From Octadecabacter sp. SW4 (GTDB taxonomy: Bacteria > Pseudomonadota > Alphaproteobacteria > Rhodobacterales > Rhodobacteraceae), in NCBI RefSeq assembly GCF_008065155.1, contig NZ_CP042819.1, positions 1,798,001 through 1,862,000 of the forward strand: a DNA stretch of 64,000 bases. The letters run 5' to 3'. This document shows positions 1-64,000 of this stretch, piece after piece. The notes beneath the pieces are model-generated. The model was not told where the DNA came from and ran no database searches. It saw only the letters and a program-made list of their open reading frames with translations. The position numbers and the translations under genes are program-made. How positions within the stretch are numbered: the stretch's first letter is position 1; every line of letters starts with the position of its first letter.

Positions 1-123
1 CCAAACGGGACGCTCTCGGACCTTATCCAAATGGTCCACCGCCTCGTCAACGATCTTGTGTGCGAGTGCGCGACTGGCGTCCCAATCGTCCGGATCAAGG
101 GTTTCTTTCCTGGTGTTTCCCAC
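1..123 (-). CDS. Aromatic-L-amino-acid decarboxylase, N-terminus only (cut by window edge)
   Basis: The first 41 codons of a pyridoxal-phosphate-dependent decarboxylase read leftwards off the window. The motif TLDPDDWDASRALAHKIVD followed by VRERPVW is the usual opening of group II decarboxylases of the aromatic-amino-acid (DOPA/tryptophan) type. The chosen start is GTG at 123-121, with AAGGA (plus strand 132-136) eight bases upstream. The PLP lysine lies beyond the edge, so substrate cannot be judged. Confidence 0.75.
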   Translation of the reverse strand, partial: MGNTRKETLDPDDWDASRALAHKIVDEAVDHLDKVRERPVW

Positions 124-511
124 AGGCTGCGTCCTTATATGAAAAAAGAAAATTTGCAGAAAAATGCATTTGGCGCAAGTGATCTACGGTCAGGACGGAC
201 ATCAAGTCATGAGGGCATGCGCAGATTGAATATCCTTGGACTCCCGTCTTGCGGCGTGGCGTTTGGGGATGGATTTCGTTAGGCCCAACGGCCGCTTCGT
301 CGCGCGCCCCGTTATTGCTGCGACCGTTTTCGCGGCGTCGCGCCCGACTGGCCCCTCATCCACGCCGCGGCCTGATCCGCAACCTCCGTTCCGGCACATA
401 ACCGACTGTTGATTCCCAAGGTGCGCAATCGGTCTTGGCTTCGGGTTTCGCCGTGTTAACGTGGTCGCCAAGAGTCACGGTGCAATTCAAAAGGTTGGGG
501 CATGGGCGCGA
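124..511. other. Intergenic region between divergent decarboxylase and ldhA
   Basis: A 388-base gap that must hold the promoters of the divergent decarboxylase and D-lactate dehydrogenase genes. Its first part is AT-rich, its second GC-rich. Short open frames exist on both strands but show no family motif or convincing ribosome site. I see no clear operator. Confidence 0.5.
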
Positions 512-1513
512 ATGAAAGTATCTGTTTTCAGCACGAAACCATATGACGAACGCTTTATGGCAGCGGCCAATCAAGGCCAGCACGAGCTGGTGTTCCTTGA
601 CGTCCGCCTGTCACCCAAGACCGCATCACTGGGGTGCGGCTGTGGCGCCGTCTGCGCATTCGTGAATGACGATCTTGGCGCGGACGTCATTGCAGAACTC
701 GCGCAGTCGGGCGTTCGGTTGATCGCGCTGCGCTCGGCCGGTTTCAACCACATCGATCTTGCGGCGGCGCAGAAAGCAAACATGGCGGTGGCGCGGGTTC
801 CTGCCTATTCGCCACACGCGGTCGCCGAGCACGCGGTCGCTCTGATCCTGACCCTGAACCGGCAACTTCATCGCGCCTATAACCGCGTGCGCGATGGTAA
901 TTTTGCACTTGATGGCCTTCTTGGGTTTGATCTTTGGGGGAAAACTGTCGGTATCATCGGCACCGGCCAGATCGGCGAAAACGTTGCGCGCATCCTGAAC
1001 GGGTTTGGATGCAACTTGCTTGCCTTTGATCCCTACGAAAACCCCAACTGCACCGATCTGGGGGTTCGCTACGTTGATCTTGATGACCTCCTGCGCGCCA
1101 GCGACATCATCACGCTGCAATGCCCGCTGACGCCGCAAACGCACCACCTGATCGACGCGGATGCGATCGCAAAAATGAAGCCGGGTGTGATGCTGATCAA
1201 TACCAGTCGTGGTGCGGTGGTGGATTCATCCGCCCTGATCGGCGGGCTCAAAAGCGGCGCGCTTGGCAGCGTCGGTCTTGATGTCTACGAAGAAGAGGCG
1301 GACCTGTTTTTCGAAGACCTGTCCCAGACGTTCATCCGCGATGATGTCTTCGCACGGCTTTTGACCTTTCCCAACGTCCTGATCACGGGCCATCAGGGGT
1401 TCTTTACCCGTGAAGCCCTAAAGGCGATTGCGGAAACGACGATCGCCAACATCACGGCATTCGAACGCGATGGCGTGCCGGTTCATCCGGTGCCGATGCC
1501 AGGCGACAGATAG
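512..1513 (+). CDS. ldhA: D-lactate dehydrogenase (2-hydroxyacid dehydrogenase family)
   Basis: A 333-aa NAD-dependent D-2-hydroxyacid dehydrogenase that interconverts pyruvate and D-lactate in the cytosol. The nucleotide-binding loop GIIGTGQIG sits near residues 148-156. The catalytic Arg is in NTSRGAVVD (about 233), the Glu in the DVYEEE segment (about 260), and the His in GHQGF (about 293). The [15 protein letters not shown] stretch closely resembles fermentative LdhA enzymes. ATG at 512 fits the family; an upstream in-frame GTG at 461 would add a non-homologous tail. The stop abuts the start of a lactate permease, so the pair probably handles lactate together. A related 2-hydroxyacid as substrate is possible. 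Confidence 0.85.
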
Positions 1514-3000
1514 GTGGTGGCGGCACTTCTCGCGGCGGCACCGCTTGCGGTTATTCTGGTCGGCATGGGGGTCATGCGGTGGTCCGCGATTGTCGCGGGC
1601 CTGTGTGGCCTCGTTGTTGCACTGGTGCTTGTCCTAACGGCGTTCCAGCCGCCCCCCGCGACGGGCAATGCCTTGGCCAGCCTGATGGGCGGTGTCGCCG
1701 CCGAGGCCAGCCACGCGACCTTCACGATCCTCATGATCATCCTGCCGGCTTTGGCCATCTTTGAATTTCAGAAACAGACGGGCGCGATTGCCCGTATCCG
1801 GGACGCGCTGACGTCACTGACGAGCGACCGCCGCCTTCAAGCCATTCTGATCGCCTGGTTCTTTGGTCTGTTCATGGAAGGCGCCGCCGGTTTTGGGACG
1901 CCGGTTGCCCTTGCAGCGCCTTTGCTGGTCGGACTTGGATATGCGCCGGTCAGAGCCCTGGTTCTCGCGCTTTTGGGTCATGCCGCGGGCGTGTCATTCG
2001 GCGCGGTCGGCACGCCGGCGCTGGCGCAGATCGCGATAATCGGCGGGTCCGGGACAGAGATCGCGGTCAGGACAGCCACATTGCATGCCGTTGCCGCGCC
2101 GTTCCTGTTGCTGGCGACGGTCCGGCTTGCCGCAAGCGGCCCGCTATCGCGCAAAGACGTGCTTTGGACGGCCCTCGCGGCGCTGTGCTTTCTGATCCCG
2201 TCGCTGGTCATTGCCGCCGTGGTGGGACCGGAATTGCCGACGCTTGCAGGTGCCTTGATCGGCGGAGCCGTGTTCATTGCTGTGCTGCGGCGTGGACAGG
2301 GGCCGACCGGGCTGAATTTCCGATCACTTGTGGCCGATCTGTCCCCCTACCTTTTGATTCTACTGCTTGTTCTGCTCACGCGGTTGATCCCCCCCTGCAG
2401 CAAAGCCTGAGCGGGATTACCTTGAGTTGGACACTCGGCGAAAGCTACAGCGGGTCTTACCAACCGCTTTATCATCCCGGCACGATGTTGTTTGCAGGTC
2501 TGCTGGTTGCAGCCATTGCAAAAGGTCAGGGCGCTGTGCTGCGCGGGGCCTTGATGGCCGCCCTGAACCGCCTGCTGCCCGTCGCGCTGGCCCTTTTGGT
2601 GATGCTGGCGCTGTCGCGGCTGATGGTCCATTCCGGGATGATCGCGAGCCTTGCCGCAGCCGCCGCCAGCGTCGGCCCGGCCTGGCCGATCATTGCCCCG
2701 TTCATCGGGGTCCTCGGGACCTTCATCACCGGATCAGCCACGGCCTCGAACATCCTGTTCACCGACCTACAGGTCTCGACGGCCCAAAGTCTGTCCTTGC
2801 CCGTGCCCTCGCTGATTGCGGCACAGGGCTTCGGGGCGGCAATCGGCAACATTATCGCCCCGTATAACATCATCGCGGGCAGCGCGACCGTCGGCCTGAC
2901 AGGACGCGAAGGCGAGGTCCTGGAGCGTACGCTGTTGCCCTGCCTGTTATATGCAGGTGCGGGCGCGGCCGTCTCGTTTCTTGCCATCTATCTGATTTAA
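1514..3000 (+). pseudogene. lctP: L-lactate permease, split by a one-base frameshift
   Basis: An integral membrane permease of the LctP family for uptake of lactate and similar 2-hydroxyacids. The first part (1514 to about 2390) carries LFMEGAAGFGTPVALAAPLL and GHAAGVSFGAVGTP. The second part (another frame, about 2390-3000) carries FITGSATASNILF and AAIGNIIAPYNIIAG; all are family signatures. The switch falls in a run of seven C at 2389-2395. One extra C would join both halves into a continuous 495-aa protein. GTG at 1514 directly follows the ldhA stop, suggesting translational coupling. Three other genes here show the same single missing G/C, so a sequencing error is more likely than real inactivation. 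Confidence 0.85.
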
Positions 3001-3031
3001 CGGCTTCGTTGCAACATGCGCCAAGGTCCGA
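2991..3031 (+). repeat. Direct repeat, left copy, flanking the molybdopterin oxidoreductase
   Basis: A 41-bp segment starting in the last codons of the lactate permease (TCTGATTT...) and ending ...GGTCCGA. It matches 5355-5395 at 34 of 41 positions in the same orientation, including an ungapped CGCAACATGCGCC-like core. It could be the edge of an inserted cassette or a dispersed intergenic element. Confidence 0.55.
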
Positions 3032-3233
3032 CGAGAGGGACAAACTCGCCCTTCGTTGCGGCTGCGCCAATGTGGGCTTTCGGCGACTGCAAATCGGAAT
3101 TCCCAAGCTCACCTTATGGCTTCGTCTTGTAATTTGGCGTCTGATTTTGCACCGTCTCGACGCAATTCAAGAATTTCTGGTCGGGAAGAGTCTATACGGC
3201 TTAGTCTGTTTCAAAGCTATGATCGGACGCGAC

Positions 3234-5276
3234 ATGACCAAGCGACAGAATTACAAGACCATGTGTCCGATGAATTGTCATCCGACGCTTTGCGGGATGG
3301 ATGTTACGATTGAAGACGGCCAGCTTGCGTCAATAAAGGGTGATGATACGAACCCAGACAGCGAAGGGTTCTTGTGTATGCGCGGCAAAGCTGCCCACGA
3401 GATCGTATCAAACCAGCACCGGCTCCTTAAGCCCCTGACACGGACGAAGCGCGGCAGCGAAGATTGGTCCGAGACCACTTGGGACGGCGCATTGGACGTG
3501 ATGGCGACCCATATGCAAGCCGTGGGCAGAGAGGCCGTCGGTTTTTGGCAGGGACACGGGAACTGGGCGAATGACTATGCCTTTGGGTTGAAGCGCGCCC
3601 AGATGGACAGATTTGCAAACCTCTATGGCTGCCAGTTCTGGAACCCGGCAATGATCTGTTGGGGATTGGGAGGGTTCGGCCTTGGCATCACAGGCGCACT
3701 TGAGACCTCGACCAAGGAAGACCTGAGTGCAAACTCGGAAATGGTCATTCTTTGGGGTGCAAATACTGTCAGTCAGGCTGCGACGCTGAAACATGTCGAG
3801 ATTGCAAAACGGCGCGGCGCGCGGATCGTGGTCATTGACGTGCGCAAAACCGAAGCCTCAGCGCTGGCGGATGACGTGGTTCTTGTCAGGCCGGGCACGG
3901 ATGCAGCACTTGCCTTGGCTATGATACAGGTCATCCTGGAAGACGAGTTGTGGGACAAGGCCTTTATCGAGGCTCATACCGTTGGATTCGAGGCATTGGC
4001 CCAACATATCAAACCGATGACACCGCAATGGGCCGAAAAGCAAACGGGCGTTTCCCACGAACAGATCACCGCTTTGGCCCGCACATATGCTTCGTCGCGG
4101 GCCGCCATGATTGTGATTGGCGGCTCATCTCTTCACAAAGGTAACAACACCTGGGACGCGGCGCGGGCAATCTCTTGTCTTCCTGGCTTGACCGGCAATT
4201 TCGGTCGTCCAGGAGGCGGCATCGGGCCACGCCATGGCGGGCGAAGCCACGGTGCGGGCTTTGTCGATTTGTCGGCTGCCGATAGACGCAAGCCGGGTCG
4301 CTACATCCCCAACCAAATGGAGGCTATTATTGCGGCCCTCGAAAGCGGGGACGTAAAGGTCTTCGTTTCAATCGGGTCGAACGTCCTATCTTCATTTCCG
4401 GATACGAACCGAATGCGTGCTGCTCTGGGTAAAGCTGACCTTGTTGTGGCCTATGATATATTCCCTAATCAAATGATCCGCGAGGTCGCAGACATCGTTC
4501 TGCCAGGGACAATCTGGCTGGAGGAAATCGGTGCAAAGTCCACAAACACCTATGTGCATCTCTCGGACCAAGCTCTTCCGGCACAAGGAGATGCTAGGCC
4601 CGTTTATCATCTGTATCAGGGTCTCGCGCAGAGGCTAGGTGTCGAAGATGTCTATCCGTGGGACAGCCAGGAAGATGCGATGAACGCGGCTCTGGACCAC
4701 GATGCAACAGGCCACACGACCGTGGCGTCAATGCGCGCCAATGGCGGGCGTGCGGCGCTGAAGGTCTCGCCCGTCGCTCACCCGGACTTCCGCTTTACAA
4801 CGCCGTCAGGCAAAATCGAGTTCTATTCGCAGCGTGCCGCCGAAATGGGGCTCTCGCCGCTTCCGACCTGCACCGAGCCAGATGGAGGACAAGGCTCGCT
4901 TCATCTGGCCCACGGTCGGACATTCGCACATTTTCATTCATTCTATGATCATGCGCGTGCGCTACCCACGCTTGCGGCGCGCGAAGACGCAGCCGACCTT
5001 TGGATATCTCTTGACGATGCAAAGGAACGTGGAATCGCAAATGCGGTTGAAATTGAAGTATCCAACGAACGAGGTGCGTTCCGCGCACGCGCAAAAGTCA
5101 CTGCTCGTATTCCGACCGGGACTGTCTGGATCAGGGACGGATGGCCGGGATTGAACGCGCTTACCGATGCGTCATCGGTTTTGCCAGAGTCAGCTTTGGA
5201 TACCTTTGCCTTCTCAGTAGGCCAGTCCAATTACGGAGCACATGTGATGATCTCACTCCTTCAAGAACGTGAATGA
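3234..5276 (+). CDS. Molybdopterin-dependent oxidoreductase (DMSO reductase superfamily), function unknown
   Basis: A catalytic subunit of about 680 aa from the bis-MGD molybdenum/tungsten superfamily. The N-terminus has a [4Fe-4S] set, Cys11-x3-Cys15-x4-Cys20 and Cys48 (GFLCMRG). MGD-binding segments follow (MVILWGANT; GARIVVID; FVSIGSNVL; DIVLPGTIWLEEIG), with a C-terminal dinucleotide-binding domain after about residue 540. Cys in MICWGLGGFG (about residue 140) is a candidate Mo ligand. No Tat signal is visible, so it is probably cytoplasmic, and no electron-transfer subunit adjoins. The start could be 3234 (MTKRQNY) or 3219. The gene looks less GC-rich than its neighbours and lies between two direct repeats, which hints at acquisition. 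Formate dehydrogenase-like, polysulfide reductase-like or hydratase-like roles cannot be separated. Confidence 0.8.
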   Translation: MTKRQNYKTMCPMNCHPTLCGMDVTIEDGQLASIKGDDTNPDSEGFLCMRGKAAHEIVSNQHRLLKPLTRTKRGSEDWSETTWDGALDVMATHMQAVGREAVGFWQGHGNWANDYAFGLKRAQMDRFANLYGCQFWNPAMICWGLGGFGLGITGALETSTKEDLSANSEMVILWGANTVSQAATLKHVEIAKRRGARIVVIDVRKTEASALADDVVLVRPGTDAALALAMIQVILEDELWDKAFIEAHTVGFEALAQHIKPMTPQWAEKQTGVSHEQITALARTYASSRAAMIVIGGSSLHKGNNTWDAARAISCLPGLTGNFGRPGGGIGPRHGGRSHGAGFVDLSAADRRKPGRYIPNQMEAIIAALESGDVKVFVSIGSNVLSSFPDTNRMRAALGKADLVVAYDIFPNQMIREVADIVLPGTIWLEEIGAKSTNTYVHLSDQALPAQGDARPVYHLYQGLAQRLGVEDVYPWDSQEDAMNAALDHDATGHTTVASMRANGGRAALKVSPVAHPDFRFTTPSGKIEFYSQRAAEMGLSPLPTCTEPDGGQGSLHLAHGRTFAHFHSFYDHARALPTLAAREDAADLWISLDDAKERGIANAVEIEVSNERGAFRARAKVTARIPTGTVWIRDGWPGLNALTDASSVLPESALDTFAFSVGQSNYGAHVMISLLQERE

Positions 5277-5529
5277 ACCCATGAAACTTAACGGGCGTTC
5301 GAGCTGTGCCTCCCAAGCCGACATTGGTCTGCAGCGCAGCAACGGTCGTTTTGGTCTGATTTTATACCTTCGCCGCAACATGCGCCTAGGTCCGATTCCC
5401 GCTTGGGGTTAGTGGTGGCGTAACGCTCCAGCCATCCGGCATCCGACAAAACGGCTGCGCAACCCCACGATCATCAGTCCCGATCGGATCAGCCCGGTGG
5501 CCCGTATGCTGCGGCCTAGCTTCAGACCG
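5277..5529. other. Intergenic region downstream of the oxidoreductase
   Basis: No supported gene. It contains the right copy of the 41-bp direct repeat and, just upstream of it, GCAACGGTCGTTTTGGTC-like text that may belong to a degenerate repeated intergenic element. The lon terminator follows. Confidence 0.5.
5355..5395 (+). repeat. Direct repeat, right copy, flanking the molybdopterin oxidoreductase
   Basis: Same orientation as 2991-3031, with 34 of 41 bases identical. The best block (5368-5395) is 25 of 28. Together the two copies bracket the stand-alone oxidoreductase gene. Confidence 0.55.
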
Positions 5530-5559
5530 AAAAAGGGCGCCCGAAACGGGCACCCTTTT
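5530..5559 (-). terminator. Rho-independent terminator of lon
   Basis: On the minus strand, a nine-base stem (one mismatch) GGGTGCCCG / CGGGCGCCC with a three-base loop, preceded by A4 and followed by T5, just after the lon stop codon. Confidence 0.8.
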
Positions 5560-5586
5560 CTGTTACCAAATAGGCAATGGCTCGTT

Positions 5587-7998
5587 TTAGTGGGTCACGG
5601 CCCCTGCCCCGTCATCCGTAGATTTCAGGGCGGCGGTCGCCGCGGCTTCGTCCTCGGCCTCCTGATCCCATTCGATCGGTTCGGGCGCACGCACCAGCGC
5701 ATGTTCCAGCACCTCGGAGACGTGGTTGACCGGAATGATCGTCATGCCGTCCTTCACGTTGTCGGGGATATCCACCAGGTCCTTTTCGTTTTCCTGCGGG
5801 ATCAGCACTGTCTTAATGCCACCGCGCAGCGCTGCGAGAAGTTTTTCCTTCAACCCACCGATGGGCATGGCGTTGCCGCGCAAGCTGACTTCGCCGGTCA
5901 TGGCGATGTCCTTGCGCACGGGGATCTGTGTCAGCACCGACACAATCGAGGTCACCATCGCCAGACCCGCGCTTGGCCCATCCTTGGGGGTGGCGCCATC
6001 GGGCACGTGCACGTGAATGTCGATCTTGTCGAATTTGGGCGGCTTCACCCCGATCTTCGGACTGATGGAGCGCACATAGCTGCTGGCCGCATCGATCGAT
6101 TCCTTCATCACATCGCCCAGCTTGCCGGTGGTCTTCATCCGGCCCTTGCCTGGCAGACGCAGCGCTTCGATATTGAGCAATTCGCCCCCGACCGAGGTAT
6201 AGGCCAGCCCCGTCACGACACCGATCTGGTCGGTTTCCTCGGCCAGACCAAAGCGGAATTTCTTGACGCCCAGGAAATCGTCCAGATTGTCGGCCGTGAC
6301 GACCACCTTTTCAGCCTCTTTCTTGACCAGCTTGGTGACGGCCTTACGCACAACCTTGGCGATTTCGCGCTCAAGGTTACGCACCCCCGCCTCGCGGGTA
6401 TAGGTGCGCACCATTTCGCGCAGCGCCTCGTCCGAGAGTTCGAACTCGCGGGGTTTCAGCCCGTGGTTCTTCATCTGCTTGGACAACAGGTGCTGCTTGG
6501 CGATCTCGACCTTTTCGTCTTCGGTGTAGCCAGCCAGCGGAATGATCTCCATCCGGTCCAGCAATGGCCCGGGCATGTTATAAGAGTTCGCGGTGGTCAG
6601 GAACATCACGTTGGACAGGTCATATTCGACCTCGAGGTAGTGATCGGCAAAGGTGCCGTTCTGTTCCGGGTCCAGCACTTCCAGCATGGCCGAGGCGGGA
6701 TCGCCACGGAAATCCTGCCCCATCTTGTCGATTTCATCAAGCAAGATCAGCGGGTTGGTGGTTTTCGCCTTTTTCAACGCCTGAATGATCTTCCCGGGCA
6801 TGGACCCGATATAGGTGCGACGGTGGCCGCGAATTTCGCTTTCATCGCGCACGCCTCCAAGCGAGATGCGAATAAACTCGCGCCCCGTGGCCTTGGCGAC
6901 CGATTTGCCAAGGCTGGTCTTGCCCACGCCGGGAGGGCCGACAAGGCACATGATCGGGCCTTTCAGCTTTTTCGAGCGTTGCTGCACGGCCAGATATTCG
7001 ACGATGCGTTCCTTGACCTTTTCCAACCCGTAGTGGTCGGCGTCCAGGATCGCCTCGGCGCGGCCCAAATCCTTTTTGGTGCGCGATTTCACGCCCCAGG
7101 GGATCGACAGCATCCAGTCAAGATAATTGCGCACCACAGTTGCCTCGGCGGACATCGGCGACATGTTTTTCAGCTTCTTCAGCTCGGCCTCGGCCTTGTC
7201 GCGGGCCTCTTTGGAAAACTTGGTCGCGGCGATCTTGTTCTCAAGCTCGGCAATCTCGCCCTCGCCCTCCTCGCCGTCACCCAGCTCCTTCTGGATCGCC
7301 TTCATCTGTTCGTTCAGATAGTATTCGCGCTGGGTGCGCTCCATCTGCGATTTGACGCGGGTCTTGATCTTTTTCTCGACCTGCAGGACCGACATTTCGC
7401 CCTGCATCAGGCCAAATACCTTTTCCAGACGATCAGATACCGACAGGGTTTCCAGCAAATCCTGCTTTTGACCGACTTCGATACCCAGATGCCCCGCGAC
7501 CAGATCGGCCAGCTTGGCAGGTTCGCTGGCTTCGCCGACGGCGGCAAGGGCCTCTTCGGGGATGTTCTTTTTGACCTTGGAATAACGCTCGAATTCATTG
7601 GCGACGGACCGCACGAGGGCCGATGTGACCTCTTCGTCACCGGGCATTTCGGTCAGATATTCCGCGCTCGCCTCAAAGAAATTCGGATTGTCGATATATT
7701 GCGTGATGCGCACACGGCTGATGCCTTCGACCAGCACCTTGACGGTGCCATCGGGCAGTTTCAGCAGCTGCAGCACATTGGCCAGAACGCCGGCCTTGTA
7801 AATGCCATCACTGGCGGGATCATCGACGCTGGGGTCGATCTGGCTGGACAGCAGGATTTGCTTGTCGTCCTGCATCACTTCTTCCAAAGCGCGGACAGAT
7901 TTTTCCCGGCCCACAAACAGCGGGACGATCATGTGCGGAAACACCACGATATCGCGCAACGGCAATACGGGGTAGGACGCGCTGAGTGGCTCTTGCAT
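5587..7998 (-). CDS. lon: ATP-dependent protease Lon
   Basis: An 803-aa cytoplasmic AAA+ serine protease that degrades misfolded and regulatory proteins. Order: N-terminal substrate-binding domain from YPVLPLRDIVVFP; AAA+ module with Walker A GPPGVGKT (about 354-361) and Walker B LILLDEIDKM; C-terminal protease with catalytic Ser in DGPSAGLAM (about 675) and Lys in GLKEKLLAA (about 718), at positions close to E. coli Lon. The start chosen is MQEPLSAS at 7998, with AGGAAAG six bases upstream; an in-frame ATG at 8019 lacks such a site. Monocistronic, with a terminator after it and a heat-shock-like promoter before it. Confidence 0.97.
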   Translation of the reverse strand: MQEPLSASYPVLPLRDIVVFPHMIVPLFVGREKSVRALEEVMQDDKQILLSSQIDPSVDDPASDGIYKAGVLANVLQLLKLPDGTVKVLVEGISRVRITQYIDNPNFFEASAEYLTEMPGDEEVTSALVRSVANEFERYSKVKKNIPEEALAAVGEASEPAKLADLVAGHLGIEVGQKQDLLETLSVSDRLEKVFGLMQGEMSVLQVEKKIKTRVKSQMERTQREYYLNEQMKAIQKELGDGEEGEGEIAELENKIAATKFSKEARDKAEAELKKLKNMSPMSAEATVVRNYLDWMLSIPWGVKSRTKKDLGRAEAILDADHYGLEKVKERIVEYLAVQQRSKKLKGPIMCLVGPPGVGKTSLGKSVAKATGREFIRISLGGVRDESEIRGHRRTYIGSMPGKIIQALKKAKTTNPLILLDEIDKMGQDFRGDPASAMLEVLDPEQNGTFADHYLEVEYDLSNVMFLTTANSYNMPGPLLDRMEIIPLAGYTEDEKVEIAKQHLLSKQMKNHGLKPREFELSDEALREMVRTYTREAGVRNLEREIAKVVRKAVTKLVKKEAEKVVVTADNLDDFLGVKKFRFGLAEETDQIGVVTGLAYTSVGGELLNIEALRLPGKGRMKTTGKLGDVMKESIDAASSYVRSISPKIGVKPPKFDKIDIHVHVPDGATPKDGPSAGLAMVTSIVSVLTQIPVRKDIAMTGEVSLRGNAMPIGGLKEKLLAALRGGIKTVLIPQENEKDLVDIPDNVKDGMTIIPVNHVSEVLEHALVRAPEPIEWDQEAEDEAAATAALKSTDDGAGAVTH

Positions 7999-8070
7999 GC
8001 TCTTTCCTTTTCTTGGCAAGACGTGCTGCCCCGCCTGGCGGCAACATCACGTCTCCTCTCTGGTCACTAA

Positions 8071-8098
8071 ATGTGGGGGTATGTCCCAGCGTTTCAAC
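8071..8098 (-). promoter_or_regulatory. Possible RpoH (heat-shock) promoter of lon
   Basis: On the minus strand, GTTGAA (plus 8093-8098) is followed after 14 bases by CCCCACATTTA. This resembles the sigma-32 pattern CTTGAA-N13-17-CCCCATNTA. It lies 73-100 bases upstream of the lon start. Lon is a classical heat-shock gene. Confidence 0.5.
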
Positions 8099-8259
8099 CA
8101 TCAAGGCGCTTTTTATGCTTTCACGCAGAGTGCCGATTGCCTGCGGCCTGCGCAAGGCGCGATCACGGCATTCGTGCGAATAATTGCATCAATTTGGCGC
8201 ATAGGACGGCGATTGCACAGCCGCGCCGCTGGATCAGGCCGCTGTTGCGCCGGTAATGA

Positions 8260-8646
8260 TCAGAATAATCCGTTATCGTTTGCAGATTTATCGCTGATCA
8301 CCTGCAGCACGTCCCAGTGTTCAACGATCTTGCCCTGCGCATCAAACCGAAAGATATCCATGCCCGCGTAGTCTTCACCGCCGGGCCAGATCTGATGGCA
8401 ATGCAGCACCACAAGATCACCCTCGGCTATCGCGCGTTTGAACTGGGTGATCTTGCCGGGATATTCTGCGGCCATGCGTTCAAAATAGGTGATAAACGCC
8501 TCTTTTCCATCGGCCACATGCGGGTTGTGCTGGATGTAGTCGTCACCCACGTAGCGGGCAATGGCCTCGCGCGGCTGGCACTGGTTGAACATCAAATCGT
8601 AAAACGCCATCGCGTTGGCCTTGTTTGCGGCCGGATCCTGGGTCAT
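8260..8646 (-). CDS. SnoaL-like / NTF2-fold protein
   Basis: A 128-aa single-domain protein of the SnoaL-like NTF2 fold. The pattern is typical: N-terminal helix [15 protein letters not shown], then [19 protein letters not shown], and a C-terminal [19 protein letters not shown]. Such proteins are small cytosolic hydrolase/isomerase-like or ligand-binding folds and the exact reaction is unknown. GGAGGG four bases before the ATG supports the start. It stands alone, divergent from the membrane protein at 8788. Confidence 0.85.
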
Positions 8647-8787
8647 GTCGCCCTCCGTGACTATGGTGTGGTGATCATAAGGCAGCGCGCGCGGCGTGGC
8701 AAAAACCCCCGATCTGCCATATTTCCATCACCCTGCCGCCACAGGGTTCTGGGATATCTGGCCAACCGCAACGTCAGGACGCCCGCC

Positions 8788-9648
8788 ATGTTTCGCCGCC
8801 TTGCCCGCCGTCTTTATCGTGATCGCCGCCGCTATGCGGTGATGGTCGTCTTCTTGTTCCTCGCGGGGGCCACGACCTTCTGGGGGGTGCGCACCAGCCT
8901 GTTCAGCGTGCCAATGCCGCTGGTTGCCGGTCTGGCCTTTGTGGTGGGGATCGGTATCTTTGCGCCCCTGCTGTCGCTGCTGATCCCGCCGTGGCGCTTT
9001 ACCATCGAAATCGTATCCGGGGGGCTGTTCGCACTTGCGCTGATCGGTGAGTTCATCCCCAGCTTGTCACTGCACGAGATCACGACCCGCATCGCGATCT
9101 GGGCCTTTGTCGCGATGAACCTGCTGTCCCTGCTTTACACGACTCAATTTCTGGATCGCTGGTTTATGCGCAAAGACCGCACACTCACCGCGCGCGCCAC
9201 AACACGGCTGCCACAAAGCCGTGTCTGGGATGGGGTGATCGGCACGCCGCCCTACATTGACCGGCTTGCGAAAAACGACCTTGTGACCTTTGAAAATGTC
9301 GATGGCAACCCGATGCGGCGCCGCCTTGTGCAGCGGATCAATGGCACATCACTTCTTGAAGAAATTCAAACACTTGATGTGCTGGAGGTGCCGCATCGGA
9401 TTGGGTTCCATTGGATCGTTCCCCAAGCTGATGACCCGTCGCAACACGCAGGTTACGCGCATACAGAAATTACCGAGACGGGCAAGAAACGGGTGATCAC
9501 CCGCACGTTCCGCCCCGCGCACTATCCCACCCGCGCGGCCCTGATGAACTGGATCGACGATACCTACGGACGGATGCTGGACGACGATCTCAACGATCTT
9601 GAACGGCCCAAAGCCACGGCGCAAACGCCACCGCCCCTGCCTGCCTAA
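8788..9648 (+). CDS. Integral membrane protein, unknown function
   Basis: A 286-aa protein. A basic N-terminus ([15 protein letters not shown]) leads into about four hydrophobic segments in the first 130 residues. A soluble C-terminal domain of about 150 residues follows ([16 protein letters not shown] ... [13 protein letters not shown]), ending in a Pro-rich tail. I recognise no family. ATG at 8788 has AGGA eight bases upstream. Its TAA overlaps the stop codon of tgt, transcribed convergently. Confidence 0.75.
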
Positions 9649-10774
9649 AGCGGATCAATATCGCCCTGCGCGCGGCCCGCGTGAAAATCAGCCTCCCACG
9701 CCGCAAAGCTGGCGGTGGCAATCGCATCGCGCATCCCCTGCATGATATCCTGAAAATAGCGCAGGTTGTGCCATGTCAGCAGCATGCCCGAAATCATCTC
9801 CTGGCTACGGAACACATGATGCAGATAGGCGCGGCTGTAGTTGGAACAGGCCGGACAGGCGCAGTTTTCGTCCAGGGGCGGGGATCATCAGCGTGGCGCG
9901 CGTTCTTGATATTAAGCACCCCGCGCCGCGTAAACGCCTGCCCCGTGCGCCCGGATCGGGACGGCAGGACGCAATCCATCATGTCGATCCCGCGTTTCAC
10001 CGCGCCGACAATATCATCGGGCTTGCCCACGCCCATCAGATAGCGCGGCTTGTCCACGGGCAGTTGATCAGGCGCGTATTCAAGGCAGGCAAACATCGCT
10101 TCCTGCCCCTCGCCCACAGCCAGACCACCCACGGCATAGCCATCAAAGCCGATGCCCGTCAGCGCGGCGGCACTCTCAGCGCGCAGGTCCTGTTCCAGCC
10201 CACCCTGCTGAATACCAAACAGCGCATGGCCCGGCCGATCGCCAAAGGCATCGCGCGACCGCTGCGCCCACCGCATCGAAAGCGCCATGCTTTGGGCGAT
10301 GCGCGCACGATCTGCTGGCAACGCCGGACATTCGTCAAAACACATCACGATATCAGACCCAAGCAGGCGCTGGATTTCCATGCTGCGCTCGGGCGTCAAT
10401 TCGTGACGCGACCCATCAATATGGCTGCGAAACGTCACGCCTTTTTCGGTCAGCTTGCGCAATTCAGCCAATGACATCACCTGAAAGCCGCCCGAATCCG
10501 TCAGGATCGGCTTGTCCCAATTCATGAACCTGTGCAGCCCGCCAAGGCGCGCAATCCGTTCCGCCGTAGGGCGCAGCATCAGATGATAGGTATTGCCCAG
10601 CAGGATATCGGCACCTGTCGCGGCCACGCTTTCGGGCATCATCGCCTTGACGGTCGCGGCAGTACCAACGGGCATGAAAGCCGGCGTGCGGATATCGCCG
10701 CGCGGCGTGGAAATCACACCCGTGCGGGCCTTGCCATCAGTGGCGTGCAGGGAAAATGCGAAAGGTTTTGTCAT
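9645..10774 (-). pseudogene. tgt: Queuine tRNA-ribosyltransferase, frameshifted near the 3' end
   Basis: A tRNA-guanine transglycosylase that exchanges guanine 34 of GUN-anticodon tRNAs during queuosine synthesis. Seen: [28 protein letters not shown] (catalytic Asp region), [23 protein letters not shown], and [18 protein letters not shown] with the nucleophile Asp. After [10 protein letters not shown] the frame changes at the G4 run 9875-9878. One more G (C in the gene) restores a downstream CACPAC...C...H zinc site and an end at GDIDPL, giving 376 aa, the normal length. Start MTKPFAFS has AGGAGG close upstream. A sequencing error is likely. Confidence 0.9.
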
Positions 10775-10879
10775 GACCTCCTCTTGGCGCACCGGAGCGG
10801 ATTTGCCAAGGGCGGCACTGGCCCTTTACGTGCCCTGCCCTAAACCCTATATGAACACTCAGGATTACAAGAGGCCCAG

Positions 10880-11242
10880 ATGACCGACCTAGACCCACAA
10901 ATCGAAGGCACGCCGCTGATCGCGCCCTCGACCACCGACCACCCGCTTTACGAAGATATCGTGGCGGCCTGTCGATCTGTCTATGACCCTGAAATTCCTG
11001 TGAATATCTACGACCTTGGGCTGATCTACACGATCGACATCAATGACGCCTCCGAAGTGAACATCACCATGACGTTGACCGCGCCCGGATGCCCCGTGGC
11101 CGGTGAAATGCCCGGATGGGTCGCCGATGCTGTCGAACCGCTGCCCGGTGTGAAACAAGTTGAGGTGGCGATGACTTTTGAACCCCAGTGGGGCATGGAA
11201 ATGATGAGCGACGAAGCCCGCCTCGAACTGGGCTTCATGTAA
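10880..11242 (+). CDS. sufT: SufT-like Fe-S assembly protein (DUF59/MIP18 family)
   Basis: A 120-aa protein of the MIP18/PaaD-like family that assists iron-sulfur cluster insertion in the cytosol. Seen: the N-terminal helix with VYDPEIPVNIYDLGLIY, the conserved Cys in LTAPGCPVAGEMPGWV, and GVKQVEVAMTFEPQWGMEMMSDEARLELGFM, which is the canonical SufT/YitW ending. It is a single gene divergent from tgt and not beside suf genes here. ATG at 10880 fits the family start. Confidence 0.9.
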   Translation: MTDLDPQIEGTPLIAPSTTDHPLYEDIVAACRSVYDPEIPVNIYDLGLIYTIDINDASEVNITMTLTAPGCPVAGEMPGWVADAVEPLPGVKQVEVAMTFEPQWGMEMMSDEARLELGFM

Positions 11243-11286
11243 TCGGCGCAACACCGCAAGTGTGATTGAACGCGCCGGTGGGGCGT

Positions 11287-12063
11287 TCACTCAGCCAAAG
11301 CACGCAAGGCGGCGGCGCGCGCGGGCGGCACGGCGTCAATTTCCAGCCCCGTAAACACATGCATCGTGTTCATCGCGGGATCTATCACCGCATGGTCACT
11401 GACCCAGCCCCCCATCGCCAGATAGCTGCGCAGCAGCGATGGCATGGCGCGCAGTGCGGCCAATCGATCGCTGACCGGCCCGCAGGTACTAAAATCCACA
11501 AACGCGGGCGCTTTGACGCCCGGTCGCCAAATGGCGGGGGCCAGGTGCCGGTCGCGCAACAGTGCAAAACCGGCGCGCGCCGGGGCCGGATCGTTACCGG
11601 CAAAGGATGAACAGCCAAACAGCAGCTTGGCGCCGCGTTCATCGACTATGCGCCCCAAAGCACCCCAGGCCACGCGCAGGACATCACTGTCATTGGCCTT
11701 GGGCGAAATACAAAATCGCCCGACTTCTATCATCGGTGCGCCAAACGCAGTTAACATTGATAAATCATAGAATTGCGCGGCGTAGCTCGTGTGAATTTCT
11801 GTGCCGTTTGCCAGGGGCAGTATGCGAAAGCAACAGGCCAGCGCGCCGCTGTCGCGATCCGCGATCATCACATGCTGGCAGGCCGCATCAAAACTGTCAC
11901 TTTCAACCCCCGCGCCTGCCTCCCTTGCCCCACCGCGCGCCACAAAGCAGCGATAACGCAGCGCCTGAGTGGCACGCAGATCAGCCGGGCTTTGGGCCAA
12001 GCGCGCGACATAGCGCCCCTTTTGCAAGAGGGCGCCAGGCAAATCCTGTTTCAGGGTTTCCAT
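11287..12063 (-). CDS. olsB: L-ornithine N(alpha)-acyltransferase (GNAT family)
   Basis: A 258-aa acyl-ACP-dependent acyltransferase that makes lyso-ornithine lipid, the first step of ornithine-lipid synthesis at the inner membrane. The family pattern is clear: LRATQALRYRCFV near residue 30, then FDAACQHVMIADRDSGALACCFRIL, IEVGRFCISP, LLFGCSSFAG and an aromatic-rich C-terminal half. The second-step enzyme OlsA is not in the window. It lies just downstream of bamE on the same strand with a short gap, but a functional link is not obvious. Confidence 0.85.
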   Translation of the reverse strand: METLKQDLPGALLQKGRYVARLAQSPADLRATQALRYRCFVARGGAREAGAGVESDSFDAACQHVMIADRDSGALACCFRILPLANGTEIHTSYAAQFYDLSMLTAFGAPMIEVGRFCISPKANDSDVLRVAWGALGRIVDERGAKLLFGCSSFAGNDPAPARAGFALLRDRHLAPAIWRPGVKAPAFVDFSTCGPVSDRLAALRAMPSLLRSYLAMGGWVSDHAVIDPAMNTMHVFTGLEIDAVPPARAAALRALAE

Positions 12064-12103
12064 ATCAACAGCCTAGGCGGTGCCGCCCAGGGCGCAAAGC
12101 GTC

Positions 12104-12577
12104 TTAACCGTCGCCAAGGAAGGTGCCCGCATCAAAGCGCCCGATATCGCCCAGCAGCTGACGGATAAAGGTGGTGTCGCGCACGTTATCCTGGGTCACG
12201 CGGCGCGACAGGGCCACGACCTGTCCGTCTTCCAGCCCGTAACGTTCGATGTTTTCTACAACACCTGCACTGTCAAAAGTGATTGCCACGACTTCGCGCT
12301 CGATTTCAGCCGGTGCCATATAGGCAAACTGACGCCAGCGGCTTTGGACATAGTAAAAACCGCCGTCATTCAACACGCCGCCCGCCGTCGGCGCGCCAAT
12401 CAGTTCGGCGACCGTGTCGCGGGTATCGACACCAATCAGCACTTCGGCCAACTGGGCGTCATCGGGGGCAAACCCGTGATTGCGGAACTGCGCTGTGCAG
12501 CCGACAACCGTGACCAATGCAAGAACGGCAGTGCCGCGCAGAATGCCTCGTCGCAGCTTTGCGCCTGTGATGCTCAT
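12104..12577 (-). CDS. bamE: Outer membrane assembly lipoprotein BamE (SmpA/OmlA)
   Basis: A 157-aa lipoprotein. A signal peptide ends at a lipobox VTVVGC near residues 22-27. The mature part has the SmpA/OmlA fold: LAEVLIGVDTRDTVAELIGAPTAGGVLNDGGFYYVQSR. It is a periplasmic subunit of the BAM complex that inserts beta-barrel proteins. It is divergent from the DUF177 gene, which is its usual neighbour in Rhodobacterales. Confidence 0.9.
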   Translation of the reverse strand: MSITGAKLRRGILRGTAVLALVTVVGCTAQFRNHGFAPDDAQLAEVLIGVDTRDTVAELIGAPTAGGVLNDGGFYYVQSRWRQFAYMAPAEIEREVVAITFDSAGVVENIERYGLEDGQVVALSRRVTQDNVRDTTFIRQLLGDIGRFDAGTFLGDG

Positions 12578-12659
12578 GTGTGACCCCTTGCCTTGGCATG
12601 TGATGCCTTTTATCCGACTTACATCATGTCACGTCCCTTGTTCAAGAATGGATGCGCTT

Positions 12660-13205
12660 ATGTCTGACCAGACGCCATCACAAATCCGCCTGTCGGACCT
12701 GCCCAACCGGCGCGAGACCCGCATTTTGCTGGAACCCGACGCGACCGCGCGCGAAAAACTGGCCGCCGAACTGGGGATCACTGCCATTCGCAAGCTGCGC
12801 TTTGCCGGCACCCTGTCGCCGGTCGGGCGGCGCGACTGGCATTTGCAGGCCGACCTGGGCGCGACTGTGGTGCAGCCCTGTGTTGTCACGCTTGATCCGG
12901 TGACGACCCGCATCGACGAAACGATCACGCGATCCTACGTCGCCGAACTGGACCAGATCGACGCCGCCGAGATCGAAATGCCCGAGGATGACACCACCGA
13001 ACAGGCCCCCGATATCCTTGATCTGGCCGCGGTGATGACAGAAAGCCTTGCGCTTGCGCTGCCCGCCTATCCACGCATCCAAGGGGCAAGCGTCGAAAAC
13101 GCCAATTTTACCGAACCGGGCAAAGCGGCGATGACGGACGAAGACACGCGCCCCTTTGCGGGCCTTGCCGACCTGCGCAATGCCCTGAAAAACAAGGGCG
13201 AATAA
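12660..13205 (+). CDS. DUF177 (YceD-like) protein
   Basis: A protein of about 181 aa of the DUF177/YceD family, which nearly always precedes rpmF and is linked to 23S rRNA or ribosome accumulation in some organisms. Seen: an acidic, Leu-rich N-terminus (IRLSDLPNRRETRILLEPDA), CVVTLDPVTTRIDETI with the family Cys, and the C-terminal PFAGLADLRNALKNKGE typical of the group. The start may be 12660 or 12648 in the same frame. rpmF follows after 173 bases. Confidence 0.88.
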   Translation: MSDQTPSQIRLSDLPNRRETRILLEPDATAREKLAAELGITAIRKLRFAGTLSPVGRRDWHLQADLGATVVQPCVVTLDPVTTRIDETITRSYVAELDQIDAAEIEMPEDDTTEQAPDILDLAAVMTESLALALPAYPRIQGASVENANFTEPGKAAMTDEDTRPFAGLADLRNALKNKGE

Positions 13206-13378
13206 CGCGCTTTCGGGGGCCTGGCAAAAATGGTTGCGCTTGCGCGGAATCGCTCTATGTTCGCGCCCTCTTTCATATGGTGACTTGATAGGCATGCCCA
13301 GATGCCCTAAGACGCCGGAATGTTGCGCCACGCGCGCGAAAACACGGGCCATGCGCCCCCGAAATCAAAGGTTGTGAC

Positions 13379-13585
13379 ATGGCTGTCCAGCAGAACAAAG
13401 TATCCAAGTCGCGCCGCAACAACCGTCGCGCACATGACTCGCTCGTGGCTGCAAACCCGAACGAATGCTCAAGCTGCGGCGAACTGAAGCGCCCGCACCA
13501 TGTTTGCCCCTCATGCGGCAACTATGACGACCGTGAAGTCGTGGCGATGACCACCGAGGTCGATCTCGACGACGACGCGGCCTAG
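13379..13585 (+). CDS. rpmF: 50S ribosomal protein L32
   Basis: A 68-aa bL32. It begins [20 protein letters not shown], the conserved N-terminus of alphaproteobacterial L32. A zinc-finger-like set is visible: CSSCGE and CPSCG. Part of the conserved DUF177-rpmF-plsX-fabH order; plsX starts four bases after its stop. Confidence 0.98.
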
Positions 13586-13589
13586 CCCC

Positions 13590-14732
13590 ATGTCCCCTGC
13601 CCGGACGACGGACACTGATCCGCGCGCGGCCCGGAACGGGGACCACGGCACGCCTGTTATTCTAAGTATTGACGCCATGGGCGGCGACAAAGGGCCTGCA
13701 ACCGTTGTTGCGGGCCTTGCGCGTTTTCTGGCGGAAACCCCCGACGCGCGCGCGATCTTGCACGGGCCGAAATCCGATCTGGACGCCTTGATCGCCAAGA
13801 AACGGATTGCCGATCGCGTCACCGTGCAGGACGCGCCCGACGTGGTCGCGATGTCGGACAAGCCCAGCCATGTGATGCGCCACGGCAAGCAGACCTCGAT
13901 GTGGTCTGCCATCGACGCGGTGCGCAACGGCGACGCTGCCGTCTGTGTCAGCTGCGGCAATACCGGCGCGCTGATGGCGGTGTCGATGCTGCGCCTGCGC
14001 AAGGCCGATGGCGTCAACCGCCCGGCGATTGCCTGCTACTGGCCCTCGCGCAATCCGTCCGGGTTCAACATCATGCTGGACGCCGGTGCGGATATTCGCG
14101 CCGACCAGGATGATTTGCTGACCTATGCCCTGATGGGTGCCTCTTATGCGCGCAACGGGTTGGGAATCGCCCGCCCCCGTATCGGTCTGCTCAATGTGGG
14201 CGTCGAGGAACACAAAGGCCGCGCCGAACTGAAAGTGGCACACGACCTGATCGCGACGGCCGCGCCACGCGGCGACTTCGAATATGTGGGATTCGTCGAA
14301 GGCGGCGATCTGCCCTCGACTCGCGTCGATGTGGTCGTCACAGACGGGTTTACCGGCAATGTGGCGCTGAAAACCGGAGAAGGCACCGCGAATCTGATCT
14401 CGGACCTGCTCAAGGAAGCCTTCAGAAAAACCCCCCTGTCGCGCATCGCGGCCCTGTTGGCGATGACCTCGCTGGGGCGGCTGCGCAAACGGATCGACCC
14501 GCGCGGCGTGAATGGCGGCGTGTTTCTGGGGCTGAACGGCACGGTGATCAAAAGCCACGGATCAGCCGATGCGACGGGTGTCGCCGCTGCCCTGTCGCTT
14601 GCCTATCAACTGGGGCGCTCGGGCTTTTCAGAGCGTCTGGCCGCACGGGTTGCATCGGCTGCCTCACTTGCCCAAGATACCCCCCAAGAGGAGGCGGCGC
14701 CCATAGCCGCCAAAGGCAAGGGCACTAAATGA
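13590..14732 (+). CDS. plsX: Phosphate acyltransferase PlsX
   Basis: A 380-aa peripheral membrane enzyme that converts acyl-ACP to acyl-phosphate for phospholipid synthesis. Motifs: ILSIDAMGGDKGP near residue 27, AVCVSCGNTGALMAVSM, LLNVGVEEHKGRAELKVAHDL, DVVVTDGFTGNVALKTGEG and GVFLGLNGTVIKSHG. The N-terminal 25 residues are variable, so a later start cannot be excluded. Its stop overlaps the fabH start in an ATGA arrangement, implying coupled translation. Confidence 0.97.
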   Translation: MSPARTTDTDPRAARNGDHGTPVILSIDAMGGDKGPATVVAGLARFLAETPDARAILHGPKSDLDALIAKKRIADRVTVQDAPDVVAMSDKPSHVMRHGKQTSMWSAIDAVRNGDAAVCVSCGNTGALMAVSMLRLRKADGVNRPAIACYWPSRNPSGFNIMLDAGADIRADQDDLLTYALMGASYARNGLGIARPRIGLLNVGVEEHKGRAELKVAHDLIATAAPRGDFEYVGFVEGGDLPSTRVDVVVTDGFTGNVALKTGEGTANLISDLLKEAFRKTPLSRIAALLAMTSLGRLRKRIDPRGVNGGVFLGLNGTVIKSHGSADATGVAAALSLAYQLGRSGFSERLAARVASAASLAQDTPQEEAAPIAAKGKGTK

Positions 14733-15700
14733 CATTGCGCGCCGTGGTCAAAGGCGTGGGGCATTACCTCCCCGCGCGGGTCGTCGAAAACGCCGAGTTC
14801 GAGGCGACCCTGGACACATCAGATGAATGGATCAAGGCCCGCTCGGGGATCGAGCGCCGCCATTTCGCCGCCGAGGGCGAGACCACATCAGATCTGGCGA
14901 CCCACGCCGCCAAAGCCGCCCTGGCTGACGCCGGATTGGCGGGCCATGATATCGACGCGATCATTCTGGCGACCTCGACCGCTGACAGCACATTTCCGTC
15001 GGCTGCGACGATGGTGCAGGCAAATATCGGCAACGAAACCGGCTATGCCTTTGATGTGCAAGCGGTTTGTGCTGGTTTCGTTTATGCGCTCACCAATGCG
15101 AACGCGCTGATCGTATCAGGTCAGGCCAAGCGCGTGCTGGTGATCGGCGCGGAAACCTTCAGCCGGATCATGGATTGGACCGACCGCTCCACCTGCGTCT
15201 TGTTCGGTGATGGCGCGGGCGCGGTGGTTCTGCAAGCCGCACAAGGCAAAGGCGATGCAAGCGATCGCGGCATCCTCGCGACCGACCTCAATTCCGACGG
15301 GCGGTATCGCGACCTGCTCTATGTGGACGGTGGTGTGGCCACGCAAAACACCGGCGTGCTGCGCATGCAGGGCAAGGAAGTGTTCCGCCACGCCGTTGAA
15401 AAGCTGGCCCAAACCGCCCATACGGCCCTTGATAAGGTCGGTCTTGGCGCGGACGATGTGGATTGGGTCGTGCCGCATCAGGCCAATATCCGCATCATCC
15501 AATCGACCGCGAAAAAGCTGGGCGTGGGCATGGACCGGGTTGTCGTCACGGTGCAGGACCACGGCAATACATCCGCCGCGTCCATCCCGCTGGCCCTGTC
15601 GGTGGGCGTGGCCAATGGCCAGATCAAGCGCGGCGATCTGATCGTGACCGAAGCCATCGGCGGCGGCCTTGCCTGGGGCGCGGTGGTGCTGCGCTGGTAG
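14729..15700 (+). CDS. fabH: 3-oxoacyl-[acyl-carrier-protein] synthase III
   Basis: A 323-aa condensing enzyme that starts fatty-acid synthesis from acyl-CoA and malonyl-ACP. Catalytic triad: Cys114 in FDVQAVCAGFVYAL, His in WVVPHQANIRI (about 250), Asn in DHGNTSAASIPLAL (about 280). The length is normal. It overlaps plsX by four bases (ATGA). It ends upstream of a separate ihfA promoter. Confidence 0.97.
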   Translation: MTLRAVVKGVGHYLPARVVENAEFEATLDTSDEWIKARSGIERRHFAAEGETTSDLATHAAKAALADAGLAGHDIDAIILATSTADSTFPSAATMVQANIGNETGYAFDVQAVCAGFVYALTNANALIVSGQAKRVLVIGAETFSRIMDWTDRSTCVLFGDGAGAVVLQAAQGKGDASDRGILATDLNSDGRYRDLLYVDGGVATQNTGVLRMQGKEVFRHAVEKLAQTAHTALDKVGLGADDVDWVVPHQANIRIIQSTAKKLGVGMDRVVVTVQDHGNTSAASIPLALSVGVANGQIKRGDLIVTEAIGGGLAWGAVVLRW

Positions 15701-15741
15701 CGATAACCGGCCTGTTAATTGCGCAGTGCAAGCCCTTGATA

Positions 15742-15771
15742 TTGACTCTGAAAATGCAACCTGCCTAATGT
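15742..15771 (+). promoter_or_regulatory. Promoter of ihfA (sigma-70 type)
   Basis: TTGACT (15742-15747) and TAATGT (15766-15771) are separated by 18 bases, in the fabH-ihfA gap. AAGGGGG then precedes the ihfA ATG. Confidence 0.6.
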
Positions 15772-15794
15772 TCCCGCAATAAAGGGGGACAAAC

Positions 15795-16097
15795 ATGGCC
15801 GATAAGACACTCACACGCATGGATCTGGCCGAAGCCGTCCATACAGAAGTCGGGCTTTCACGCAACGACAGCGCCGATCTGGTTGAAAGCGTGCTCACGC
15901 ATATCTCGGATGCGCTTGTGCGCGGTGAAACCGTCAAAATATCGTCCTTCGGGACATTTTCCGTGCGCGCCAAGGCGGCCCGCGTTGGCCGTAATCCAAA
16001 GACCGGCGAGGAGGTTCCGATCCATCCCCGCCGCGTGCTGACATTCCGCCCATCCCACCTGATGAAAGACCGCGTCGCCGCCGGCAACAAAGGTTAG
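15795..16097 (+). CDS. ihfA: Integration host factor subunit alpha
   Basis: A 100-aa DNA-bending protein of the HU/IHF family. It shows the alpha-subunit pattern: [19 protein letters not shown], then [11 protein letters not shown], and the DNA-contacting arm [23 protein letters not shown], including the Pro that intercalates. It pairs with IhfB encoded elsewhere. It is followed 11 bases later by a MerR-type regulator, a gene pair conserved in alphaproteobacteria. Confidence 0.97.
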
Positions 16098-16108
16098 GGG
16101 GCGCGCGC

Positions 16109-16747
16109 GTGGCCAAATCCCGCGGAGCATTTCGCACCATCAGCGAAGTCGCCGACTGGCTTGACACGCCCGCCCATGTGTTGCGGTTCTGGGAAAGCAA
16201 GTTCAGCCAGATCAAGCCGGTGAAACGTGCCGGCGGGCGGCGGTATTACCGCCCCGAGGATATGGCGCTTCTGGGTGGGATCAAAACCCTCCTGCACGAT
16301 GAAGGCATGACCATCAAGGGCGTGCAGAAAATGCTGCGCGAACAAGGGGGCAAACATGTGGCGACCCTTGGCAAGACACCCGGCGCTGCGGTTGATATCA
16401 CCCCGGACGATCCTGTCGCGGCCCCGGTCGTTGAACCACCCGCGCCCCTGGCCAAAGCGGTGGAAAAATCACCGACACCCGCGCTAGACGCAGCCAACGC
16501 CGACCCCGACGACAATGTTGTGCCAATGGCGATGCCCGAACCGGCGCCCGGCCCCACACTGTCGGTCAACCTTGCCGCCGCGCCAGCCCCGTCGCCCGAC
16601 CCCGGCGATGACGACAGCGATTTGCCCGCGCGGATGCAGCCGCTGTTGCAGCGCGCCAACCGCGACACCCTGCACCGCCGGGCCGCAGAGATCGCACCGC
16701 TTGTGGCCCGTCTCGAGGCGCTGCGCGAGCGCATGATGCGGCCCTGA
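16109..16747 (+). CDS. MerR-family transcriptional regulator
   Basis: A 212-aa protein. The N-terminal MerR winged helix (residues 8-75) reads [27 protein letters not shown]..., with the RYYRPEDM wing. A long Pro/Ala/Asp-rich linker follows, then a short C-terminal helical segment ([31 protein letters not shown]). No metal-binding cysteines are seen, so it is not a typical metal sensor. It starts with GTG and is probably cotranscribed with ihfA. The target is unknown. Confidence 0.9.
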
Positions 16748-16828
16748 TCCGCGCCCCGTGCTCCGCCCAAAAGAAATCGCGATTCCGGCTTGCCCGTGGG
16801 CCAAAATCCAGTATGAAGTCGCCTTAGT

Positions 16829-16905
16829 CGGGCTATGGCGCAGCCTGGTAGCGCGTCCGTCTGGGGGACGGAAGGTCGCAGGTTCGAGTCCTGCTAGCCC
16901 GACCA
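16829..16905 (+). tRNA. tRNA-Pro (anticodon GGG)
   Basis: A 77-base cloverleaf. Acceptor arms are CGGGCTA and TAGCCCG with discriminator A and an encoded CCA. D arm GCGC/GCGC, anticodon stem TCCGT/ACGGA with loop CTGGGGG (anticodon GGG), T arm with GGTTCGAGTCC. Confidence 0.97.
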
Positions 16906-16912
16906 ACATAAC

Positions 16913-16945
16913 CGCCCGTTCGTGCAGCCGCGCGGCGGGCGTTTT
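16913..16945 (+). terminator. Probable terminator after tRNA-Pro
   Basis: Stem CGCCCG / CGGGCG with an internal GC-rich loop, followed by TTTT, shortly after the tRNA 3' end. Confidence 0.55.
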
Positions 16946-16975
16946 GCTGTCGCGCATCTAAAGGGGGCGAAATCA

Positions 16976-18055
16976 ATGGCCAAATCGGGCGTTCAGTCAG
17001 ACCGGCAAATGCAGGTGATGATCGCAGAGCGCGCGATCAGCGCCAGCGCGCCCATTGCGCCGGGCCAAATCCAGCCCGCCTCGCTTGATTTGCGGTTGGG
17101 CACCACGGCCTATCGGGTGCGCGCCTCTTTCTTGGCTGGGCGGTCGCGCACCGTTGCCGACCGTCTGACCGATTTCCAGATGCACGCGATTGACCTATCC
17201 GATGGCGCGGTGCTGGAAAAGGGCTGTGTCTACGTGGTGCCGCTGATGGAGTCACTGGCCCTGCCCGCAGGCACATCCGGTGCGGCCAGCGCGAAATCCT
17301 CGATCGGGCGGCTGGATCTGCTGACCCGCATCATCACCGATCACGGCACCGAATTTGACCGGGTGCCTGACGGCTATACCGGCCCGCTTTACGTTGAAAT
17401 CTGCCCGCAGTCCTTTTCGGTGATCGCCACCGCCGGACAGATGCTGAACCAGATCATTTTCCGGGTCGGCAAGACGGTGATCAGCGATGATGACCTGCGC
17501 AAGCTGCATGCGAAAACGCCGATCGTGAACGGGGATGCCGTGATTTCCGACGGGCTTGGCTTTTCCGTCGATCTGAAACCGCGCGGCGACGATCTGGTCG
17601 GCTATCGCGCCAAACCGCATACCGGCGTGATTGATCTGGGCCTGCTCAACCACTATCACGCCGCCGATTTCTGGGAGGAAGTGCGCACCACCGATGGCTG
17701 GATCATCCTTGATCCCGGTGCGTTCTATATTCTGGTCAGCCGCGAGGCGATTGCGATTCCGCCCGATACGGCGGCCGAAATGGCCCCTTATCTGGCGATG
17801 GTCGGCGAATTTCGCGTGCATTATGCGGGCTTTTTCGACCCCGGTTTCGGCTGGGACGGTGCGGGCGGTGCCGGGTCACGCGGGGTGCTCGAAGTGCGCT
17901 GCCACGAGGCCCCGTTTGTTTTGGAACACGGCCAGATCGTTGGGCGGCTGGTCTATGAAAACCTGTCCGAAGTGCCGCAACAACTATATGGCCGCGAGAT
18001 TGCCTCCAATTATCAGGGTCAGGGGCTAAAACTGTCCAAGCACTTCAAGGTCTAG
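16976..18055 (+). CDS. dcd: 2'-deoxycytidine 5'-triphosphate deaminase, long (two-domain) form
   Basis: A 359-aa enzyme that deaminates dCTP to dUTP for thymidylate supply. The length is about twice that of the classical 190-aa Dcd, and matches the alphaproteobacterial family with two dUTPase-like halves. Seen: IQPASLDLRLGTTAYRVRASFL at residues about 34-55, SSIGRLDLLTRIITD (catalytic region) and YVEICPQSFSVIATAGQMLNQIIF. The second half carries WIILDPGAFYILVSREAIAIP and RGVLEVRCHEAPFVLEHGQIVGRLVYE. ATG at 16976 has AAGGGGG upstream. Its stop overlaps that of the convergent diguanylate cyclase. Confidence 0.92.
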   Translation: MAKSGVQSDRQMQVMIAERAISASAPIAPGQIQPASLDLRLGTTAYRVRASFLAGRSRTVADRLTDFQMHAIDLSDGAVLEKGCVYVVPLMESLALPAGTSGAASAKSSIGRLDLLTRIITDHGTEFDRVPDGYTGPLYVEICPQSFSVIATAGQMLNQIIFRVGKTVISDDDLRKLHAKTPIVNGDAVISDGLGFSVDLKPRGDDLVGYRAKPHTGVIDLGLLNHYHAADFWEEVRTTDGWIILDPGAFYILVSREAIAIPPDTAAEMAPYLAMVGEFRVHYAGFFDPGFGWDGAGGAGSRGVLEVRCHEAPFVLEHGQIVGRLVYENLSEVPQQLYGREIASNYQGQGLKLSKHFKV

Positions 18056-19508
18056 GCGCTCATCAGGTTAAGACTGCCATGCGCGACGACGCAGTTGCGC
18101 CCCCGCCCCTTGGCCAGATACAGCGCATCGTCGGCGCGTTTCATCGCATCGGAATGGGATGTATCGCCCGGCTGGAACTGGCTTAGGCCCAGCGACGCGC
18201 TGACGGTCGCGGGCAGGCCCGCGCCTGCGCCGCCATTCAGTGGCATACGCGAAATCGCCAGCCGGACACGTTCGCAAATTGCCGCCAGTTGTGCAGGATC
18301 ATCGGTCTCGAGAATCAGCATGAATTCCTCGCCCCCCAGCGACCCAGAACATCAACCTGCCGGAGTTGCGGGCGCAGGACCTCTCCGACCTGGGCCAGTA
18401 TCCGGTCACCTTCGTCATGGCCCAACTGGTCATTGACCCTTTTGAAGTGATCAAGGTCGATCAGCACGATGCCCGTGCCAACCCCGTTTTCGACAAACCG
18501 TGTCCAGCGTCGCGACAGTGCCTCGTGCAACCCGCGCCGGTTCATGATTCCCGTCAATTGATCGTAGGTTGCCATGCGCGCCAGCTGGCGTTCGGTCATG
18601 CGCCGGGCGCGATCGACCCGTTCCTGTATGACGCCCGAATGCACGGCCGTGCCGACCATACACCAGATAATCAGGCTGATGATCATCGCCTCGACGGGGA
18701 TCATCCGCTCCGTCACCTGAAACATCCGGTGCAGCACAAAACCGCCGGCCCAGGGCACCAGAAAACCGACCATCATCATGATCCGCGTGCGCTTGCCCAC
18801 ATCACCATAAAGCAGGGCCACCCGCACGAAGGGGCGATGCAAATAAAGTGTCAGCACCGCCAGCGACAAAGGGATCAGCGACACAAGCGTCGCCATCGAC
18901 ATATGACCATCAAACAGTTCCAGCCCATAGCTCATCCCGACAAAGGCATTCAGGATCGCCGCAATCGCCACAAGATTGAATGTCAGCCCGATCCGCCCGA
19001 AATGACGCCGCACCATGACCGAGGCAAAGAGCATCATCAGAACAAAGGCGGTATCGGTGCCCAATTCCGCATGTAAATTGATCGCGAACGGTTGAAATAC
19101 CCATCTCTCAAGCCCGCCCGATAGCAGGCTTTGCCACGCGGGAAAGACCCCCTCAAGCGTGCGTTCGCCAACGATCAGCAAACAGACGCCCGACAGCACA
19201 TAGCGCCAGGCGGGCGTGGGTTGGTGATGGCGAAACGAAAGCACCCCCACCGAGAGCGCCAGCAGCAACACGGCTGTCAACGGGTGGGTCGCCGGCCCGT
19301 TTTCAATGGGTCGCAACAGGGCATCAACGCCAGCAAATGTTTCGATCAAGGCCAGCAGCGCCAGCACAAGCGAACAGGCCGCAAGCGGGCGGCGAAGCCG
19401 CAATCCCTGCCGGATCAATCTGAATCGGGCGGCATCGGCACGGGAGTAATTGGCGGTGAAACTGGTCAAAATGGATACCCGACGGTGACATGTCGGGATC
19501 CTCATCAC
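18052..19508 (-). pseudogene. Membrane diguanylate cyclase (GGDEF), frameshifted inside the active-site motif
   Basis: A membrane c-di-GMP synthase: about eight hydrophobic segments in residues 40-300, then a GGDEF domain (ATYDQLTGIMNRRGLHEAL ... IVLIDLDHFKRVNDQLGHDEGDRIL). The reading frame breaks right at the signature. The upstream frame ends RWGARNSC, while the next frame resumes at MLILETDDPAQ. Adding one base to the C6 run at 18332-18337 gives RWGGEEFMLILE and a 485-aa protein. An inhibitory RxxD site (RQVD) lies five residues before GGEEF, so product feedback is expected. Because the break is in a homopolymer, a sequencing error is the simplest cause. Confidence 0.88.
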
Positions 19509-19532
19509 ACACCCAGCCTAATTTTGCGTTAA

Positions 19533-19736
19533 TCAGAGCTTGCCGATGCGCCGTCCCATGCGCATGGCCTGACGCGCGCGCTTGGTCCCGTCACGGGCCT
19601 GTTTGGCCTGCTGGCGCTCTTCGCGGGTCATGTTTTGTGGATCACGGCCACGATTGGCGGCCATATCGATCCCCTTGTTAATGCCACGATTCACCAATTT
19701 ACGTAAAATCATCGAAATAATGCGGTCGACGTTCAT
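19533..19736 (-). CDS. Small basic protein, unknown function
   Basis: A 67-aa protein with a hydrophobic/amphipathic N-terminus (MNVDRIISMILRKLVNRGINKGI) and a very basic helical C-terminus rich in Arg, Lys and Gln (REERQQAKQARDGTKRARQAMRMGRRIGKL). I do not recognise the family. AAGGA seven bases before the ATG supports the start. It is downstream of scpB on the same strand. Confidence 0.65.
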   Translation of the reverse strand: MNVDRIISMILRKLVNRGINKGIDMAANRGRDPQNMTREERQQAKQARDGTKRARQAMRMGRRIGKL

Positions 19737-19835
19737 CTGCGCGTCCTTTGCTCTGCCTGATGGAAATCTAGCCCATTTCGCCTGATATCCCAAATCACGC
19801 AAACGATAGCAGGGCTTTCGGGCGATTTCGTGGCG

Positions 19836-20471
19836 CTATTCGTCCTCGAACAATTCGGTCTGGTCATCATCGTCGTCTTCGCTTTCGCCCATCCCGGTCC
19901 CGGGTGGCGGACGGTTTTCCAGCAGGCCAGCTGATCGCAATTCCTTGAGCCCCGGCAAGTCCCGCGCGTTTTCAAGGCCGAAGTGATCAAGAAACTCCTG
20001 TGTCACCACAAAAGTCACAGGCCGCCCCGGCGTCATCTTGCGCCGCCCAAAGCGGATCCATTCCATCTCGATCAGCTGATCAATCGTGCCGCGGCTGACC
20101 GACACACCGCGAATTTCCTCGATTTCGGCGCGGGTGACGGGCTGGTGATAGGCGACGATGGCCAGAGTTTCGATCGCCGCGCGCGACAGTTTGCGCACCT
20201 CGATCGTTTCCTTTTGCATCAGAAAGCCCAGATCAGAGGCGGTGCGAATGGCCCAGGCATCGCCCACCTTCATCAGGTTCACGCCGCGCCCGTCATAGCG
20301 TTTGCGCAGATGCACCAATGCCTCGGCAGGGTCACAGCCATGCGGCATCCGGCCCGCCAATTCCTTGATCGTGACGGGATCGGCAGTGGCGAACAGGATC
20401 GCCTCGACCATGCGCTCCTGCTCGGCCATTGGCGGGGCTTCGAACAGGCTTTCTTCTTTGACTTCAACCAT
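19836..20471 (-). CDS. scpB: Segregation and condensation protein B
   Basis: A 211-aa subunit of the SMC-ScpAB condensin that organises and segregates the chromosome. Paired winged helices are seen: MVEAILFATADPVTIKELAGRMP, and IETLAIVAYHQPVTRAEIEEIRGVSVSRGTIDQLIEMEWIRFGRRKMTPGRPVTFVVTQEFLDHFGL, which is the ScpB signature. The C-terminus is acidic. The start overlaps the scpA stop by eight bases, so the two are translationally coupled. Confidence 0.95.
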   Translation of the reverse strand: MVEVKEESLFEAPPMAEQERMVEAILFATADPVTIKELAGRMPHGCDPAEALVHLRKRYDGRGVNLMKVGDAWAIRTASDLGFLMQKETIEVRKLSRAAIETLAIVAYHQPVTRAEIEEIRGVSVSRGTIDQLIEMEWIRFGRRKMTPGRPVTFVVTQEFLDHFGLENARDLPGLKELRSAGLLENRPPPGTGMGESEDDDDDQTELFEDE

Positions 20472-21252
20472 CTGTGGGCAACTTCTTACGTATTTGGATG
20501 GGGGCGAAAATCTCGCCCTGACGGATTTCGATACGGCCTTCCTTGGCCAATTCCAGACTGGCGGCAAAGGTGCTGGCGGTGGCGGATCGTTTCTTGGCGG
20601 GGTCCATCTCCCAGCCCTCGGGCAGGTAGGACATGATGTCGGTCCATTCGCCCGCAAAGCCGATCAGCCCGCGCATCCGCCCAAGGGCTTCTTCCATCGT
20701 AAAGACAGAATCGCGGTCCATCGTAAAGGGGCGGAAATCATCGCGGGTGCGAATGCGCGCATAGCCCTGCATCAGGTCCAGCAGGGTCGCGGTATAGGTC
20801 ACGCGGCGCACACGGGCAACGTCTTCGGTGATGCCGCGGGCAAAGAAATCTCGCCCCTTCTGGTCGCGCGCCATCAATTTGGCCGCCGCTTCGCGCATCG
20901 CTTGCAGACGCTCCAGCTGAAACGCCAGATGGGCGGCCAGTTCCTCGCCCGATGGTCCTTCCTCGGCGGGATCGGGGGGCAGCAGGAGGCGCGATTTCAG
21001 AAACGCCAGCCACGCGGCCATCACCAGATAATCAGCGGCCAATTCGATGCGAAGTTCCTTGGCCCGTTCGATAAAGCCCAGATACTGTTCGGCCAGTGCC
21101 AGCACGGAAATCTGGCGCAGATCGACCTTTTGCGTGCGCGACAACGTCAAAAGCAGATCAAGCGGCCCCTCGTAACCGTCCACGTCCACAATCAGCGCCT
21201 CGGCAGCAAGCCGGTCGTTCACATCTTCCTGAAACTGGTCTTGCTCAGCCAT
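20464..21252 (-). CDS. scpA: Segregation and condensation protein A
   Basis: A 262-aa kleisin that bridges SMC heads and binds ScpB. N-terminal motif YEGPLDLLLTLSRTQKVDLRQISVLALAEQYL, then AADYLVMAAWLAFLKSRLLLP, and a C-terminal winged helix (SATASTFAASLELAKEGRIEIRQGEIFAPIQIR). It overlaps nagZ upstream and scpB downstream by eight bases each. Confidence 0.95.
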   Translation of the reverse strand: MAEQDQFQEDVNDRLAAEALIVDVDGYEGPLDLLLTLSRTQKVDLRQISVLALAEQYLGFIERAKELRIELAADYLVMAAWLAFLKSRLLLPPDPAEEGPSGEELAAHLAFQLERLQAMREAAAKLMARDQKGRDFFARGITEDVARVRRVTYTATLLDLMQGYARIRTRDDFRPFTMDRDSVFTMEEALGRMRGLIGFAGEWTDIMSYLPEGWEMDPAKKRSATASTFAASLELAKEGRIEIRQGEIFAPIQIRKKLPTDG

Positions 21253-22249
21253 GCGGCCCCTCGCCTAAAAGCCCGTTAAATTCGGCTTCCAGAGCGGGAA
21301 TGTCAATCAGTGTCGGCGATTTACGCGTGGCAAGGGCGGCATCGGCGCGGGCCTGCGCGACCGGGGTCAGCGCACCGCTGGCGGCGGCGACCTGTTCCAT
21401 TTCGCCGGCGTGGCCATTGCAGTGCAAAACCACGTCGCATCCGGCAGCAATCGCGCCCGCGGCGCGGGCCGTCAAATCACCCTGCAAGGCCTCCATCGAC
21501 AGGTCATCGGTCATGATCAGCCCGCCAAAGCCGATGTCCTCGCGGATCACCCGCATCATCTTGGCCGATGTGGTGGCGGGGGCGGTCGGGTCGATGTCTT
21601 CGAACACGATATGGGCGGTCATGCCCATCGGCAGATCGTTCAGCGCTTTGAACGGCGCGAAATCCTGCGCCGCGAGGTCAGCGCGGGTGGCGGTGACGCG
21701 CGGCAGGTCTTTGTGGCTGTCAACGCGGGCGCGGCCATGCCCGGGGATATGTTTCAAGACCGGCAACACCCCGCCCGCCAGCAGCCCGTCAGCCACCGCG
21801 CGGGCGGCCGCAATCACGGTCTCCGCATCCTGCCCATAACAGCGGTTCCGCAAAAACGGATGGGTGTCGTGATCGGCCACATCGGCCATCGGCGCGCAAT
21901 TGGCATCAATGCCGACATCGCGCAGTTCCGCGGCAATCAACAGATAGCGCAGATGCATGGCGCGCAGCGGATCATGGGCAACCGCCATCTGGTCCAGCGG
22001 CGGCAGGTATTCGCGCCAGTATGGCGCGCGCATCCGCTGCACGCGCCCGCCTTCCTGATCAATCAGGATCGGCGCGTCACGGCCCACAGCATCGCGCAGG
22101 TCCGCCGTCAGGCGGCGCAGTTGTTCGGGCGTGTCGACATTGCGTGCAAACAGGATGAACCCAAGCGGGTCACAATCTCGAAAAAACGATCTTTCCCAGT
22201 CAGTTACAGCGTGACCTTCAGGTCCGAAAATCGCCGCAGATTGCGGCAT
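21245..22249 (-). CDS. nagZ: Beta-N-acetylhexosaminidase (peptidoglycan recycling)
   Basis: A 334-aa glycoside hydrolase of family 3 that removes N-acetylglucosamine from anhydromuropeptides in the cytoplasm. Seen: ILIDQEGGRVQRMR (about 61-74), the KHIPGHGRARVDSHKDLP motif with the Asp/His acid-base pair (166-183), and MTDDLSMEAL with the nucleophile Asp (about 248). No signal peptide. The SPOR gene stop directly abuts its ATG. Confidence 0.95.
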   Translation of the reverse strand: MPQSAAIFGPEGHAVTDWERSFFRDCDPLGFILFARNVDTPEQLRRLTADLRDAVGRDAPILIDQEGGRVQRMRAPYWREYLPPLDQMAVAHDPLRAMHLRYLLIAAELRDVGIDANCAPMADVADHDTHPFLRNRCYGQDAETVIAAARAVADGLLAGGVLPVLKHIPGHGRARVDSHKDLPRVTATRADLAAQDFAPFKALNDLPMGMTAHIVFEDIDPTAPATTSAKMMRVIREDIGFGGLIMTDDLSMEALQGDLTARAAGAIAAGCDVVLHCNGHAGEMEQVAAASGALTPVAQARADAALATRKSPTLIDIPALEAEFNGLLGEGPHG

Positions 22250-23274
22250 TTAACGGACCACAACGGGGATACAGGCGGCCTCCTCGGCGACCAGGGCGCT
22301 GCAGAAGCGGCGCGCATCGGCCAGATCGTCAAAGCCCATCGCACGCAACCTGTAAAAGGTGCGCCCGCCACTTTCGGCGCGCTGGATCAGACGATCCTTG
22401 CCATTCATGTAATCGCTGAACTCACCTGACAGGCGGGTCCATTCGCGCGCCGCGATCTCGGCGCTGTCAAAGGCGCCCAGCTGCACCAGCTTGGTGCCTG
22501 CGGGAATCACCGCCTCGCTGACGGCGGCAGGTGCGCTGGCGGGGGCCGGCGCGCTGGCGGGCGCGGCTTGGGCCACGGCGGGCGTCACGACTGCAGCGGC
22601 GAATCCGCCGTTGGGACGGACCCTTGGACGCAGGGAGCGCGCGACACCGGCCGCAGTCGTGGCGACGGGCGACGCTGTCGGCGCAGGCGTTTCAACCTGT
22701 GCGACACCGGCCACAGCGACAGCCACGGGCACATCTTCGCCCGCTTCAAGGTCCGTCATCGGCGCGGCGGCGGCAGCGATCTGATCCGCCAGCGCCAATA
22801 CTTCCTCGACCGTGAGGGGCGTGTCGGGATCAACGGGGCTGGCGGTCTCAGCGGCTTCGGCAACGGCGGCCACTTCGCCTTCAACCACCGTGCCAAGCGG
22901 GTCTTTCGGCGCCAGCTCACGGGCTTCGGCCGATGGCGTGATTTCAAGGTCTTCTTGCGGCAGGGCGGGCTGCGCGGGGCCAGCACCAGCGTATCTTCGG
23001 GCGGGGCGACGCCGCCCTGGGCGGGCACGGCATTGACGGAAAGCCCTGTGTGCAGGGCAATTTCACCACCGGGGTTTTCGGGGGCGGATCGCATCGGCCC
23101 CTCCATCGCGCGCACGACCGGAACACCCGTCGCATCGCGCACCAGCAATTTGTAGCCCCAGACACCGATCCCCACCACAAGCGCGAGCGACATCGCCGCC
23201 CCTGCATAGCTTACCAGTTTGCCCGCGCGCGGACCTTTTCCCGAACGCGCACCCTCAAAGGAAGTCTCTGCCAT
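22250..23274 (-). pseudogene. SPOR-domain cell-envelope protein, frameshifted
   Basis: A bitopic inner-membrane protein of about 341 aa (restored). A short cytoplasmic N-terminus is followed by one membrane segment (LVSYAGAAMSLALVVGIGVWGYKLLV). A long acidic, Pro/Ala-rich periplasmic linker leads to a C-terminal SPOR domain (LVQLGAFDSAEIAAREWTRL ... FYRLRAMGFDDLADARRFCSAL). SPOR domains bind denuded peptidoglycan at the septum. The frame breaks in the linker at the G4 run 22976-22979; one more G rejoins both parts. It sits between argS and nagZ, the usual Rhodobacterales order. A sequencing error is likely. Confidence 0.88.
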
Positions 23275-23352
23275 ATCGCCTCGCTGCCCGCTTTGGGCTG
23301 CACGTGGCACCCCGCAGGTCTCTCTTGCCTCACTCGCCCAGACGCGTGCGCT

Positions 23353-25095
23353 TTAGCGCATCTCTTCTGCTGGGGTCACGCCAAGAATACCAAGACCGGA
23401 CGAAATAACAACGGCGACAGCACGAATCAGCGCGATTTTGGATTGTGTTGCCGATGAATCACCAATCTGCAGGAACCGCAGGTCGGTGTCGTCGTTGCCG
23501 CGGTTCCACAGGGCGTGAAATTCCGACGCCATTTCATATAGATAAAAGGCGACCCGATGCGGCTCGTTGGTGCGCGCCGCGATTTCCACAAGGCGCGGAA
23601 ATTCGGCGATCTTTTGCGCCACTTTCAGCTCGGCCTCGTGGGCAAGACCGGACAAATCGGCCCCCTGCAGGGCGGCGTCATCGACAGCGATCCCTTCCTC
23701 GGTCGCCTTGCGCAGCACCGAGGCAATCCGCGCATGCGCATATTGCACATAGAACACCGGGTTGTCCTTGGACTGTTCGGTGACCTTGTCAAAATCGAAA
23801 TCAAGGGGCGCGTCGTTCTTGCGGGTCAGCATGTGGAACCGGGTCACGTCCTTGCCAACGGCATCGACCACATCGCGCACGGTGATAAACGTCCCGGCCC
23901 GTTTGGACATCTTGAAGGGTTCGCCGTTCTTGAACAGTTTGACCAGCTGCGTCAGCTTGATATCAAGCGGCACGCGGCCATCCGACAGCGCCGCGACAGC
24001 CGCCTTCATCCGTTTGACATACCCGCCATGATCCGCGCCAAAGACGTCGATCAGCTGATCATAGCCGCGCTGCACCTTGTCATAGTGATAGGCGATGTCG
24101 GGCGCGAAATAGGTCCACGCCCCGTCCGACTTCATGATCGGGCGGTCCACGTCATCACCAAATTCCGTTGACTTGAACAGGGTCTGTTCGCGCGGTTCCC
24201 AGTCCTCGGGCATCTTGCCCTTGGGGGGTTCGAGCGTGCCCTTGTAGATCAGACCCTTCTGATCAAGATCGGCAATCGCCGCCTCGATCAGACCCGTGCC
24301 ATAAAGCGATTTTTCACTGTAAAACTTGTCCATTGCGACACCGAGCGAGGCCAGATCCGCACGGATCAACGCCATCATGGCATCGGTGGCAAATTCGCGC
24401 ACAGCCTCCAGCCAGACATCCTCGGGCTGATCAACATAGGCATCGCCGACCGATGCCATGAGCGCCTTGCCCGTCTCGATCAGGTAATCACCCGGATAGG
24501 TGCCATCGGGAAAGGCGACCTGTTTGCCATGCGCCTCAAGGTAGCGCAGATAGACCGACCGCGCGAGGACATCGACCTGCGCGCCGCCGTCATTGATATA
24601 GTATTCGCGCGTCACGTCCCATCCGGCGAAATCCAGCAGGCTTGCGAGCGCATCGCCAAACACGGCCCCGCGCGTATGCCCCACATGCAGCGGGCCGGTG
24701 GGATTGGCCGATACATATTCCACGTTGACCTTTTGCCCCTGCCCCATCGTCGAGCGGCCAAAACCATCCACGTCAAGCGCGGCCTTGACCACGCCCTGCC
24801 AGACCGCAGGGGCCAGACGCATATTCAGAAAACCCGGTCCTGCAACCTCGGCCACAGACACGCGCGGATCAGCCGCCAGCAACGCGGCCAGGGCATCGGC
24901 GATATCGCGCGGTTTCATTCCGGCCGGTTTTGCCAGCACCATCGCCGCGTTCGTCGCCATATCGCCATGCGCCGCATCACGCGGCGGTTCTACCGTGACA
25001 GCCGCCCGGTCAAGCCCCGCAGGCAGGCGCCCGTCAGCCACCAGCGCATCCAGACAGTCGATCACAAGCACACGGATTTCAGCAAAGAGGTTCAT
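23353..25095 (-). CDS. argS: Arginyl-tRNA synthetase
   Basis: A 580-aa class I aminoacyl-tRNA synthetase. The N-terminal Add1 domain comes first. The HIGH motif is HVGHTRG (about residues 136-142), preceded by [21 protein letters not shown] motif, [11 protein letters not shown], is at about 397. The DALR anticodon-binding domain is at the end. Second gene of the dgt-argS-SPOR-nagZ-scpAB series. Confidence 0.97.
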
Positions 25096-25237
25096 CAGCG
25101 CGTTTTCCTATTGTTCAAGGGGCGGTTTATCACGGCCCTGCGCCGCGTCAACGGATGGCAGGGGAAACAACCTTGATCCGCACCACATTCGCGTTTCCGG
25201 GCGCAAGCCTGCTGGCGACGCTGATCATCCGGCGCAG

Positions 25238-26401
25238 CTAGCCCATCAATCGCGCGTGGGTTTCCAGCGCGAAACGGTCGGTCATCCCGGCGATGTAATC
25301 AGCCACGATCCGCGCCAGCGCCGTTTCGTCGCGCGCCTCGGCCACATCCTTGCGCCATTGCTTGGGCAGATGTTCGGGCTGCGCCATGAAAAGCGGGAAC
25401 AGGTCATTCACGACCTGTGTGACGTCCTTGCGCATCCGCACCACGGCGGGCGCGCGATACATGCGGGTGAACAGGAACTTGCGGATCACCCCAAGGTCGG
25501 ACCAAAGCGCGGGTGAAAACTGCACCATCATCCGGCCCGCGTGGCGGATATCGGCGGCTGATTGCGGGTCCACCTCGGCCAGATTGGCGCGGCTTACGGC
25601 CATCACATCCTCGACCAGAATACCAAAGAAACGGCGCAGGGCCTCGTGGCGGCGACGATAGTAATTGAGGCCGGGGTATTTGCCGTCCACCTCGCGAAAA
25701 CAATCCCCCACCACCGGCAGATCCAACAGATCATCGGTGCCGAACAGTTCAGCGCGCAAACCATCATGCAGGTCGTGGTTGTTATAGGCGATGTCATCGG
25801 ACAGGGCCGCGACCTGCGCCTCGCCGCTGGCGTGGGTATGCAGCTCAAGATCGTGACGGGCGTTGTAGTCGGCCAGCGCGTAAGGCACCGGATCACTAAC
25901 CGGACCGTCGCCCGGAACGGGCGCAACAGGACCATTATGTTTGGCGATCCCTTCCAGCGTTTCCCAAGTCAGGTTCAGCCCGTCCCATTCGGCATAATGG
26001 CGCTCCAGATTGGTGACGATACGAATGGCCTGCGCGTTATGATCGAAACCGCCGTAGGGGGCCATCAGGGCCGATAGCGCCTCCTCGCCCGTGTGGCCAA
26101 AGGGGGTGTGGCCCAGATCATGGGCCAGCGCCACCGCCTCGGTCAGGGCACCGTCCAGCCCCAACACGCCGGAAATGGTGCGCGCGACCTGCGCGACCTC
26201 GATCGAATGGGTCAGGCGGGTGCGAAAATAATCACCCTCGTGTTCGACGAATACCTGGGTCTTGTGTTTCAAGCGGCGAAAGGCGCTCGCATGGATAATC
26301 CGGTCGCGATCACGCTGAAAGGGCGAGCGAAAAACACTCTCGTCCTCGGGATAAAGCCTGCCCCGCGTCCCGGCGGGATTGCAGGCATAGGGCGCTGCCA
26401 T
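25238..26401 (-). CDS. dgt: Deoxyguanosinetriphosphate triphosphohydrolase-like protein (HD domain)
   Basis: A 387-aa dNTP triphosphohydrolase of the type that cleaves dNTPs to nucleoside and tripolyphosphate. Metal-binding HD residues are visible: His in TRLTHSIEVAQVAR, His-Asp in ALAHDLGHTPFGH, and Asp in ALSDDIAYNNHDL. RDRIIHASAFRRLKHKTQVF marks the bacterial Dgt-like branch. ATG at 26401 is the family start; longer readings run into the divergent erpA gene. First gene of the minus-strand operon. Confidence 0.93.
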   Translation of the reverse strand: MAAPYACNPAGTRGRLYPEDESVFRSPFQRDRDRIIHASAFRRLKHKTQVFVEHEGDYFRTRLTHSIEVAQVARTISGVLGLDGALTEAVALAHDLGHTPFGHTGEEALSALMAPYGGFDHNAQAIRIVTNLERHYAEWDGLNLTWETLEGIAKHNGPVAPVPGDGPVSDPVPYALADYNARHDLELHTHASGEAQVAALSDDIAYNNHDLHDGLRAELFGTDDLLDLPVVGDCFREVDGKYPGLNYYRRRHEALRRFFGILVEDVMAVSRANLAEVDPQSAADIRHAGRMMVQFSPALWSDLGVIRKFLFTRMYRAPAVVRMRKDVTQVVNDLFPLFMAQPEHLPKQWRKDVAEARDETALARIVADYIAGMTDRFALETHARLMG

Positions 26402-26497
26402 TGCCTTTGCCTCGTCTTCATTTGTCGGGCGCCTGCCTTGCCGCCCCTGCCTGCTGTTCCTATATTCAATTTGAAGGTAAACCGATAGGCCCCCAAA

Positions 26498-26821
26498 ATG
26501 ATGATCCCGCCCAAAGTGACCGCCCGCGCCTTTGAACGCCTGGCCGAAATTGGCGCAAGTGCCCAGGGCAAGGCCCTGCGCGTCGCCGTTGAAGGGGGCG
26601 GATGCAGCGGGTTCCAGTATGAAATCGACCTTGATGATCCCAAGGATGATGATCTGATCCTTGAAGGATCGGGTGAAAAGGTGGTGGTGGACTCGGTATC
26701 GCTCCCGTTCCTGACAGATGCGGTGATCGATTTCTCCGAAGAGCTGATCGGCGCGCGCTTTGTGATCGAGAACCCGAATGCCAGCAGCTCTTGCGGATGT
26801 GGTGTCAGCTTTTCGATGTAG
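26498..26821 (+). CDS. erpA: Iron-sulfur cluster carrier/insertion protein (A-type, ErpA/IscA-like)
   Basis: A 107-aa A-type carrier that delivers Fe-S clusters to apo-proteins. The three cluster-binding cysteines are present: one in GGGCSGFQYEIDL (about 36) and two in the C-terminal SSSCGCGVSFSM. Divergent from dgt across 96 bases and followed by a clear terminator, so it is monocistronic. Confidence 0.93.
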   Translation: MMIPPKVTARAFERLAEIGASAQGKALRVAVEGGGCSGFQYEIDLDDPKDDDLILEGSGEKVVVDSVSLPFLTDAVIDFSEELIGARFVIENPNASSSCGCGVSFSM

Positions 26822-26844
26822 GACGCCATCACCGCTGCCACTGA

Positions 26845-26874
26845 CGCCGCGCCTGCAAGGGCCGCGGCGTTTTT
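26845..26874 (+). terminator. Rho-independent terminator of the A-type Fe-S carrier gene
   Basis: Stem CGCCGCG / CGCGGCG with an 11-base loop followed by TTTTT, 24 bases after the stop codon. Confidence 0.75.
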
Positions 26875-26903
26875 CATGGGCAGCATAATTCCCGACCGTG
26901 TTT

Positions 26904-26921
26904 CTTGAATGAACATTCAAG
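26904..26921. promoter_or_regulatory. 18-bp palindrome upstream of a small secreted protein
   Basis: CTTGAATGAACATTCAAG is a perfect inverted repeat (8-bp arms, AA centre). It lies 147 bases before the ATG at 27068, in a non-coding gap. It has the form of an operator for a dimeric repressor such as TetR-type; no such regulator adjoins. Confidence 0.45.
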
Positions 26922-27067
26922 GATTTCCGTCGAAATTTCTTGGTGCGAAACGACCCATTCAGTTGTGCGCAAACAAACACACTATACGGTTTAGTTCAAA
27001 AATTTTCCTCCTATATCAGACCTGTCGGTGGCAATCACGCCACCCCCAAAACAAAACGGAGATTAAC

Positions 27068-27409
27068 ATGAAACGCACATCTATCGCTCTCGCCCTCGTC
27101 GCATCCCTTGGCGTCGCATCTGTCGCAACTGCGGCCGATTACAACTATTTCGGTCTGCAAGGCACCCAGGACGCATCCTCCAATATCGACGTCGGCCTTG
27201 TGCGCGCGGCCACCGACGGCACCGTGCAGATCTACAGCTACAATGGCGGCGAAACCGGCGCGCTTCTGGGCGAAACCGCCGTTCACGCCGGTGCGAACCC
27301 GGATGTGGCCGTCAATGTCGGCGCCCAGCCCGTCACCAACGTGATTGCCGTGCTCTATGACGAAAGTGGCAATGCAGTGGCCGATCAGGTTCTGACGCTC
27401 GCCCGTTAA
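27068..27409 (+). CDS. Small exported protein, unknown function
   Basis: A 113-aa protein with a Sec signal peptide (MKRTSIALALVASLGVASVATA, cleavage after ATA) and a mature part of about 91 residues rich in Gly, Ala, Val and Asn without cysteines. It looks like a small beta-rich periplasmic protein (YNYFGLQGTQDASSNIDVGLVRAATDGTVQIYSYNGG). GGAG six bases before ATG supports the start. No family recognised. It has its own terminator, and the gap before it holds a palindrome. Confidence 0.8.
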   Translation: MKRTSIALALVASLGVASVATAADYNYFGLQGTQDASSNIDVGLVRAATDGTVQIYSYNGGETGALLGETAVHAGANPDVAVNVGAQPVTNVIAVLYDESGNAVADQVLTLAR

Positions 27410-27432
27410 GGCCCCCCATTTGCGACCCCAAA

Positions 27433-27462
27433 GGGCCGACGCCGTGAAGCGCCGGCCCTTTG
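27433..27462 (+). terminator. Terminator after the small exported protein gene
   Basis: Ten-base stem GGGCCGACGC / GCGCCGGCCC (one mismatch), loop CGTGAA, followed by TTT, 24 bases after the stop at 27409. Confidence 0.65.
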
Positions 27463-27517
27463 CCTGTTGTGTCGCCCGCCACTGTCGGTCAAAAATGGCC
27501 AAAATCAGGGGTGCCAC

Positions 27518-28318
27518 ATGAAAATCGCGACATTCAATATCAACGGAGTAAAAGCGCGCATCGACGCACTGACCCAATGGTTGCGCGACAGCGCGCCAGA
27601 CGTTGCCCTGTTGCAGGAAATCAAGTCTTTGGACGCGAACTTTCCTCGCGAAGTCTTTGAAGATATGGGATATAATGTCGAAACCCATGGGCAAAAAGGG
27701 TTCAACGGCGTCGCGATCCTGTCGAAATTCCCGCTTGAAGACGTGGTGCGCGGGCTGCCCGACGCCCAGGGTGCGGGCCGCGAGGGTGTTGACGACATCG
27801 AAGCGCGCTGGATCGAGGCCACGGTTGTGGGCGAACGAGCGGTGCGTATTTGCGGCCTCTACCTGCCCAATGGCAACCCCGCACCGGGTCCGAAATACGA
27901 CTATAAACTGCGCTGGATGGACCGTTTGCACGCCCGCGCCAAAGCGCTTATGGAACGTGAAGAACCCGCCCTAATGGCCGGAGATTACAACGTTATTCCC
28001 CAAGCATTAGATGCAAAACGCCCTGATGCATGGCGCGATGATGCGCTGTTTCGTCCCGAGAGCCGTGCCGCCTTTCGCCGGATCGAAAACCTTGGTTTTA
28101 CCGAGGCCTTTCGCGCCCGTGTGCAGGGCGCTGGCCACTACAGTTTCTGGGACTATCAGGCGGGCGCCTATGACCGCAACGACGGTATCCGCATTGACCA
28201 TGTTCTGCTGACGCCGCAATGCGCCGACTTGCTGACCGATTGTTGGATCGAGGCCGAGGTGCGTGGCCGCGATAAACCCTCGGATCACGTGCCGGTGTGG
28301 GTGAATATCGCCGCGTAA
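27518..28318 (+). CDS. xth: Exodeoxyribonuclease III
   Basis: A 266-aa AP endonuclease/3'-exonuclease of the exonuclease-phosphatase fold, for base-excision repair. Motifs: MKIATFNINGVKARI at the N-terminus (metal-ligand Asn), LLQEIKSLD (Glu ligand), LYLPNGN, MAGDYNVIP (catalytic Asp and Asn), and the C-terminal RIDHVLLTP and KPSDHVPVW (catalytic Asp-His). ATG at 27518 gives the canonical start. Confidence 0.96.
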   Translation: MKIATFNINGVKARIDALTQWLRDSAPDVALLQEIKSLDANFPREVFEDMGYNVETHGQKGFNGVAILSKFPLEDVVRGLPDAQGAGREGVDDIEARWIEATVVGERAVRICGLYLPNGNPAPGPKYDYKLRWMDRLHARAKALMEREEPALMAGDYNVIPQALDAKRPDAWRDDALFRPESRAAFRRIENLGFTEAFRARVQGAGHYSFWDYQAGAYDRNDGIRIDHVLLTPQCADLLTDCWIEAEVRGRDKPSDHVPVWVNIAA

Positions 28319-28348
28319 TCTATTGTTTTTACTTCCATAAAGGCCGCG

Positions 28349-29494
28349 TTAGGCTGTCACATCATGCCCGTAAAGCCAATCCATCCGCCCCAGGAACGCA
28401 TTTGGCGCAACCGCCCCCAGCCCGCGCAATCCCAGATGGGCGACGCGGCGCTGAAGACCCGACAGGTGATAGTTGCGCGCATTGGCATTGGCCGCTGAAA
28501 TCGCGCGCTGCACACGGGCGCGACGCTGCGCCTGATAGGCAGGCAGGGCCACCGCCAGATCACCGTGTGCGGCGCAATTGGCGGCCAGCGCCCAGGCATC
28601 CTCGAACGCCAGATTTGCCCCCTGCGCCAGAAATGGCAGGGTCGGATGCGCCGCATCCCCCAGAATCGCGATGTTGTCCTGATACCAGACCTGCGCGACC
28701 GGATGACGGAACAACCCCCAAAGGCGCAGGTCTTCGACCTGATCCAGAATACCGCGCAACCGCCCCGACAACCCGCGGAACGCCTGCCGCAGGTTGCCCG
28801 CATCGTCGTCGTGGTTCCAGCCTTCGGCCGCCCATTGCTGGCGCGCCTGCACCGCCACGATATTGAGCCGCCCGCCTGTCAGGGGATAGGTCACCACATG
28901 CCGCCCCGGCGCCATCCAAATCCGCGCGACCGGATCGGCGTCAGCCATGTTCACAACTGCGCGCCAGGCTACCTGCCCCGTGAAAAACGGATCATCGGCC
29001 CCATTCAAGCGCACCCGCAATTGCGAATTGATCCCATCAGCCCCGACAATCAGATCGCCCTCGGGCAAGGCGGCGTCGATGCGCGCATCGGTGTGAATTT
29101 CGACCCCTGCCGCAACACAGGCCTCCATCAGCAAGGATATCAGCGCCGCGCGATGGAAAAACCGGTAGGGCGGACCGTCAAGGCCGGTCAGATCGAAACG
29201 GGTCACGGGCCGCCCGCTGACCGCATCCATCGGTTCCACGGCCTTGGCGACGATACTATGGGCAGCCATCGGGCCATCAAGGCCAAGGGCCGACAGAACC
29301 CGCGCGCCATTGGGGGTGACCTGAATACCGGCGCCGACCTCTGCGATGCGCGGGGCCTGTTCAAAGACCTGCACGACCGCGCCCTGACGCGCAAAGGCCA
29401 AAGCCGCCGCAAGGCCACCCAAACCGCCCCCCACAACGCAAACGCGGCGACCCGTGTTGGGGCCGCCGCCTGTATTTTTCGCCAAATCGGTCAC
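28349..29494 (-). CDS. FAD-dependent monooxygenase (salicylate-hydroxylase-like)
   Basis: A 381-aa flavoprotein of the PHBH/UbiH-type monooxygenases. The N-terminal dinucleotide fold is CVVGGGLGGLAAALAFARQGAVVQVFEQ; DLIVGADGINSQLRV is the DG motif; the second FAD motif is NIAILGDAAHPTLPFLAQGANLAFEDAWAL. It likely hydroxylates an aromatic ring with NAD(P)H and oxygen. The substrate is unknown. GTG at 29494 lies one base after the dksA stop, so the two are probably cotranscribed. A start further upstream would overlap dksA. Confidence 0.85.
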   Translation of the reverse strand: MTDLAKNTGGGPNTGRRVCVVGGGLGGLAAALAFARQGAVVQVFEQAPRIAEVGAGIQVTPNGARVLSALGLDGPMAAHSIVAKAVEPMDAVSGRPVTRFDLTGLDGPPYRFFHRAALISLLMEACVAAGVEIHTDARIDAALPEGDLIVGADGINSQLRVRLNGADDPFFTGQVAWRAVVNMADADPVARIWMAPGRHVVTYPLTGGRLNIVAVQARQQWAAEGWNHDDDAGNLRQAFRGLSGRLRGILDQVEDLRLWGLFRHPVAQVWYQDNIAILGDAAHPTLPFLAQGANLAFEDAWALAANCAAHGDLAVALPAYQAQRRARVQRAISAANANARNYHLSGLQRRVAHLGLRGLGAVAPNAFLGRMDWLYGHDVTA

Positions 29495-29495
29495 A

Positions 29496-29918
29496 TCAAT
29501 CGTCCCGATGCACCTTTTCGCGGCGCTCGTGACGCTCTTGCGCTTCAAGGCTCATGGTCGCGATCGGGCGTGCATCAAGGCGTTTGAGGCTGATCGGTTC
29601 ACCGGTGATGTCACAATAGCCGTATTCACCTTCGTCGATCCGGCGCAGGGCCGCGTCGATCTTGGCAACCAGCTTGCGCTCGCGGTCGCGGGTGCGCAGT
29701 TCCAGCGCCCGGTCGGTTTCTTCCGAAGCGCGATCGGCAATATCGGGAATGTTGCGGGTGCTGTCTTTCATGCCCTGCACGGTGTCACGGCTGTCTTCCA
29801 TGATCTCGGCTTTCCATGCGATCAGCTTGCGGCGGAAATACTCGGTCTGGCGCTCGTTCATGAACGGTTCGTCTTCGGCGGGACTATAGTTGTCCGGCAG
29901 GAACACTTCGTTTTTCAT
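29496..29918 (-). CDS. dksA: RNA polymerase-binding transcription factor DksA (one-cysteine type)
   Basis: A 140-aa DksA/TraR protein: coiled-coil hairpin from about residue 25 to 95 (ERQTEYFRRKLIAWKAEI ... ALELRTRDRERKLVAKID), then the globular end EGEYGYCDITGEPISLKRLDARPIATMSLEAQERHE. Only the first of the four classical zinc cysteines is kept; the others are Thr, Ser or Ala. Rhodobacter sphaeroides has a functional DksA of this reduced kind. The start MKNEVFLP has AGGGGAG five bases upstream. Confidence 0.93.
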   Translation of the reverse strand: MKNEVFLPDNYSPAEDEPFMNERQTEYFRRKLIAWKAEIMEDSRDTVQGMKDSTRNIPDIADRASEETDRALELRTRDRERKLVAKIDAALRRIDEGEYGYCDITGEPISLKRLDARPIATMSLEAQERHERREKVHRDD

Positions 29919-30107
29919 CTCTGCTCCCCTGATCAGGTCAGGCCCTGTATGCGACTCGGAAACTGTCAACGGGACCCTCCTTTTGGCATCCTTTACCCCC
30001 TTGCCGCCCCAGTGTCACCCCCTTTGACGGCAAAATGATGACCCTTGAACAGCGCGGCGGGGATGTTATCGTTAACGGCAAGTAACCAGCGAAAAGGTTT
30101 GGATTTT

Positions 30108-30947
30108 ATGCGCTTCACCGGAACCGACAGCTATGTGGCGACCGATGATCTCACGGTGGCGGTGAACGCGGCTGTGACGCTGGAACGCCCGCTTCTGGTC
30201 AAGGGCGAACCGGGCACGGGCAAGACCGAACTGGCGCGGCAGGTCAGCGCGGCGCTGGGGCTGCCGATGATTGAATGGCACATCAAATCCACCACCCGCG
30301 CCCAGCAGGGCCTTTATGAATACGATGCCGTCAGCCGGTTGCGCGACAGCCAGCTGGGGGATGCGCGGGTCAACGATGTGGGCAACTACATCAAACAGGG
30401 GAAACTCTGGCAGGCCTTCGCCGCAAAAGGCCGCGTCGTGCTGCTGATCGATGAAATCGACAAGGCCGACATCGAGTTTCCCAACGACCTGCTGCAAGAG
30501 CTGGATCGCATGGAGTTTCACGTCTATGAAACCGGCGAAACCGTGCGCGCCCTGCAGCGCCCGATCGTGATCATTACCTCCAATAACGAAAAGGAACTGC
30601 CCGATGCGTTCCTGCGCCGCTGCTTTTTTCATTACATCCGTTTTCCCGACATGGACACGATGCGCAAGATCGTCGAGGTCCATCACCCCGGCATCAAAGA
30701 GGCATTGTTGACCACGGCGCTGACCCAGTTCTTTGAGGTGCGTGAACAGGCGGGGTTGAAGAAAAAGCCGTCCACCTCGGAAGTGCTGGATTGGCTGAAG
30801 CTGCTGCTGGCCGAAGACCTGAGCGCCGAAGACCTGAAACGCGATGGCACCGATACCTTGCCCAAATTGCACGGCGCGCTGTTGAAAAACGAGCAGGACG
30901 TGCATCTGTTCGAACGGTTGGCCTTTATGGCGCGGGGGCAGCGTTAG
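30108..30947 (+). CDS. MoxR-family AAA+ ATPase
   Basis: A 279-aa AAA+ chaperone of the MoxR group. Walker A GEPGTGKT (residues 33-40), Walker B VVLLIDEIDKAD (about 111-122), and a sensor region IVIITSNNEKELPDAFLRRC. Such ATPases act with VWA-domain proteins to mature metal enzymes or envelope complexes. A VWA protein lies 1.9 kb downstream on the same strand, with a lipoprotein and small membrane protein between them. Divergent from dksA. Confidence 0.92.
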   Translation: MRFTGTDSYVATDDLTVAVNAAVTLERPLLVKGEPGTGKTELARQVSAALGLPMIEWHIKSTTRAQQGLYEYDAVSRLRDSQLGDARVNDVGNYIKQGKLWQAFAAKGRVVLLIDEIDKADIEFPNDLLQELDRMEFHVYETGETVRALQRPIVIITSNNEKELPDAFLRRCFFHYIRFPDMDTMRKIVEVHHPGIKEALLTTALTQFFEVREQAGLKKKPSTSEVLDWLKLLLAEDLSAEDLKRDGTDTLPKLHGALLKNEQDVHLFERLAFMARGQR

Positions 30948-31185
30948 GGAGGGCACTATATCTTGCGCCCCTCCCCCCCAGATCCCCTAATGCGCCGAAA
31001 AGACTGAGTCTTTCCCGCCACGCTTGACCTTTATCACACCATTTACCGGCATATTCTGCGTGATTTCGCGCGCCGACCCGCGCCTAATGGGCGGGTCCGA
31101 GGATCGTCATGGGAATGCCCCAATCTGTCCTAACTCGGGCCGCAGTCCAGCACCAACTTGCGACTGTGATTTGAGGAGAACAGGT
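30948..31185. other. Gap between moxR and the lipoprotein gene, with a short palindrome
   Basis: No gene is supported in the first part. A 15-bp inverted repeat AAAGACTGAGTCTTT (30999-31013) may be a terminator stem or operator. The end of the gap holds GAGGAG, which serves the candidate small gene at 31186. Confidence 0.4.
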
Positions 31186-31320
31186 TTGACCAAGGCAAAA
31201 ATGCCGGTTGCAAGCCATCCTGCGCAGTCAAACGCAAAGCGTGACCGTGTGGTGTGGGGGACCGAAACAGCAACCATCGCCGCACCCGCGGGCCGGTCAT
31301 CCCTTGGGGGTGACGCATGA
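31186..31320 (+). CDS. Candidate small protein (44 aa), TTG start
   Basis: A short open frame, starting MTKAKMPVASHPAQSNAKRD and ending GRSSLGGDA. GAGGAG lies seven bases before the TTG. Its stop overlaps the next ATG as ATGA, the usual sign of translational coupling. No family recognised and no coding-bias test was possible, so it could be a fortuitous frame or a coupling leader. Confidence 0.35.
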   Translation: MTKAKMPVASHPAQSNAKRDRVVWGTETATIAAPAGRSSLGGDA

Positions 31321-32681
31321 ACCTTTTGCGCCGCCGCCTGATGGCGGTTTCCGTTGCATTCCTGACCGGTTGCACACCCGTGCCCCAATCCGCGCCCCCT
31401 GCCCGTGCCCTTGGCATGGCCGATACATTGCCCCCGATGCGCACCTTTGCCGCGCAACGCTTCCCCCGTCCGACCCGCCCGAATGCGGAAATTGCGCAAG
31501 ACTTCCTTGATCTGTCATTCCGCATGGAAAGCGGACGCCCGATTGCCCGCATGACCCGTTTCGAGGGGCCGATTTCCGTGCGTGTCACAGGGGCTGTCCC
31601 CCCAAGCCTGATGCCCGACCTGCGCAGCCTTCTGGGGCGCTTTCGCGCTGAGGCCGGAATCGACATCTTCATGACCGGCGCGCCAACCGCATCCATCACG
31701 ATCGAGGCCGTGCCGCGCGCCGAACTGCAACGTGCCGTGCCGCGCGCGGCCTGTTTCGTGGTGCCGCGCATTTCGTCCTGGGACGAATTCAAACGGGTGC
31801 GCCGCACGCCGCAGGTTGACTGGACGACCCTGCAACGGCGCGACCGCGCAGTTGTGTTCGTGCCCGCCGATGTGGCGCCGCAGGAAATCCGCGATTGCCT
31901 GCACGAGGAAATAGCCCAGGCGCTTGGCCCGCTGAACGATCTGTATCGCCTGCCCGATAGCGTGTTTAATGACGACAACATCCATGCGGTGCTGACCGGC
32001 TTTGATATGCTGATCCTGCGCGCCTATTATTCAGATGACCTGCGCAACGGCATGAGCCGTGGCGAAGTGGCCGCGCGCCTGCCCGGTGTGCTTGCCCGTC
32101 TCAATCCGGGCGGCCAGACCGGCCCCGCCGCGCCGCGCAACGACACGACCCGCAACTGGATCGAGGCGATGGAAACTGCGCTGTCCAGTGGCGCCACCCC
32201 GAACCGGCGCCGCGAGGCCGCGCGCGAGGCGATCACGCTTGCGCAGAACTTTCGCTGGGATGGCACGCGCAGCGGCTTTGCCCATTATGCCTATGGCCGT
32301 CTGCAGGTCGGCTATAACCCCGATCTTGCCCTGGCGTCGTTTCAGGCCGCGCAAAACGCCTATGGCCAAAGCCCCCTGACCCAGATCCATGCGGCCCATG
32401 TGGCCGTGCAGATCGCCGCATTTGCCCTGGCCGCCGGAGATGCCGACAGCGTGCTGAATATCGTTGATCGCGCGATTCCCGTGGCCGGTGCCCATCAGAA
32501 TGCCGCCCTGCTGGCAACCTTGATGATGTTCCGCGCCGAAGCCCTTGAAATGACGGGCCGGTATTCCGAAGCCGACGCGGTGCGACTGGACAGTCTGGCA
32601 TGGGCGCGTTACGGATTTGGCTCCGAACGCAACATACGGGCGCGCCAACGCGAAATCGCGGGGCTGAACCCGACAAAATAA
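31317..32681 (+). CDS. DUF2927 lipoprotein
   Basis: A 454-aa predicted lipoprotein: signal MNLLRRRLMAVSVAFLTGC with the lipobox Cys19. A DUF2927-type domain covers about residues 55-260, with ACFVVPRI and the helix CLHEEIAQALGPLNDLYRLPDSVFNDDNIHAVLTGFDMLILRAYYSDDL, which resembles a metallopeptidase HExxQ-like helix (LHEEIAQ). The last 180 residues are helical, Ala-rich, and look like TPR-type repeats. It sits between MoxR and VWA genes, so a role in the same envelope process is inferred. Confidence 0.8.
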   Translation: MNLLRRRLMAVSVAFLTGCTPVPQSAPPARALGMADTLPPMRTFAAQRFPRPTRPNAEIAQDFLDLSFRMESGRPIARMTRFEGPISVRVTGAVPPSLMPDLRSLLGRFRAEAGIDIFMTGAPTASITIEAVPRAELQRAVPRAACFVVPRISSWDEFKRVRRTPQVDWTTLQRRDRAVVFVPADVAPQEIRDCLHEEIAQALGPLNDLYRLPDSVFNDDNIHAVLTGFDMLILRAYYSDDLRNGMSRGEVAARLPGVLARLNPGGQTGPAAPRNDTTRNWIEAMETALSSGATPNRRREAAREAITLAQNFRWDGTRSGFAHYAYGRLQVGYNPDLALASFQAAQNAYGQSPLTQIHAAHVAVQIAAFALAAGDADSVLNIVDRAIPVAGAHQNAALLATLMMFRAEALEMTGRYSEADAVRLDSLAWARYGFGSERNIRARQREIAGLNPTK

Positions 32682-32693
32682 GGCTGACCCCCG

Positions 32694-32864
32694 ATGATCT
32701 TTCCCCTGACAGGTATACTGATTGGTGCAGTGACAGGGGTCTTCATGGCCAAACGGCGCGGCGGCAAACCCGCCGATATGGCGCAATGGGGCGCGGCCCT
32801 TGGCCTGATCTTTGGGGTCATCGGCATGTTCGTGCTGATTATTGTCGAACGCAGCATTACCTGA
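32694..32864 (+). CDS. Small two-helix membrane protein (56 aa)
   Basis: Two hydrophobic segments: IFPLTGILIGAVTGVFMA (residues 2-19) and WGAALGLIFGVIGMFVLIIV (32-51). They are joined by a basic/polar loop KRRGGKPADMAQ. It is packed between the DUF2927 gene (12 bases away) and the VWA gene (4 bases), all on one strand. No known family recognised. Confidence 0.75.
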   Translation: MIFPLTGILIGAVTGVFMAKRRGGKPADMAQWGAALGLIFGVIGMFVLIIVERSIT

Positions 32865-32868
32865 CGCG

Positions 32869-34053
32869 ATGTTCCTGCCCTTCTTTGCGAAATTGCGCGA
32901 TACTGGGGTTCCCGTTTCCTTGCGCGAATTTCTGGGCTTTCTCGACGGCGTGCAGGCTGGCCTCGCGACCTATGACATCGAGGCATTCTATGTCCTGGCC
33001 CGCACGATCATGGTCAAGGACGAGCGCAACATCGACAAGTTCGACCGTGCCTTTGCCGCCAGTTTTGCCGGTCTGGAAAACATCAGTGCCGCGCAGGTTC
33101 TCGAGGCTGTCGATATCCCCCGCGACTGGCTGGAAAAGCTGGCCGAAAAACACCTTAGTCCCGAAGAAAAGGCCGAGATCGACGCCCTTGGCGGGTTTGA
33201 CAAGCTCATGGAAACCCTGCGCGAACGTCTGAAAGACCAGCAAGGCCGCCATCAGGGGGGGAACAAATGGGTCGGCACGGCCGGCACCTCGCCCTTTGGA
33301 GCCTATGGCTATAACCCCGAAGGCGTGCGGATCGGTCAGGACCAAAGCCGCCACCAGCGCGCCGTCAAGGTCTGGGACAAGCGCGAGTTTCGCAATCTTG
33401 ACGACACCGTGGAACTGGGCACCCGCAACATCAAGATTGCGCTGAAACGCTTGCGGTCCTGGGCGCGCGACGGGGCGCATGATGAACTTGATCTCGATGG
33501 CACGATCCGCGCCACCGCCGAACACGGCTACCTTGATGTGCAAACCCGCCCCGAGCGGCGTAATGCGGTCAAGGTGTTGCTGTTTCTGGACGTCGGTGGG
33601 TCGATGGACCCGCATATCCGCGTGGTCGAGGAACTGTTCAGCGCCGCGCGGGCCGAATTCAAGCACCTGGAATATTACTATTTCCACAACTGCCTTTACG
33701 AAGGGGTCTGGCGCGACAATGCCCGCCGCTGGGGCGCGCAGACCCCCACATCCGAGGTTCTGCGCACCTACGGATCGGATTACAAATGCATCTTTGTCGG
33801 CGATGCCAGCATGTCGCCTTACGAGGTTGCCGTGCCGGGCGGCGCAAACGAACACTGGAACGAAGAAAGCGGCGAGGTTTGGTTGAACCGCGCGCGCGAT
33901 CAGTGGCCCGCGCACCTGTGGATCAACCCCCTGCCCGAACCGCACTGGCCATATACGCAATCCATCGCCATGATCCGCGACATATTCGGCGCGGACCGCA
34001 TGGTGCCGATGACGCTGGACGGGATTTCGCGCGGGATGAAGGCGCTGACATGA
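32869..34053 (+). CDS. VWA domain protein (CoxE-like)
   Basis: A 394-aa cytosolic protein. The N-terminal helical part starts MFLPFFAKLRDTGVPVSLREFLGFLDGV. A VWA fold follows with an intact metal-ion-dependent adhesion motif DVGGSMD (about residue 241), then Y...CIFVGDASMSPYEV. CoxE-like VWA proteins work with MoxR ATPases such as the one at 30108, for example in CO dehydrogenase maturation. No cox genes are here, so the client is unknown. ATG at 32869 follows the small membrane gene by four bases; the stop overlaps the next start (ATGA). Confidence 0.9.
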   Translation: MFLPFFAKLRDTGVPVSLREFLGFLDGVQAGLATYDIEAFYVLARTIMVKDERNIDKFDRAFAASFAGLENISAAQVLEAVDIPRDWLEKLAEKHLSPEEKAEIDALGGFDKLMETLRERLKDQQGRHQGGNKWVGTAGTSPFGAYGYNPEGVRIGQDQSRHQRAVKVWDKREFRNLDDTVELGTRNIKIALKRLRSWARDGAHDELDLDGTIRATAEHGYLDVQTRPERRNAVKVLLFLDVGGSMDPHIRVVEELFSAARAEFKHLEYYYFHNCLYEGVWRDNARRWGAQTPTSEVLRTYGSDYKCIFVGDASMSPYEVAVPGGANEHWNEESGEVWLNRARDQWPAHLWINPLPEPHWPYTQSIAMIRDIFGADRMVPMTLDGISRGMKALT

Positions 34054-34409
34054 TCAAACGGTTGTGGCACAGGCAAAGGATCGCCCTGATCGGCTTTGTG
34101 ATCGCCCTTGGGGCCTTGGGTTTTTTCGGCTTTCGCACCGCGGCGGCCTGGATCTACTGGAACGATCCCGCCCATCAGGATCAGCCGCTGGCGGGCTGGA
34201 TGTCGCCGCGCTACGTCGCGCGCTCGTATGATCTTCCGCCCGAGGCCATCAACCCCGCGCTGTTTTTGGATCAGGACGCGCCACCGCGCCGCATTTCAAT
34301 AGAAAAAATTGCCCAGGAAAACGGGCTGACCCTAAGGGAGCTGCAGGCGCGCATTGATGCCGCCGCGACGGCGTGGCGCGCCGTGCAAGAGGTCGGCTCT
34401 GGTGGCTGA
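34050..34409 (+). CDS. Small membrane-anchored protein, unknown function
   Basis: A 119-aa protein. The basic N-terminus (MIKRLWHRQR) leads into one transmembrane segment (IALIGFVIALGALGFFGF). A periplasmic domain follows (WMSPRYVARSYDLPPEAINPALFL ... ISIEKIAQENGLTLRELQARIDAA). The last part resembles a helix-turn-helix-like or LysM-like helical pair. ATGA overlap with the VWA gene and an eight-base overlap with the DedA gene suggest one transcript. Confidence 0.75.
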   Translation: MIKRLWHRQRIALIGFVIALGALGFFGFRTAAAWIYWNDPAHQDQPLAGWMSPRYVARSYDLPPEAINPALFLDQDAPPRRISIEKIAQENGLTLRELQARIDAAATAWRAVQEVGSGG

Positions 34410-34998
34410 TTTCGTTCTGGGATTGGTGGCCGATTACGGCGTGACGATCGTCTTTGTTGTTACCTTCCTTAGCTGCCTTGCCCTGCCCGTGCCTTCGTCG
34501 CTGCTGATGCTGGCCTCGGGCGGATTCGCGGCAACGGGCGATCTGTCGGTCGCCGCCGTCGCGGCGGCTGCGTTTGGCGGCGCGGTCCTGGGCGACAACA
34601 CGGGCTTTTGGGGCGCGCGCAAGCTGGGCATGGGCGCGCGCGGCTGGCTGACCCGCACCCCACGGCGCGCGCGGCTGCTGACCCGCGCGGCCCTGTTTCT
34701 GGGTGAACGGGGTGGCCCGGCGGTGTTCTTTTCCTGCTGGTTGGTGGCGCCGCTGGGGCCATACATGAACTACGTCTGCGGCCTGACCGGATACTCATGG
34801 CCACGCTTTGCCCTTTGGGGAATCGCCGGAGAAATCGTCTGGGTCGGGCTTTATGTCGGGCTGGGCTACGGCTTTGCCGATAATATCACCGCCGTATCGG
34901 GCCTGCTGGGCAACGCCAGCGGCTTTGTCACTGCTTTGGCGCTGGTGATCGGGTTGGGCTGGTGGCTGTGGCGGGCCAGCCGAAAACCAGCCGCATGA
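34402..34998 (+). CDS. DedA family membrane protein
   Basis: A 198-aa protein with four to five hydrophobic segments. Family cues are VTFLSCLALPVPSSLLMLASGGFAA near the N-terminus, GDNTGFWGARKLG and RYLF-like gating residues replaced by FLGERGGPAVFFSCWLVAPLGPYMNYVCGLTGYSWPRFALW. DedA/SNARE-associated proteins move lipid carriers or support membrane homeostasis. GTG at 34402 overlaps the previous stop. Confidence 0.82.
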   Translation: MADFVLGLVADYGVTIVFVVTFLSCLALPVPSSLLMLASGGFAATGDLSVAAVAAAAFGGAVLGDNTGFWGARKLGMGARGWLTRTPRRARLLTRAALFLGERGGPAVFFSCWLVAPLGPYMNYVCGLTGYSWPRFALWGIAGEIVWVGLYVGLGYGFADNITAVSGLLGNASGFVTALALVIGLGWWLWRASRKPAA

Positions 34999-35624
34999 AG
35001 GTCTTGGCCGCCTGCATCGCACAGGCGCGGCCGATCGCCGCGAAATCAGGGATGACGGGGCATTTCAAAGCGGCGCAGCCTGCGGTGACAGTCGGGCACA
35101 TGGGGCTGGACGGCGACACCATCGTTGATCGCGCCAACCACGGCGGCCCGGATCAGGCGGTCTATATTTTCACGCAAACGGATCGCCTTTGGTGGGCCGA
35201 TCATCTTGGTCGCGATCTGCCTGCCGGGTTCTTTGGAGAGAACCTGTTGATCGACGGATTGGCCAGCGCCGATCTGGCCCTTGGTGATTTACTGGTGATT
35301 GGCGATGTCACACTGCAAGTCACAGCACCGCGCATTCCCTGCATCACTTTTGCGGCCCGGATCGGCGACCCGCAGGGGGTCAAGATGTTTCACAAGGCCG
35401 CGCGCCCGGGGGCCTATGCACGGGTGTTGCACGGCGGTGATGTTACGCCCTTGGATGTGGTAAAACACATTGAATATGACGGTGAACGCATTGGTATTGT
35501 GGAAAACTTTGCCCAGTATTTGGCAGGTTTTCCCGACCATACGTTCCTTGAAGCCCTTTTGCGCGTTCCTGCCCATCACAAGGCACTTGCGATGGCTGCT
35601 CAGCGCCTTGGACACCCGCCATGA
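34995..35624 (+). CDS. MOSC domain protein (YiiM-like)
   Basis: A 209-aa protein of the MOSC superfamily, related to YiiM molybdenum-cofactor-binding proteins. Seen: VGHMGLDGDTIVDRANHGGPDQAVYIFTQTDRLWWADHLGR, FGENLLIDGL, LVIGDVTLQVTAPRIPCITFAAR with the conserved Cys, and FHKAARPGAYARVL. In E. coli YiiM detoxifies hydroxylaminopurines. ATGA overlap with the DedA gene supports coupling. Confidence 0.88.
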   Translation: MKVLAACIAQARPIAAKSGMTGHFKAAQPAVTVGHMGLDGDTIVDRANHGGPDQAVYIFTQTDRLWWADHLGRDLPAGFFGENLLIDGLASADLALGDLLVIGDVTLQVTAPRIPCITFAARIGDPQGVKMFHKAARPGAYARVLHGGDVTPLDVVKHIEYDGERIGIVENFAQYLAGFPDHTFLEALLRVPAHHKALAMAAQRLGHPP

Positions 35625-35664
35625 TGACACTGGCAATCGCGCCCCAACGCCCCATATATAGCAT

Positions 35665-36351
35665 ATGTTGAAATTCACCCCGATCATTCTGGCCGTGCTC
35701 TACGGCTTTGCGATGTATCGCTTTTCGGTCTGGCGCACAGCGCGCGAACTGGACAGCAGATCGACACAACTGGCTGATCCCGCTTTGAAAAAGCTGATGG
35801 ATCGCATGGCGGCCGCCCTCGATCTGGCGCGCATCAAGGTGCATATCTATGAAATCGATCCGGTCAACGGATTGGCCGCCCCTGACGGGCGCATCTTTAT
35901 CACCCGCGGATTTTTCAACAAATACCGCGCGGGCGAGGTCACGGCCGAGGAAATGGCCAGCGTGATCGCTCACGAATTGGGCCATGTGGCATTGGGCCAT
36001 TCGCGCCGTCGGATGATTGATTTTTCCAGCCAGAACGCCATGCGCGCCGCCCTGATGATGGTGATCGGGCGCTTTGTGCCCTTTGTCGGGCCATTCATCG
36101 CCAACGGGTTGATGACCCTGCTGGCCGCACGTCTGTCGCGGCAGGATGAATACGAGGCCGACGCCTATGCCAGCGCCCTGCTGGTCAAGGCAGGGATCGG
36201 AACTTCGCCGCAGAAGTCATTGTTTACAAAGCTGGAAACCCTGACAGGCGCAAGGGGCGCAGAACAGGCGGCCTGGTTGATGAGCCACCCTAAAACAGCC
36301 GAACGCATCGCTGCGATCGAGGCCAATGAGGCCAAGTGGATCAAACCGTAA
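35665..36351 (+). CDS. M48 family metallopeptidase
   Basis: A 228-aa zinc protease of the Ste24/HtpX type. The N-terminus is a membrane segment (MLKFTPIILAVLYGFAMYRF). The zinc motif is VIAHELGHVALGHS near residue 103, and the third ligand is in SRQDEYEADAYASALL. ITRGFFN and the C-terminal MSHPKTAERIAAIE are also typical. It ends 11 bases inside the convergent PIN gene. Confidence 0.9.
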   Translation: MLKFTPIILAVLYGFAMYRFSVWRTARELDSRSTQLADPALKKLMDRMAAALDLARIKVHIYEIDPVNGLAAPDGRIFITRGFFNKYRAGEVTAEEMASVIAHELGHVALGHSRRRMIDFSSQNAMRAALMMVIGRFVPFVGPFIANGLMTLLAARLSRQDEYEADAYASALLVKAGIGTSPQKSLFTKLETLTGARGAEQAAWLMSHPKTAERIAAIEANEAKWIKP

Positions 36352-36883
36352 GCGCCTTGCCGAACCGCGGCAGCCGCGCCTTTTTCATCAAAGCGCGCAT
36401 GGTCCAGTCCGCACCCGACAGGCGGCGGGCCTCGGCCAGAACGCTGTCGGCAACGGGGCGCACCAGATCCGGGTGATCCGCCAAAAGGTCACGCAGGAAA
36501 CCATCGGGATCACAACGGCTTAGCCCCTCTTCTTCAAGTATATTGCGGGGAAAATCCTTGGCGTTCATCGTCAGGATCATATCGCACGACCCGGCAATCG
36601 CCGCCGCCAAGACATGCACATCCGCTGGGTCAGGCAGCCACAAACGGCCCTCAAGTCCCGGGTGAACAGGTATAACTGCATCCGCGAACCGACTGTAAAG
36701 CAATGATATTTCACCGCGCGCGATCACCTCGCCCTCGGGTCCGATCTTGCGCGCGGCCAGCGCCCATTCTTCCAGTATCCTAGTGGACCAGCGCGCTTCG
36801 AACAGCCCCGTTTGCGCCACGCCCAGCACCACTTCGCGCATGACCGTCGGATAAAGAACGCAGGCGTCGATCAGAACCCTCAC
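36341..36883 (-). CDS. PIN-domain ribonuclease-like protein
   Basis: A 180-aa PIN-fold protein. Acidic residues expected for the metal site are visible: Asp in MRVLIDACVLYP, Glu in ILEEW, Asp in LPDPADVHVLAAAI, and Asp in MILTMNAKDFP. It resembles a Rhodobacter PIN family found beside an RlmI-type methyltransferase, as here, rather than a classical VapC: no antitoxin gene adjoins. An RNase role is inferred. Confidence 0.85.
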   Translation of the reverse strand: MRVLIDACVLYPTVMREVVLGVAQTGLFEARWSTRILEEWALAARKIGPEGEVIARGEISLLYSRFADAVIPVHPGLEGRLWLPDPADVHVLAAAIAGSCDMILTMNAKDFPRNILEEEGLSRCDPDGFLRDLLADHPDLVRPVADSVLAEARRLSGADWTMRALMKKARLPRFGKALTV

Positions 36884-36893
36884 AGCCGGCCCC

Positions 36894-38090
36894 TCATAAC
36901 CGGAATGTCAGCGCCTTGAGGTAACCGCTCTCGGCCAGTTGCGGCAGCAGCGGGTGGTCCGGTCCAGCCGAACCGGTATTGACGATCACCCCGCGCCGCC
37001 CGCCACGGCCAATCCCGCGCGCGCTGGCATTGCGAAATTTCGTCAGATCCGCCGCATGCGAACAGGAACACAACACCAGATAGCCACCATCTGCCACCAA
37101 AGGTGCCGCCAGCCGCGCCACCCGTTCATAGGCGCGCAATCCGGCCTCGAGCGCGTTCTTTGACGGCGCAAAAGCGGGCGGATCGCAAATGACAACGTCA
37201 AACTGCGCCCCTTCTTCGCCAAGGGCCGCCAGCACGTCGAATGCATCGCCCTGACGGGTCGCGAACCGGTCAGCCACACCGCTGGCCACCGCCCCCGCCT
37301 GGGCCAGGTCCAACGCTGGCGCCGACCCGTCAACCGCCAGCGCCGAGGCCGCGCCATTGGCCAGGGCCGCCAGCGAAAAGCCCCCCACATGGCTGAACAT
37401 ATCCAGCACCCGTGATCCGTGTGACAACGCGGCCGCAAAGGCGTGGTTGGGCCGCTGATCGAAAAACAGGCCGGTTTTCTGCCCGCCCATCACATCGGCC
37501 ATATAGGTCGCGCCGTTCATCGGCACGGGGATCGCGGCGGTGGGGGCCTGGCCCAGCAACACGGTCGTTTCTTCCGCCAACCCTTCGAGAGCACGCGCGC
37601 GCCCTGTGCCGTTCTTGATGATCGTCGTGACACCGGTGACCGATGCCAGCGCCGCCGCCAGCGGTTCAATCAGCGCGTCGGCCCAGGCCGCGTTGGGCTG
37701 CACCACCGCCGTATCGCCAAAGCGGTCAATCACCACGCCCGGCAAGCCGTCAGATTCAGCATGGACAAGGCGGTAGAAAGGCGCGTCATAAAGGCGTGCG
37801 CGATGCGCCAGCGCCCGCGCGATCCGGTCCGCGAACCACGCCTGATCAATCACCGCCTCGGAGTTCTGGTCAAGCATCCGGCAGATGATCCGCGAGGCCG
37901 GGTTAACGGCGACAACCCCCATCGGGCGGCGCTCGCTATCTTCAAGCTGGGTGACGGTGCCACCCGCCATGCCTTTGGTGCGGCGATCAAGCACGACTTC
38001 GTTTGCGTAAACCCAGGGAAACCCGTGGCGCACGGCGCGCGCATTGGCTTTGGGTAACAGGCGGACAGGCGGAAAGGAGGGCTGCGTCAT
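36894..38090 (-). CDS. rlmI: Class I rRNA methyltransferase, RlmI-like
   Basis: A 398-aa SAM-dependent RNA methyltransferase. An N-terminal PUA domain (LLPKANARAVRHGFPWVYANEVV) is followed by a central EEHEE-like part. The C-terminal Rossmann methyltransferase contains GLFFDQRPNHAFAAAL, VLDMFSHVGGFSLAALANGA and VVICDPPAFAPSK (catalytic DPP), with CSCSHAADL. The family methylates C5 of a 23S rRNA cytosine. Start ATG at 38090 lies inside a hairpin loop (see 38076-38100). The PIN gene follows after ten bases. Confidence 0.9.
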   Translation of the reverse strand: MTQPSFPPVRLLPKANARAVRHGFPWVYANEVVLDRRTKGMAGGTVTQLEDSERRPMGVVAVNPASRIICRMLDQNSEAVIDQAWFADRIARALAHRARLYDAPFYRLVHAESDGLPGVVIDRFGDTAVVQPNAAWADALIEPLAAALASVTGVTTIIKNGTGRARALEGLAEETTVLLGQAPTAAIPVPMNGATYMADVMGGQKTGLFFDQRPNHAFAAALSHGSRVLDMFSHVGGFSLAALANGAASALAVDGSAPALDLAQAGAVASGVADRFATRQGDAFDVLAALGEEGAQFDVVICDPPAFAPSKNALEAGLRAYERVARLAAPLVADGGYLVLCSCSHAADLTKFRNASARGIGRGGRRGVIVNTGSAGPDHPLLPQLAESGYLKALTFRL

Positions 38091-38100
38091 GCAGCCCTCC
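38076..38100 (-). promoter_or_regulatory. Hairpin enclosing the rlmI start codon
   Basis: A perfect ten-base stem, minus strand GGAGGGCTGC and GCAGCCCTCC, with a five-base loop ATGAC. The loop begins with the rlmI ATG. The GGAGGG Shine-Dalgarno is inside the 5' arm and codons 3-5 form the 3' arm. No T-run follows, so it is not a normal terminator. Confidence 0.8.
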
Positions 38101-38131
38101 TACCCTGTTCGTTTGATCTATGAAAGAGGGC

Positions 38132-38758
38132 TTAGCTGTTGCCCGCTTCTTCCGGGAATGTGCCCACGGGCCCGGTCAGCAGATCGTTGAAAACCTGTGT
38201 CAGATGCGTGGTGATACGCACCTTCTGGCCTTGACCTGTCTGGTCGGCGCGGATCGCCGCGCGACCACCCAATGCGGCCAGATCGGCGTTGATACGCTGC
38301 GGGCCTTCAAGGATGGCACCGGTTTCGGCATCACGGATCGTCAGGTCGAACTTGATCGAATGCACACCGCCCACCGTATAGCGCGTGCGCTCGGTCAGGG
38401 AATGGAAGCGCTGCAGGGTCACATCAACGATCACGGCCGTGTCGCCTGTCAGATCGGCTGTGCCCGCCGCGATGGATGTCTGGAAGATCGCGGCAATCTG
38501 GTCGCGCCGGTTGCCCAGCGGGTCGCCACGCCACACGATATCAGCGATCGGGTAATAGCTGTTGGCTTCCGAGACGCGCAGGTCATCGGGAACGGCAAAA
38601 CGGATCGCCTGCACGGAATAGTCACGCTGTTCCTGCACCGCGGGCGCGGCCACCTGCGGCACCTCCAGCGGCGCGTTCCGCGTCACCGTGTCCAAACTCG
38701 CGCAGCCTGCAACACCAAGTGCCAGAGCGCCCAAAGCCATCATTTTCAACAGTTTCAT
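38132..38758 (-). CDS. Uncharacterised lipoprotein
   Basis: A 208-aa lipoprotein. The signal MKLLKMMALGALALGVAGC has a lipobox LGVAGC (Cys19). The mature part is beta-rich (DYSVQAIRFAVPDDLRVSEANSYYPIADIVWRGDP, then AVIVDVTLQRFHSLTERTRYTVGGVHSIKFDLTIRDAETGAIL). It looks like a DUF6778-type envelope protein of Rhodobacterales, though I am unsure of the family. GGAGGT six bases before ATG sets the start. rlmI follows on the same strand. Confidence 0.78.
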   Translation of the reverse strand: MKLLKMMALGALALGVAGCASLDTVTRNAPLEVPQVAAPAVQEQRDYSVQAIRFAVPDDLRVSEANSYYPIADIVWRGDPLGNRRDQIAAIFQTSIAAGTADLTGDTAVIVDVTLQRFHSLTERTRYTVGGVHSIKFDLTIRDAETGAILEGPQRINADLAALGGRAAIRADQTGQGQKVRITTHLTQVFNDLLTGPVGTFPEEAGNS

Positions 38759-38933
38759 TTCACTACCTCCGGGCTTTCTGCCCTTATGCGGTTTTCCCCT
38801 TAGGATGTTGTTAACCTCATCCTCAAATCGGGCAGGAATGGGACAAGGGTGCGACGGTTTCAGGGTGATCGCAGGGCAATTCCACGTCGAAACCGATGAC
38901 ATTTTGCGCTATTCTTGGGGGAAATCGCGTATT

Positions 38934-38945
38934 GTTAGCGCTAAC
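38934..38945. promoter_or_regulatory. LacI-type operator before edd-eda
   Basis: GTTAGCGCTAAC is a perfect 12-bp palindrome with a central CG step, the form bound by LacI/GalR repressors. It lies 44 bases upstream of the edd ATG. No LacI-family gene is in the window. Confidence 0.65.
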
Positions 38946-38988
38946 CGCCCGTGATAGGGACAGCCCAACACGATCCAGAAAGAGCATC

Positions 38989-40791
38989 ATGGCACTCAAC
39001 CCCACCATCAAGACCGTCACCGACCGTATCATCGCCCGCAGCGCTGGTCCGCGCGCCATCTACCTTGATCGGATGGCATCCGCCGCCGCCGAGGGGCCAC
39101 GCCGCGCCCATATGACCTGCGGCAATCAGGCCCACGCCTATGCCGCGATGGGGCAGGACAAGGACAGGCTGGTCGCCGATCGCGCGCCCAACCTCGGGAT
39201 CATCACCGCTTATAACGATATGCTCAGCGCCCATCAGCCGTTCGAAAAATATCCCGATATCATTCGCGATGCGGCCCGCGCGGCCGGGGCCACGGCCCAG
39301 GTTGCGGGCGGTGTTCCGGCGATGTGTGATGGCGTCACCCAGGGCCAGACCGGAATGGAGCTGTCGCTGTTTTCACGTGACGTGATCGCGTTGGCCGCCG
39401 CCGTTGGCCTGTCCCACAACGTCTTTGACGCCGCTGCCTATCTGGGGGTCTGCGACAAGATCGTCCCCGGCCTGGTAATGGCCGCCGCGACATTCGGATA
39501 TATCCCGTCGGTGTTCATGCCCGCCGGACCGATGGTCAGCGGGTTGCCCAACGATGAAAAGGCCCGCGTGCGCCAGGAGTTCGCCAAAGGCAACATCGGC
39601 CGGGATGAGCTGATGAAGGCCGAAATGGCCAGCTATCACGGCCCCGGCACCTGCACATTCTACGGCACCGCCAACTCCAACCAGATGCTGATGGAATTCA
39701 TGGGGCTGCACCTGCCCGGCGCCTCGTTTGTCAATCCCGGCACGGAGCTGCGCGAGGCCCTGACCCGTGCGGCCACCGCCCGCGCGCTGGAAATCACCGC
39801 GCTGGGGAACAACTACACCCCTGTCAGTGACGTGCTGGATGAAAAGGCATTCGTGAACGGGCTGGTTGGGCTAATGGCCACGGGCGGGTCCACCAACCTT
39901 GTGCTGCACCTGCCGGCGATGGCCAAGGCAGCGGGCGTAATCCTTGATCTGCAGGATTTCGCCGACCTCTCCGAGGTGACCCCGCTGATGGCCAAGGTCT
40001 ATCCCAACGGGCTGGCCGACGTGAACCATTTTCACGCCGCAGGCGGGCTTGGTTATATGATTGGCGAACTTCTCAACGCCGGGCTGCTGCATGATGATGT
40101 GCGCACGGTGGCCGGTGACGGGCTGTCGCTTTATACAAAAGAACCGGTGTTGACGGACGGTCAGGTCAGCTACCGCGAGGGCACGCGCGACACCCTGAAC
40201 GACAAGATCCTGCGCCCGGTCAGCAATCCCTTCCACGCCCACGGTGGGCTGGTGCAGCTTTCGGGCAACCTGGGGCGCAGTGTGATCAAGATCAGCGCCG
40301 TGGCCGAGGACCGCCATGTCATCGAAGCCAAGGCGCGGATTTTCCATACCCAGGAAGCCGTGAAAGACGCCTTCAAAGCAGGCGAGTTCACCCAAGACAC
40401 GATCGTCGTGGTGCGCTTTCAGGGGCCCAAATCCAACGGCATGCCCGAACTTCACAGCCTGACACCCACGCTGGCGGTGCTGCAGGATCGTGGACTAAAG
40501 GTCGCGCTGGTCACCGACGGGCGCATGTCGGGGGCCTCGGGCAAGGTGCCCGCCGCGATCCATGTCTGCCCCGAAGCAGCGGACGGCGGCCCGCTGTCGC
40601 TGCTGCGCGATGGCGACATGATCCGCCTGGACGCCACCAAGGGCACGCTTGAAACCCTTGCCGATCTTACCGGCCGCACCCCTGCGCCCGCTGATCTGTC
40701 GGGCAATGGCAACGGTGTGGGACGTGAATTGTTTGACGTGTTCCGCAGAAACGTCGGCTTGTCGGCCGAAGGGGCCGGGTGTGTCGTTTAA
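38989..40791 (+). CDS. edd: Phosphogluconate dehydratase
   Basis: A 600-aa [4Fe-4S] dehydratase of the IlvD/Edd family; first enzyme of the Entner-Doudoroff branch, 6-phosphogluconate to KDPG. Seen: [14 protein letters not shown] (cluster Cys), [89 protein letters not shown] and [24 protein letters not shown]. Full length for Edd and longer than IlvD. It heads an edd-eda operon controlled by the palindrome 44 bases upstream. Confidence 0.97.
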
Positions 40792-40869
40792 CACCCCGGC
40801 TTTTTCTTCCATAATAACTTCCGCCGGAGGCCCGACATGGGCCAAACGCGCCCCATCAGGACCAAATCG

Positions 40870-41511
40870 ATGACCCCGCAACACGCCTCTGAACTGACCC
40901 TGCAAACCTGCCTCTTGGCCCCTGTCGTGCCTGTGCTGGTGGTCGATGATGCCAGCATCGCCGCCGATCTGGCGCGCGCGCTGGTAGTAGGCGGCCTGCC
41001 CGCCCTCGAAGTGACCCTGCGCACACCGGCCGCCTTGGACGTGATCCGCGAAATGGCGGGCGTTGCAGGTGGCGTTGTCGGCGCGGGCACCCTGCTGACG
41101 GCCGCGGACGTGGAGAACGCCAAGGCCGCAGGCGCGACATTTGGCGTGGCACCGGGCGCGACCGACCGGTTGCTGGATGCCTGCGAGGCCAATGACCTGC
41201 CCCTCCTGCCCGGTGTGGCCACGGCGACCGAAGCCATGCGCCTGCTGGAGCGCGGCTATAGCGTGCAGAAATTCTTTCCCGCCGAAGCCAACGGCGGCGC
41301 CCCCGCCCTCAAGGCGATTGGCGCACCGATCCCGCAGGTCAGATTCTGCCCCACTGGCGGCGTGAGCCTGAAAAACGCCGGTGACTACCTGTCGCTGCCC
41401 AACACGGTCTGTGTGGGCGGGTCATGGGTTGCCCCTGCCAACCTTGTCGCCGCGCGCGACTGGGATGCAATCACCGCGCTGGCGACCCAAGCAGCCGCCC
41501 TGCCCCGCTAA
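40870..41511 (+). CDS. eda: KDPG/KHG aldolase
   Basis: A 213-aa class I aldolase that splits KDPG into pyruvate and glyceraldehyde 3-phosphate. Schiff-base Lys is in GYSVQKFFPAE; the catalytic Glu is in ALEVTLRTP; GAGTLLTAADVENAKAAGATFGVAPG and RFCPTGGVSLKNAGDYLSLPN are family segments. Two starts are possible: 40870 (family-like, AGGA eight bases upstream) or 40837 (GGAGG six bases upstream), adding 11 residues. Immediately follows edd. Confidence 0.95.
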   Translation: MTPQHASELTLQTCLLAPVVPVLVVDDASIAADLARALVVGGLPALEVTLRTPAALDVIREMAGVAGGVVGAGTLLTAADVENAKAAGATFGVAPGATDRLLDACEANDLPLLPGVATATEAMRLLERGYSVQKFFPAEANGGAPALKAIGAPIPQVRFCPTGGVSLKNAGDYLSLPNTVCVGGSWVAPANLVAARDWDAITALATQAAALPR

Positions 41512-42179
41512 GGATCAAGGGGCGGGCAAATCATCGCCAGCCGCGCGATTTGCACGTCGCTGACCACCAGATCGCCAAAGTTGTCGTTGAACTCGCGACA
41601 ATATAGCCCCGCATAGGGCGGGGCTTTCACCGCCTCGTAAGCGGGGTCGGCAAAGGTCATCACATAGATCGTGTGCACCTCCTCGAACGGCCCCCAAGTG
41701 GTATTACGCTCGCCGTTGAACAGGTCGCGCCGGTTGACGCGGGCGTCATAGGCCGGGCGCAGGGCAATGAGGGCGGCGCGGTCGGTGCCAGCCGCGCGCA
41801 TCCGGGCGTAGAAATCCTGTTGTATCTCCGCAAACAGCGCCTGCCTGCGTTCGGCCTCGGCGGCCATGCGCTGATAGCGCCCGTCGCGCCGGGTGTCATA
41901 GGCCAGCAGATAGGCCAGCGCCAGCACCGCCAGCCCGACAACGCCATAGCGCAGCCAGCGCAGGTGCCAGAACCAGACCCAGAGCGCGACAATCGCAAAG
42001 AACAGCACGCCCAGCAGCGAAAAGATCGTGAACGCGCCATGCAAGATAACGCCGACGTCGCCCATGCCGGGGCCAGAGGTCAGCAGTAACACTGCGGATA
42101 CCGCACTGGCCGCAATCCCGGCAAGCGCGCCAAAAAACGCGACCCGGCGCGGCCAGCCCAGATGACGCGGCCTAGCCAC
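41508..42179 (-). CDS. Membrane protein, unknown function
   Basis: A 223-aa protein with three hydrophobic segments in the first 95 residues (VAFFGALAGIAASAVSAVLLL; VGVILHGAFTIFSLLGVLFFAIVALWVW; YGVVGLAVLALAYLLAY). A C-terminal soluble domain contains two cysteines (YCREFND, MICPPLDP). No family recognised. It overlaps the 90-aa gene upstream by eight bases and the eda stop by four. Confidence 0.72.
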   Translation of the reverse strand: MARPRHLGWPRRVAFFGALAGIAASAVSAVLLLTSGPGMGDVGVILHGAFTIFSLLGVLFFAIVALWVWFWHLRWLRYGVVGLAVLALAYLLAYDTRRDGRYQRMAAEAERRQALFAEIQQDFYARMRAAGTDRAALIALRPAYDARVNRRDLFNGERNTTWGPFEEVHTIYVMTFADPAYEAVKAPPYAGLYCREFNDNFGDLVVSDVQIARLAMICPPLDP

Positions 42180-42444
42180 CGCGCAAGCGCCCTGCCCGCC
42201 CGCCGCGCCGTGTGGCGGGGGCGATGTCGGCCAGCCCTTCGCGCAGCGTCAGGGTCATCGGATGATCAGCAGGCTGGTCGCCATATTGCGCCAGCATCGC
42301 GCGGATGCTGGCTTTGGGCTCGGCCCCTGCGGGCAGCGACAACGCCCAATCAAGGAAAATCGACCGACATTCGGGCGCGCCGATCCCGTCAATCACAAAG
42401 GCCTCGCGGATCAACCCCTTTGGGTCCAGCGGGTCACGCGCCAT
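42172..42444 (-). CDS. Small conserved-type protein downstream of glnE
   Basis: A 90-aa soluble protein (MARDPLDPKGLIREAFVIDGI ... CRSIFLDWALSLPAGAEPKASIRAMLAQYGDQPADHPMTLTLREGLA) with a basic Arg/Gly tail. It overlaps the glnE end by 11 bases and the next gene by eight, so it is translated from the same message. No function recognised. Confidence 0.75.
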   Translation of the reverse strand: MARDPLDPKGLIREAFVIDGIGAPECRSIFLDWALSLPAGAEPKASIRAMLAQYGDQPADHPMTLTLREGLADIAPATRRGGRAGRLRGG

Positions 42445-45208
42445 CGGTTTTTCCTTCCAGTAATCGCGCGATGATCGCGCTTGCGGTCGCGGCCGTTTCG
42501 GCCATTGCGGAGGCCAGCGCATCGGTGTTTTCCATTCCCGTTTCGCGCAGGATAAAACGCACGCCGCCCTCGCCCAGTTCTGCGGGATCAAGCGCGCCTC
42601 CGGTCAGCAAACGCGCCGCCGCCTGCAAGCGCCAGAACAACGCATATCCTTGGGCAAGTGCTGCGCTCTCTGCGGCACTTAACCACCCAATTCCGGCCTG
42701 TAGCTGCGCTTCGAGCGCGGTTTCACCGCAGCCTGCGCGCAGACAGGCGGTCTGTGCCAGCAATTCGATGTCTTGCAAGCGGCCCGCGCCGATTTTGGCA
42801 TCCCACGCCCCTTGCGGTGGTTTGGCCGCAGCGATCCGCGCGCGCATATCGGCCACATCGGCCAGCACCGTGTCACCGGCTGCCTTGTCGGCCAGCACTG
42901 CGCGGCGCACCGCCGCAATATCGGCCAGAAGGTCGGGTGCGCCTGCAATGGCGCGCGCACGGGTCAGGGCGAGGTGTTCCCAAGTCCATGCCGCGTCCCG
43001 CTGATAGGTTTCAAACGCGGCGAGCGATGTGGCAACCGGCCCGGCCCGCCCCGAAGGGCGCAAGCGCATGTCCACCTCGTATAGCCGTCCTTCAGGCATC
43101 TGCGCGGACAGGGCCGTCACCAGCGCCTGCGTCAGGCGGGCAAAATAGGTGCGCGTAGCCAGGGGTTTCGGCCCGTCCGAGGCGGCTTCGCCATCGGCGT
43201 CATAGATCACGATCAGGTCCAGATCGGACATGGCATTCAGCCGCCCCGCCCCCAGCGATCCCATCGCCAGCACCGCCGCGCCGCGCCCCGGTGTGACCCC
43301 GTGTTTGGCAACAAACTGCGCCAGAACATGCGGCCAAAGTCCCGCCACCACCACCTGTGCCAGCTGCGCATATTGGCGGCCTGCCTCGATCCCGTCGATC
43401 AGGCCACGCAGGTGATGCACACCGATGCGAAAGTGCCATTCCTTGGCCCAGCGGCGCGCCATATCAAGACGGGATTCGTAGTCATCGACCCCGTCAAGGG
43501 CCGCATCGAAACTGGTGCGCAGGCCCGCCGTGTCGGGCCAGGGCGCAAAGAAACCACCGCCGATCACCGCATCAAACACGCTAGCGTTTTGCGACAGGTA
43601 GTGCGCCAGCGCGGGGGCCGTCGCGGCAATATCAACGATCAACTGGGTCAGTTGCGGGTTGGCCTCGAACAGGGAAAACAACTGCACACCCGCAGGCAAC
43701 CCCGCCAGAAAACCGTCAAACTGCGCCAGCGCCTCGTCGGGTTTGGCGGCCTCGCGCAGCCGGGTCAGGATTTCAGGGCGCAAACGGTCAAAAATCTGCA
43801 CGGCGCGGTCCGAGCGCAGCGCCGGATAGGTCAGCCAGCGCGCCGTGATCTCCTTGCCGAAATCATCGACGGGCGCGACATCGCCCTGACCGGGGGCAAA
43901 GAACCCCTCGGTCAGGCTATGCACCTCCTCAAGGCGGTCGCGCAGATCGCGCTCCAGATCAGCGCGCGCGACCCCCATGAAGGCCGCCAAACGGTCAAAC
44001 CCTTCGCCGTCTTGCGGCAGGTCGTGGGTTTGCGCATCGTTGATCATTTGCAAACGGTGTTCGACCTCGCGGTGGGCCCGGTAATGCGTTTGCAGGGTGC
44101 GCGCCGTATCATCAGGCACCCAGCCCGCCGCCACCAGCGCATCCAACCCGTCACAGGTGCCGCGCGCGCGCAAGCTCGGGTCGCGTCCACCGGCGATCAA
44201 CTGGCGGGTCTGGGTGAAAAATTCGATCTCGCGAATGCCGCCGCGCCCCAGTTTCATGTTATGGCCCATCAGGTCCAGCTTGCCGCCCAGCCCCTTGTGA
44301 TCGCGGATCCGCAGGCGCATGTCGTGGGCGTCCTGAATGGCGGCAAAATCTAGGTGCTTGCGCCACACAAAGGGGGTGAGCGTTTTCAGGAATCCCTCGC
44401 CCGCCGTGATATCGCCCGCCGAGGCCCGCGCCTTGATATAGGCCGCCCGTTCCCATGTGCGCCCCACGCTTTCGTAATAGCGTTCGGCCGTTTCCATTGA
44501 CAGGCACACCGGGGTGACACTGGCATCGGGGCGCAGGCGCAGATCGGTGCGGAACACGTATCCGCCCGCCCCAAGATCGGACAGGATCGCCGTCATCTTG
44601 CGGGTCACGCGGATGAACGCGGCGCGGGCCTCGTGATAGTCATCGGGGTCGAAACGGGTTTCGTCAAACAGGCAAATCAGGTCGATATCGCTGGAATAGT
44701 TCAGCTCATACGCCCCCTGCTTGCCCATCGACAGGGCGACCATTCCAGCGGCGCTCTGCGCATCATCCTCGGTCATTGCGGGCAGTTTGCCACGGGTGAT
44801 TTCGGCAGCCACAAGGCGGCGGATGCAGATATCAACGGCCCCGTCCGCCAGATCGGTGATCGCGCGGGTCACGGTTTCCAGCGGCCAGACACCGCCCAGA
44901 TCGGCCAAAGCGACCAGCAGCGCCATGCGGCGTTTGGCCGTGCGCAACCCCTGTTCAAGATCGGCGCGCGGCAGTTGCGCCACCTCGGCCAGAATGGCGT
45001 CGCGGGCTGCTTCGGGGGTGTCGATATTTTCGGTCAACCACGCGCCTTCGACGCCCAGCAGGCCCAATAGAAAGGGGCTGCACCCGGCCGCGCCGTGGAT
45101 CAGGTCGTGCAAGCCCGCGTCGATCCCTTGCACATGCGCCAGTCCATCCGCCCCGCGATCAGGTTCAAAAGCACGCGGCGCGCGCGTCATGCGGGAGGCA
45201 AATGTCAT
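42434..45208 (-). CDS. glnE: Bifunctional glutamine synthetase adenylyltransferase/deadenylase
   Basis: A 924-aa enzyme that adenylylates and deadenylylates glutamine synthetase in response to PII. Two nucleotidyltransferase halves are present: the N-terminal one has VALSMGKQGAYELNYSSDIDLICLFDE and FRTDLRLRPDAS, and the C-terminal one has LAMGSLGAGRLNAMSDLDLIVIYDADG and YEVDMRLRPSGRAGPVATSL. GRGGIREIEFFTQTRQLI is also typical. ATG at 45208 gives the usual N-terminus; the open frame continues upstream but that part has no homology cues. Confidence 0.95.
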   Translation of the reverse strand: MTFASRMTRAPRAFEPDRGADGLAHVQGIDAGLHDLIHGAAGCSPFLLGLLGVEGAWLTENIDTPEAARDAILAEVAQLPRADLEQGLRTAKRRMALLVALADLGGVWPLETVTRAITDLADGAVDICIRRLVAAEITRGKLPAMTEDDAQSAAGMVALSMGKQGAYELNYSSDIDLICLFDETRFDPDDYHEARAAFIRVTRKMTAILSDLGAGGYVFRTDLRLRPDASVTPVCLSMETAERYYESVGRTWERAAYIKARASAGDITAGEGFLKTLTPFVWRKHLDFAAIQDAHDMRLRIRDHKGLGGKLDLMGHNMKLGRGGIREIEFFTQTRQLIAGGRDPSLRARGTCDGLDALVAAGWVPDDTARTLQTHYRAHREVEHRLQMINDAQTHDLPQDGEGFDRLAAFMGVARADLERDLRDRLEEVHSLTEGFFAPGQGDVAPVDDFGKEITARWLTYPALRSDRAVQIFDRLRPEILTRLREAAKPDEALAQFDGFLAGLPAGVQLFSLFEANPQLTQLIVDIAATAPALAHYLSQNASVFDAVIGGGFFAPWPDTAGLRTSFDAALDGVDDYESRLDMARRWAKEWHFRIGVHHLRGLIDGIEAGRQYAQLAQVVVAGLWPHVLAQFVAKHGVTPGRGAAVLAMGSLGAGRLNAMSDLDLIVIYDADGEAASDGPKPLATRTYFARLTQALVTALSAQMPEGRLYEVDMRLRPSGRAGPVATSLAAFETYQRDAAWTWEHLALTRARAIAGAPDLLADIAAVRRAVLADKAAGDTVLADVADMRARIAAAKPPQGAWDAKIGAGRLQDIELLAQTACLRAGCGETALEAQLQAGIGWLSAAESAALAQGYALFWRLQAAARLLTGGALDPAELGEGGVRFILRETGMENTDALASAMAETAATASAIIARLLEGKTDGA

Positions 45209-45449
45209 GAGGCCACAATGAAAGCGCGGGCGGGGCTGGTCAATCGCACAAACGCCCGGCCGGGTGGGAAAGGCCGCGCCTGACCCCGGGTGGGCGCGGC
45301 AACGATGAAACCCCAGCAAGCAGAGTTCTATGCCGCAAGGGTTGCGACAGGGGGCTATGCCGCAATGCGCACTCCCGTGGGGAGGGTCGGGCGCGGCCCG
45401 TGCTTGCAGCCCGCGCCAAGAGGCCCATTTCAAAGCGCAAATTCGCTTA
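45209..45449. other. Intergenic region upstream of glnE
   Basis: A GC-rich gap between divergent glnE and the DUF2852 gene. No supported gene, although the glnE frame stays open on the minus strand. The operator pair and promoter at 45450-45527 follow. Confidence 0.4.
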
Positions 45450-45468
45450 ATGTAAAAAACCTTCACAT
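45450..45468. promoter_or_regulatory. Operator copy 1 before the DUF2852 gene
   Basis: ATGTAAA-AAACC-TTCACAT, an inverted repeat with seven-base arms (one mismatch) and a five-base spacer. It is the same design as 45509-45527, with 59 bases between equivalent points. A TTGACG box at 45475-45480 lies between the two copies. Confidence 0.6.
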
Positions 45469-45508
45469 ACCCTCTTGACGGTTTGCCGACCCCGCCCCAT
45501 CTACTGTA

Positions 45509-45527
45509 ATGTGAAGACCATTCACAT
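45509..45527. promoter_or_regulatory. Operator copy 2 before the DUF2852 gene
   Basis: ATGTGAA-GACCA-TTCACAT, a perfect inverted repeat with seven-base arms, 28 bases before the DUF2852 ATG and downstream of a TTGACG -35-like box. The ATGT...ACAT ends recall PadR-type operators, but the bound protein is unknown. Confidence 0.65.
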
Positions 45528-45555
45528 GAACCGCAACACAGCATGGAGCACCCTG

Positions 45556-46008
45556 ATGACCACCTCGTCCACCAACATCGACTACAATGCGCCCTACGCA
45601 CGCACCGTGCGGCCGGGTGGCTTTTTCGCCCGCACCGAGGCCTGGCTCGATGAGCGTGGCAAAGGTGCATGGATCGCCGCGATGGTCCTTGGCTTTATCA
45701 TATTCTGGCCCGTCGGCCTTGCCCTGCTGGCCTATATGATCTGGAGCAAACGTATGTTTTCTGGCAAATGCGCCACGCGGCGCCACGCACATTCCCACCT
45801 GCGCACAACGATGAAATCGTCCGGCAACAGCGCCTTTGATGCCTACAAGACCGAAACCCTGCGCCGCCTTGAAGAAGAGCAGCAAAATTTCGAGAGCTTT
45901 CTTGAACGGCTGCGCGACGCCAAGGACAAGGCCGAGTTCGACCAGTTCATGGAAGACCGCGCCAAACGGGCAACGGACGACGACGCGGACGAAGACGACG
46001 CCGCCTGA
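45556..46008 (+). CDS. DUF2852 membrane protein
   Basis: A 150-aa protein with one or two membrane segments (AWIAAMVLGFIIFWPVGLALLAYMIW, about residues 38-63). A helical, acidic C-terminal coiled coil follows (GNSAFDAYKTETLRRLEEEQQNFESFLERLRDAKDKAEFDQFMEDR), which is the DUF2852 signature. Function unknown. ATG at 45556 has GGAG seven bases upstream; an ATG at 45526 lies inside the operator. Preceded by a two-operator promoter. Confidence 0.85.
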   Translation: MTTSSTNIDYNAPYARTVRPGGFFARTEAWLDERGKGAWIAAMVLGFIIFWPVGLALLAYMIWSKRMFSGKCATRRHAHSHLRTTMKSSGNSAFDAYKTETLRRLEEEQQNFESFLERLRDAKDKAEFDQFMEDRAKRATDDDADEDDAA

Positions 46009-46069
46009 TCCGGCACATGTGGCCCCTGCTGATGCGGGGGCCGTATTCCCATTTCACAGGACCAAAGAG

Positions 46070-46522
46070 ATGACCGCCACGATGGCCCCCACAACCGCCC
46101 TGCCCGACCCGACCCGCCACCCTGACTTCTACGCCAGCGTCAACCGCAAGCGTTTGCTGGCATGGATTGCGGATGTGACACTTGTGGTGATCCTTTCACT
46201 GATCGCCACCCCCTTTACCGCCTTTACGGCGATCTTTTATTTCCCTGTCCTGATGGTCGTGATCGGCTTTCTTTATCGCTGGTCTACCCTTGCGGGCGGA
46301 TCGGCCACATGGGGGATGCGCCTGATGGCGATCGAACTGCGCGAAGGTGACGGGCTACGCCTGTCGGGCCAGACGGCGGCCCTGCACACGCTGGGATATT
46401 ACCTGTCGATGGCCATCGCACCACTGCAACTGGTGTCGGTGATCCTGATGGTCGTGAACCCGCGCAAGCAGGGGTTGTCGGATGCGGTGCTGGGCACAGC
46501 GATGCTGAACCGCATGGCCTGA
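46070..46522 (+). CDS. RDD family membrane protein
   Basis: A 150-aa protein. [24 protein letters not shown] is the R..A..iD segment of RDD proteins, followed by two more hydrophobic stretches and [18 protein letters not shown], then [15 protein letters not shown]. Function in transport or membrane stress is not established. It follows the DUF2852 gene by 61 bases and may share its transcript. Confidence 0.85.
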
Positions 46523-46614
46523 CCCACACACCGGATCGACCCGCCGAAAATGGCGGGGTTGGCGCGGGCGTAATCCATTGCTACCCTGCGCAAACCACAC
46601 TTGATCAGGATGAT

Positions 46615-47445
46615 ATGCGCCACACGCTTCCCATAGCGCCGCAGTTTTACGTGACGGCCCCGCAACCCTGCCCCTATCTGGACGGGCGGATGGAGCGCAA
46701 GCTGTTCACCGCCCTGCAGGGCGAAGGGGCTGAACGGCTGAATGACAGCCTGTCAAAGCAAGGGTTCCGGCGGTCGCAAAACGTGTTGTATCGCCCGTCG
46801 TGTGCCGAATGCAGCGCCTGCCTGTCCGCCCGTATCCGCGTCGCGGATTTTGTCCCCTCGCGCAGCCAGCGCCGCGTCAGCAAACGCAATGGCCAGTTGC
46901 ATCGTCGCGCCATGTCGCCCTGGGCGACCGAAGAACAGTTCCAATTGTTTCGCGACTACCTTGATAGCCGCCACGCCAAGGGCGGGATGGCCGATATGGA
47001 CCTGTTTGAATTTGCCGCGATGGTCGAGGAAACCCCCGTGCGCACCCGTCTGATCGAATACTCCGACCCCGATACGCCCGATGACAGCTATGACGGGATG
47101 GCGGCGGTCTGCCTGACCGATATCCTCGATGACGGGCTAAGCATGGTCTATAGTTTCTTTGCCCCCGAGCGGCAGAAACACAGCCTTGGCACCTATCTGA
47201 TCCTTGATCACATCGCCATCGCCCAAGAGATGGGCCTGCCCTATGTCTACCTTGGCTATTGGGTGCCCGGCAGCCCCAAGATGGACTACAAGGCCAAGTT
47301 CAAGGGCCTTGAGATCTATCGCAAGGGGGCGTGGCAGGACATCGGCGATCCCGCGCAATACGAGGCCGATACCCACCCCCTTTCGGTCGCGCCAATCGCC
47401 GAACAGGTCGCGCAGATCAGCCTGCCGGGTAGCCGGAGCATTTAG
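46615..47445 (+). CDS. bpt: Aspartate/glutamate leucyltransferase (N-end rule)
   Basis: A 276-aa aminoacyl-tRNA-protein transferase that adds Leu to N-terminal Asp/Glu, marking proteins for ClpS/ClpAP. Seen: [77 protein letters not shown], and [24 protein letters not shown], the family core. Cys-x2-Cys elements are intact. Confidence 0.93.
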
Positions 47446-47643
47446 CAGATCTGAGGGTAATCGGCGGCACGCAACGCAAGCTGTTCACCGTCAGGCCGCG
47501 GGGTGGAGATCCGAGCTTGCCGCGTGGCACTTTATGGTCGCCAAGCACGTCCTCCCCCTGAAGTTGCCACTGGCATCAGCCAAATCGCCAGCCCGGCGGG
47601 GCGGTCTGACGATACACGGCGGTGTGCGGCCTTGATTCCGTGC
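47446..47643. other. Gap between bpt and the TRAP operon
   Basis: Convergent 3' ends. No supported gene; the TRAP terminator follows. Confidence 0.4.
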
Positions 47644-47674
47644 AAAAAGGGCGGGCCGTTTCTGACCCGCCCTT
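47644..47674 (-). terminator. Terminator of the TRAP operon
   Basis: On the minus strand, stem GGGCGGG / CCCGCCC with a ten-base loop followed by TTTTT, 27-57 bases after the dctM stop. Confidence 0.75.
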
Positions 47675-47700
47675 ATCTTGATCTTGTCTGAGGTATCCGC

Positions 47701-50052
47701 CTAGTTGATCAGCGCCGGCACGATCGTCACCACACCCGGGAACAGGGTCAGCAGGGCCAGTCCGGCTACCTGGATCAACACGAATGGCAGCACGCCCTTG
47801 TAGATGTGGCCGGTCGTGACCTCGGGCGGGGCGACCCCGCGCAGGTAGAACAGCGCAAAACCAAAGGGCGGCGTCAGGAAGCTGGTCTGCAGGTTCACGG
47901 CGATCATGATCGTCACCCATTTGGGGTCCATGGTGCCGCCATAAATGACAGGACCGACAATCGGGATCACGATGTAGATGATCTCGAGGAAATCAAGCAC
48001 GAAGCCCAGCACGAACAGCACCAGCATGACCACAAAGAATACCTGCCATTCGTTGTCGAAACTGCGCAGGAACTGCTGGATATATTCTTCGCCGCCAAAG
48101 GAAATCACCACAAGGTTCAGCATCTGCGAGCCGATCAGAATGGTAAAGACCATGCTGGTTACCTTGGCGGTTTCGCGCACCACCGGTGACAAGACCCCAC
48201 CCGACAGCAGCACCCAAAGCGCATAGGCCATCGCGAAACAGGCGTAAAGAAACGCGGCAAAGGCGACGATATAGGCGATGTAGTCTTCGACTGTGACCGT
48301 TTCCTGGCCCAGCCGCATGTCGAAGTTCACCCCGACGATCAGCATCACCACAACAGCACCCGTGCCCAGAAGGATGATATTGCCGGACCTTTCCTGATCT
48401 TTCAGCTTGCGATAGGCCGCGAGCATGATCGCGCCACCCGCCCCAAGGGCGGCAGCCGGTGTCGGGTTGGTAATCCCGCCAAGGATCGACCCCAGCACCG
48501 CAACGATCAACACCAACGGCGGGAACACAACGCGCAGCAGTTCATTCTGCGCCAGCCGTTTGACCCCGTCGCGCAGCCCGTAGAACACCACCAAAAGCGG
48601 GATGGCGATCAGGATTGTCGTCATGCCGGGCGATGTCAGCGGCCCGATCAGCAGCATGTCCACCGCCAGCAACAGCACGATCCCGCCCGCGCCAATCAGC
48701 AAGGGACGCGGATCAGCGGCAGGCATCACCCCACGCGCCGTTGTCAGCAGCAATGCCAGCAACAGGGTCGCAATCGCGATTCCGGTGCCGATCAATGGGG
48801 CGTTGGCGACCTTTTCGGCGACCAGCACCTGACGTTCTTCTTGGGTCAACTGCTGGGCTTCTGCGACGCCACCTGCTTCGTCGATCAGGGCCTGTTGGGC
48901 CAAGGCGGCATCCCATGCCTCTTGACCGTGCAGGTCGATCATAGCGGCGGCGCAGTCGGGGCCCACGTTGGTGCGCAGGCTCGCGCTTTCACCGGCGTCC
49001 GAATAGCTGTCCACCAGGACCGACTGCGAACCGACAAGGCCGATATTACCCATCAGGATCACACCCACGATCAAGCCGACGGGCGCAAACACGAACCATG
49101 TCAGCCCCTCGCTGCGGGTCACGCCGCTGCTTTGGCCGCCCTCGACGTGCACAGCCGGTGCATGGGTCGGATTGAACAGCGCGTAGCCGAACGCATAGGC
49201 CGCATAAAGGAAGGCCAGCAAGATACCGGGCAACAGGGCCGCCTGAAACAGCGTGCCCACCGACACGACGGCCGGTTCACCCAGATAGGTCAGCGCATCG
49301 GTGCAGCCCGCGGCAAGCGCGCGGGACTCTTGCGCGGCAGAATAAATGTCCCCCGCCAGCGTGCCCAATAGAACGATCACGATCGACGGCGGAATGATTT
49401 GCCCCAGGGTGCCCGACGCGGCGATCACACCTGTGGCCAAAGACGGCGAATAGCCGTTGCGCAACATGGTGGGCAGCGACAAAAGGCCCATCGTTACCAC
49501 GGTCGCCCCGACGATCCCGGTCGAGGCCGCAAGGAAGGCCCCCACCACAACAACCGACACGGCCAGACCACCGGGCAGCGGGCCAAAAACCCGGCTCATC
49601 GTGGTCAGTAGATCATCGGCGATCTTCGAGCGTTCCAGCGTGATCCCCATCATCACGAACATCAACACCGCCAGCAGCGTTTCAATAGACTGGCCCGCCA
49701 GCACCCGTTCGTTCATGCGGTTGACGATAAAGGAGACGTTGCGATCCAGCGCTACTTCCCAGCCCTGCACGAACACGGGTTGGGCCAGCCTTGGCAACTC
49801 GGGGAAGCGGAACACCGATATGGTTTCCGATTTTATCCCCTCGGCAATCAGCGCGGCGTATTCCGGCGTGCTTTTGTCAATCGCCTGATGGATCAGGTAA
49901 CCGCCGCTATCAAGCGCGGCCACGATGGCAAACGAGATGACCGCAGAGCCACCAATGGAAAACGCGACGGGAAAGCCCGAAAGGATGCCTGCGAACAAAC
50001 ACAGGAACACGATAATCAGGCCAATTTCGACGCCATCAAGTCCGAAGAGCAT
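47701..50052 (-). CDS. dctM: TRAP transporter large permease subunit DctM (oversized)
   Basis: A 783-aa membrane protein; common DctM proteins are about 430-600 aa. Conserved halves: VLMFVMMGITLERSKIADDLL, VVGAFLAASTGIVGATVVTMGLLSLPTML, GTLGQIIPPSIVIVLLG near the front, and FVLDFLEIIYIVIPIVGPVIY and LQTSFLTPPFGFALFYLRGVAPPEVT at the end. The extra length lies in a central polar insert (about residues 310-420) plus added membrane segments. It couples sodium to uptake of substrate delivered by DctP. It lies 18 bases after dctQ. Confidence 0.92.
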   Translation of the reverse strand: MLFGLDGVEIGLIIVFLCLFAGILSGFPVAFSIGGSAVISFAIVAALDSGGYLIHQAIDKSTPEYAALIAEGIKSETISVFRFPELPRLAQPVFVQGWEVALDRNVSFIVNRMNERVLAGQSIETLLAVLMFVMMGITLERSKIADDLLTTMSRVFGPLPGGLAVSVVVVGAFLAASTGIVGATVVTMGLLSLPTMLRNGYSPSLATGVIAASGTLGQIIPPSIVIVLLGTLAGDIYSAAQESRALAAGCTDALTYLGEPAVVSVGTLFQAALLPGILLAFLYAAYAFGYALFNPTHAPAVHVEGGQSSGVTRSEGLTWFVFAPVGLIVGVILMGNIGLVGSQSVLVDSYSDAGESASLRTNVGPDCAAAMIDLHGQEAWDAALAQQALIDEAGGVAEAQQLTQEERQVLVAEKVANAPLIGTGIAIATLLLALLLTTARGVMPAADPRPLLIGAGGIVLLLAVDMLLIGPLTSPGMTTILIAIPLLVVFYGLRDGVKRLAQNELLRVVFPPLVLIVAVLGSILGGITNPTPAAALGAGGAIMLAAYRKLKDQERSGNIILLGTGAVVVMLIVGVNFDMRLGQETVTVEDYIAYIVAFAAFLYACFAMAYALWVLLSGGVLSPVVRETAKVTSMVFTILIGSQMLNLVVISFGGEEYIQQFLRSFDNEWQVFFVVMLVLFVLGFVLDFLEIIYIVIPIVGPVIYGGTMDPKWVTIMIAVNLQTSFLTPPFGFALFYLRGVAPPEVTTGHIYKGVLPFVLIQVAGLALLTLFPGVVTIVPALIN

Positions 50053-50070
50053 AAGGGTTCTGCCTTTGAA

Positions 50071-51060
50071 TTAGTGAATTTCGGCCACGAGTTCGGCTTG
50101 CGCGTCACCCAAACTGTCTTTGTCGAGGTATTTGCCCGCGCTGTCGGGCCCCTCTTTCCACTCGAGATACGAGCGGTAAAAGAACGCAACGGCCTGCAAC
50201 ATCACCATCAACGTGAAGGCCACAAGCAGAACCTTGAACAGAAAATAGGCGTTAAAGCCGTTCGGGCTAAAGCCGATGGTCTCAACGTTCCAGCGCAGGG
50301 CGCGCGCCTTGGTCACCAGACGCTCCAGCGTGTCAGAGGCCGACGGATTGGGCACGACCAGGTGGCGCCACATGAAGAACCAGCCATACATCCACGTCAG
50401 CACCGCCGCCGGAACCATGAAGAACAGGCTGCCAAACATGTCGATGATACGCTTTTTGCCGTGGCTGACGGCAGCATAGACAAGATCGACGCGCACATGC
50501 CCGCCCTGCACGAATGTGTAGGTCGCACAGAGGGTCACAACCAAGGCGTTATAGAACTTGAGCTCCTCGGCCCACCAACTGACGTCCTTGGTAAAGACGG
50601 CGCCAAAGCCAAGGCTGATTTCAGCGACCGCAAAGACCCGCTGCATAAAGATGATCACGATCTGTTGCAGCACCATCAACAGGCCTGCCCAGGCGAAAAA
50701 GCGCCCGACCGAATTGGCGAACCCTTCGAGGACGCGCACGCAGCCCCACATAAACCGGTTCCGGAACAACCCGACCGTGGTCACGATCAGGAACAGCACA
50801 AAGACCGCAAAGAACAGCTCCACGGAGGCACCGTAATAGATGAACCGCATCAGCGATTCCTTGTCCTCGGTCGTGTTGGCCCATGACAGCCAGTCCAGCC
50901 AGGACGCCGGGTGGGTGATCGCAAAGATGATGTTATAAATGGCTTCGATCAGATTGCCAAAAAACCAGCCCAAGGCCCCGTAGGCCTCGAGGGCGGTGAT
51001 TTTCTGGATCAGCCATGTGTCATACACCGGCCAAAATCCTGTCAGGACTTCTTCTTCCAT
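50071..51060 (-). CDS. dctQ: TRAP transporter small permease subunit DctQ (long form)
   Basis: A 329-aa membrane protein, longer than the usual 160-230 aa. Four to six hydrophobic segments are seen, including FVLFLIVTTVGLFRN and WAGLLMVLQQIVIIFMQRVF, plus the DctQ-like signatures VVTLCATYTFVQGGHVRVDLVY and FGSLFFMVPAAVLTWMYGWFF. It partners the equally large DctM. Confidence 0.9.
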   Translation of the reverse strand: MEEEVLTGFWPVYDTWLIQKITALEAYGALGWFFGNLIEAIYNIIFAITHPASWLDWLSWANTTEDKESLMRFIYYGASVELFFAVFVLFLIVTTVGLFRNRFMWGCVRVLEGFANSVGRFFAWAGLLMVLQQIVIIFMQRVFAVAEISLGFGAVFTKDVSWWAEELKFYNALVVTLCATYTFVQGGHVRVDLVYAAVSHGKKRIIDMFGSLFFMVPAAVLTWMYGWFFMWRHLVVPNPSASDTLERLVTKARALRWNVETIGFSPNGFNAYFLFKVLLVAFTLMVMLQAVAFFYRSYLEWKEGPDSAGKYLDKDSLGDAQAELVAEIH

Positions 51061-51128
51061 CTGGCTCGTGCCCCCAAATCTGGAAATTCACACCGCGCCA
51101 CACAGCCCTAAGACCCGGTTGCGCGAAA

Positions 51129-51158
51129 CCAGCCCCCACCGCGTCTGGCGGGGGCTGG
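51129..51158 (-). terminator. Hairpin between dctP and dctQ
   Basis: Minus-strand stem CCAGCCCCC.CC / GG.GGGGGCTGG followed by TTTC, just after the dctP stop. It probably acts as partial terminator or mRNA stabiliser that lets the binding protein be made in excess over the permease; that role is inferred. Confidence 0.55.
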
Positions 51159-51180
51159 AGGTCTTGGCTTGCCTGTCGGC

Positions 51181-52263
51181 TTAGCCGTAGATCCGTGTGC
51201 GCTGGTCGGTAAACGCCTGATCCGACTGGCGGATCCAAGCAGAGGACGAGGCAACCGACGTATCAAAGCTCGCGCGGATACGGGCATAAAGCTCGTCACC
51301 CATGAACTCGTCGAGCGCGCCTTTCGCGCCGACTGCAAAGGCATCCCAGATATCGTCGCTGAACTGCAAGACTTTGGTGCCGCCCGAAACCAGACGGGCC
51401 AGCGCCGCACCGTTGTTGGCGTGCGATTGCATCAGGCTCCACTGGTGGGTGGCTGCTGCTGCGGTCTCGACGATCGACTGATGCTCGGGGGACAGGCTGT
51501 CCCAAACATCGCGGTTGAACGATGCGGTCAGGGCCGAACCCGGCTCGTGCATGCCGCCTGTGTAGTAGAATTCACAGACTTCCTGCAGGCCAAGACGCTC
51601 GTCGGCAAACGGGCCGATCCACTCGGCGCCATCAATCGCGCCGGACGACAGCGCCTGATAGATTTCGCCACCGGGCACGTTTTGCACCGACGCACCGGTC
51701 AGGCCCAGCGCCTTGCCACCAAGGCCGGGCATACGGAACTTAAGACCCTGAAGGTCATCGGCCGAGTTGATTTCCTTGCGGAACCAGCCACCGGGCTGCG
51801 CGCCGGTATTGCCTGCGAAGAACGACTTGAGGCCGAAAATCTCGCCCAGTTCGTCGTGCAGTTCGGCACCGCCGTCTTGATAATACCAGGTTGCCAGTTC
51901 CTGCGCAGTCGCGCCGAAAGGCACAGCCGTGAAGAAATAGAAACCGGGGTGCTGGCCGCCAAAGTAGTAGTCAGCCGAGTGGTAGATATCGGCCTGCCCT
52001 GCGGACACGGCATCAAACACCTCGAAGGCACCCACAAGCGAACCTGCCGGCTTTTTGTCGATGGTCAGCGCGCCACCGGTGCCAGCCGTTACCAGTTCGG
52101 CAAAATGCACGGCCGCATCGTCGAACACGGCGAATCCGTCAGGAACGGACGTGACCATTGTCAGTGTGCGGTTGCCCTGCGCATAAGCCGGTGCGGCCAG
52201 AGTTGTGGCTGCGGCAGCGGTGCCACCAAGCGCTGATGTTTTAAGAAAAGAACGACGATCCAT
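51181..52263 (-). CDS. dctP: TRAP transporter substrate-binding protein (TakP-like)
   Basis: A 360-aa periplasmic binding protein. The N-terminus MDRRSFLKTSALGG...AAPAYAQG is a Tat-type signal (RRSFLK). DctP-family parts: AGSLVGAFEVFDAVSAGQADIYHSADYYFGG, FRKEINSADDLQGLKFRMPGLGGKAL with the ligand-binding Arg, and GGEIYQALSSGAIDGAEWIGPFADE. It resembles the TakP 2-oxoacid-binding branch, so 2-oxoacids or similar organic acids are likely ligands. First gene of the dctPQM operon; GGGAGGA five bases before the ATG. Confidence 0.92.
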   Translation of the reverse strand: MDRRSFLKTSALGGTAAAATTLAAPAYAQGNRTLTMVTSVPDGFAVFDDAAVHFAELVTAGTGGALTIDKKPAGSLVGAFEVFDAVSAGQADIYHSADYYFGGQHPGFYFFTAVPFGATAQELATWYYQDGGAELHDELGEIFGLKSFFAGNTGAQPGGWFRKEINSADDLQGLKFRMPGLGGKALGLTGASVQNVPGGEIYQALSSGAIDGAEWIGPFADERLGLQEVCEFYYTGGMHEPGSALTASFNRDVWDSLSPEHQSIVETAAAATHQWSLMQSHANNGAALARLVSGGTKVLQFSDDIWDAFAVGAKGALDEFMGDELYARIRASFDTSVASSSAWIRQSDQAFTDQRTRIYG

Positions 52264-52645
52264 TTAGGTCCTCCCGAGAGTTCAATGTCCTGCCCCCCTC
52301 CCGGAGGCAGAACGTCCTAAGACTGGCCAGAGCCTAGCGACACATCGGCAGCATTTGAATACCCTTAATTGCCCACTTTGGCCAAATCGTAAAAAAATCT
52401 TACCAATTTTCCTTTTTGATAGCGCCAACATGTCGCAGCTGCGCGACGCGCTTTAAAAAAGGCCTAAAAATAAGGCTGGGCGGACAAGAACGATTCGGGG
52501 GTAACCTAACGTCACCTGGCGGGGGCTTGCGTGCACACCTTTTGATCACGGGACCGAAAGACGAGTTTCCCTGTGATGAGAGCGGCCAGATCGCGGCCCG
52601 CCCAGCGCATGACAGGCGCCAAGCTGAATAGGCAAAGGCAGGTCA
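52264..52645. other. Upstream region of the TRAP operon
   Basis: No gene is supported. It holds two short palindromes, CTGGCCAG (52323-52330) and TTTGGCCAAA (52377-52386), both with TGGCCA cores, and an AT-rich patch near 52390-52425 that may include the promoter. Confidence 0.4.
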
Positions 52646-52667
52646 GGCGGGGCATGTGCGCCCCGCC
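52646..52667 (-). terminator. Hairpin after the first RTX gene
   Basis: Perfect eight-base stem GGCGGGGC / GCCCCGCC with a six-base loop, just downstream of the RTX stop codon. The T-tract is weak on the minus strand. Confidence 0.5.
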
Positions 52668-52675
52668 CTTTCACA

Positions 52676-54517
52676 TCAAAAGACGAAGTCTTCTTCGGCC
52701 AGATCGTCGGCATCGGTATTTTCCAGCCGGATCGTCACATCGCCCGCGGCGATGATCGCGGCACTTTCATCCTGACTAAGGAAAATGTCGTCAAACGTGA
52801 GCCCGTCAAAACCTGTCAGCGCGATCTTGTCCGCGCCGCTGGTAAAGTCGGTGATCGTGTCACTGCCATCACCTGCACCAAAGCCGAACACGTCGTTGCC
52901 CTGCCCGCCGGTCAGCATGTCGTCATCGACCCCGCCATTGAGCATGTCATTACCCGAACCGCCATAAAGCGTGTCGTCGTCATCAGCGCCATAAATGACG
53001 TCGTTGCCGCTGCCGCCCCAAACGATATCCTGCCCGTTGTCCGTCACCAGATCGCCCGCATCGTCGGCCAGGTTCAGCAGATCGGGCAAGGACGGATCAA
53101 GACCGGCATAGATCGTGTCATTGCCAACGCCACCACGGATCAGGTCAGAGCCTTCGCCGCCGATGATCGTGTCGTTGCCCGCGTTGCCGTTCAGCGTGTC
53201 GTCGTCAAAGCCGCCATCGATATAGTCGTTGCCCTTGCCACCCGTGGCAAGGTCGCCGTCATCGCCGGTGATGATCGTGTCATTGCCCTGCCCGCCGCGC
53301 ACGACGTCGGCGTCATCATTCGGATCGTCATCCGCCGCAAAAAGGCCGGGATAACCGCGATCGGGGCTGCCGCTGATGCCAAAGTCATTCACGTTGCCCG
53401 AGGTGTTGATATAATCATTGCCCCAACCGCCCGCGACACTGTCGCTGCCGTTGCCGCCAAACACCTTGTCCCAGCCGCTGCCGCCCTTGATCACGTCGTT
53501 GCCATAGCCGCCCAATATCCGGTCGCTGCTGGCCCCGCCATCAAGCTGGTCGTTGCCAAGCCCGCCATAGATGATGTCCCGGCCAATCCCGCCAAACACG
53601 GTATCGGCCCCCGAGTCGCCACGGATAAAGTCGTTCTGGCCACCGCCATAGATGATGTCATTGCCCTTGTTGCCATGCAGGCTATCGGCCCCGGCACCGC
53701 CATAAAGGCTGTCACGACCATCCCCGCCGTGCAGGTTGTCTTCGCCGCGGTATCCGTAAAGCGTGTCGTTGTTCTTGTCGCCGTAAACGCTGTCTGCGCC
53801 CATGCCGCCGGAAATCTTGTCGTTGCCTTCGCCACCCTGCAGGTAGTCGTTGCCGGTGTGGCCCTTGATGAAATCATCACCCTTGTTGCCCTTGATCACG
53901 TCATCGCCGGTGTTGCCGTGCAGGCTGTCGCCACCCGCCCCACCATAGATTTCATCATCGCCCGACCCGCCCGAGATAAAGTCGTGCCCGGCCTTGCCAT
54001 AGATCAGGTCATCGCCGTCGCGGCCGAATATCTGGTCCTTGAATTCCGTGCCAATGATCGCCGGATCGCCCTCGTCGGGCGCATCCTCGAGGGTGACTGC
54101 GGAAAAGGCATCAATCGCCGTCAGCCCCACGTCGATCAGGTTGTCGGCCACCGGATCGACCACAAGATCCATCCGCACGATCGACCCTTCGATATCGGTG
54201 CTGTCATATTCAACGGCAAAGCCCACCTGCCCCGCGCCCGGCTGCACAAAGCTGTCGGCGGGAATGTCGACCACCTGCAACAGACTGTCGGCAGACATGC
54301 CCGGCCCGATCCATGCAAATTCATCCCCGTCGGACACGCGCACATGTCCGTCATCGCCGATGATCGTCAGCCCAAGGTCATACGTGTCTTCATCAGACGG
54401 CGCTTGTTCCTGCCATAAGAAGACGTTCGTGCCGTCGTCCAGTTCGATGGTGATCGTTGCGCCAATCACCGCTCCATCGGCGATACGTGCGTCCACAAAG
54501 TCAGCAAGTAGTGTCAT
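52676..54517 (-). CDS. RTX calcium-binding exported protein (613 aa)
   Basis: An acidic protein with no N-terminal signal. Residues 1-155 form a beta-rich N-terminal domain (TITIELDDGTNVFLW ... GAGQVGFAVEYDSTDIEGSIVRMDLVVDP). Residues about 161-545 are RTX nonapeptides of the form GGxGxDxLx, which bind calcium as a parallel beta-roll. The end (547-613) has DTITDFTSGADKIALTGFDG, then FDDIFLSQDESAAIIAAGD and an acidic terminus of type I secretion substrates. Its last 50 residues closely match the neighbouring RTX protein. No secretion genes adjoin. Confidence 0.9.
   Translation of the reverse strand: MTLLADFVDARIADGAVIGATITIELDDGTNVFLWQEQAPSDEDTYDLGLTIIGDDGHVRVSDGDEFAWIGPGMSADSLLQVVDIPADSFVQPGAGQVGFAVEYDSTDIEGSIVRMDLVVDPVADNLIDVGLTAIDAFSAVTLEDAPDEGDPAIIGTEFKDQIFGRDGDDLIYGKAGHDFISGGSGDDEIYGGAGGDSLHGNTGDDVIKGNKGDDFIKGHTGNDYLQGGEGNDKISGGMGADSVYGDKNNDTLYGYRGEDNLHGGDGRDSLYGGAGADSLHGNKGNDIIYGGGQNDFIRGDSGADTVFGGIGRDIIYGGLGNDQLDGGASSDRILGGYGNDVIKGGSGWDKVFGGNGSDSVAGGWGNDYINTSGNVNDFGISGSPDRGYPGLFAADDDPNDDADVVRGGQGNDTIITGDDGDLATGGKGNDYIDGGFDDDTLNGNAGNDTIIGGEGSDLIRGGVGNDTIYAGLDPSLPDLLNLADDAGDLVTDNGQDIVWGGSGNDVIYGADDDDTLYGGSGNDMLNGGVDDDMLTGGQGNDVFGFGAGDGSDTITDFTSGADKIALTGFDGLTFDDIFLSQDESAAIIAAGDVTIRLENTDADDLAEEDFVF
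52883..54037 (-). repeat. RTX repeat array of the first RTX gene
   Basis: In-frame degenerate 27-base units encoding GGxGxDxLx calcium-binding nonapeptides. A non-repeat interruption (GNVNDFGISGSPDRGYPGLF, residues about 374-393) and another around 472-493 split the array. Confidence 0.85.
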
Positions 54518-54565
54518 AGCGTGCCCCCCCAGGCCTATGTGTCGCCCGAAATGCCGGGCGCAATC

Positions 54566-54582
54566 GTTAATCAATGATTAAC
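54566..54582. promoter_or_regulatory. 17-bp palindrome upstream of the first RTX gene
   Basis: GTTAATCAATGATTAAC, eight-base perfect arms around one base, 49-65 bases upstream of the RTX start. It is AT-rich in a GC-rich context, typical of an operator. The regulator is unknown. Confidence 0.5.
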
Positions 54583-54653
54583 ATTCACAGATCAGCGAGG
54601 GTTCGGCAAGTTGCCTTTTTAGCTTGGCGCGATCGAAAGCCCTGTCTTATCAA

Positions 54654-54674
54654 CTGTTTCCCATATGGAAACAG
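54654..54674 (-). terminator. Hairpin after the second RTX gene
   Basis: Perfect stem CTGTTTCC / GGAAACAG with loop CATAT, nine bases past the stop codon. No strong T-tract follows, so termination is uncertain. Confidence 0.45.
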
Positions 54675-54682
54675 ATAGCGGA

Positions 54683-56590
54683 TCAAAAATACGGATGTGC
54701 ACCAAACGTGAAGTCATCTTCGTCAATGTCATCCACATCGACGCCTTCCAAACGCATCGTTGTGTCGCCTGCCTGAATGATTGCGGCGCTGTCCTCTTGC
54801 GACAAGAAGATATCATCAAAGGTAAATAGCGCATTATCGTCGGCGCTGTTCTGACCATAAATGTGGATCTTGTCCGCACCCACTTCAAAATCTTTGACAG
54901 TATCCGTGCCACCGTCAAAGTCGATCCACTGGGGTTCATAATCCTGCGTTTCTTCGTTGAAGAGAATCTCGCGCTGCGCGGCATCAATGCGGAAAATGTC
55001 GTTTCCTGCGCCGCCTTTGACAAGGTCGTCACCCGCCCCGCCAGCGATGGAGTCTGCGCCATCGCCACCGAACAGCGTGTCGTCGCCCGTAAGCCCACGC
55101 AGCCCGTCATCACCACTACCGCCTTTCAATAGATCGTCGCCTTGCCCACCGTTCAATAGATCGTTGCCGTCACCGCCATACAGCGAGTCATCCCCGCCAC
55201 CTCCGCCCAACCTGTCGTTACCCTGCGCACCGCGCAGCACATCACTGCCCTGTTCGCCATTCGTATCATCGCCCGTCATACGGTCATCGCCGCGCCCACC
55301 GTGCAGCGTGTCATCACCCGCGCCGCCCCACAGGAAATCGTCACCGTTAAAACCCGACACCTTGTCATCACCGTCGTCGCCATAGACGTAATCGTTTCCA
55401 TAGCCGCCGTTGATGTCGTCATTGCCTGCACCACCTTTAAGGTTATCGTAGCCACGGTTGCCACGGATGAAATCATCACCTTCACCACCTTTGATTTCAT
55501 CATTATTGTCGCCACCGCGCAGATTGTCGTTACCGTCCCCGCCGGTGATGTTATCGTTCCCGTCACGGCCAAACACCGTGTCATCCCCGCCCAGCGCATC
55601 GATCACATCATCGCCGTCGGTCAGGTCAAGCAGGTCATCGCCCTCGGTGGGGGTGATCGGATCAGGGAGTTCGGTGACGGGCAACAGGTCAAGGGTCATG
55701 GCATAGACCTGCGCCACCTCGCCCGCGGGCACGATCGTTTCAAAGTAAATCGCCAAGTCGCCGTTGTCGTCCAGATCGACGGCGGCTGTTGCATTGGATT
55801 GATCAAGGCCCAAGGCATCGAGGGTCGCGACATCGAATGTCCCCTCGGCCACCAGCCCACCATCGGCATCGAATTGGGAGATCACGTTGTCTTCAAGAAA
55901 AACACCACTTTGCACGACCAGAACACCACCATCATCAAACGCAAATGCCTGTTTTTCGACACCACCGAATTCGCCGAGGTCTTCGATCAGAACCGTTGCT
56001 GTGATGCCGTTCTCGGACTGTTCAAGAATCCCCATTAGCTCGCCAGCCGCATTGCCGCTTTCGTCGCTCATCTGATACCGAAAGCTAAGCCGTCCATCGC
56101 CAAGCGGTTCAAGCTGCGAACTTTGAACGGCATCCTCGGACAGGTCCGTGAGGGCCGTCCAATCGGTCGCCGTGACAACAGGCATACCAGCATCGATACT
56201 GACCGATACCAACCCCGGCGCATTGATAAAGCCACCATTCGTTTGCGCGGGTGCATCATCAATCACACCAAAGACTTGCACCAAAAAGCCGTCCAGTAGA
56301 TCCCCGAATGGCACGGCCTGAATTCCGAGCGAAAAATCGTCGCCATCTTCATAGTCGGGATTGATATCTGCAAGCATGATGGTCGCGGTTGTTTCGACAC
56401 CGTTCACATCCGTGTAGATCAGATCAAACGAATTGGTCCCGATCTCACCGCGCGTCAAGCTGCCCCCTGTTGCATCCGCATAGGACACCGGTTGGACCAG
56501 ATAACTTGGGGTCAAGGACGGGCTTGCGGCGACACCGCCCGGAAACGGTTCAGTTGTCAAGCCAAGCGGATTCAGAATTTCAAATGGCAT
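54683..56590 (-). CDS. RTX calcium-binding exported protein (635 aa)
   Basis: A second RTX protein. Residues 1-310 form an N-terminal region without repeats: a beta-rich stretch ending FGVIDDAPAQ, then AFAFDDGGVLVVQSGVFLEDNVISQFDADG. RTX nonapeptides run from about 317 to 533 (LTDGDDVIDALGGDDTVFGRDGNDN...). The C-terminal module from about 560 (TDTVKDFEVGADKIHIYG, FDDIFLSQEDSAAIIQAGD) is shared with the other RTX protein. Probably secreted by a type I system encoded elsewhere. Start MPFEILNP has GGGGGG nine bases upstream. Confidence 0.9.
   Translation of the reverse strand: MPFEILNPLGLTTEPFPGGVAASPSLTPSYLVQPVSYADATGGSLTRGEIGTNSFDLIYTDVNGVETTATIMLADINPDYEDGDDFSLGIQAVPFGDLLDGFLVQVFGVIDDAPAQTNGGFINAPGLVSVSIDAGMPVVTATDWTALTDLSEDAVQSSQLEPLGDGRLSFRYQMSDESGNAAGELMGILEQSENGITATVLIEDLGEFGGVEKQAFAFDDGGVLVVQSGVFLEDNVISQFDADGGLVAEGTFDVATLDALGLDQSNATAAVDLDDNGDLAIYFETIVPAGEVAQVYAMTLDLLPVTELPDPITPTEGDDLLDLTDGDDVIDALGGDDTVFGRDGNDNITGGDGNDNLRGGDNNDEIKGGEGDDFIRGNRGYDNLKGGAGNDDINGGYGNDYVYGDDGDDKVSGFNGDDFLWGGAGDDTLHGGRGDDRMTGDDTNGEQGSDVLRGAQGNDRLGGGGGDDSLYGGDGNDLLNGGQGDDLLKGGSGDDGLRGLTGDDTLFGGDGADSIAGGAGDDLVKGGAGNDIFRIDAAQREILFNEETQDYEPQWIDFDGGTDTVKDFEVGADKIHIYGQNSADDNALFTFDDIFLSQEDSAAIIQAGDTTMRLEGVDVDDIDEDDFTFGAHPYF
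54992..55642 (-). repeat. RTX repeat array of the second RTX gene
   Basis: In-frame degenerate 27-base units encoding GGxGxDxLx nonapeptides, with one break near residues 439-447 (TGDDTNGEQ). Confidence 0.85.
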
Positions 56591-56825
56591 CGTCGGTTCC
56601 CCCCACAGGATCAATCGTTACACCCTATGGTTGCCTGACGGGGGGGTAAGGCAAGGGGGCGCTTAAAATTTCGTGAATAAACGCGGTCTTAGCGGCGACC
56701 CGGTGCGGTATTGTTTCGGAGTGGGAAACAATGGCCTACCAGCGGGACCATTCACCCCGAACCCCACCTTTTGTAAGAATGTTGCGAAAAAGCGCCCTCG
56801 GGCGAACTTTTCTACAATCGGGCTG

Positions 56826-56853
56826 TTGACCCCTCTTGCTGCGCATGCATAAA
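56826..56853 (+). promoter_or_regulatory. Probable ilv operon promoter
   Basis: TTGACC (56826-56831) and CATAAA (56848-56853) separated by 16 bases. This places transcription start near 56860, just before the leader ribosome site. Confidence 0.55.
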
Positions 56854-56884
56854 GTCTGCGCACGCATATGAAGGACCCCAAGGG

Positions 56885-56932
56885 ATGACACACATTCTAA
56901 CTGTCGTAGGAAAATCGCGCATGGGCCGGTAA
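56885..56932 (+). CDS. ilv leader peptide (attenuator)
   Basis: A 15-codon peptide MTHILTVVGKSRMGR with Ile, Leu, Val, Val clustered at codons 4-8. AAGGA (56871-56875) lies nine bases before the ATG. It precedes a terminator and acetolactate synthase, whose pathway makes exactly these amino acids. Ribosome stalling at these codons is the expected sensing step. Confidence 0.8.
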   Translation: MTHILTVVGKSRMGR

Positions 56933-56984
56933 CGGTTTACCCAATCAGGTTCCCATGCGCCCCCGAAACCTCGGGGGCTTTTTT
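56917..56984 (+). terminator. ilv attenuator: terminator and alternative stem
   Basis: The terminator is GCCCCCGA-AACC-TCGGGGGC followed by T6 (56959-56984), ahead of ilvB. An alternative stem pairs GCGCATGGG (56917-56925, inside the leader peptide) with CCCATGCGC (56952-56960), nine bases perfect, taking the first two bases of the terminator. A small GGTAA/TTACC hairpin (56928-56941) sits within it. Ribosome position on the leader could decide between the two. Confidence 0.75.
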
Positions 56985-57037
56985 ATGCCAAACGACCTCA
57001 TACCACACGACAAAGACGTCAGAGATAGGAAAACACG

Positions 57038-58789
57038 ATGACACGTCAAATGACCGGAGCGAAAATGGTAGTTCAGGCCCTGAAGGATCAGGGCGTGGAT
57101 GTCGTCTTTGGATATCCCGGTGGCGCGGTGCTTCCGATCTATGACGAGATTTTCCAGCAAAACGAAATCCGCCACGTGCTGGTGCGCCATGAACAGGGCG
57201 CGGTCCATGCCGCCGAAGGTTACGCCCGTGCAACCGGCAAGCCCGGCGTGGCGCTGGTGACATCCGGCCCCGGCGCGACCAATGCCGTGACAGGGCTGAC
57301 CGATGCCTTGATGGACTCCATCCCGATCATCGTGCTGACCGGGCAGGTTCCGACCTTCATGATCGGCTCGGACGCATTCCAGGAGGCAGATACCGTTGGC
57401 ATCACCCGCCCCTGCACGAAACACAACTGGCTGGTCAAGGAGACCGACAAACTGGCTGGCACAATCCACGAGGCATTCCATGTGGCCATGTCGGGCCGCC
57501 CCGGTCCCGTGCTGATCGACATCCCAAAGGACGTGCAGTTCGCCACCGGCAGCTACAGCGAAAAATCCAAACGCAAGAGCCACTACGCGCCGCAAGTCAA
57601 AGGCGATATCGAGTCCATCACTGAACTGGCCCGCGCGATCGAAAAGGCCAAGCGCCCCGTTTTCTATACCGGTGGTGGCGTGATCAATTCCGGCCCTGCC
57701 GCATCGCAATTGCTGCGCGAACTGGTCGAGGCCACGGGCTTTCCGATCACCTCGACCCTCATGGGTCTGGGTGCCTACCCCGCATCGGGCGACAAATGGC
57801 TGGGAATGCTGGGGATGCACGGCCTTTACGAGGCCAACATGGCGATGCACGACTGCGATCTGATGATCAACATCGGCGCGCGCTTTGATGACCGGATCAC
57901 GGGGCGCATTGATGCCTTCAGCCCGAAATCCACCAAGGCGCATATCGACATTGATGCCTCGTCGATCAACAAGGTGATCCGTGTCGATATCCCGATTTTG
58001 GGCGACGTGGCGCATGTGCTCGAAGACCTGCTCAAGGTCTGGAAATCGAACGGGCGCAAGACCAACGCCGAGGCTGTCGCCAAATGGTGGGGCCAGATCA
58101 ATGAGTGGCAAAAGGTCGACTGTCTGAAATTCGAACAAAAGGGCAAGGTGATCAAGCCCCAGCATGCGCTGGCCCGGCTTGAGGCGCTGACCAAGGATCA
58201 TGACCGCTATATCTGCACCGAAGTGGGCCAGCACCAGATGTGGGCCGCGCAGTATCTGGGCTTTGAAGATCCCAACCGCTGGATGACATCCGGTGGCCTT
58301 GGCACGATGGGTTATGGCCATCCCGCGTCAATCGGTGTGCAGATGGCCCACCCTGACGCGCTGGTGATCAACATCGCCGGTGAGGCATCCTGGCTGATGA
58401 ACATGCAGGAACTTGGCACCGCCATGCAATACGGCCTGCCCGTCAAACAGTTCATCCTCAATAACGAACGTCTGGGCATGGTGCGCCAGTGGCAGGAACT
58501 GCTGCACGGCGAAAGGTATTCCTCAAGCTGGTCCGAGAGCCTGCCCGATTTCGTGAAACTGGCCGAAGCCTTTGGTGCCAAGGGCATCCAGTGCCACGAC
58601 CCCGCCGATCTGGACGATGCGATCATGGAAATGCTGAACCACGACGGGCCCGTCCTGTTTGATTGTCTGGTGGAGAAGCACGAAAACTGCTTCCCGATGA
58701 TCCCGTCCGGCAAGGCCCACAACGAAATGCTGCTGGGGGATGCGAGCACCTCTGGCGCGATTGATGCCAAGGGGAGCGTGTTGGTTTAA
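57038..58789 (+). CDS. ilvB: Acetolactate synthase large subunit
   Basis: A 583-aa thiamine-diphosphate enzyme; first common step of Val/Leu/Ile synthesis. Catalytic Glu52 is in LVRHEQGAVHAAEGYARATG; FAD-binding part GARFDDRITG; ThDP-binding part IAGEASWLMNMQELGTAMQYGLPVKQFILNN; and RLGMVRQWQELLHGERYS. Transcribed after an attenuator. Its TAA shares one base with the ATG of the orphan gene that separates it from ilvN. Confidence 0.96.
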   Translation: MTRQMTGAKMVVQALKDQGVDVVFGYPGGAVLPIYDEIFQQNEIRHVLVRHEQGAVHAAEGYARATGKPGVALVTSGPGATNAVTGLTDALMDSIPIIVLTGQVPTFMIGSDAFQEADTVGITRPCTKHNWLVKETDKLAGTIHEAFHVAMSGRPGPVLIDIPKDVQFATGSYSEKSKRKSHYAPQVKGDIESITELARAIEKAKRPVFYTGGGVINSGPAASQLLRELVEATGFPITSTLMGLGAYPASGDKWLGMLGMHGLYEANMAMHDCDLMINIGARFDDRITGRIDAFSPKSTKAHIDIDASSINKVIRVDIPILGDVAHVLEDLLKVWKSNGRKTNAEAVAKWWGQINEWQKVDCLKFEQKGKVIKPQHALARLEALTKDHDRYICTEVGQHQMWAAQYLGFEDPNRWMTSGGLGTMGYGHPASIGVQMAHPDALVINIAGEASWLMNMQELGTAMQYGLPVKQFILNNERLGMVRQWQELLHGERYSSSWSESLPDFVKLAEAFGAKGIQCHDPADLDDAIMEMLNHDGPVLFDCLVEKHENCFPMIPSGKAHNEMLLGDASTSGAIDAKGSVLV

Positions 58790-59448
58790 TGGCTGGATTC
58801 TTCAAAGGAATATTTGGGAGAGGCAGCAGTCACGCACCTTCCAACCCACTCCTATTACCTCTTGAGTTCAGCGACTCTGAATTCGTCAGCTACCTCGTTG
58901 AATCACTTGAACACTATGACCCCCAAACGAGAGCTATGGTTTTGGTCGCTCATGTCAATCTAAGCATAATGCTGCCGGTTTTTGCTACCGAGGCCGCCAA
59001 GAGAGGTGAGGAAATGGGAGTAAGAGAATTCATCAAACTTACCGCTGAATCCGTTGGAAACGCCAAAGACGATATTGCCCGCAGAAAGCCAACCTGGTTC
59101 CATTTGGCATCGCTACTTAAACACGGCACAGACATCGCGAGGCAGCGCCCCGAATTAGCTCAACAACTCTCTAGTGTTTGGGCTTTGATCGCGGCGGATA
59201 GCATTTACCTAAGATCGCTTTTGCCGAACAACATCATATGGACAGACGAGGAAAAGGAGTTCTTTCGACCTTACTATAATGATGGTGAGAATGAATTCCT
59301 AAGCTTTGCTGTTAACCAGCACGTACCAAAGTTCATGAGTTGTATGGACCCATTCCTAAAACTGGCGGAATCGAGAGGCATATTTTTCTCGAGCGGCGAC
59401 TATATCGGTCCTTTTATCGTCCTAAAAAACAGAGAGGCTAACCCTTAA
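58789..59448 (+). CDS. Orphan protein inserted between ilvB and ilvN
   Basis: A 219-aa protein with no recognised domain, no clear membrane segment and no signal. The N-terminus MAGFFKGIFGRGSS could be an amphipathic helix; the rest is mostly helical (FVSYLVESLEHYDPQTRAMVLVAHVNLSIML, EFIKLTAESVGNAKDDIARRK). Base and codon use differ from neighbours: visibly AT-richer, with frequent CTA, ATA and AGA. The start overlaps the ilvB stop (TAATG) and the stop abuts the ilvN ATG, so the gene uses the operon's coupling and expression. Its origin by transfer is inferred. Confidence 0.85.
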   Translation: MAGFFKGIFGRGSSHAPSNPLLLPLEFSDSEFVSYLVESLEHYDPQTRAMVLVAHVNLSIMLPVFATEAAKRGEEMGVREFIKLTAESVGNAKDDIARRKPTWFHLASLLKHGTDIARQRPELAQQLSSVWALIAADSIYLRSLLPNNIIWTDEEKEFFRPYYNDGENEFLSFAVNQHVPKFMSCMDPFLKLAESRGIFFSSGDYIGPFIVLKNREANP

Positions 59449-60018
59449 ATGTCCCCACTCAAAATCAAAAAAGGCGCGACGAGCCATTCCGCCTATAACC
59501 TTCGCCCCACCTTTTCCGAGGTGATCGAGCGGCACACGCTGGCCGTGGTCGTGGAAAACGAACCCGGCGTGCTGGCGCGCGTCATCGGGTTGTTTGCGGG
59601 GCGCGGGTATAACATCGAAAGCCTGACCGTGGCCGAGATTGACCACGAGGGCCACCGCTCGCGCATCACCATTGTCACCACCGGCACGCCGCAGGTGATC
59701 GAACAGATCAAGGCGCAGTTGGGCCGGATCGTGTCGGTCTATGAGGTCCACGACCTGACCGTCGAAGGGGCCAGCGTGGAACGCGAACTGGCGCTGTTCA
59801 AGGTTGCGGGCAAGGGTGACGCGCGGGTCGAAGCCCTGCGTCTCGCGGATATCTTCCGCGCCAATGTGGTGGATAGCACCCTGGAATCATTTGTTTTCGA
59901 AATCACCGGCACGCCGGAAAAGATCGACGCCTTTGCCGACCTCATGCGCCCGATTGGCCTTGTGGAAATGGCGCGCACGGGTGTTGCGGCACTGGCGCGC
60001 GGCGTCGAATTCGCCTAG
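59449..60018 (+). CDS. ilvN: Acetolactate synthase small subunit
   Basis: A 189-aa regulatory subunit. The N-terminal ACT domain (HTLAVVVENEPGVLARVIGLFAGRGYNIESLTVAEI) binds valine for feedback inhibition. The C-terminal domain has VELAL-type ERELALFKVAGKGDARVEALRLADIFRANVVDSTLESFVFEITGTPEKI. It starts immediately after the orphan gene stop and ends before a hairpin. Confidence 0.95.
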   Translation: MSPLKIKKGATSHSAYNLRPTFSEVIERHTLAVVVENEPGVLARVIGLFAGRGYNIESLTVAEIDHEGHRSRITIVTTGTPQVIEQIKAQLGRIVSVYEVHDLTVEGASVERELALFKVAGKGDARVEALRLADIFRANVVDSTLESFVFEITGTPEKIDAFADLMRPIGLVEMARTGVAALARGVEFA

Positions 60019-60024
60019 GGCGCA

Positions 60025-60050
60025 GCCCCCACCGTCGTCACGGCGGGGGC
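60025..60050 (+). terminator. Terminator-like hairpin after ilvN
   Basis: Stem CCCCCACCG / CGGCGGGGG (one mismatch) with loop TCGTCA, between the convergent ilvN and EF-hand genes. The T-tail is weak. Confidence 0.5.
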
Positions 60051-60073
60051 GCAAATTTCATTGGCGGTCAGAC

Positions 60074-60325
60074 CTAGCCGTCGGACATGGGCATCAGCCC
60101 CGCGTCTGTCGCTGCGGCCACTTCATCCCCGTCCAGCAGGCCATCACCGTTAACGTCCATCACGGTAAACGCATCCTCGGTCAGTTCGCCGTCAACTGCC
60201 TGAAGCTCGGGGAAGGAATACATCCCATCGCCGTTCACATCGATTGCCGCGTCCATCTCCTGGGCGAATGCAGGGGCCGCAATCAGAACAAGGACGGGTG
60301 TCAGAATCTTGAACTTGGAAGTCAT
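60074..60325 (-). CDS. Small exported EF-hand protein
   Basis: An 83-aa protein with a Sec signal peptide (MTSKFKILTPVLVLIAAPAFAQ) and two EF-hand calcium loops, DVNGDGMYSFPE and DVNGDGLLDGDE. Periplasmic calcium binding is likely. AAGGAG seven bases before the ATG. Confidence 0.85.
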   Translation of the reverse strand: MTSKFKILTPVLVLIAAPAFAQEMDAAIDVNGDGMYSFPELQAVDGELTEDAFTVMDVNGDGLLDGDEVAAATDAGLMPMSDG

Positions 60326-60645
60326 TTCTTCGTCTCCTTTAAGGACATGGTGCGAAGACTGCATCGTCTTCACGGCCCAATTAAGGGTCTGTCCTGACAA
60401 CATGCTATCGTCTGGCGCGAAAATGGCAATTGCACGCGACCTTGCGCGCATTTTCACCGCTACTGTTTGCGCCCTTTCGCCGATCAATCCGGGTCGGCCA
60501 TTTGTGACCAATGCGCCCCCTGAATTTGCGCAAACCCTTGCCGAAACGATGTCGCGGTCAGGGTTGCGCAAGTCGCGCACAGACTGCGAAATCTGGCGCA
60601 ATCTCTGTTAAACTTGGCCATCATCTGCATCGGGAGTCCTGTCAC

Positions 60646-61806
60646 ATGGCCACGCACCCAAACGATCTTTCTGCCGTTCGCGCCCCCCTTGAGACCGCAC
60701 ATGGCTTACCCAACGCCCATTACGTTGATCCCGCCATGTTCGAGGAGGAAAAGCACGCGGTGCTGTTCGCAAGCTGGGCCGGTCTGGCCGTGGCGGCCGA
60801 TGTGCCCGAAAACGGCGATGCGGTGCCGTTGGAATTTGCCGGTATCCCCCTGCTGCTGATCCGCGACCGCGCGGGTCAGGTCCGCGTCTTTGAAAACATC
60901 TGCCGCCATCGCGGCATGATTCTGGTGAGCGAGCCGAAAAAAATCGAAGGCGCGATCCGCTGCCCCTATCACAGCTGGTGCTATTCCACGGCTGGCAAGC
61001 TGATCAGCACCCCGCATGTGGGCGGTGCCGGTCACAACACCCACCCCGCCATCGTCAAGGATGATCTGGGGTTGAACGAGGTGCGCAGCCACATCTGGTT
61101 CGACACCGTGTTCATCAACATCGACGGCAAGGCCGACCCCTTTGAGGTGGTGCATGCCGATCTGCTGGAGCGCTGGCGCGAATTTGACCAACCGATGTAT
61201 CATGGCGGTGCTGACAGCCGCTTTGACCTGCAGGTCGAGACCAATTTCAAACTGGCCGTGGAAAACTACTGTGAAAGCTACCACCTGCCCTGGATCCATC
61301 CCGGCCTGAACAGCTATTCCCGCCTTGAGGATCATTACAACATCGCCGCACCGGGCAAATATTCCGGTCAGGGCACGCTGGTTTACCGCCAGTTGAAGGG
61401 GCCGGATGACATGGTGTTCCCCGATTTTGCGAACCTCAGCGACAAATGGGATACGGGCGCGGAATATGTCGCCGTCTATCCCAACGTCCTGTTGGGGGCC
61501 CAGCGTGACCACTGTTTCGTGATCATTCTGGAACCCAACACCCAGACCACGACGACCGAACATGTGCATCTTTACTACGCCGACCCGAAGGTGAGCGAGG
61601 ACATGCGCGCGCGCAACGCCCATCTGTGGCGCGGTGTCTTTGAAGAGGACATCTTCGTGGTCGAGGGCATGCAAAGGGGTCGCGCCGCGCCCAGCTTTGA
61701 CGGTGGCCGGTTCAGCCCCGTCATGGACGGGCCAACCCATTGTTTCCACGATTGGGTTGCGGGCTGTGTCCAGGCGCACCGCACTAAGGCCCAAGCCGCC
61801 GAATGA
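60646..61806 (+). CDS. Rieske ring-hydroxylating dioxygenase alpha subunit (GbcA/CntA-like), substrate unknown
   Basis: A 386-aa SRPBCC/Rieske oxygenase. The Rieske [2Fe-2S] ligands are in CRHRGMIL and CPYHSWCYS. The mononuclear iron site is the segment NFKLAVENYCESYHLPWIHPGL with two His and an acidic residue. It is close in layout to oxygenases acting on quaternary ammonium compounds such as glycine betaine or carnitine, but the substrate cannot be told. No reductase gene adjoins. GGGAG upstream supports ATG 60646. Its end overlaps the next small gene by four bases. Confidence 0.85.
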   Translation: MATHPNDLSAVRAPLETAHGLPNAHYVDPAMFEEEKHAVLFASWAGLAVAADVPENGDAVPLEFAGIPLLLIRDRAGQVRVFENICRHRGMILVSEPKKIEGAIRCPYHSWCYSTAGKLISTPHVGGAGHNTHPAIVKDDLGLNEVRSHIWFDTVFINIDGKADPFEVVHADLLERWREFDQPMYHGGADSRFDLQVETNFKLAVENYCESYHLPWIHPGLNSYSRLEDHYNIAAPGKYSGQGTLVYRQLKGPDDMVFPDFANLSDKWDTGAEYVAVYPNVLLGAQRDHCFVIILEPNTQTTTTEHVHLYYADPKVSEDMRARNAHLWRGVFEEDIFVVEGMQRGRAAPSFDGGRFSPVMDGPTHCFHDWVAGCVQAHRTKAQAAE

Positions 61807-62012
61807 GCGATCTTGACGACCGTCTGCTGGCCGCCCATGCACGCGACGACCGCCGCGCGCTGGTCACGCTTTACGGCGAGGCAGGGATGACCGCCAACGA
61901 TATCGACGCCAGCTGTTTCTACCTGACACACGCCTATATCTACGCGCTGGAAATGGGCCATCCCGACGCCGACAGCCTGCACGCCCGTCTAGCCAAACAC
62001 GGGCGGGTCTAG
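61803..62012 (+). CDS. Small protein coupled to the Rieske oxygenase
   Basis: A 69-aa soluble, helical protein (MSDLDDRLLAAHARDDRRALVTLYGEAGMTANDIDASCFYLTHAYIYALEMGHPDADSLHARLAKHGRV). ATGA overlap with the oxygenase suggests obligate co-expression, perhaps as a partner. Family not recognised. Confidence 0.7.
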   Translation: MSDLDDRLLAAHARDDRRALVTLYGEAGMTANDIDASCFYLTHAYIYALEMGHPDADSLHARLAKHGRV

Positions 62013-62047
62013 CGGATGGCTAGGGCTGAAGGTGGCGACGGGTTCAG

Positions 62048-62257
62048 ATGGCTGGGTTGTGGGACGAAGCAGGCCTTGCCCATCTCCGAACCAACGGCTG
62101 GTTTCGGCGGTTCGCGGGCGCTATCCTTGATGCAGCGGGTAATGGGCGGGGGCCACTGTGGCTTGCAATGATCCTCTTCTCTATCGTGGTTCCGCTAGGC
62201 ATCGCATTCCAATTTTTCAAAGATGTGCGCCTTACAGATTATGAGAGGAAAGTGTGA
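62048..62257 (+). CDS. Possible small single-span membrane protein
   Basis: A 69-aa frame with one hydrophobic segment (GPLWLAMILFSIVVPLGIAFQFF, about residues 35-57). No strong ribosome site. Its stop overlaps the upstream GTG of the DUF1185 frame. It may be a real gene or the tail of a decayed one. Confidence 0.4.
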   Translation: MAGLWDEAGLAHLRTNGWFRRFAGAILDAAGNGRGPLWLAMILFSIVVPLGIAFQFFKDVRLTDYERKV

Positions 62258-62259
62258 TC

Positions 62260-62805
62260 ATGGACGTTCGAAAAACGGTCTTCACAAAGGAAATCATCAC
62301 CGCTGACGAAATGAGTATGGCGTGTGACCGTATCATACGCGTTGCTGCCATGGCGGTTGTCAGAAACCAATTCGCAGGGGTACATCAGGACGACCTCTCG
62401 CCCCTCTTCGATGTTGGCGCGCGGCTAGGTCAATTGCTGACACAAGAGCTCGTGAAGATGTTGGGCGAGCCTCCAGTTTGCTACGGCAAAGCGGCCCTTA
62501 TCGGATCGGCTGGCGCGATGGAACATGGTGCCGCCATGTTGCACCCTGCGCTCGGAAAGCCTGTGCGCGCAGCCGTGGGTGGCGGTCAATCCCTGATGCC
62601 GTCGAACCACAAAGTTGGGCCGTTGGCCGGGTCCATTGATTTGCCACTGGGTCATAAGGACGAGGCATGGTCCTTTGATCACATCGACACAATGACGCTG
62701 GTGGTGCCTGATGCACCCCGTGCAGACGAAATCGTATTGTGCATCGGGCTGTCGGACGGAACACGAGCACATCCACGCGTTGGAAAGGGCCCGAGCCCAT
62801 CTTGA
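62260..62805 (+). CDS. Amino-acid synthesis family protein (DUF1185)
   Basis: A 181-aa protein with the DUF1185 pattern: CDRIIRVAAMAVVRNQFAG, LFDVGARLGQLL, CYGKAALIGSAGAMEHGAAMLHPALGKPVRAAVGGG, SMDLPLGHKDEAWSFDHIDTM-like, PDAPRADEIVLCIGLSDGTRAHPRVG. The biochemical role is unsettled. ATG at 62260 has AGAGGAAAG upstream; GTG at 62254 is an alternative. Confidence 0.85.
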   Translation: MDVRKTVFTKEIITADEMSMACDRIIRVAAMAVVRNQFAGVHQDDLSPLFDVGARLGQLLTQELVKMLGEPPVCYGKAALIGSAGAMEHGAAMLHPALGKPVRAAVGGGQSLMPSNHKVGPLAGSIDLPLGHKDEAWSFDHIDTMTLVVPDAPRADEIVLCIGLSDGTRAHPRVGKGPSPS

Positions 62806-63033
62806 TCAAGCTAACTTTCTTAAAGCCGCCATTTAGACATCGACGCAGCATCGGAAACTTTGGGCTCTTGGACGAAGCCGCTCGCGCGGCACTTCACGTG
62901 CCGCACTGGTTTCTTCCGGTATTCCAGCACGACAACGTCTGGCTTCGGACCGGGACGCGCCCCATCCCCCCTCTTTCCACTGGCATCGCCGCGCCGTTCC
63001 TGATTTCCTGATCCGACACCGCAGGAGAGCAGA
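62806..63033. other. Gap before the nucleoside hydrolase gene
   Basis: No supported gene. It contains a perfect seven-base hairpin GCGGCAC-TTCAC-GTGCCGC (62886-62904) that may end the DUF1185 transcript. Confidence 0.4.
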
Positions 63034-63978
63034 ATGAGCGCGCGCAAGATCATTATCGACACGGACCCCGGACAGGATGATGCGGTCGCGATCCTGCTTG
63101 CGCTTGCCTCGCCCGAGGATGTCGATGTGCTGGGCGTGGTGGCCGTCGCGGGCAACGTCCCCCTGCCCCTGACCCAGAAAAACGCGCGCATCGTCTGTGA
63201 ACTGGCTGGCAAGACCGATTTGCCTGTCTTTGCGGGCTGCGACAGGCCGTTGAAACACACGCTGGTCACGGCCGAACATGTGCATGGCAAAACCGGGCTG
63301 GACGGCCCGCAGATGGCCGAGCCGACGATGCCGCTGCAAGACCGGCATGGTGTGGATTTCATCATCGACACATTGCGCCGCGAACCGGCGGGCACGGTCA
63401 CGCTTTGCCCGCTGGGGCCGCTGACCAATATCGCCACCGCCTTTACCCGCGCGCCCGACATTGTCGCCCGCGTGCAGGAAATCGTGCTGATGGGCGGTGG
63501 CTTTTTCGAGGGTGGCAACATCACTCCCGCGGCCGAGTTCAACATCTACGTCGATCCCGAAGCCGCCGATATCGTGTTCCGCGCGGGCGTGCCGCTGGTG
63601 GTGATGCCGCTTGATGTGACGCATAAGGCGCTGACCACGCCCGCCCATGTCGCCGCCTTTCGTGCAATGGACACGCAAGTGGGTCATATGGTGGCTGCCT
63701 GGACCGACTTTTTCGAGCGCTACGACAAGGAGAAATACGGCACCCAGGGCGCGCCCCTGCATGATCCTTGCGTCATTGCCTATCTGATCCAGCCGGACCT
63801 GTTCAAAGGCCGCCGGATCAACGTCGCGGTTGAAACCCGCTCCGAGCTGACCCGCGGCATGACTGTTGCCGACTGGTGGCGCGTCACCGATCGCGCGCCC
63901 AACGCGCTGTTCATGCGCGATATTGATGCAGATGCATTTTTCGCGCTGCTGGCTGCGCGGCTGGCGCGACTGGGGTGA
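63034..63978 (+). CDS. Nucleoside hydrolase (IunH family)
   Basis: A 314-aa calcium-dependent N-ribohydrolase that releases ribose from nucleosides. The signature IIIDTDPGQDDAVAILLAL is at the N-terminus. Others: HGKTGLDGP, ALGPLTNIA-like CPLGPLTNIATAF, EIVLMGGGFFEGGNITPAAEFNIYVDPEAADIVFRAGVPLVVMPLDVTHKALT, and LHDPCVIAYLI. Substrate range (purine or pyrimidine) is not evident. Full length with the stop just before the window end. Confidence 0.93.
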   Translation: MSARKIIIDTDPGQDDAVAILLALASPEDVDVLGVVAVAGNVPLPLTQKNARIVCELAGKTDLPVFAGCDRPLKHTLVTAEHVHGKTGLDGPQMAEPTMPLQDRHGVDFIIDTLRREPAGTVTLCPLGPLTNIATAFTRAPDIVARVQEIVLMGGGFFEGGNITPAAEFNIYVDPEAADIVFRAGVPLVVMPLDVTHKALTTPAHVAAFRAMDTQVGHMVAAWTDFFERYDKEKYGTQGAPLHDPCVIAYLIQPDLFKGRRINVAVETRSELTRGMTVADWWRVTDRAPNALFMRDIDADAFFALLAARLARLG

Positions 63979-64000
63979 TGATCACCACAGCCGCGCAGGC

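Follow-up and report, generated by a model that had tools for sequence, protein, structure and literature searches.

The window, meaning the whole 64,000-nucleotide stretch of DNA analysed here, carries the genes for both subunits of acetolactate synthase on its forward strand. The large subunit gene, ilvB (57038-58789), matches NCBIfam NF006581 with 1125 bits (cut-off 974) as well as TIGR00118, and the small subunit gene, ilvN (59449-60018), matches NF008864 with 224 bits and TIGR00119 with 176 bits. Between them lies a forward-strand open reading frame (ORF) of 219 aa (58789-59448) that has no Pfam or NCBIfam match. Farther along the same strand, an ORF at 60511-61806 resembles the large subunit of a Rieske-type ring-hydroxylating oxygenase when judged by eye (CRHRG...CPYHSW), and upstream of ilvB the reverse strand holds two large adjoining ORFs (52676-56614) that feature many GGxGxD-type repeats and are RTX-like. 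A p27_CRE Rfam match inside ilvB is attributed to chance.

The region from 56826 to 57040 contains, in order and on the forward strand, a promoter, a GAAGGA motif, a 15-codon ORF, a stem referred to here as P1, an eight-pair terminator followed by T6, and then ilvB. The promoter (56826-56855) features a TTGACC -35 element at 56826-56831, an 18-base spacer and a TAAAGT -10 element at 56850-56855, and it is the sole promoter-like site found by a pattern scan of 56650-57060. In an alignment of upstream regions, nearly all relatives carry TTGAC[C/G] and a TAATGT-like -10 element (CATAATGTC) at a similar distance. Transcription is predicted to start near 56861. An earlier note on this DNA, made from its letters, had named a transcription start downstream of 56930 as a finding that would speak against attenuation; the leader is in fact preceded by the conserved promoter. 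The Shine-Dalgarno-like GAAGGA (56870-56875) is located 9 bases 5' of the leader ATG, and most relatives have an AAGGAG-like sequence. The leader ORF, MTHILTVVGKSRMGR, extends from the ATG at 56885 to a TAA at 56930-56932, and its control codons ATT CTA ACT GTC GTA occupy 56894-56908. Between the promoter and ilvB there is therefore a short ORF carrying consecutive cognate control codons, and the genes that would be regulated, ilvB and ilvN, fall by NCBIfam and Pfam assignment within the pathway for the amino acids that would be sensed.

Three RNA helices can be drawn from the end of this ORF onward. P1 pairs GCGCATGGG (56917-56925), which lies within the leader ORF and is the proposed antiterminator strand, with CCCATGCGC (56952-56960) in nine pairs, all of them Watson-Crick. 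P2 is a small hairpin, CCG-GUAA-CGG (56926-56935), whose GNRA loop contains the stop codon. The intrinsic terminator, GCCCCCGA-AACC-TCGGGGGC, spans 56959-56984, with arms at 56959-56966 and 56971-56978, an AACC loop and T6 at 56979-56984; it lies between the leader ORF and ilvB and is the single intrinsic terminator in 56650-57060 by pattern scan. The last two bases of the P1 3' arm, 56959-56960, are also the first two of the terminator, and these are the only bases that the helices have in common. When the sequence was read directly, every coordinate that the earlier note had given proved correct, as did its leader peptide, nine-base stem and T6 terminator. A further small helix, ACC 56939-56941 with GGT 56948-56950, is plausible in the window and was dropped, as it is paired in 45% of cells of the alignment described below.

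To place these features among relatives, ilvB loci were gathered from 80 genome contigs together with 30 loci from genomes near the window's own, among them Yoonia, Ruegeria, Phaeobacter, Marivita and Sulfitobacter. The 78 upstream regions that align across the whole element were used to build a covariance model. At E <= 0.01, the model finds the element in 181 of the 195 genomes of an order sample and in 85 of 87 genera. All 195 genomes carry the family label of the window and the 78 training sequences come from the same group, so this count measures spread within the group and not independent discovery. Genus g24 accounts for eight of the 14 genomes without the element. Three Paracoccus species (L064, L065, L066) and a member of g24 (L100) lack the attenuator before ilvB and retain the TTGACC promoter. 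A class-wide count of 77 of 289 includes many weak chance matches and is not used as a distribution. Additional matches in the window's own genome (L112-L118, at most 25.6 bits) look like chance terminators: none of the four that were compared with ilvB precedes that gene, and the six whose sequences were inspected have no branched-chain leader before a matching gene.

The leader peptide is conserved in length, in composition and in its position relative to the stems. It has 15 codons in 72 of the 78 relatives, and codons 4-8 specify Ile, Leu or Val in 90-99% of them, which is not the case for the flanking codons. The Ile-Leu-Thr-Val-Val reported in the earlier note is present in the window, its Thr being a deviation at a codon that specifies Ile, Leu or Val in 94% of relatives. 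Codon choice within the leaders is also unusual. GTA makes up 49% of Val codons in leaders vs 5% in the window's long ORFs, and CTA makes up 35% vs 2% of Leu codons, so that these rare codons are enriched about ten-fold or more. Such selection on codons suggests that the leader undergoes translation and acts as a sensor of branched-chain amino acids. The C-terminal (Arg)-Met-Gly-Arg is almost fixed among the 78 relatives, most likely because its codons also supply the bases of P1 and P2.

The spacing is equally regular, with 11 bases from the first base of the last control codon to P1 in 58 of the 78 relatives and the stop codon 4 bases 3' of the P1 5' arm in 76. A stalled ribosome is assumed to cover about 12 bases past the first base of its A site. 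With this footprint, a ribosome on codons 4-7 would leave P1 free, one on codon 8 would cover the first two bases of P1, and one at the stop codon would cover the whole P1 5' arm. The fixed spacing thus implies that a ribosome on most of the control codons leaves P1 free and that a ribosome at the stop covers it. This geometry amounts to switch logic: stalling permits P1, and finished translation forbids it.

The stems themselves are best judged by comparison. Although the best fold of 56871-56990 contains P1, reduced to 7 pairs, together with the terminator, its energy relative to shuffled sequences is modest (z -1.6), and fold energy alone is therefore no proof. P1 of the window is stronger than the corresponding helix in all 300 dinucleotide shuffles (p 0.003, the floor of the test), and P1 is paired in 97% of the cells of the 78-sequence alignment. 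Within the family P1 is almost invariant and covariation is thin; because P1 hardly varies there, its covariation is drawn from outliers and from other lineages. In these, P1 is rebuilt from different letters, as GCACATGGG/CCCATGTGC (L002), GCGCACCG/CGGTGCGC (L068, L105), GTGCGCTGG/CCAGCGCAC (L073), GGGCGCCATCG/CGGTGGCGCTC (L071) and others. Across 19 chosen loci, a helix at this place exceeds shuffles with a combined p of 7e-14, a value that treats the loci as independent though they are related; five of the individual loci (L031, L035, L046, L076, L101) have p >= 0.08 and prove nothing singly. P2 is paired in 94% of cells with both-side changes at all three pairs, and its loop is GTAA in 59 and GTGA in 14 of the 78 relatives; the stop codon holds a constant position within this GNRA hairpin. 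The terminator is paired in 95.8% of cells, with both-side changes at four of its eight pairs.

Taken together, comparison among relatives establishes the leader ORF, the control codons, P1, P2, the terminator, the promoter and their fixed spacing as conserved features of the sequence. Since peptide, codons, stem, terminator, promoter and spacing are all conserved, the ilvB element is almost certainly a branched-chain transcription attenuator. This was the central proposal of the earlier note, and the check it suggested, conservation of peptide and stems in the ilvB upstream regions of relatives, bears the proposal out.

How the attenuator switches is a matter of lower confidence. It is proposed that transcription starts near 56861 and that RNA polymerase is followed by a ribosome translating the 15-codon leader. 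Under a shortage of Ile, Leu or Val, this ribosome would stall at codons 4-8, just upstream of P1, so that P1 could form once its 3' arm emerges and ahead of terminator closure. P1 would then occupy the 2-4 lowest bases of the terminator 5' arm, which belong to the pairs that would need to close to pull the RNA from the polymerase, and the polymerase would read on into ilvB. When amino acids are ample, the ribosome would reach the stop at 56930 and cover the P1 5' arm; with P1 blocked, the terminator would close and transcription would stop. The direction of control, the antiterminator role of P1 and the sufficiency of 2-4 sequestered bases are all three deduced rather than observed.

Simple folding at nascent lengths is consistent with this order of events. 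With the polymerase over the T run, the foot of P1 is 97-99% formed if a ribosome occupies codon 4 or 6 or if none is present, and its formation falls to 0 when the ribosome is at the stop. The energies are less decisive. P1 with seven pairs plus a terminator of eight has -33.2 kcal/mol, P1 with nine pairs plus a terminator of six has -32.0 kcal/mol, and P1 and the terminator are thus nearly compatible; in the full transcript with P1 present, the base of the terminator forms with a probability of 0.5-0.8. As the combination of a seven-pair P1 and a full terminator is slightly the more stable, blocking by P1 must be kinetic. The overlap itself is present in every aligned relative. The earlier note had described a stem that overlaps both the leader codons and the terminator arm with two bases in common, which is exact for the window; among the 78 relatives the overlap is 2 nt in 42, 3 in 33 and 4-5 in three, and never less, so that a range of 2-5 with two or three in 75 of 78 describes the aligned sequences. 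The letters of the terminator 5' arm under the overlap (alignment columns 110-112) show zero variation, while columns 113-115 vary in 11, 8 and 3 of the 78. In addition, G110 at the terminator foot is kept in all 12 sequences with a T partner, where A would pair equally well. The terminator's plain need for a GC clamp could account for part of the invariance in columns 110-112.

An alternative possibility is the classical four-region attenuator. In that scheme P1 would serve as a 1:2 protector or pause hairpin that can coexist with the terminator, and masking of the P1 5' arm by a stalled ribosome would let a separate 2:3 antiterminator form. The canonical model of this kind is standard (PMC1183508), and several observations agree with it: the minimum-energy fold holds P1 and terminator together, the first bases of P1 would be hidden by a ribosome on codon 8, and gap-type lineages show no overlap between P1 and terminator. 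However, when all helices were listed, a strong helix over at least 4 bases of the terminator 5' arm appeared in 10 of the 78 relatives, at scattered positions and in some cases as an extended P1, so a helix from upstream to this arm is not conserved. In the family, moreover, a ribosome on codons 4-7 would leave the P1 5' arm free. The four-region model is accordingly regarded as unlikely, with roughly one chance in four. P1 is favoured as the antiterminator because no other blocking helix is conserved, because the overlap is always present and because the overlapped letters are invariant.

The same comparison marks the limits of base pinning by P1. In the test of its antiterminator role, P1 was found to be conserved, to overlap the terminator by just 2-5 bases and to compete at near-equal energies. 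At codon 8, where the rare GTA is commonest, the assumed +12 footprint would cover the two decisive bases, which argues against pinning when the ribosome stalls there. In ilvB leaders beyond the main group (L068, L071, L073, L076, L078, L079, L088, L099, L101, L102, L105, L154), P1 is kept and lies 2-5 bases from the terminator, and in other alphaproteobacterial lineages overall it ends 2-7 bases 5' of it. Competition for bases cannot, therefore, be the general role of P1, and it leaves ribosome control of termination in the gap-type ilvB leaders unexplained. An extension of P1 that would bring back the overlap in these lineages, by means of a G-rich element 5' of P1 that pairs with the arm or the loop of the terminator, gained no support in a test, as the candidates are weak and their places inconsistent. 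The arrangement singled out in the earlier note holds up, with a leader-coded stem that overlaps the terminator foot and no conserved 2:3 helix. As for P1 being an antiterminator that acts through the shared bases, this is the reading that suits the geometry best, while the near-equal energies and the lack of overlap in other lineages count against it. On balance, the proposed mechanism of P1 is given slightly better than an even chance, and the whole explanation, a ribosome-mediated ilvB attenuator with P1 as antiterminator, is considered probable by a modest degree.

The strongest matches to the model outside the window's family (E 5e-18 to 1e-6) lie before an MFS efflux gene and not before ilvB (L127-L132), and further leaders of this kind occur at L182-L184. 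At L153, the efflux homologue falls in the Bcr/CflA group (NCBIfam TIGR00710, 188 bits, just below the cut-off of 200.9, for a 300-residue fragment). The leader RNA before such genes features a mostly Val-rich peptide, P1, P2 and a terminator, and it is present in several other alphaproteobacterial families. The terminator of L128 overlaps P1 by five bases. Within the window's family, genome G228 has a second copy, with the leader MKQIVIVVGRMRMGR, before an efflux gene (L159), while the window's own gene of the same transporter group (L177) has no such leader. The distribution is patchy, with 1 of 11 and 3 of 36 genomes in the two orders searched. The arrangement suggests that a shortage of Val/Ile, or stalling of the ribosome, induces the exporter, and reuse in this position hints at a cassette able to move from one operon to another. 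A further reading is advanced tentatively, at somewhat less than even odds: a two-helix attenuator would have no separate antiterminator, a helix made of the leader's final codons would block termination solely by pinning the lowest 2-4 terminator bases, loss of leader translation would lead to readthrough and not super-attenuation, and the same cassette would have been reused before a Bcr/CflA-type exporter in other alphaproteobacteria.

It might also be that the terminated leader acts mainly in trans, as a small RNA or peptide, and that P1 and P2 are invariant for the sake of target pairing. Both stems are far more invariant than pairing alone requires, and the Rhizobiales sRNA family Atu_C8 (Rfam) is a weak relative, at 21.3 bits for the window against a cut-off of 50 and 32 bits for the ilvB leader of G043. 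Yet placement directly before ilvB is conserved in the loci examined, the control codons fit the pathway, and a trans activity would supplement attenuation, not substitute for it; as the main function it is improbable. Least credible of all, to the point of being negligible, is that the terminator is part of the upstream region and that the short ORF arose by chance, for which nothing speaks but the modest fold z-score of -1.6, and which is already refuted by comparison, given that ORF, codon bias and spacing are conserved in 85 of 87 genera and that the coding ORF upstream of the leader is on the opposite strand and points away.

An attenuator is the expected control device for acetolactate synthase, yet this one occurs almost throughout a large bacterial family. 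Compared with the textbook arrangement, its layout is cleaner, with fixed spacing, one decisive helix and an overlap of 2-3 bases, and it offers a simple system in which to ask what minimum portion of a terminator has to be blocked to prevent termination.

Control of ilvB by leader-peptide attenuation in alphaproteobacteria is already known, as the earlier note had stated of branched-chain attenuation in proteobacteria, and such leaders have been published (PMC1273637, PMC2573895, PMC4117421). An ilvB leader peptide was described by Vitreschak et al. in 2004, as cited in PMC1273637, and a Sinorhizobium ilvIH cis-regulatory element is credited to the same paper (PMC2573895). As these citing papers present them, the ilvB/ilvI leaders likewise place a leader peptide before ilvB or ilvIH and are attributed to attenuation. 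The ilvBN leader of Caulobacter crescentus is an attenuator with tandem Ile and Val codons (PMC4117421); by its description, which is the basis of the comparison, it is alike in having a Rho-independent terminator and a stalled ribosome that leads to readthrough into the acetolactate synthase genes. In Sinorhizobium, rnTrpL/peTrpL has been reported as a trans-acting small RNA/peptide (PMC7298713). Rfam RF02502, Atu_C8, shares P1 (GCGCAUGGG/CCCAUGCGC), an inner hairpin and a terminator with the element described here. The window's leader falls below the curated cut-off of 50 for this family (21.3 bits, E 0.34), and the sole strong Atu_C8 match, the genuine member L153 (98.8 bits), is of the efflux type, differing in its place before a Bcr/CflA-like efflux gene and in a P1 that lies 7 bases from the terminator. 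The enteric trp and his attenuators are alike in their control codons, stop placement and terminator and in the decisive position of the ribosome (PMC1183508). There, antiterminator II:III excludes terminator III:IV (PMC1183508), whereas here the sole conserved candidate pairs leader coding sequence with the terminator foot over 2-5 bases. Compared with the alphaproteobacterial leaders of Vitreschak et al. (2004), as represented by the papers that cite them, this two-helix layout without a classical 2:3 antiterminator may be new.
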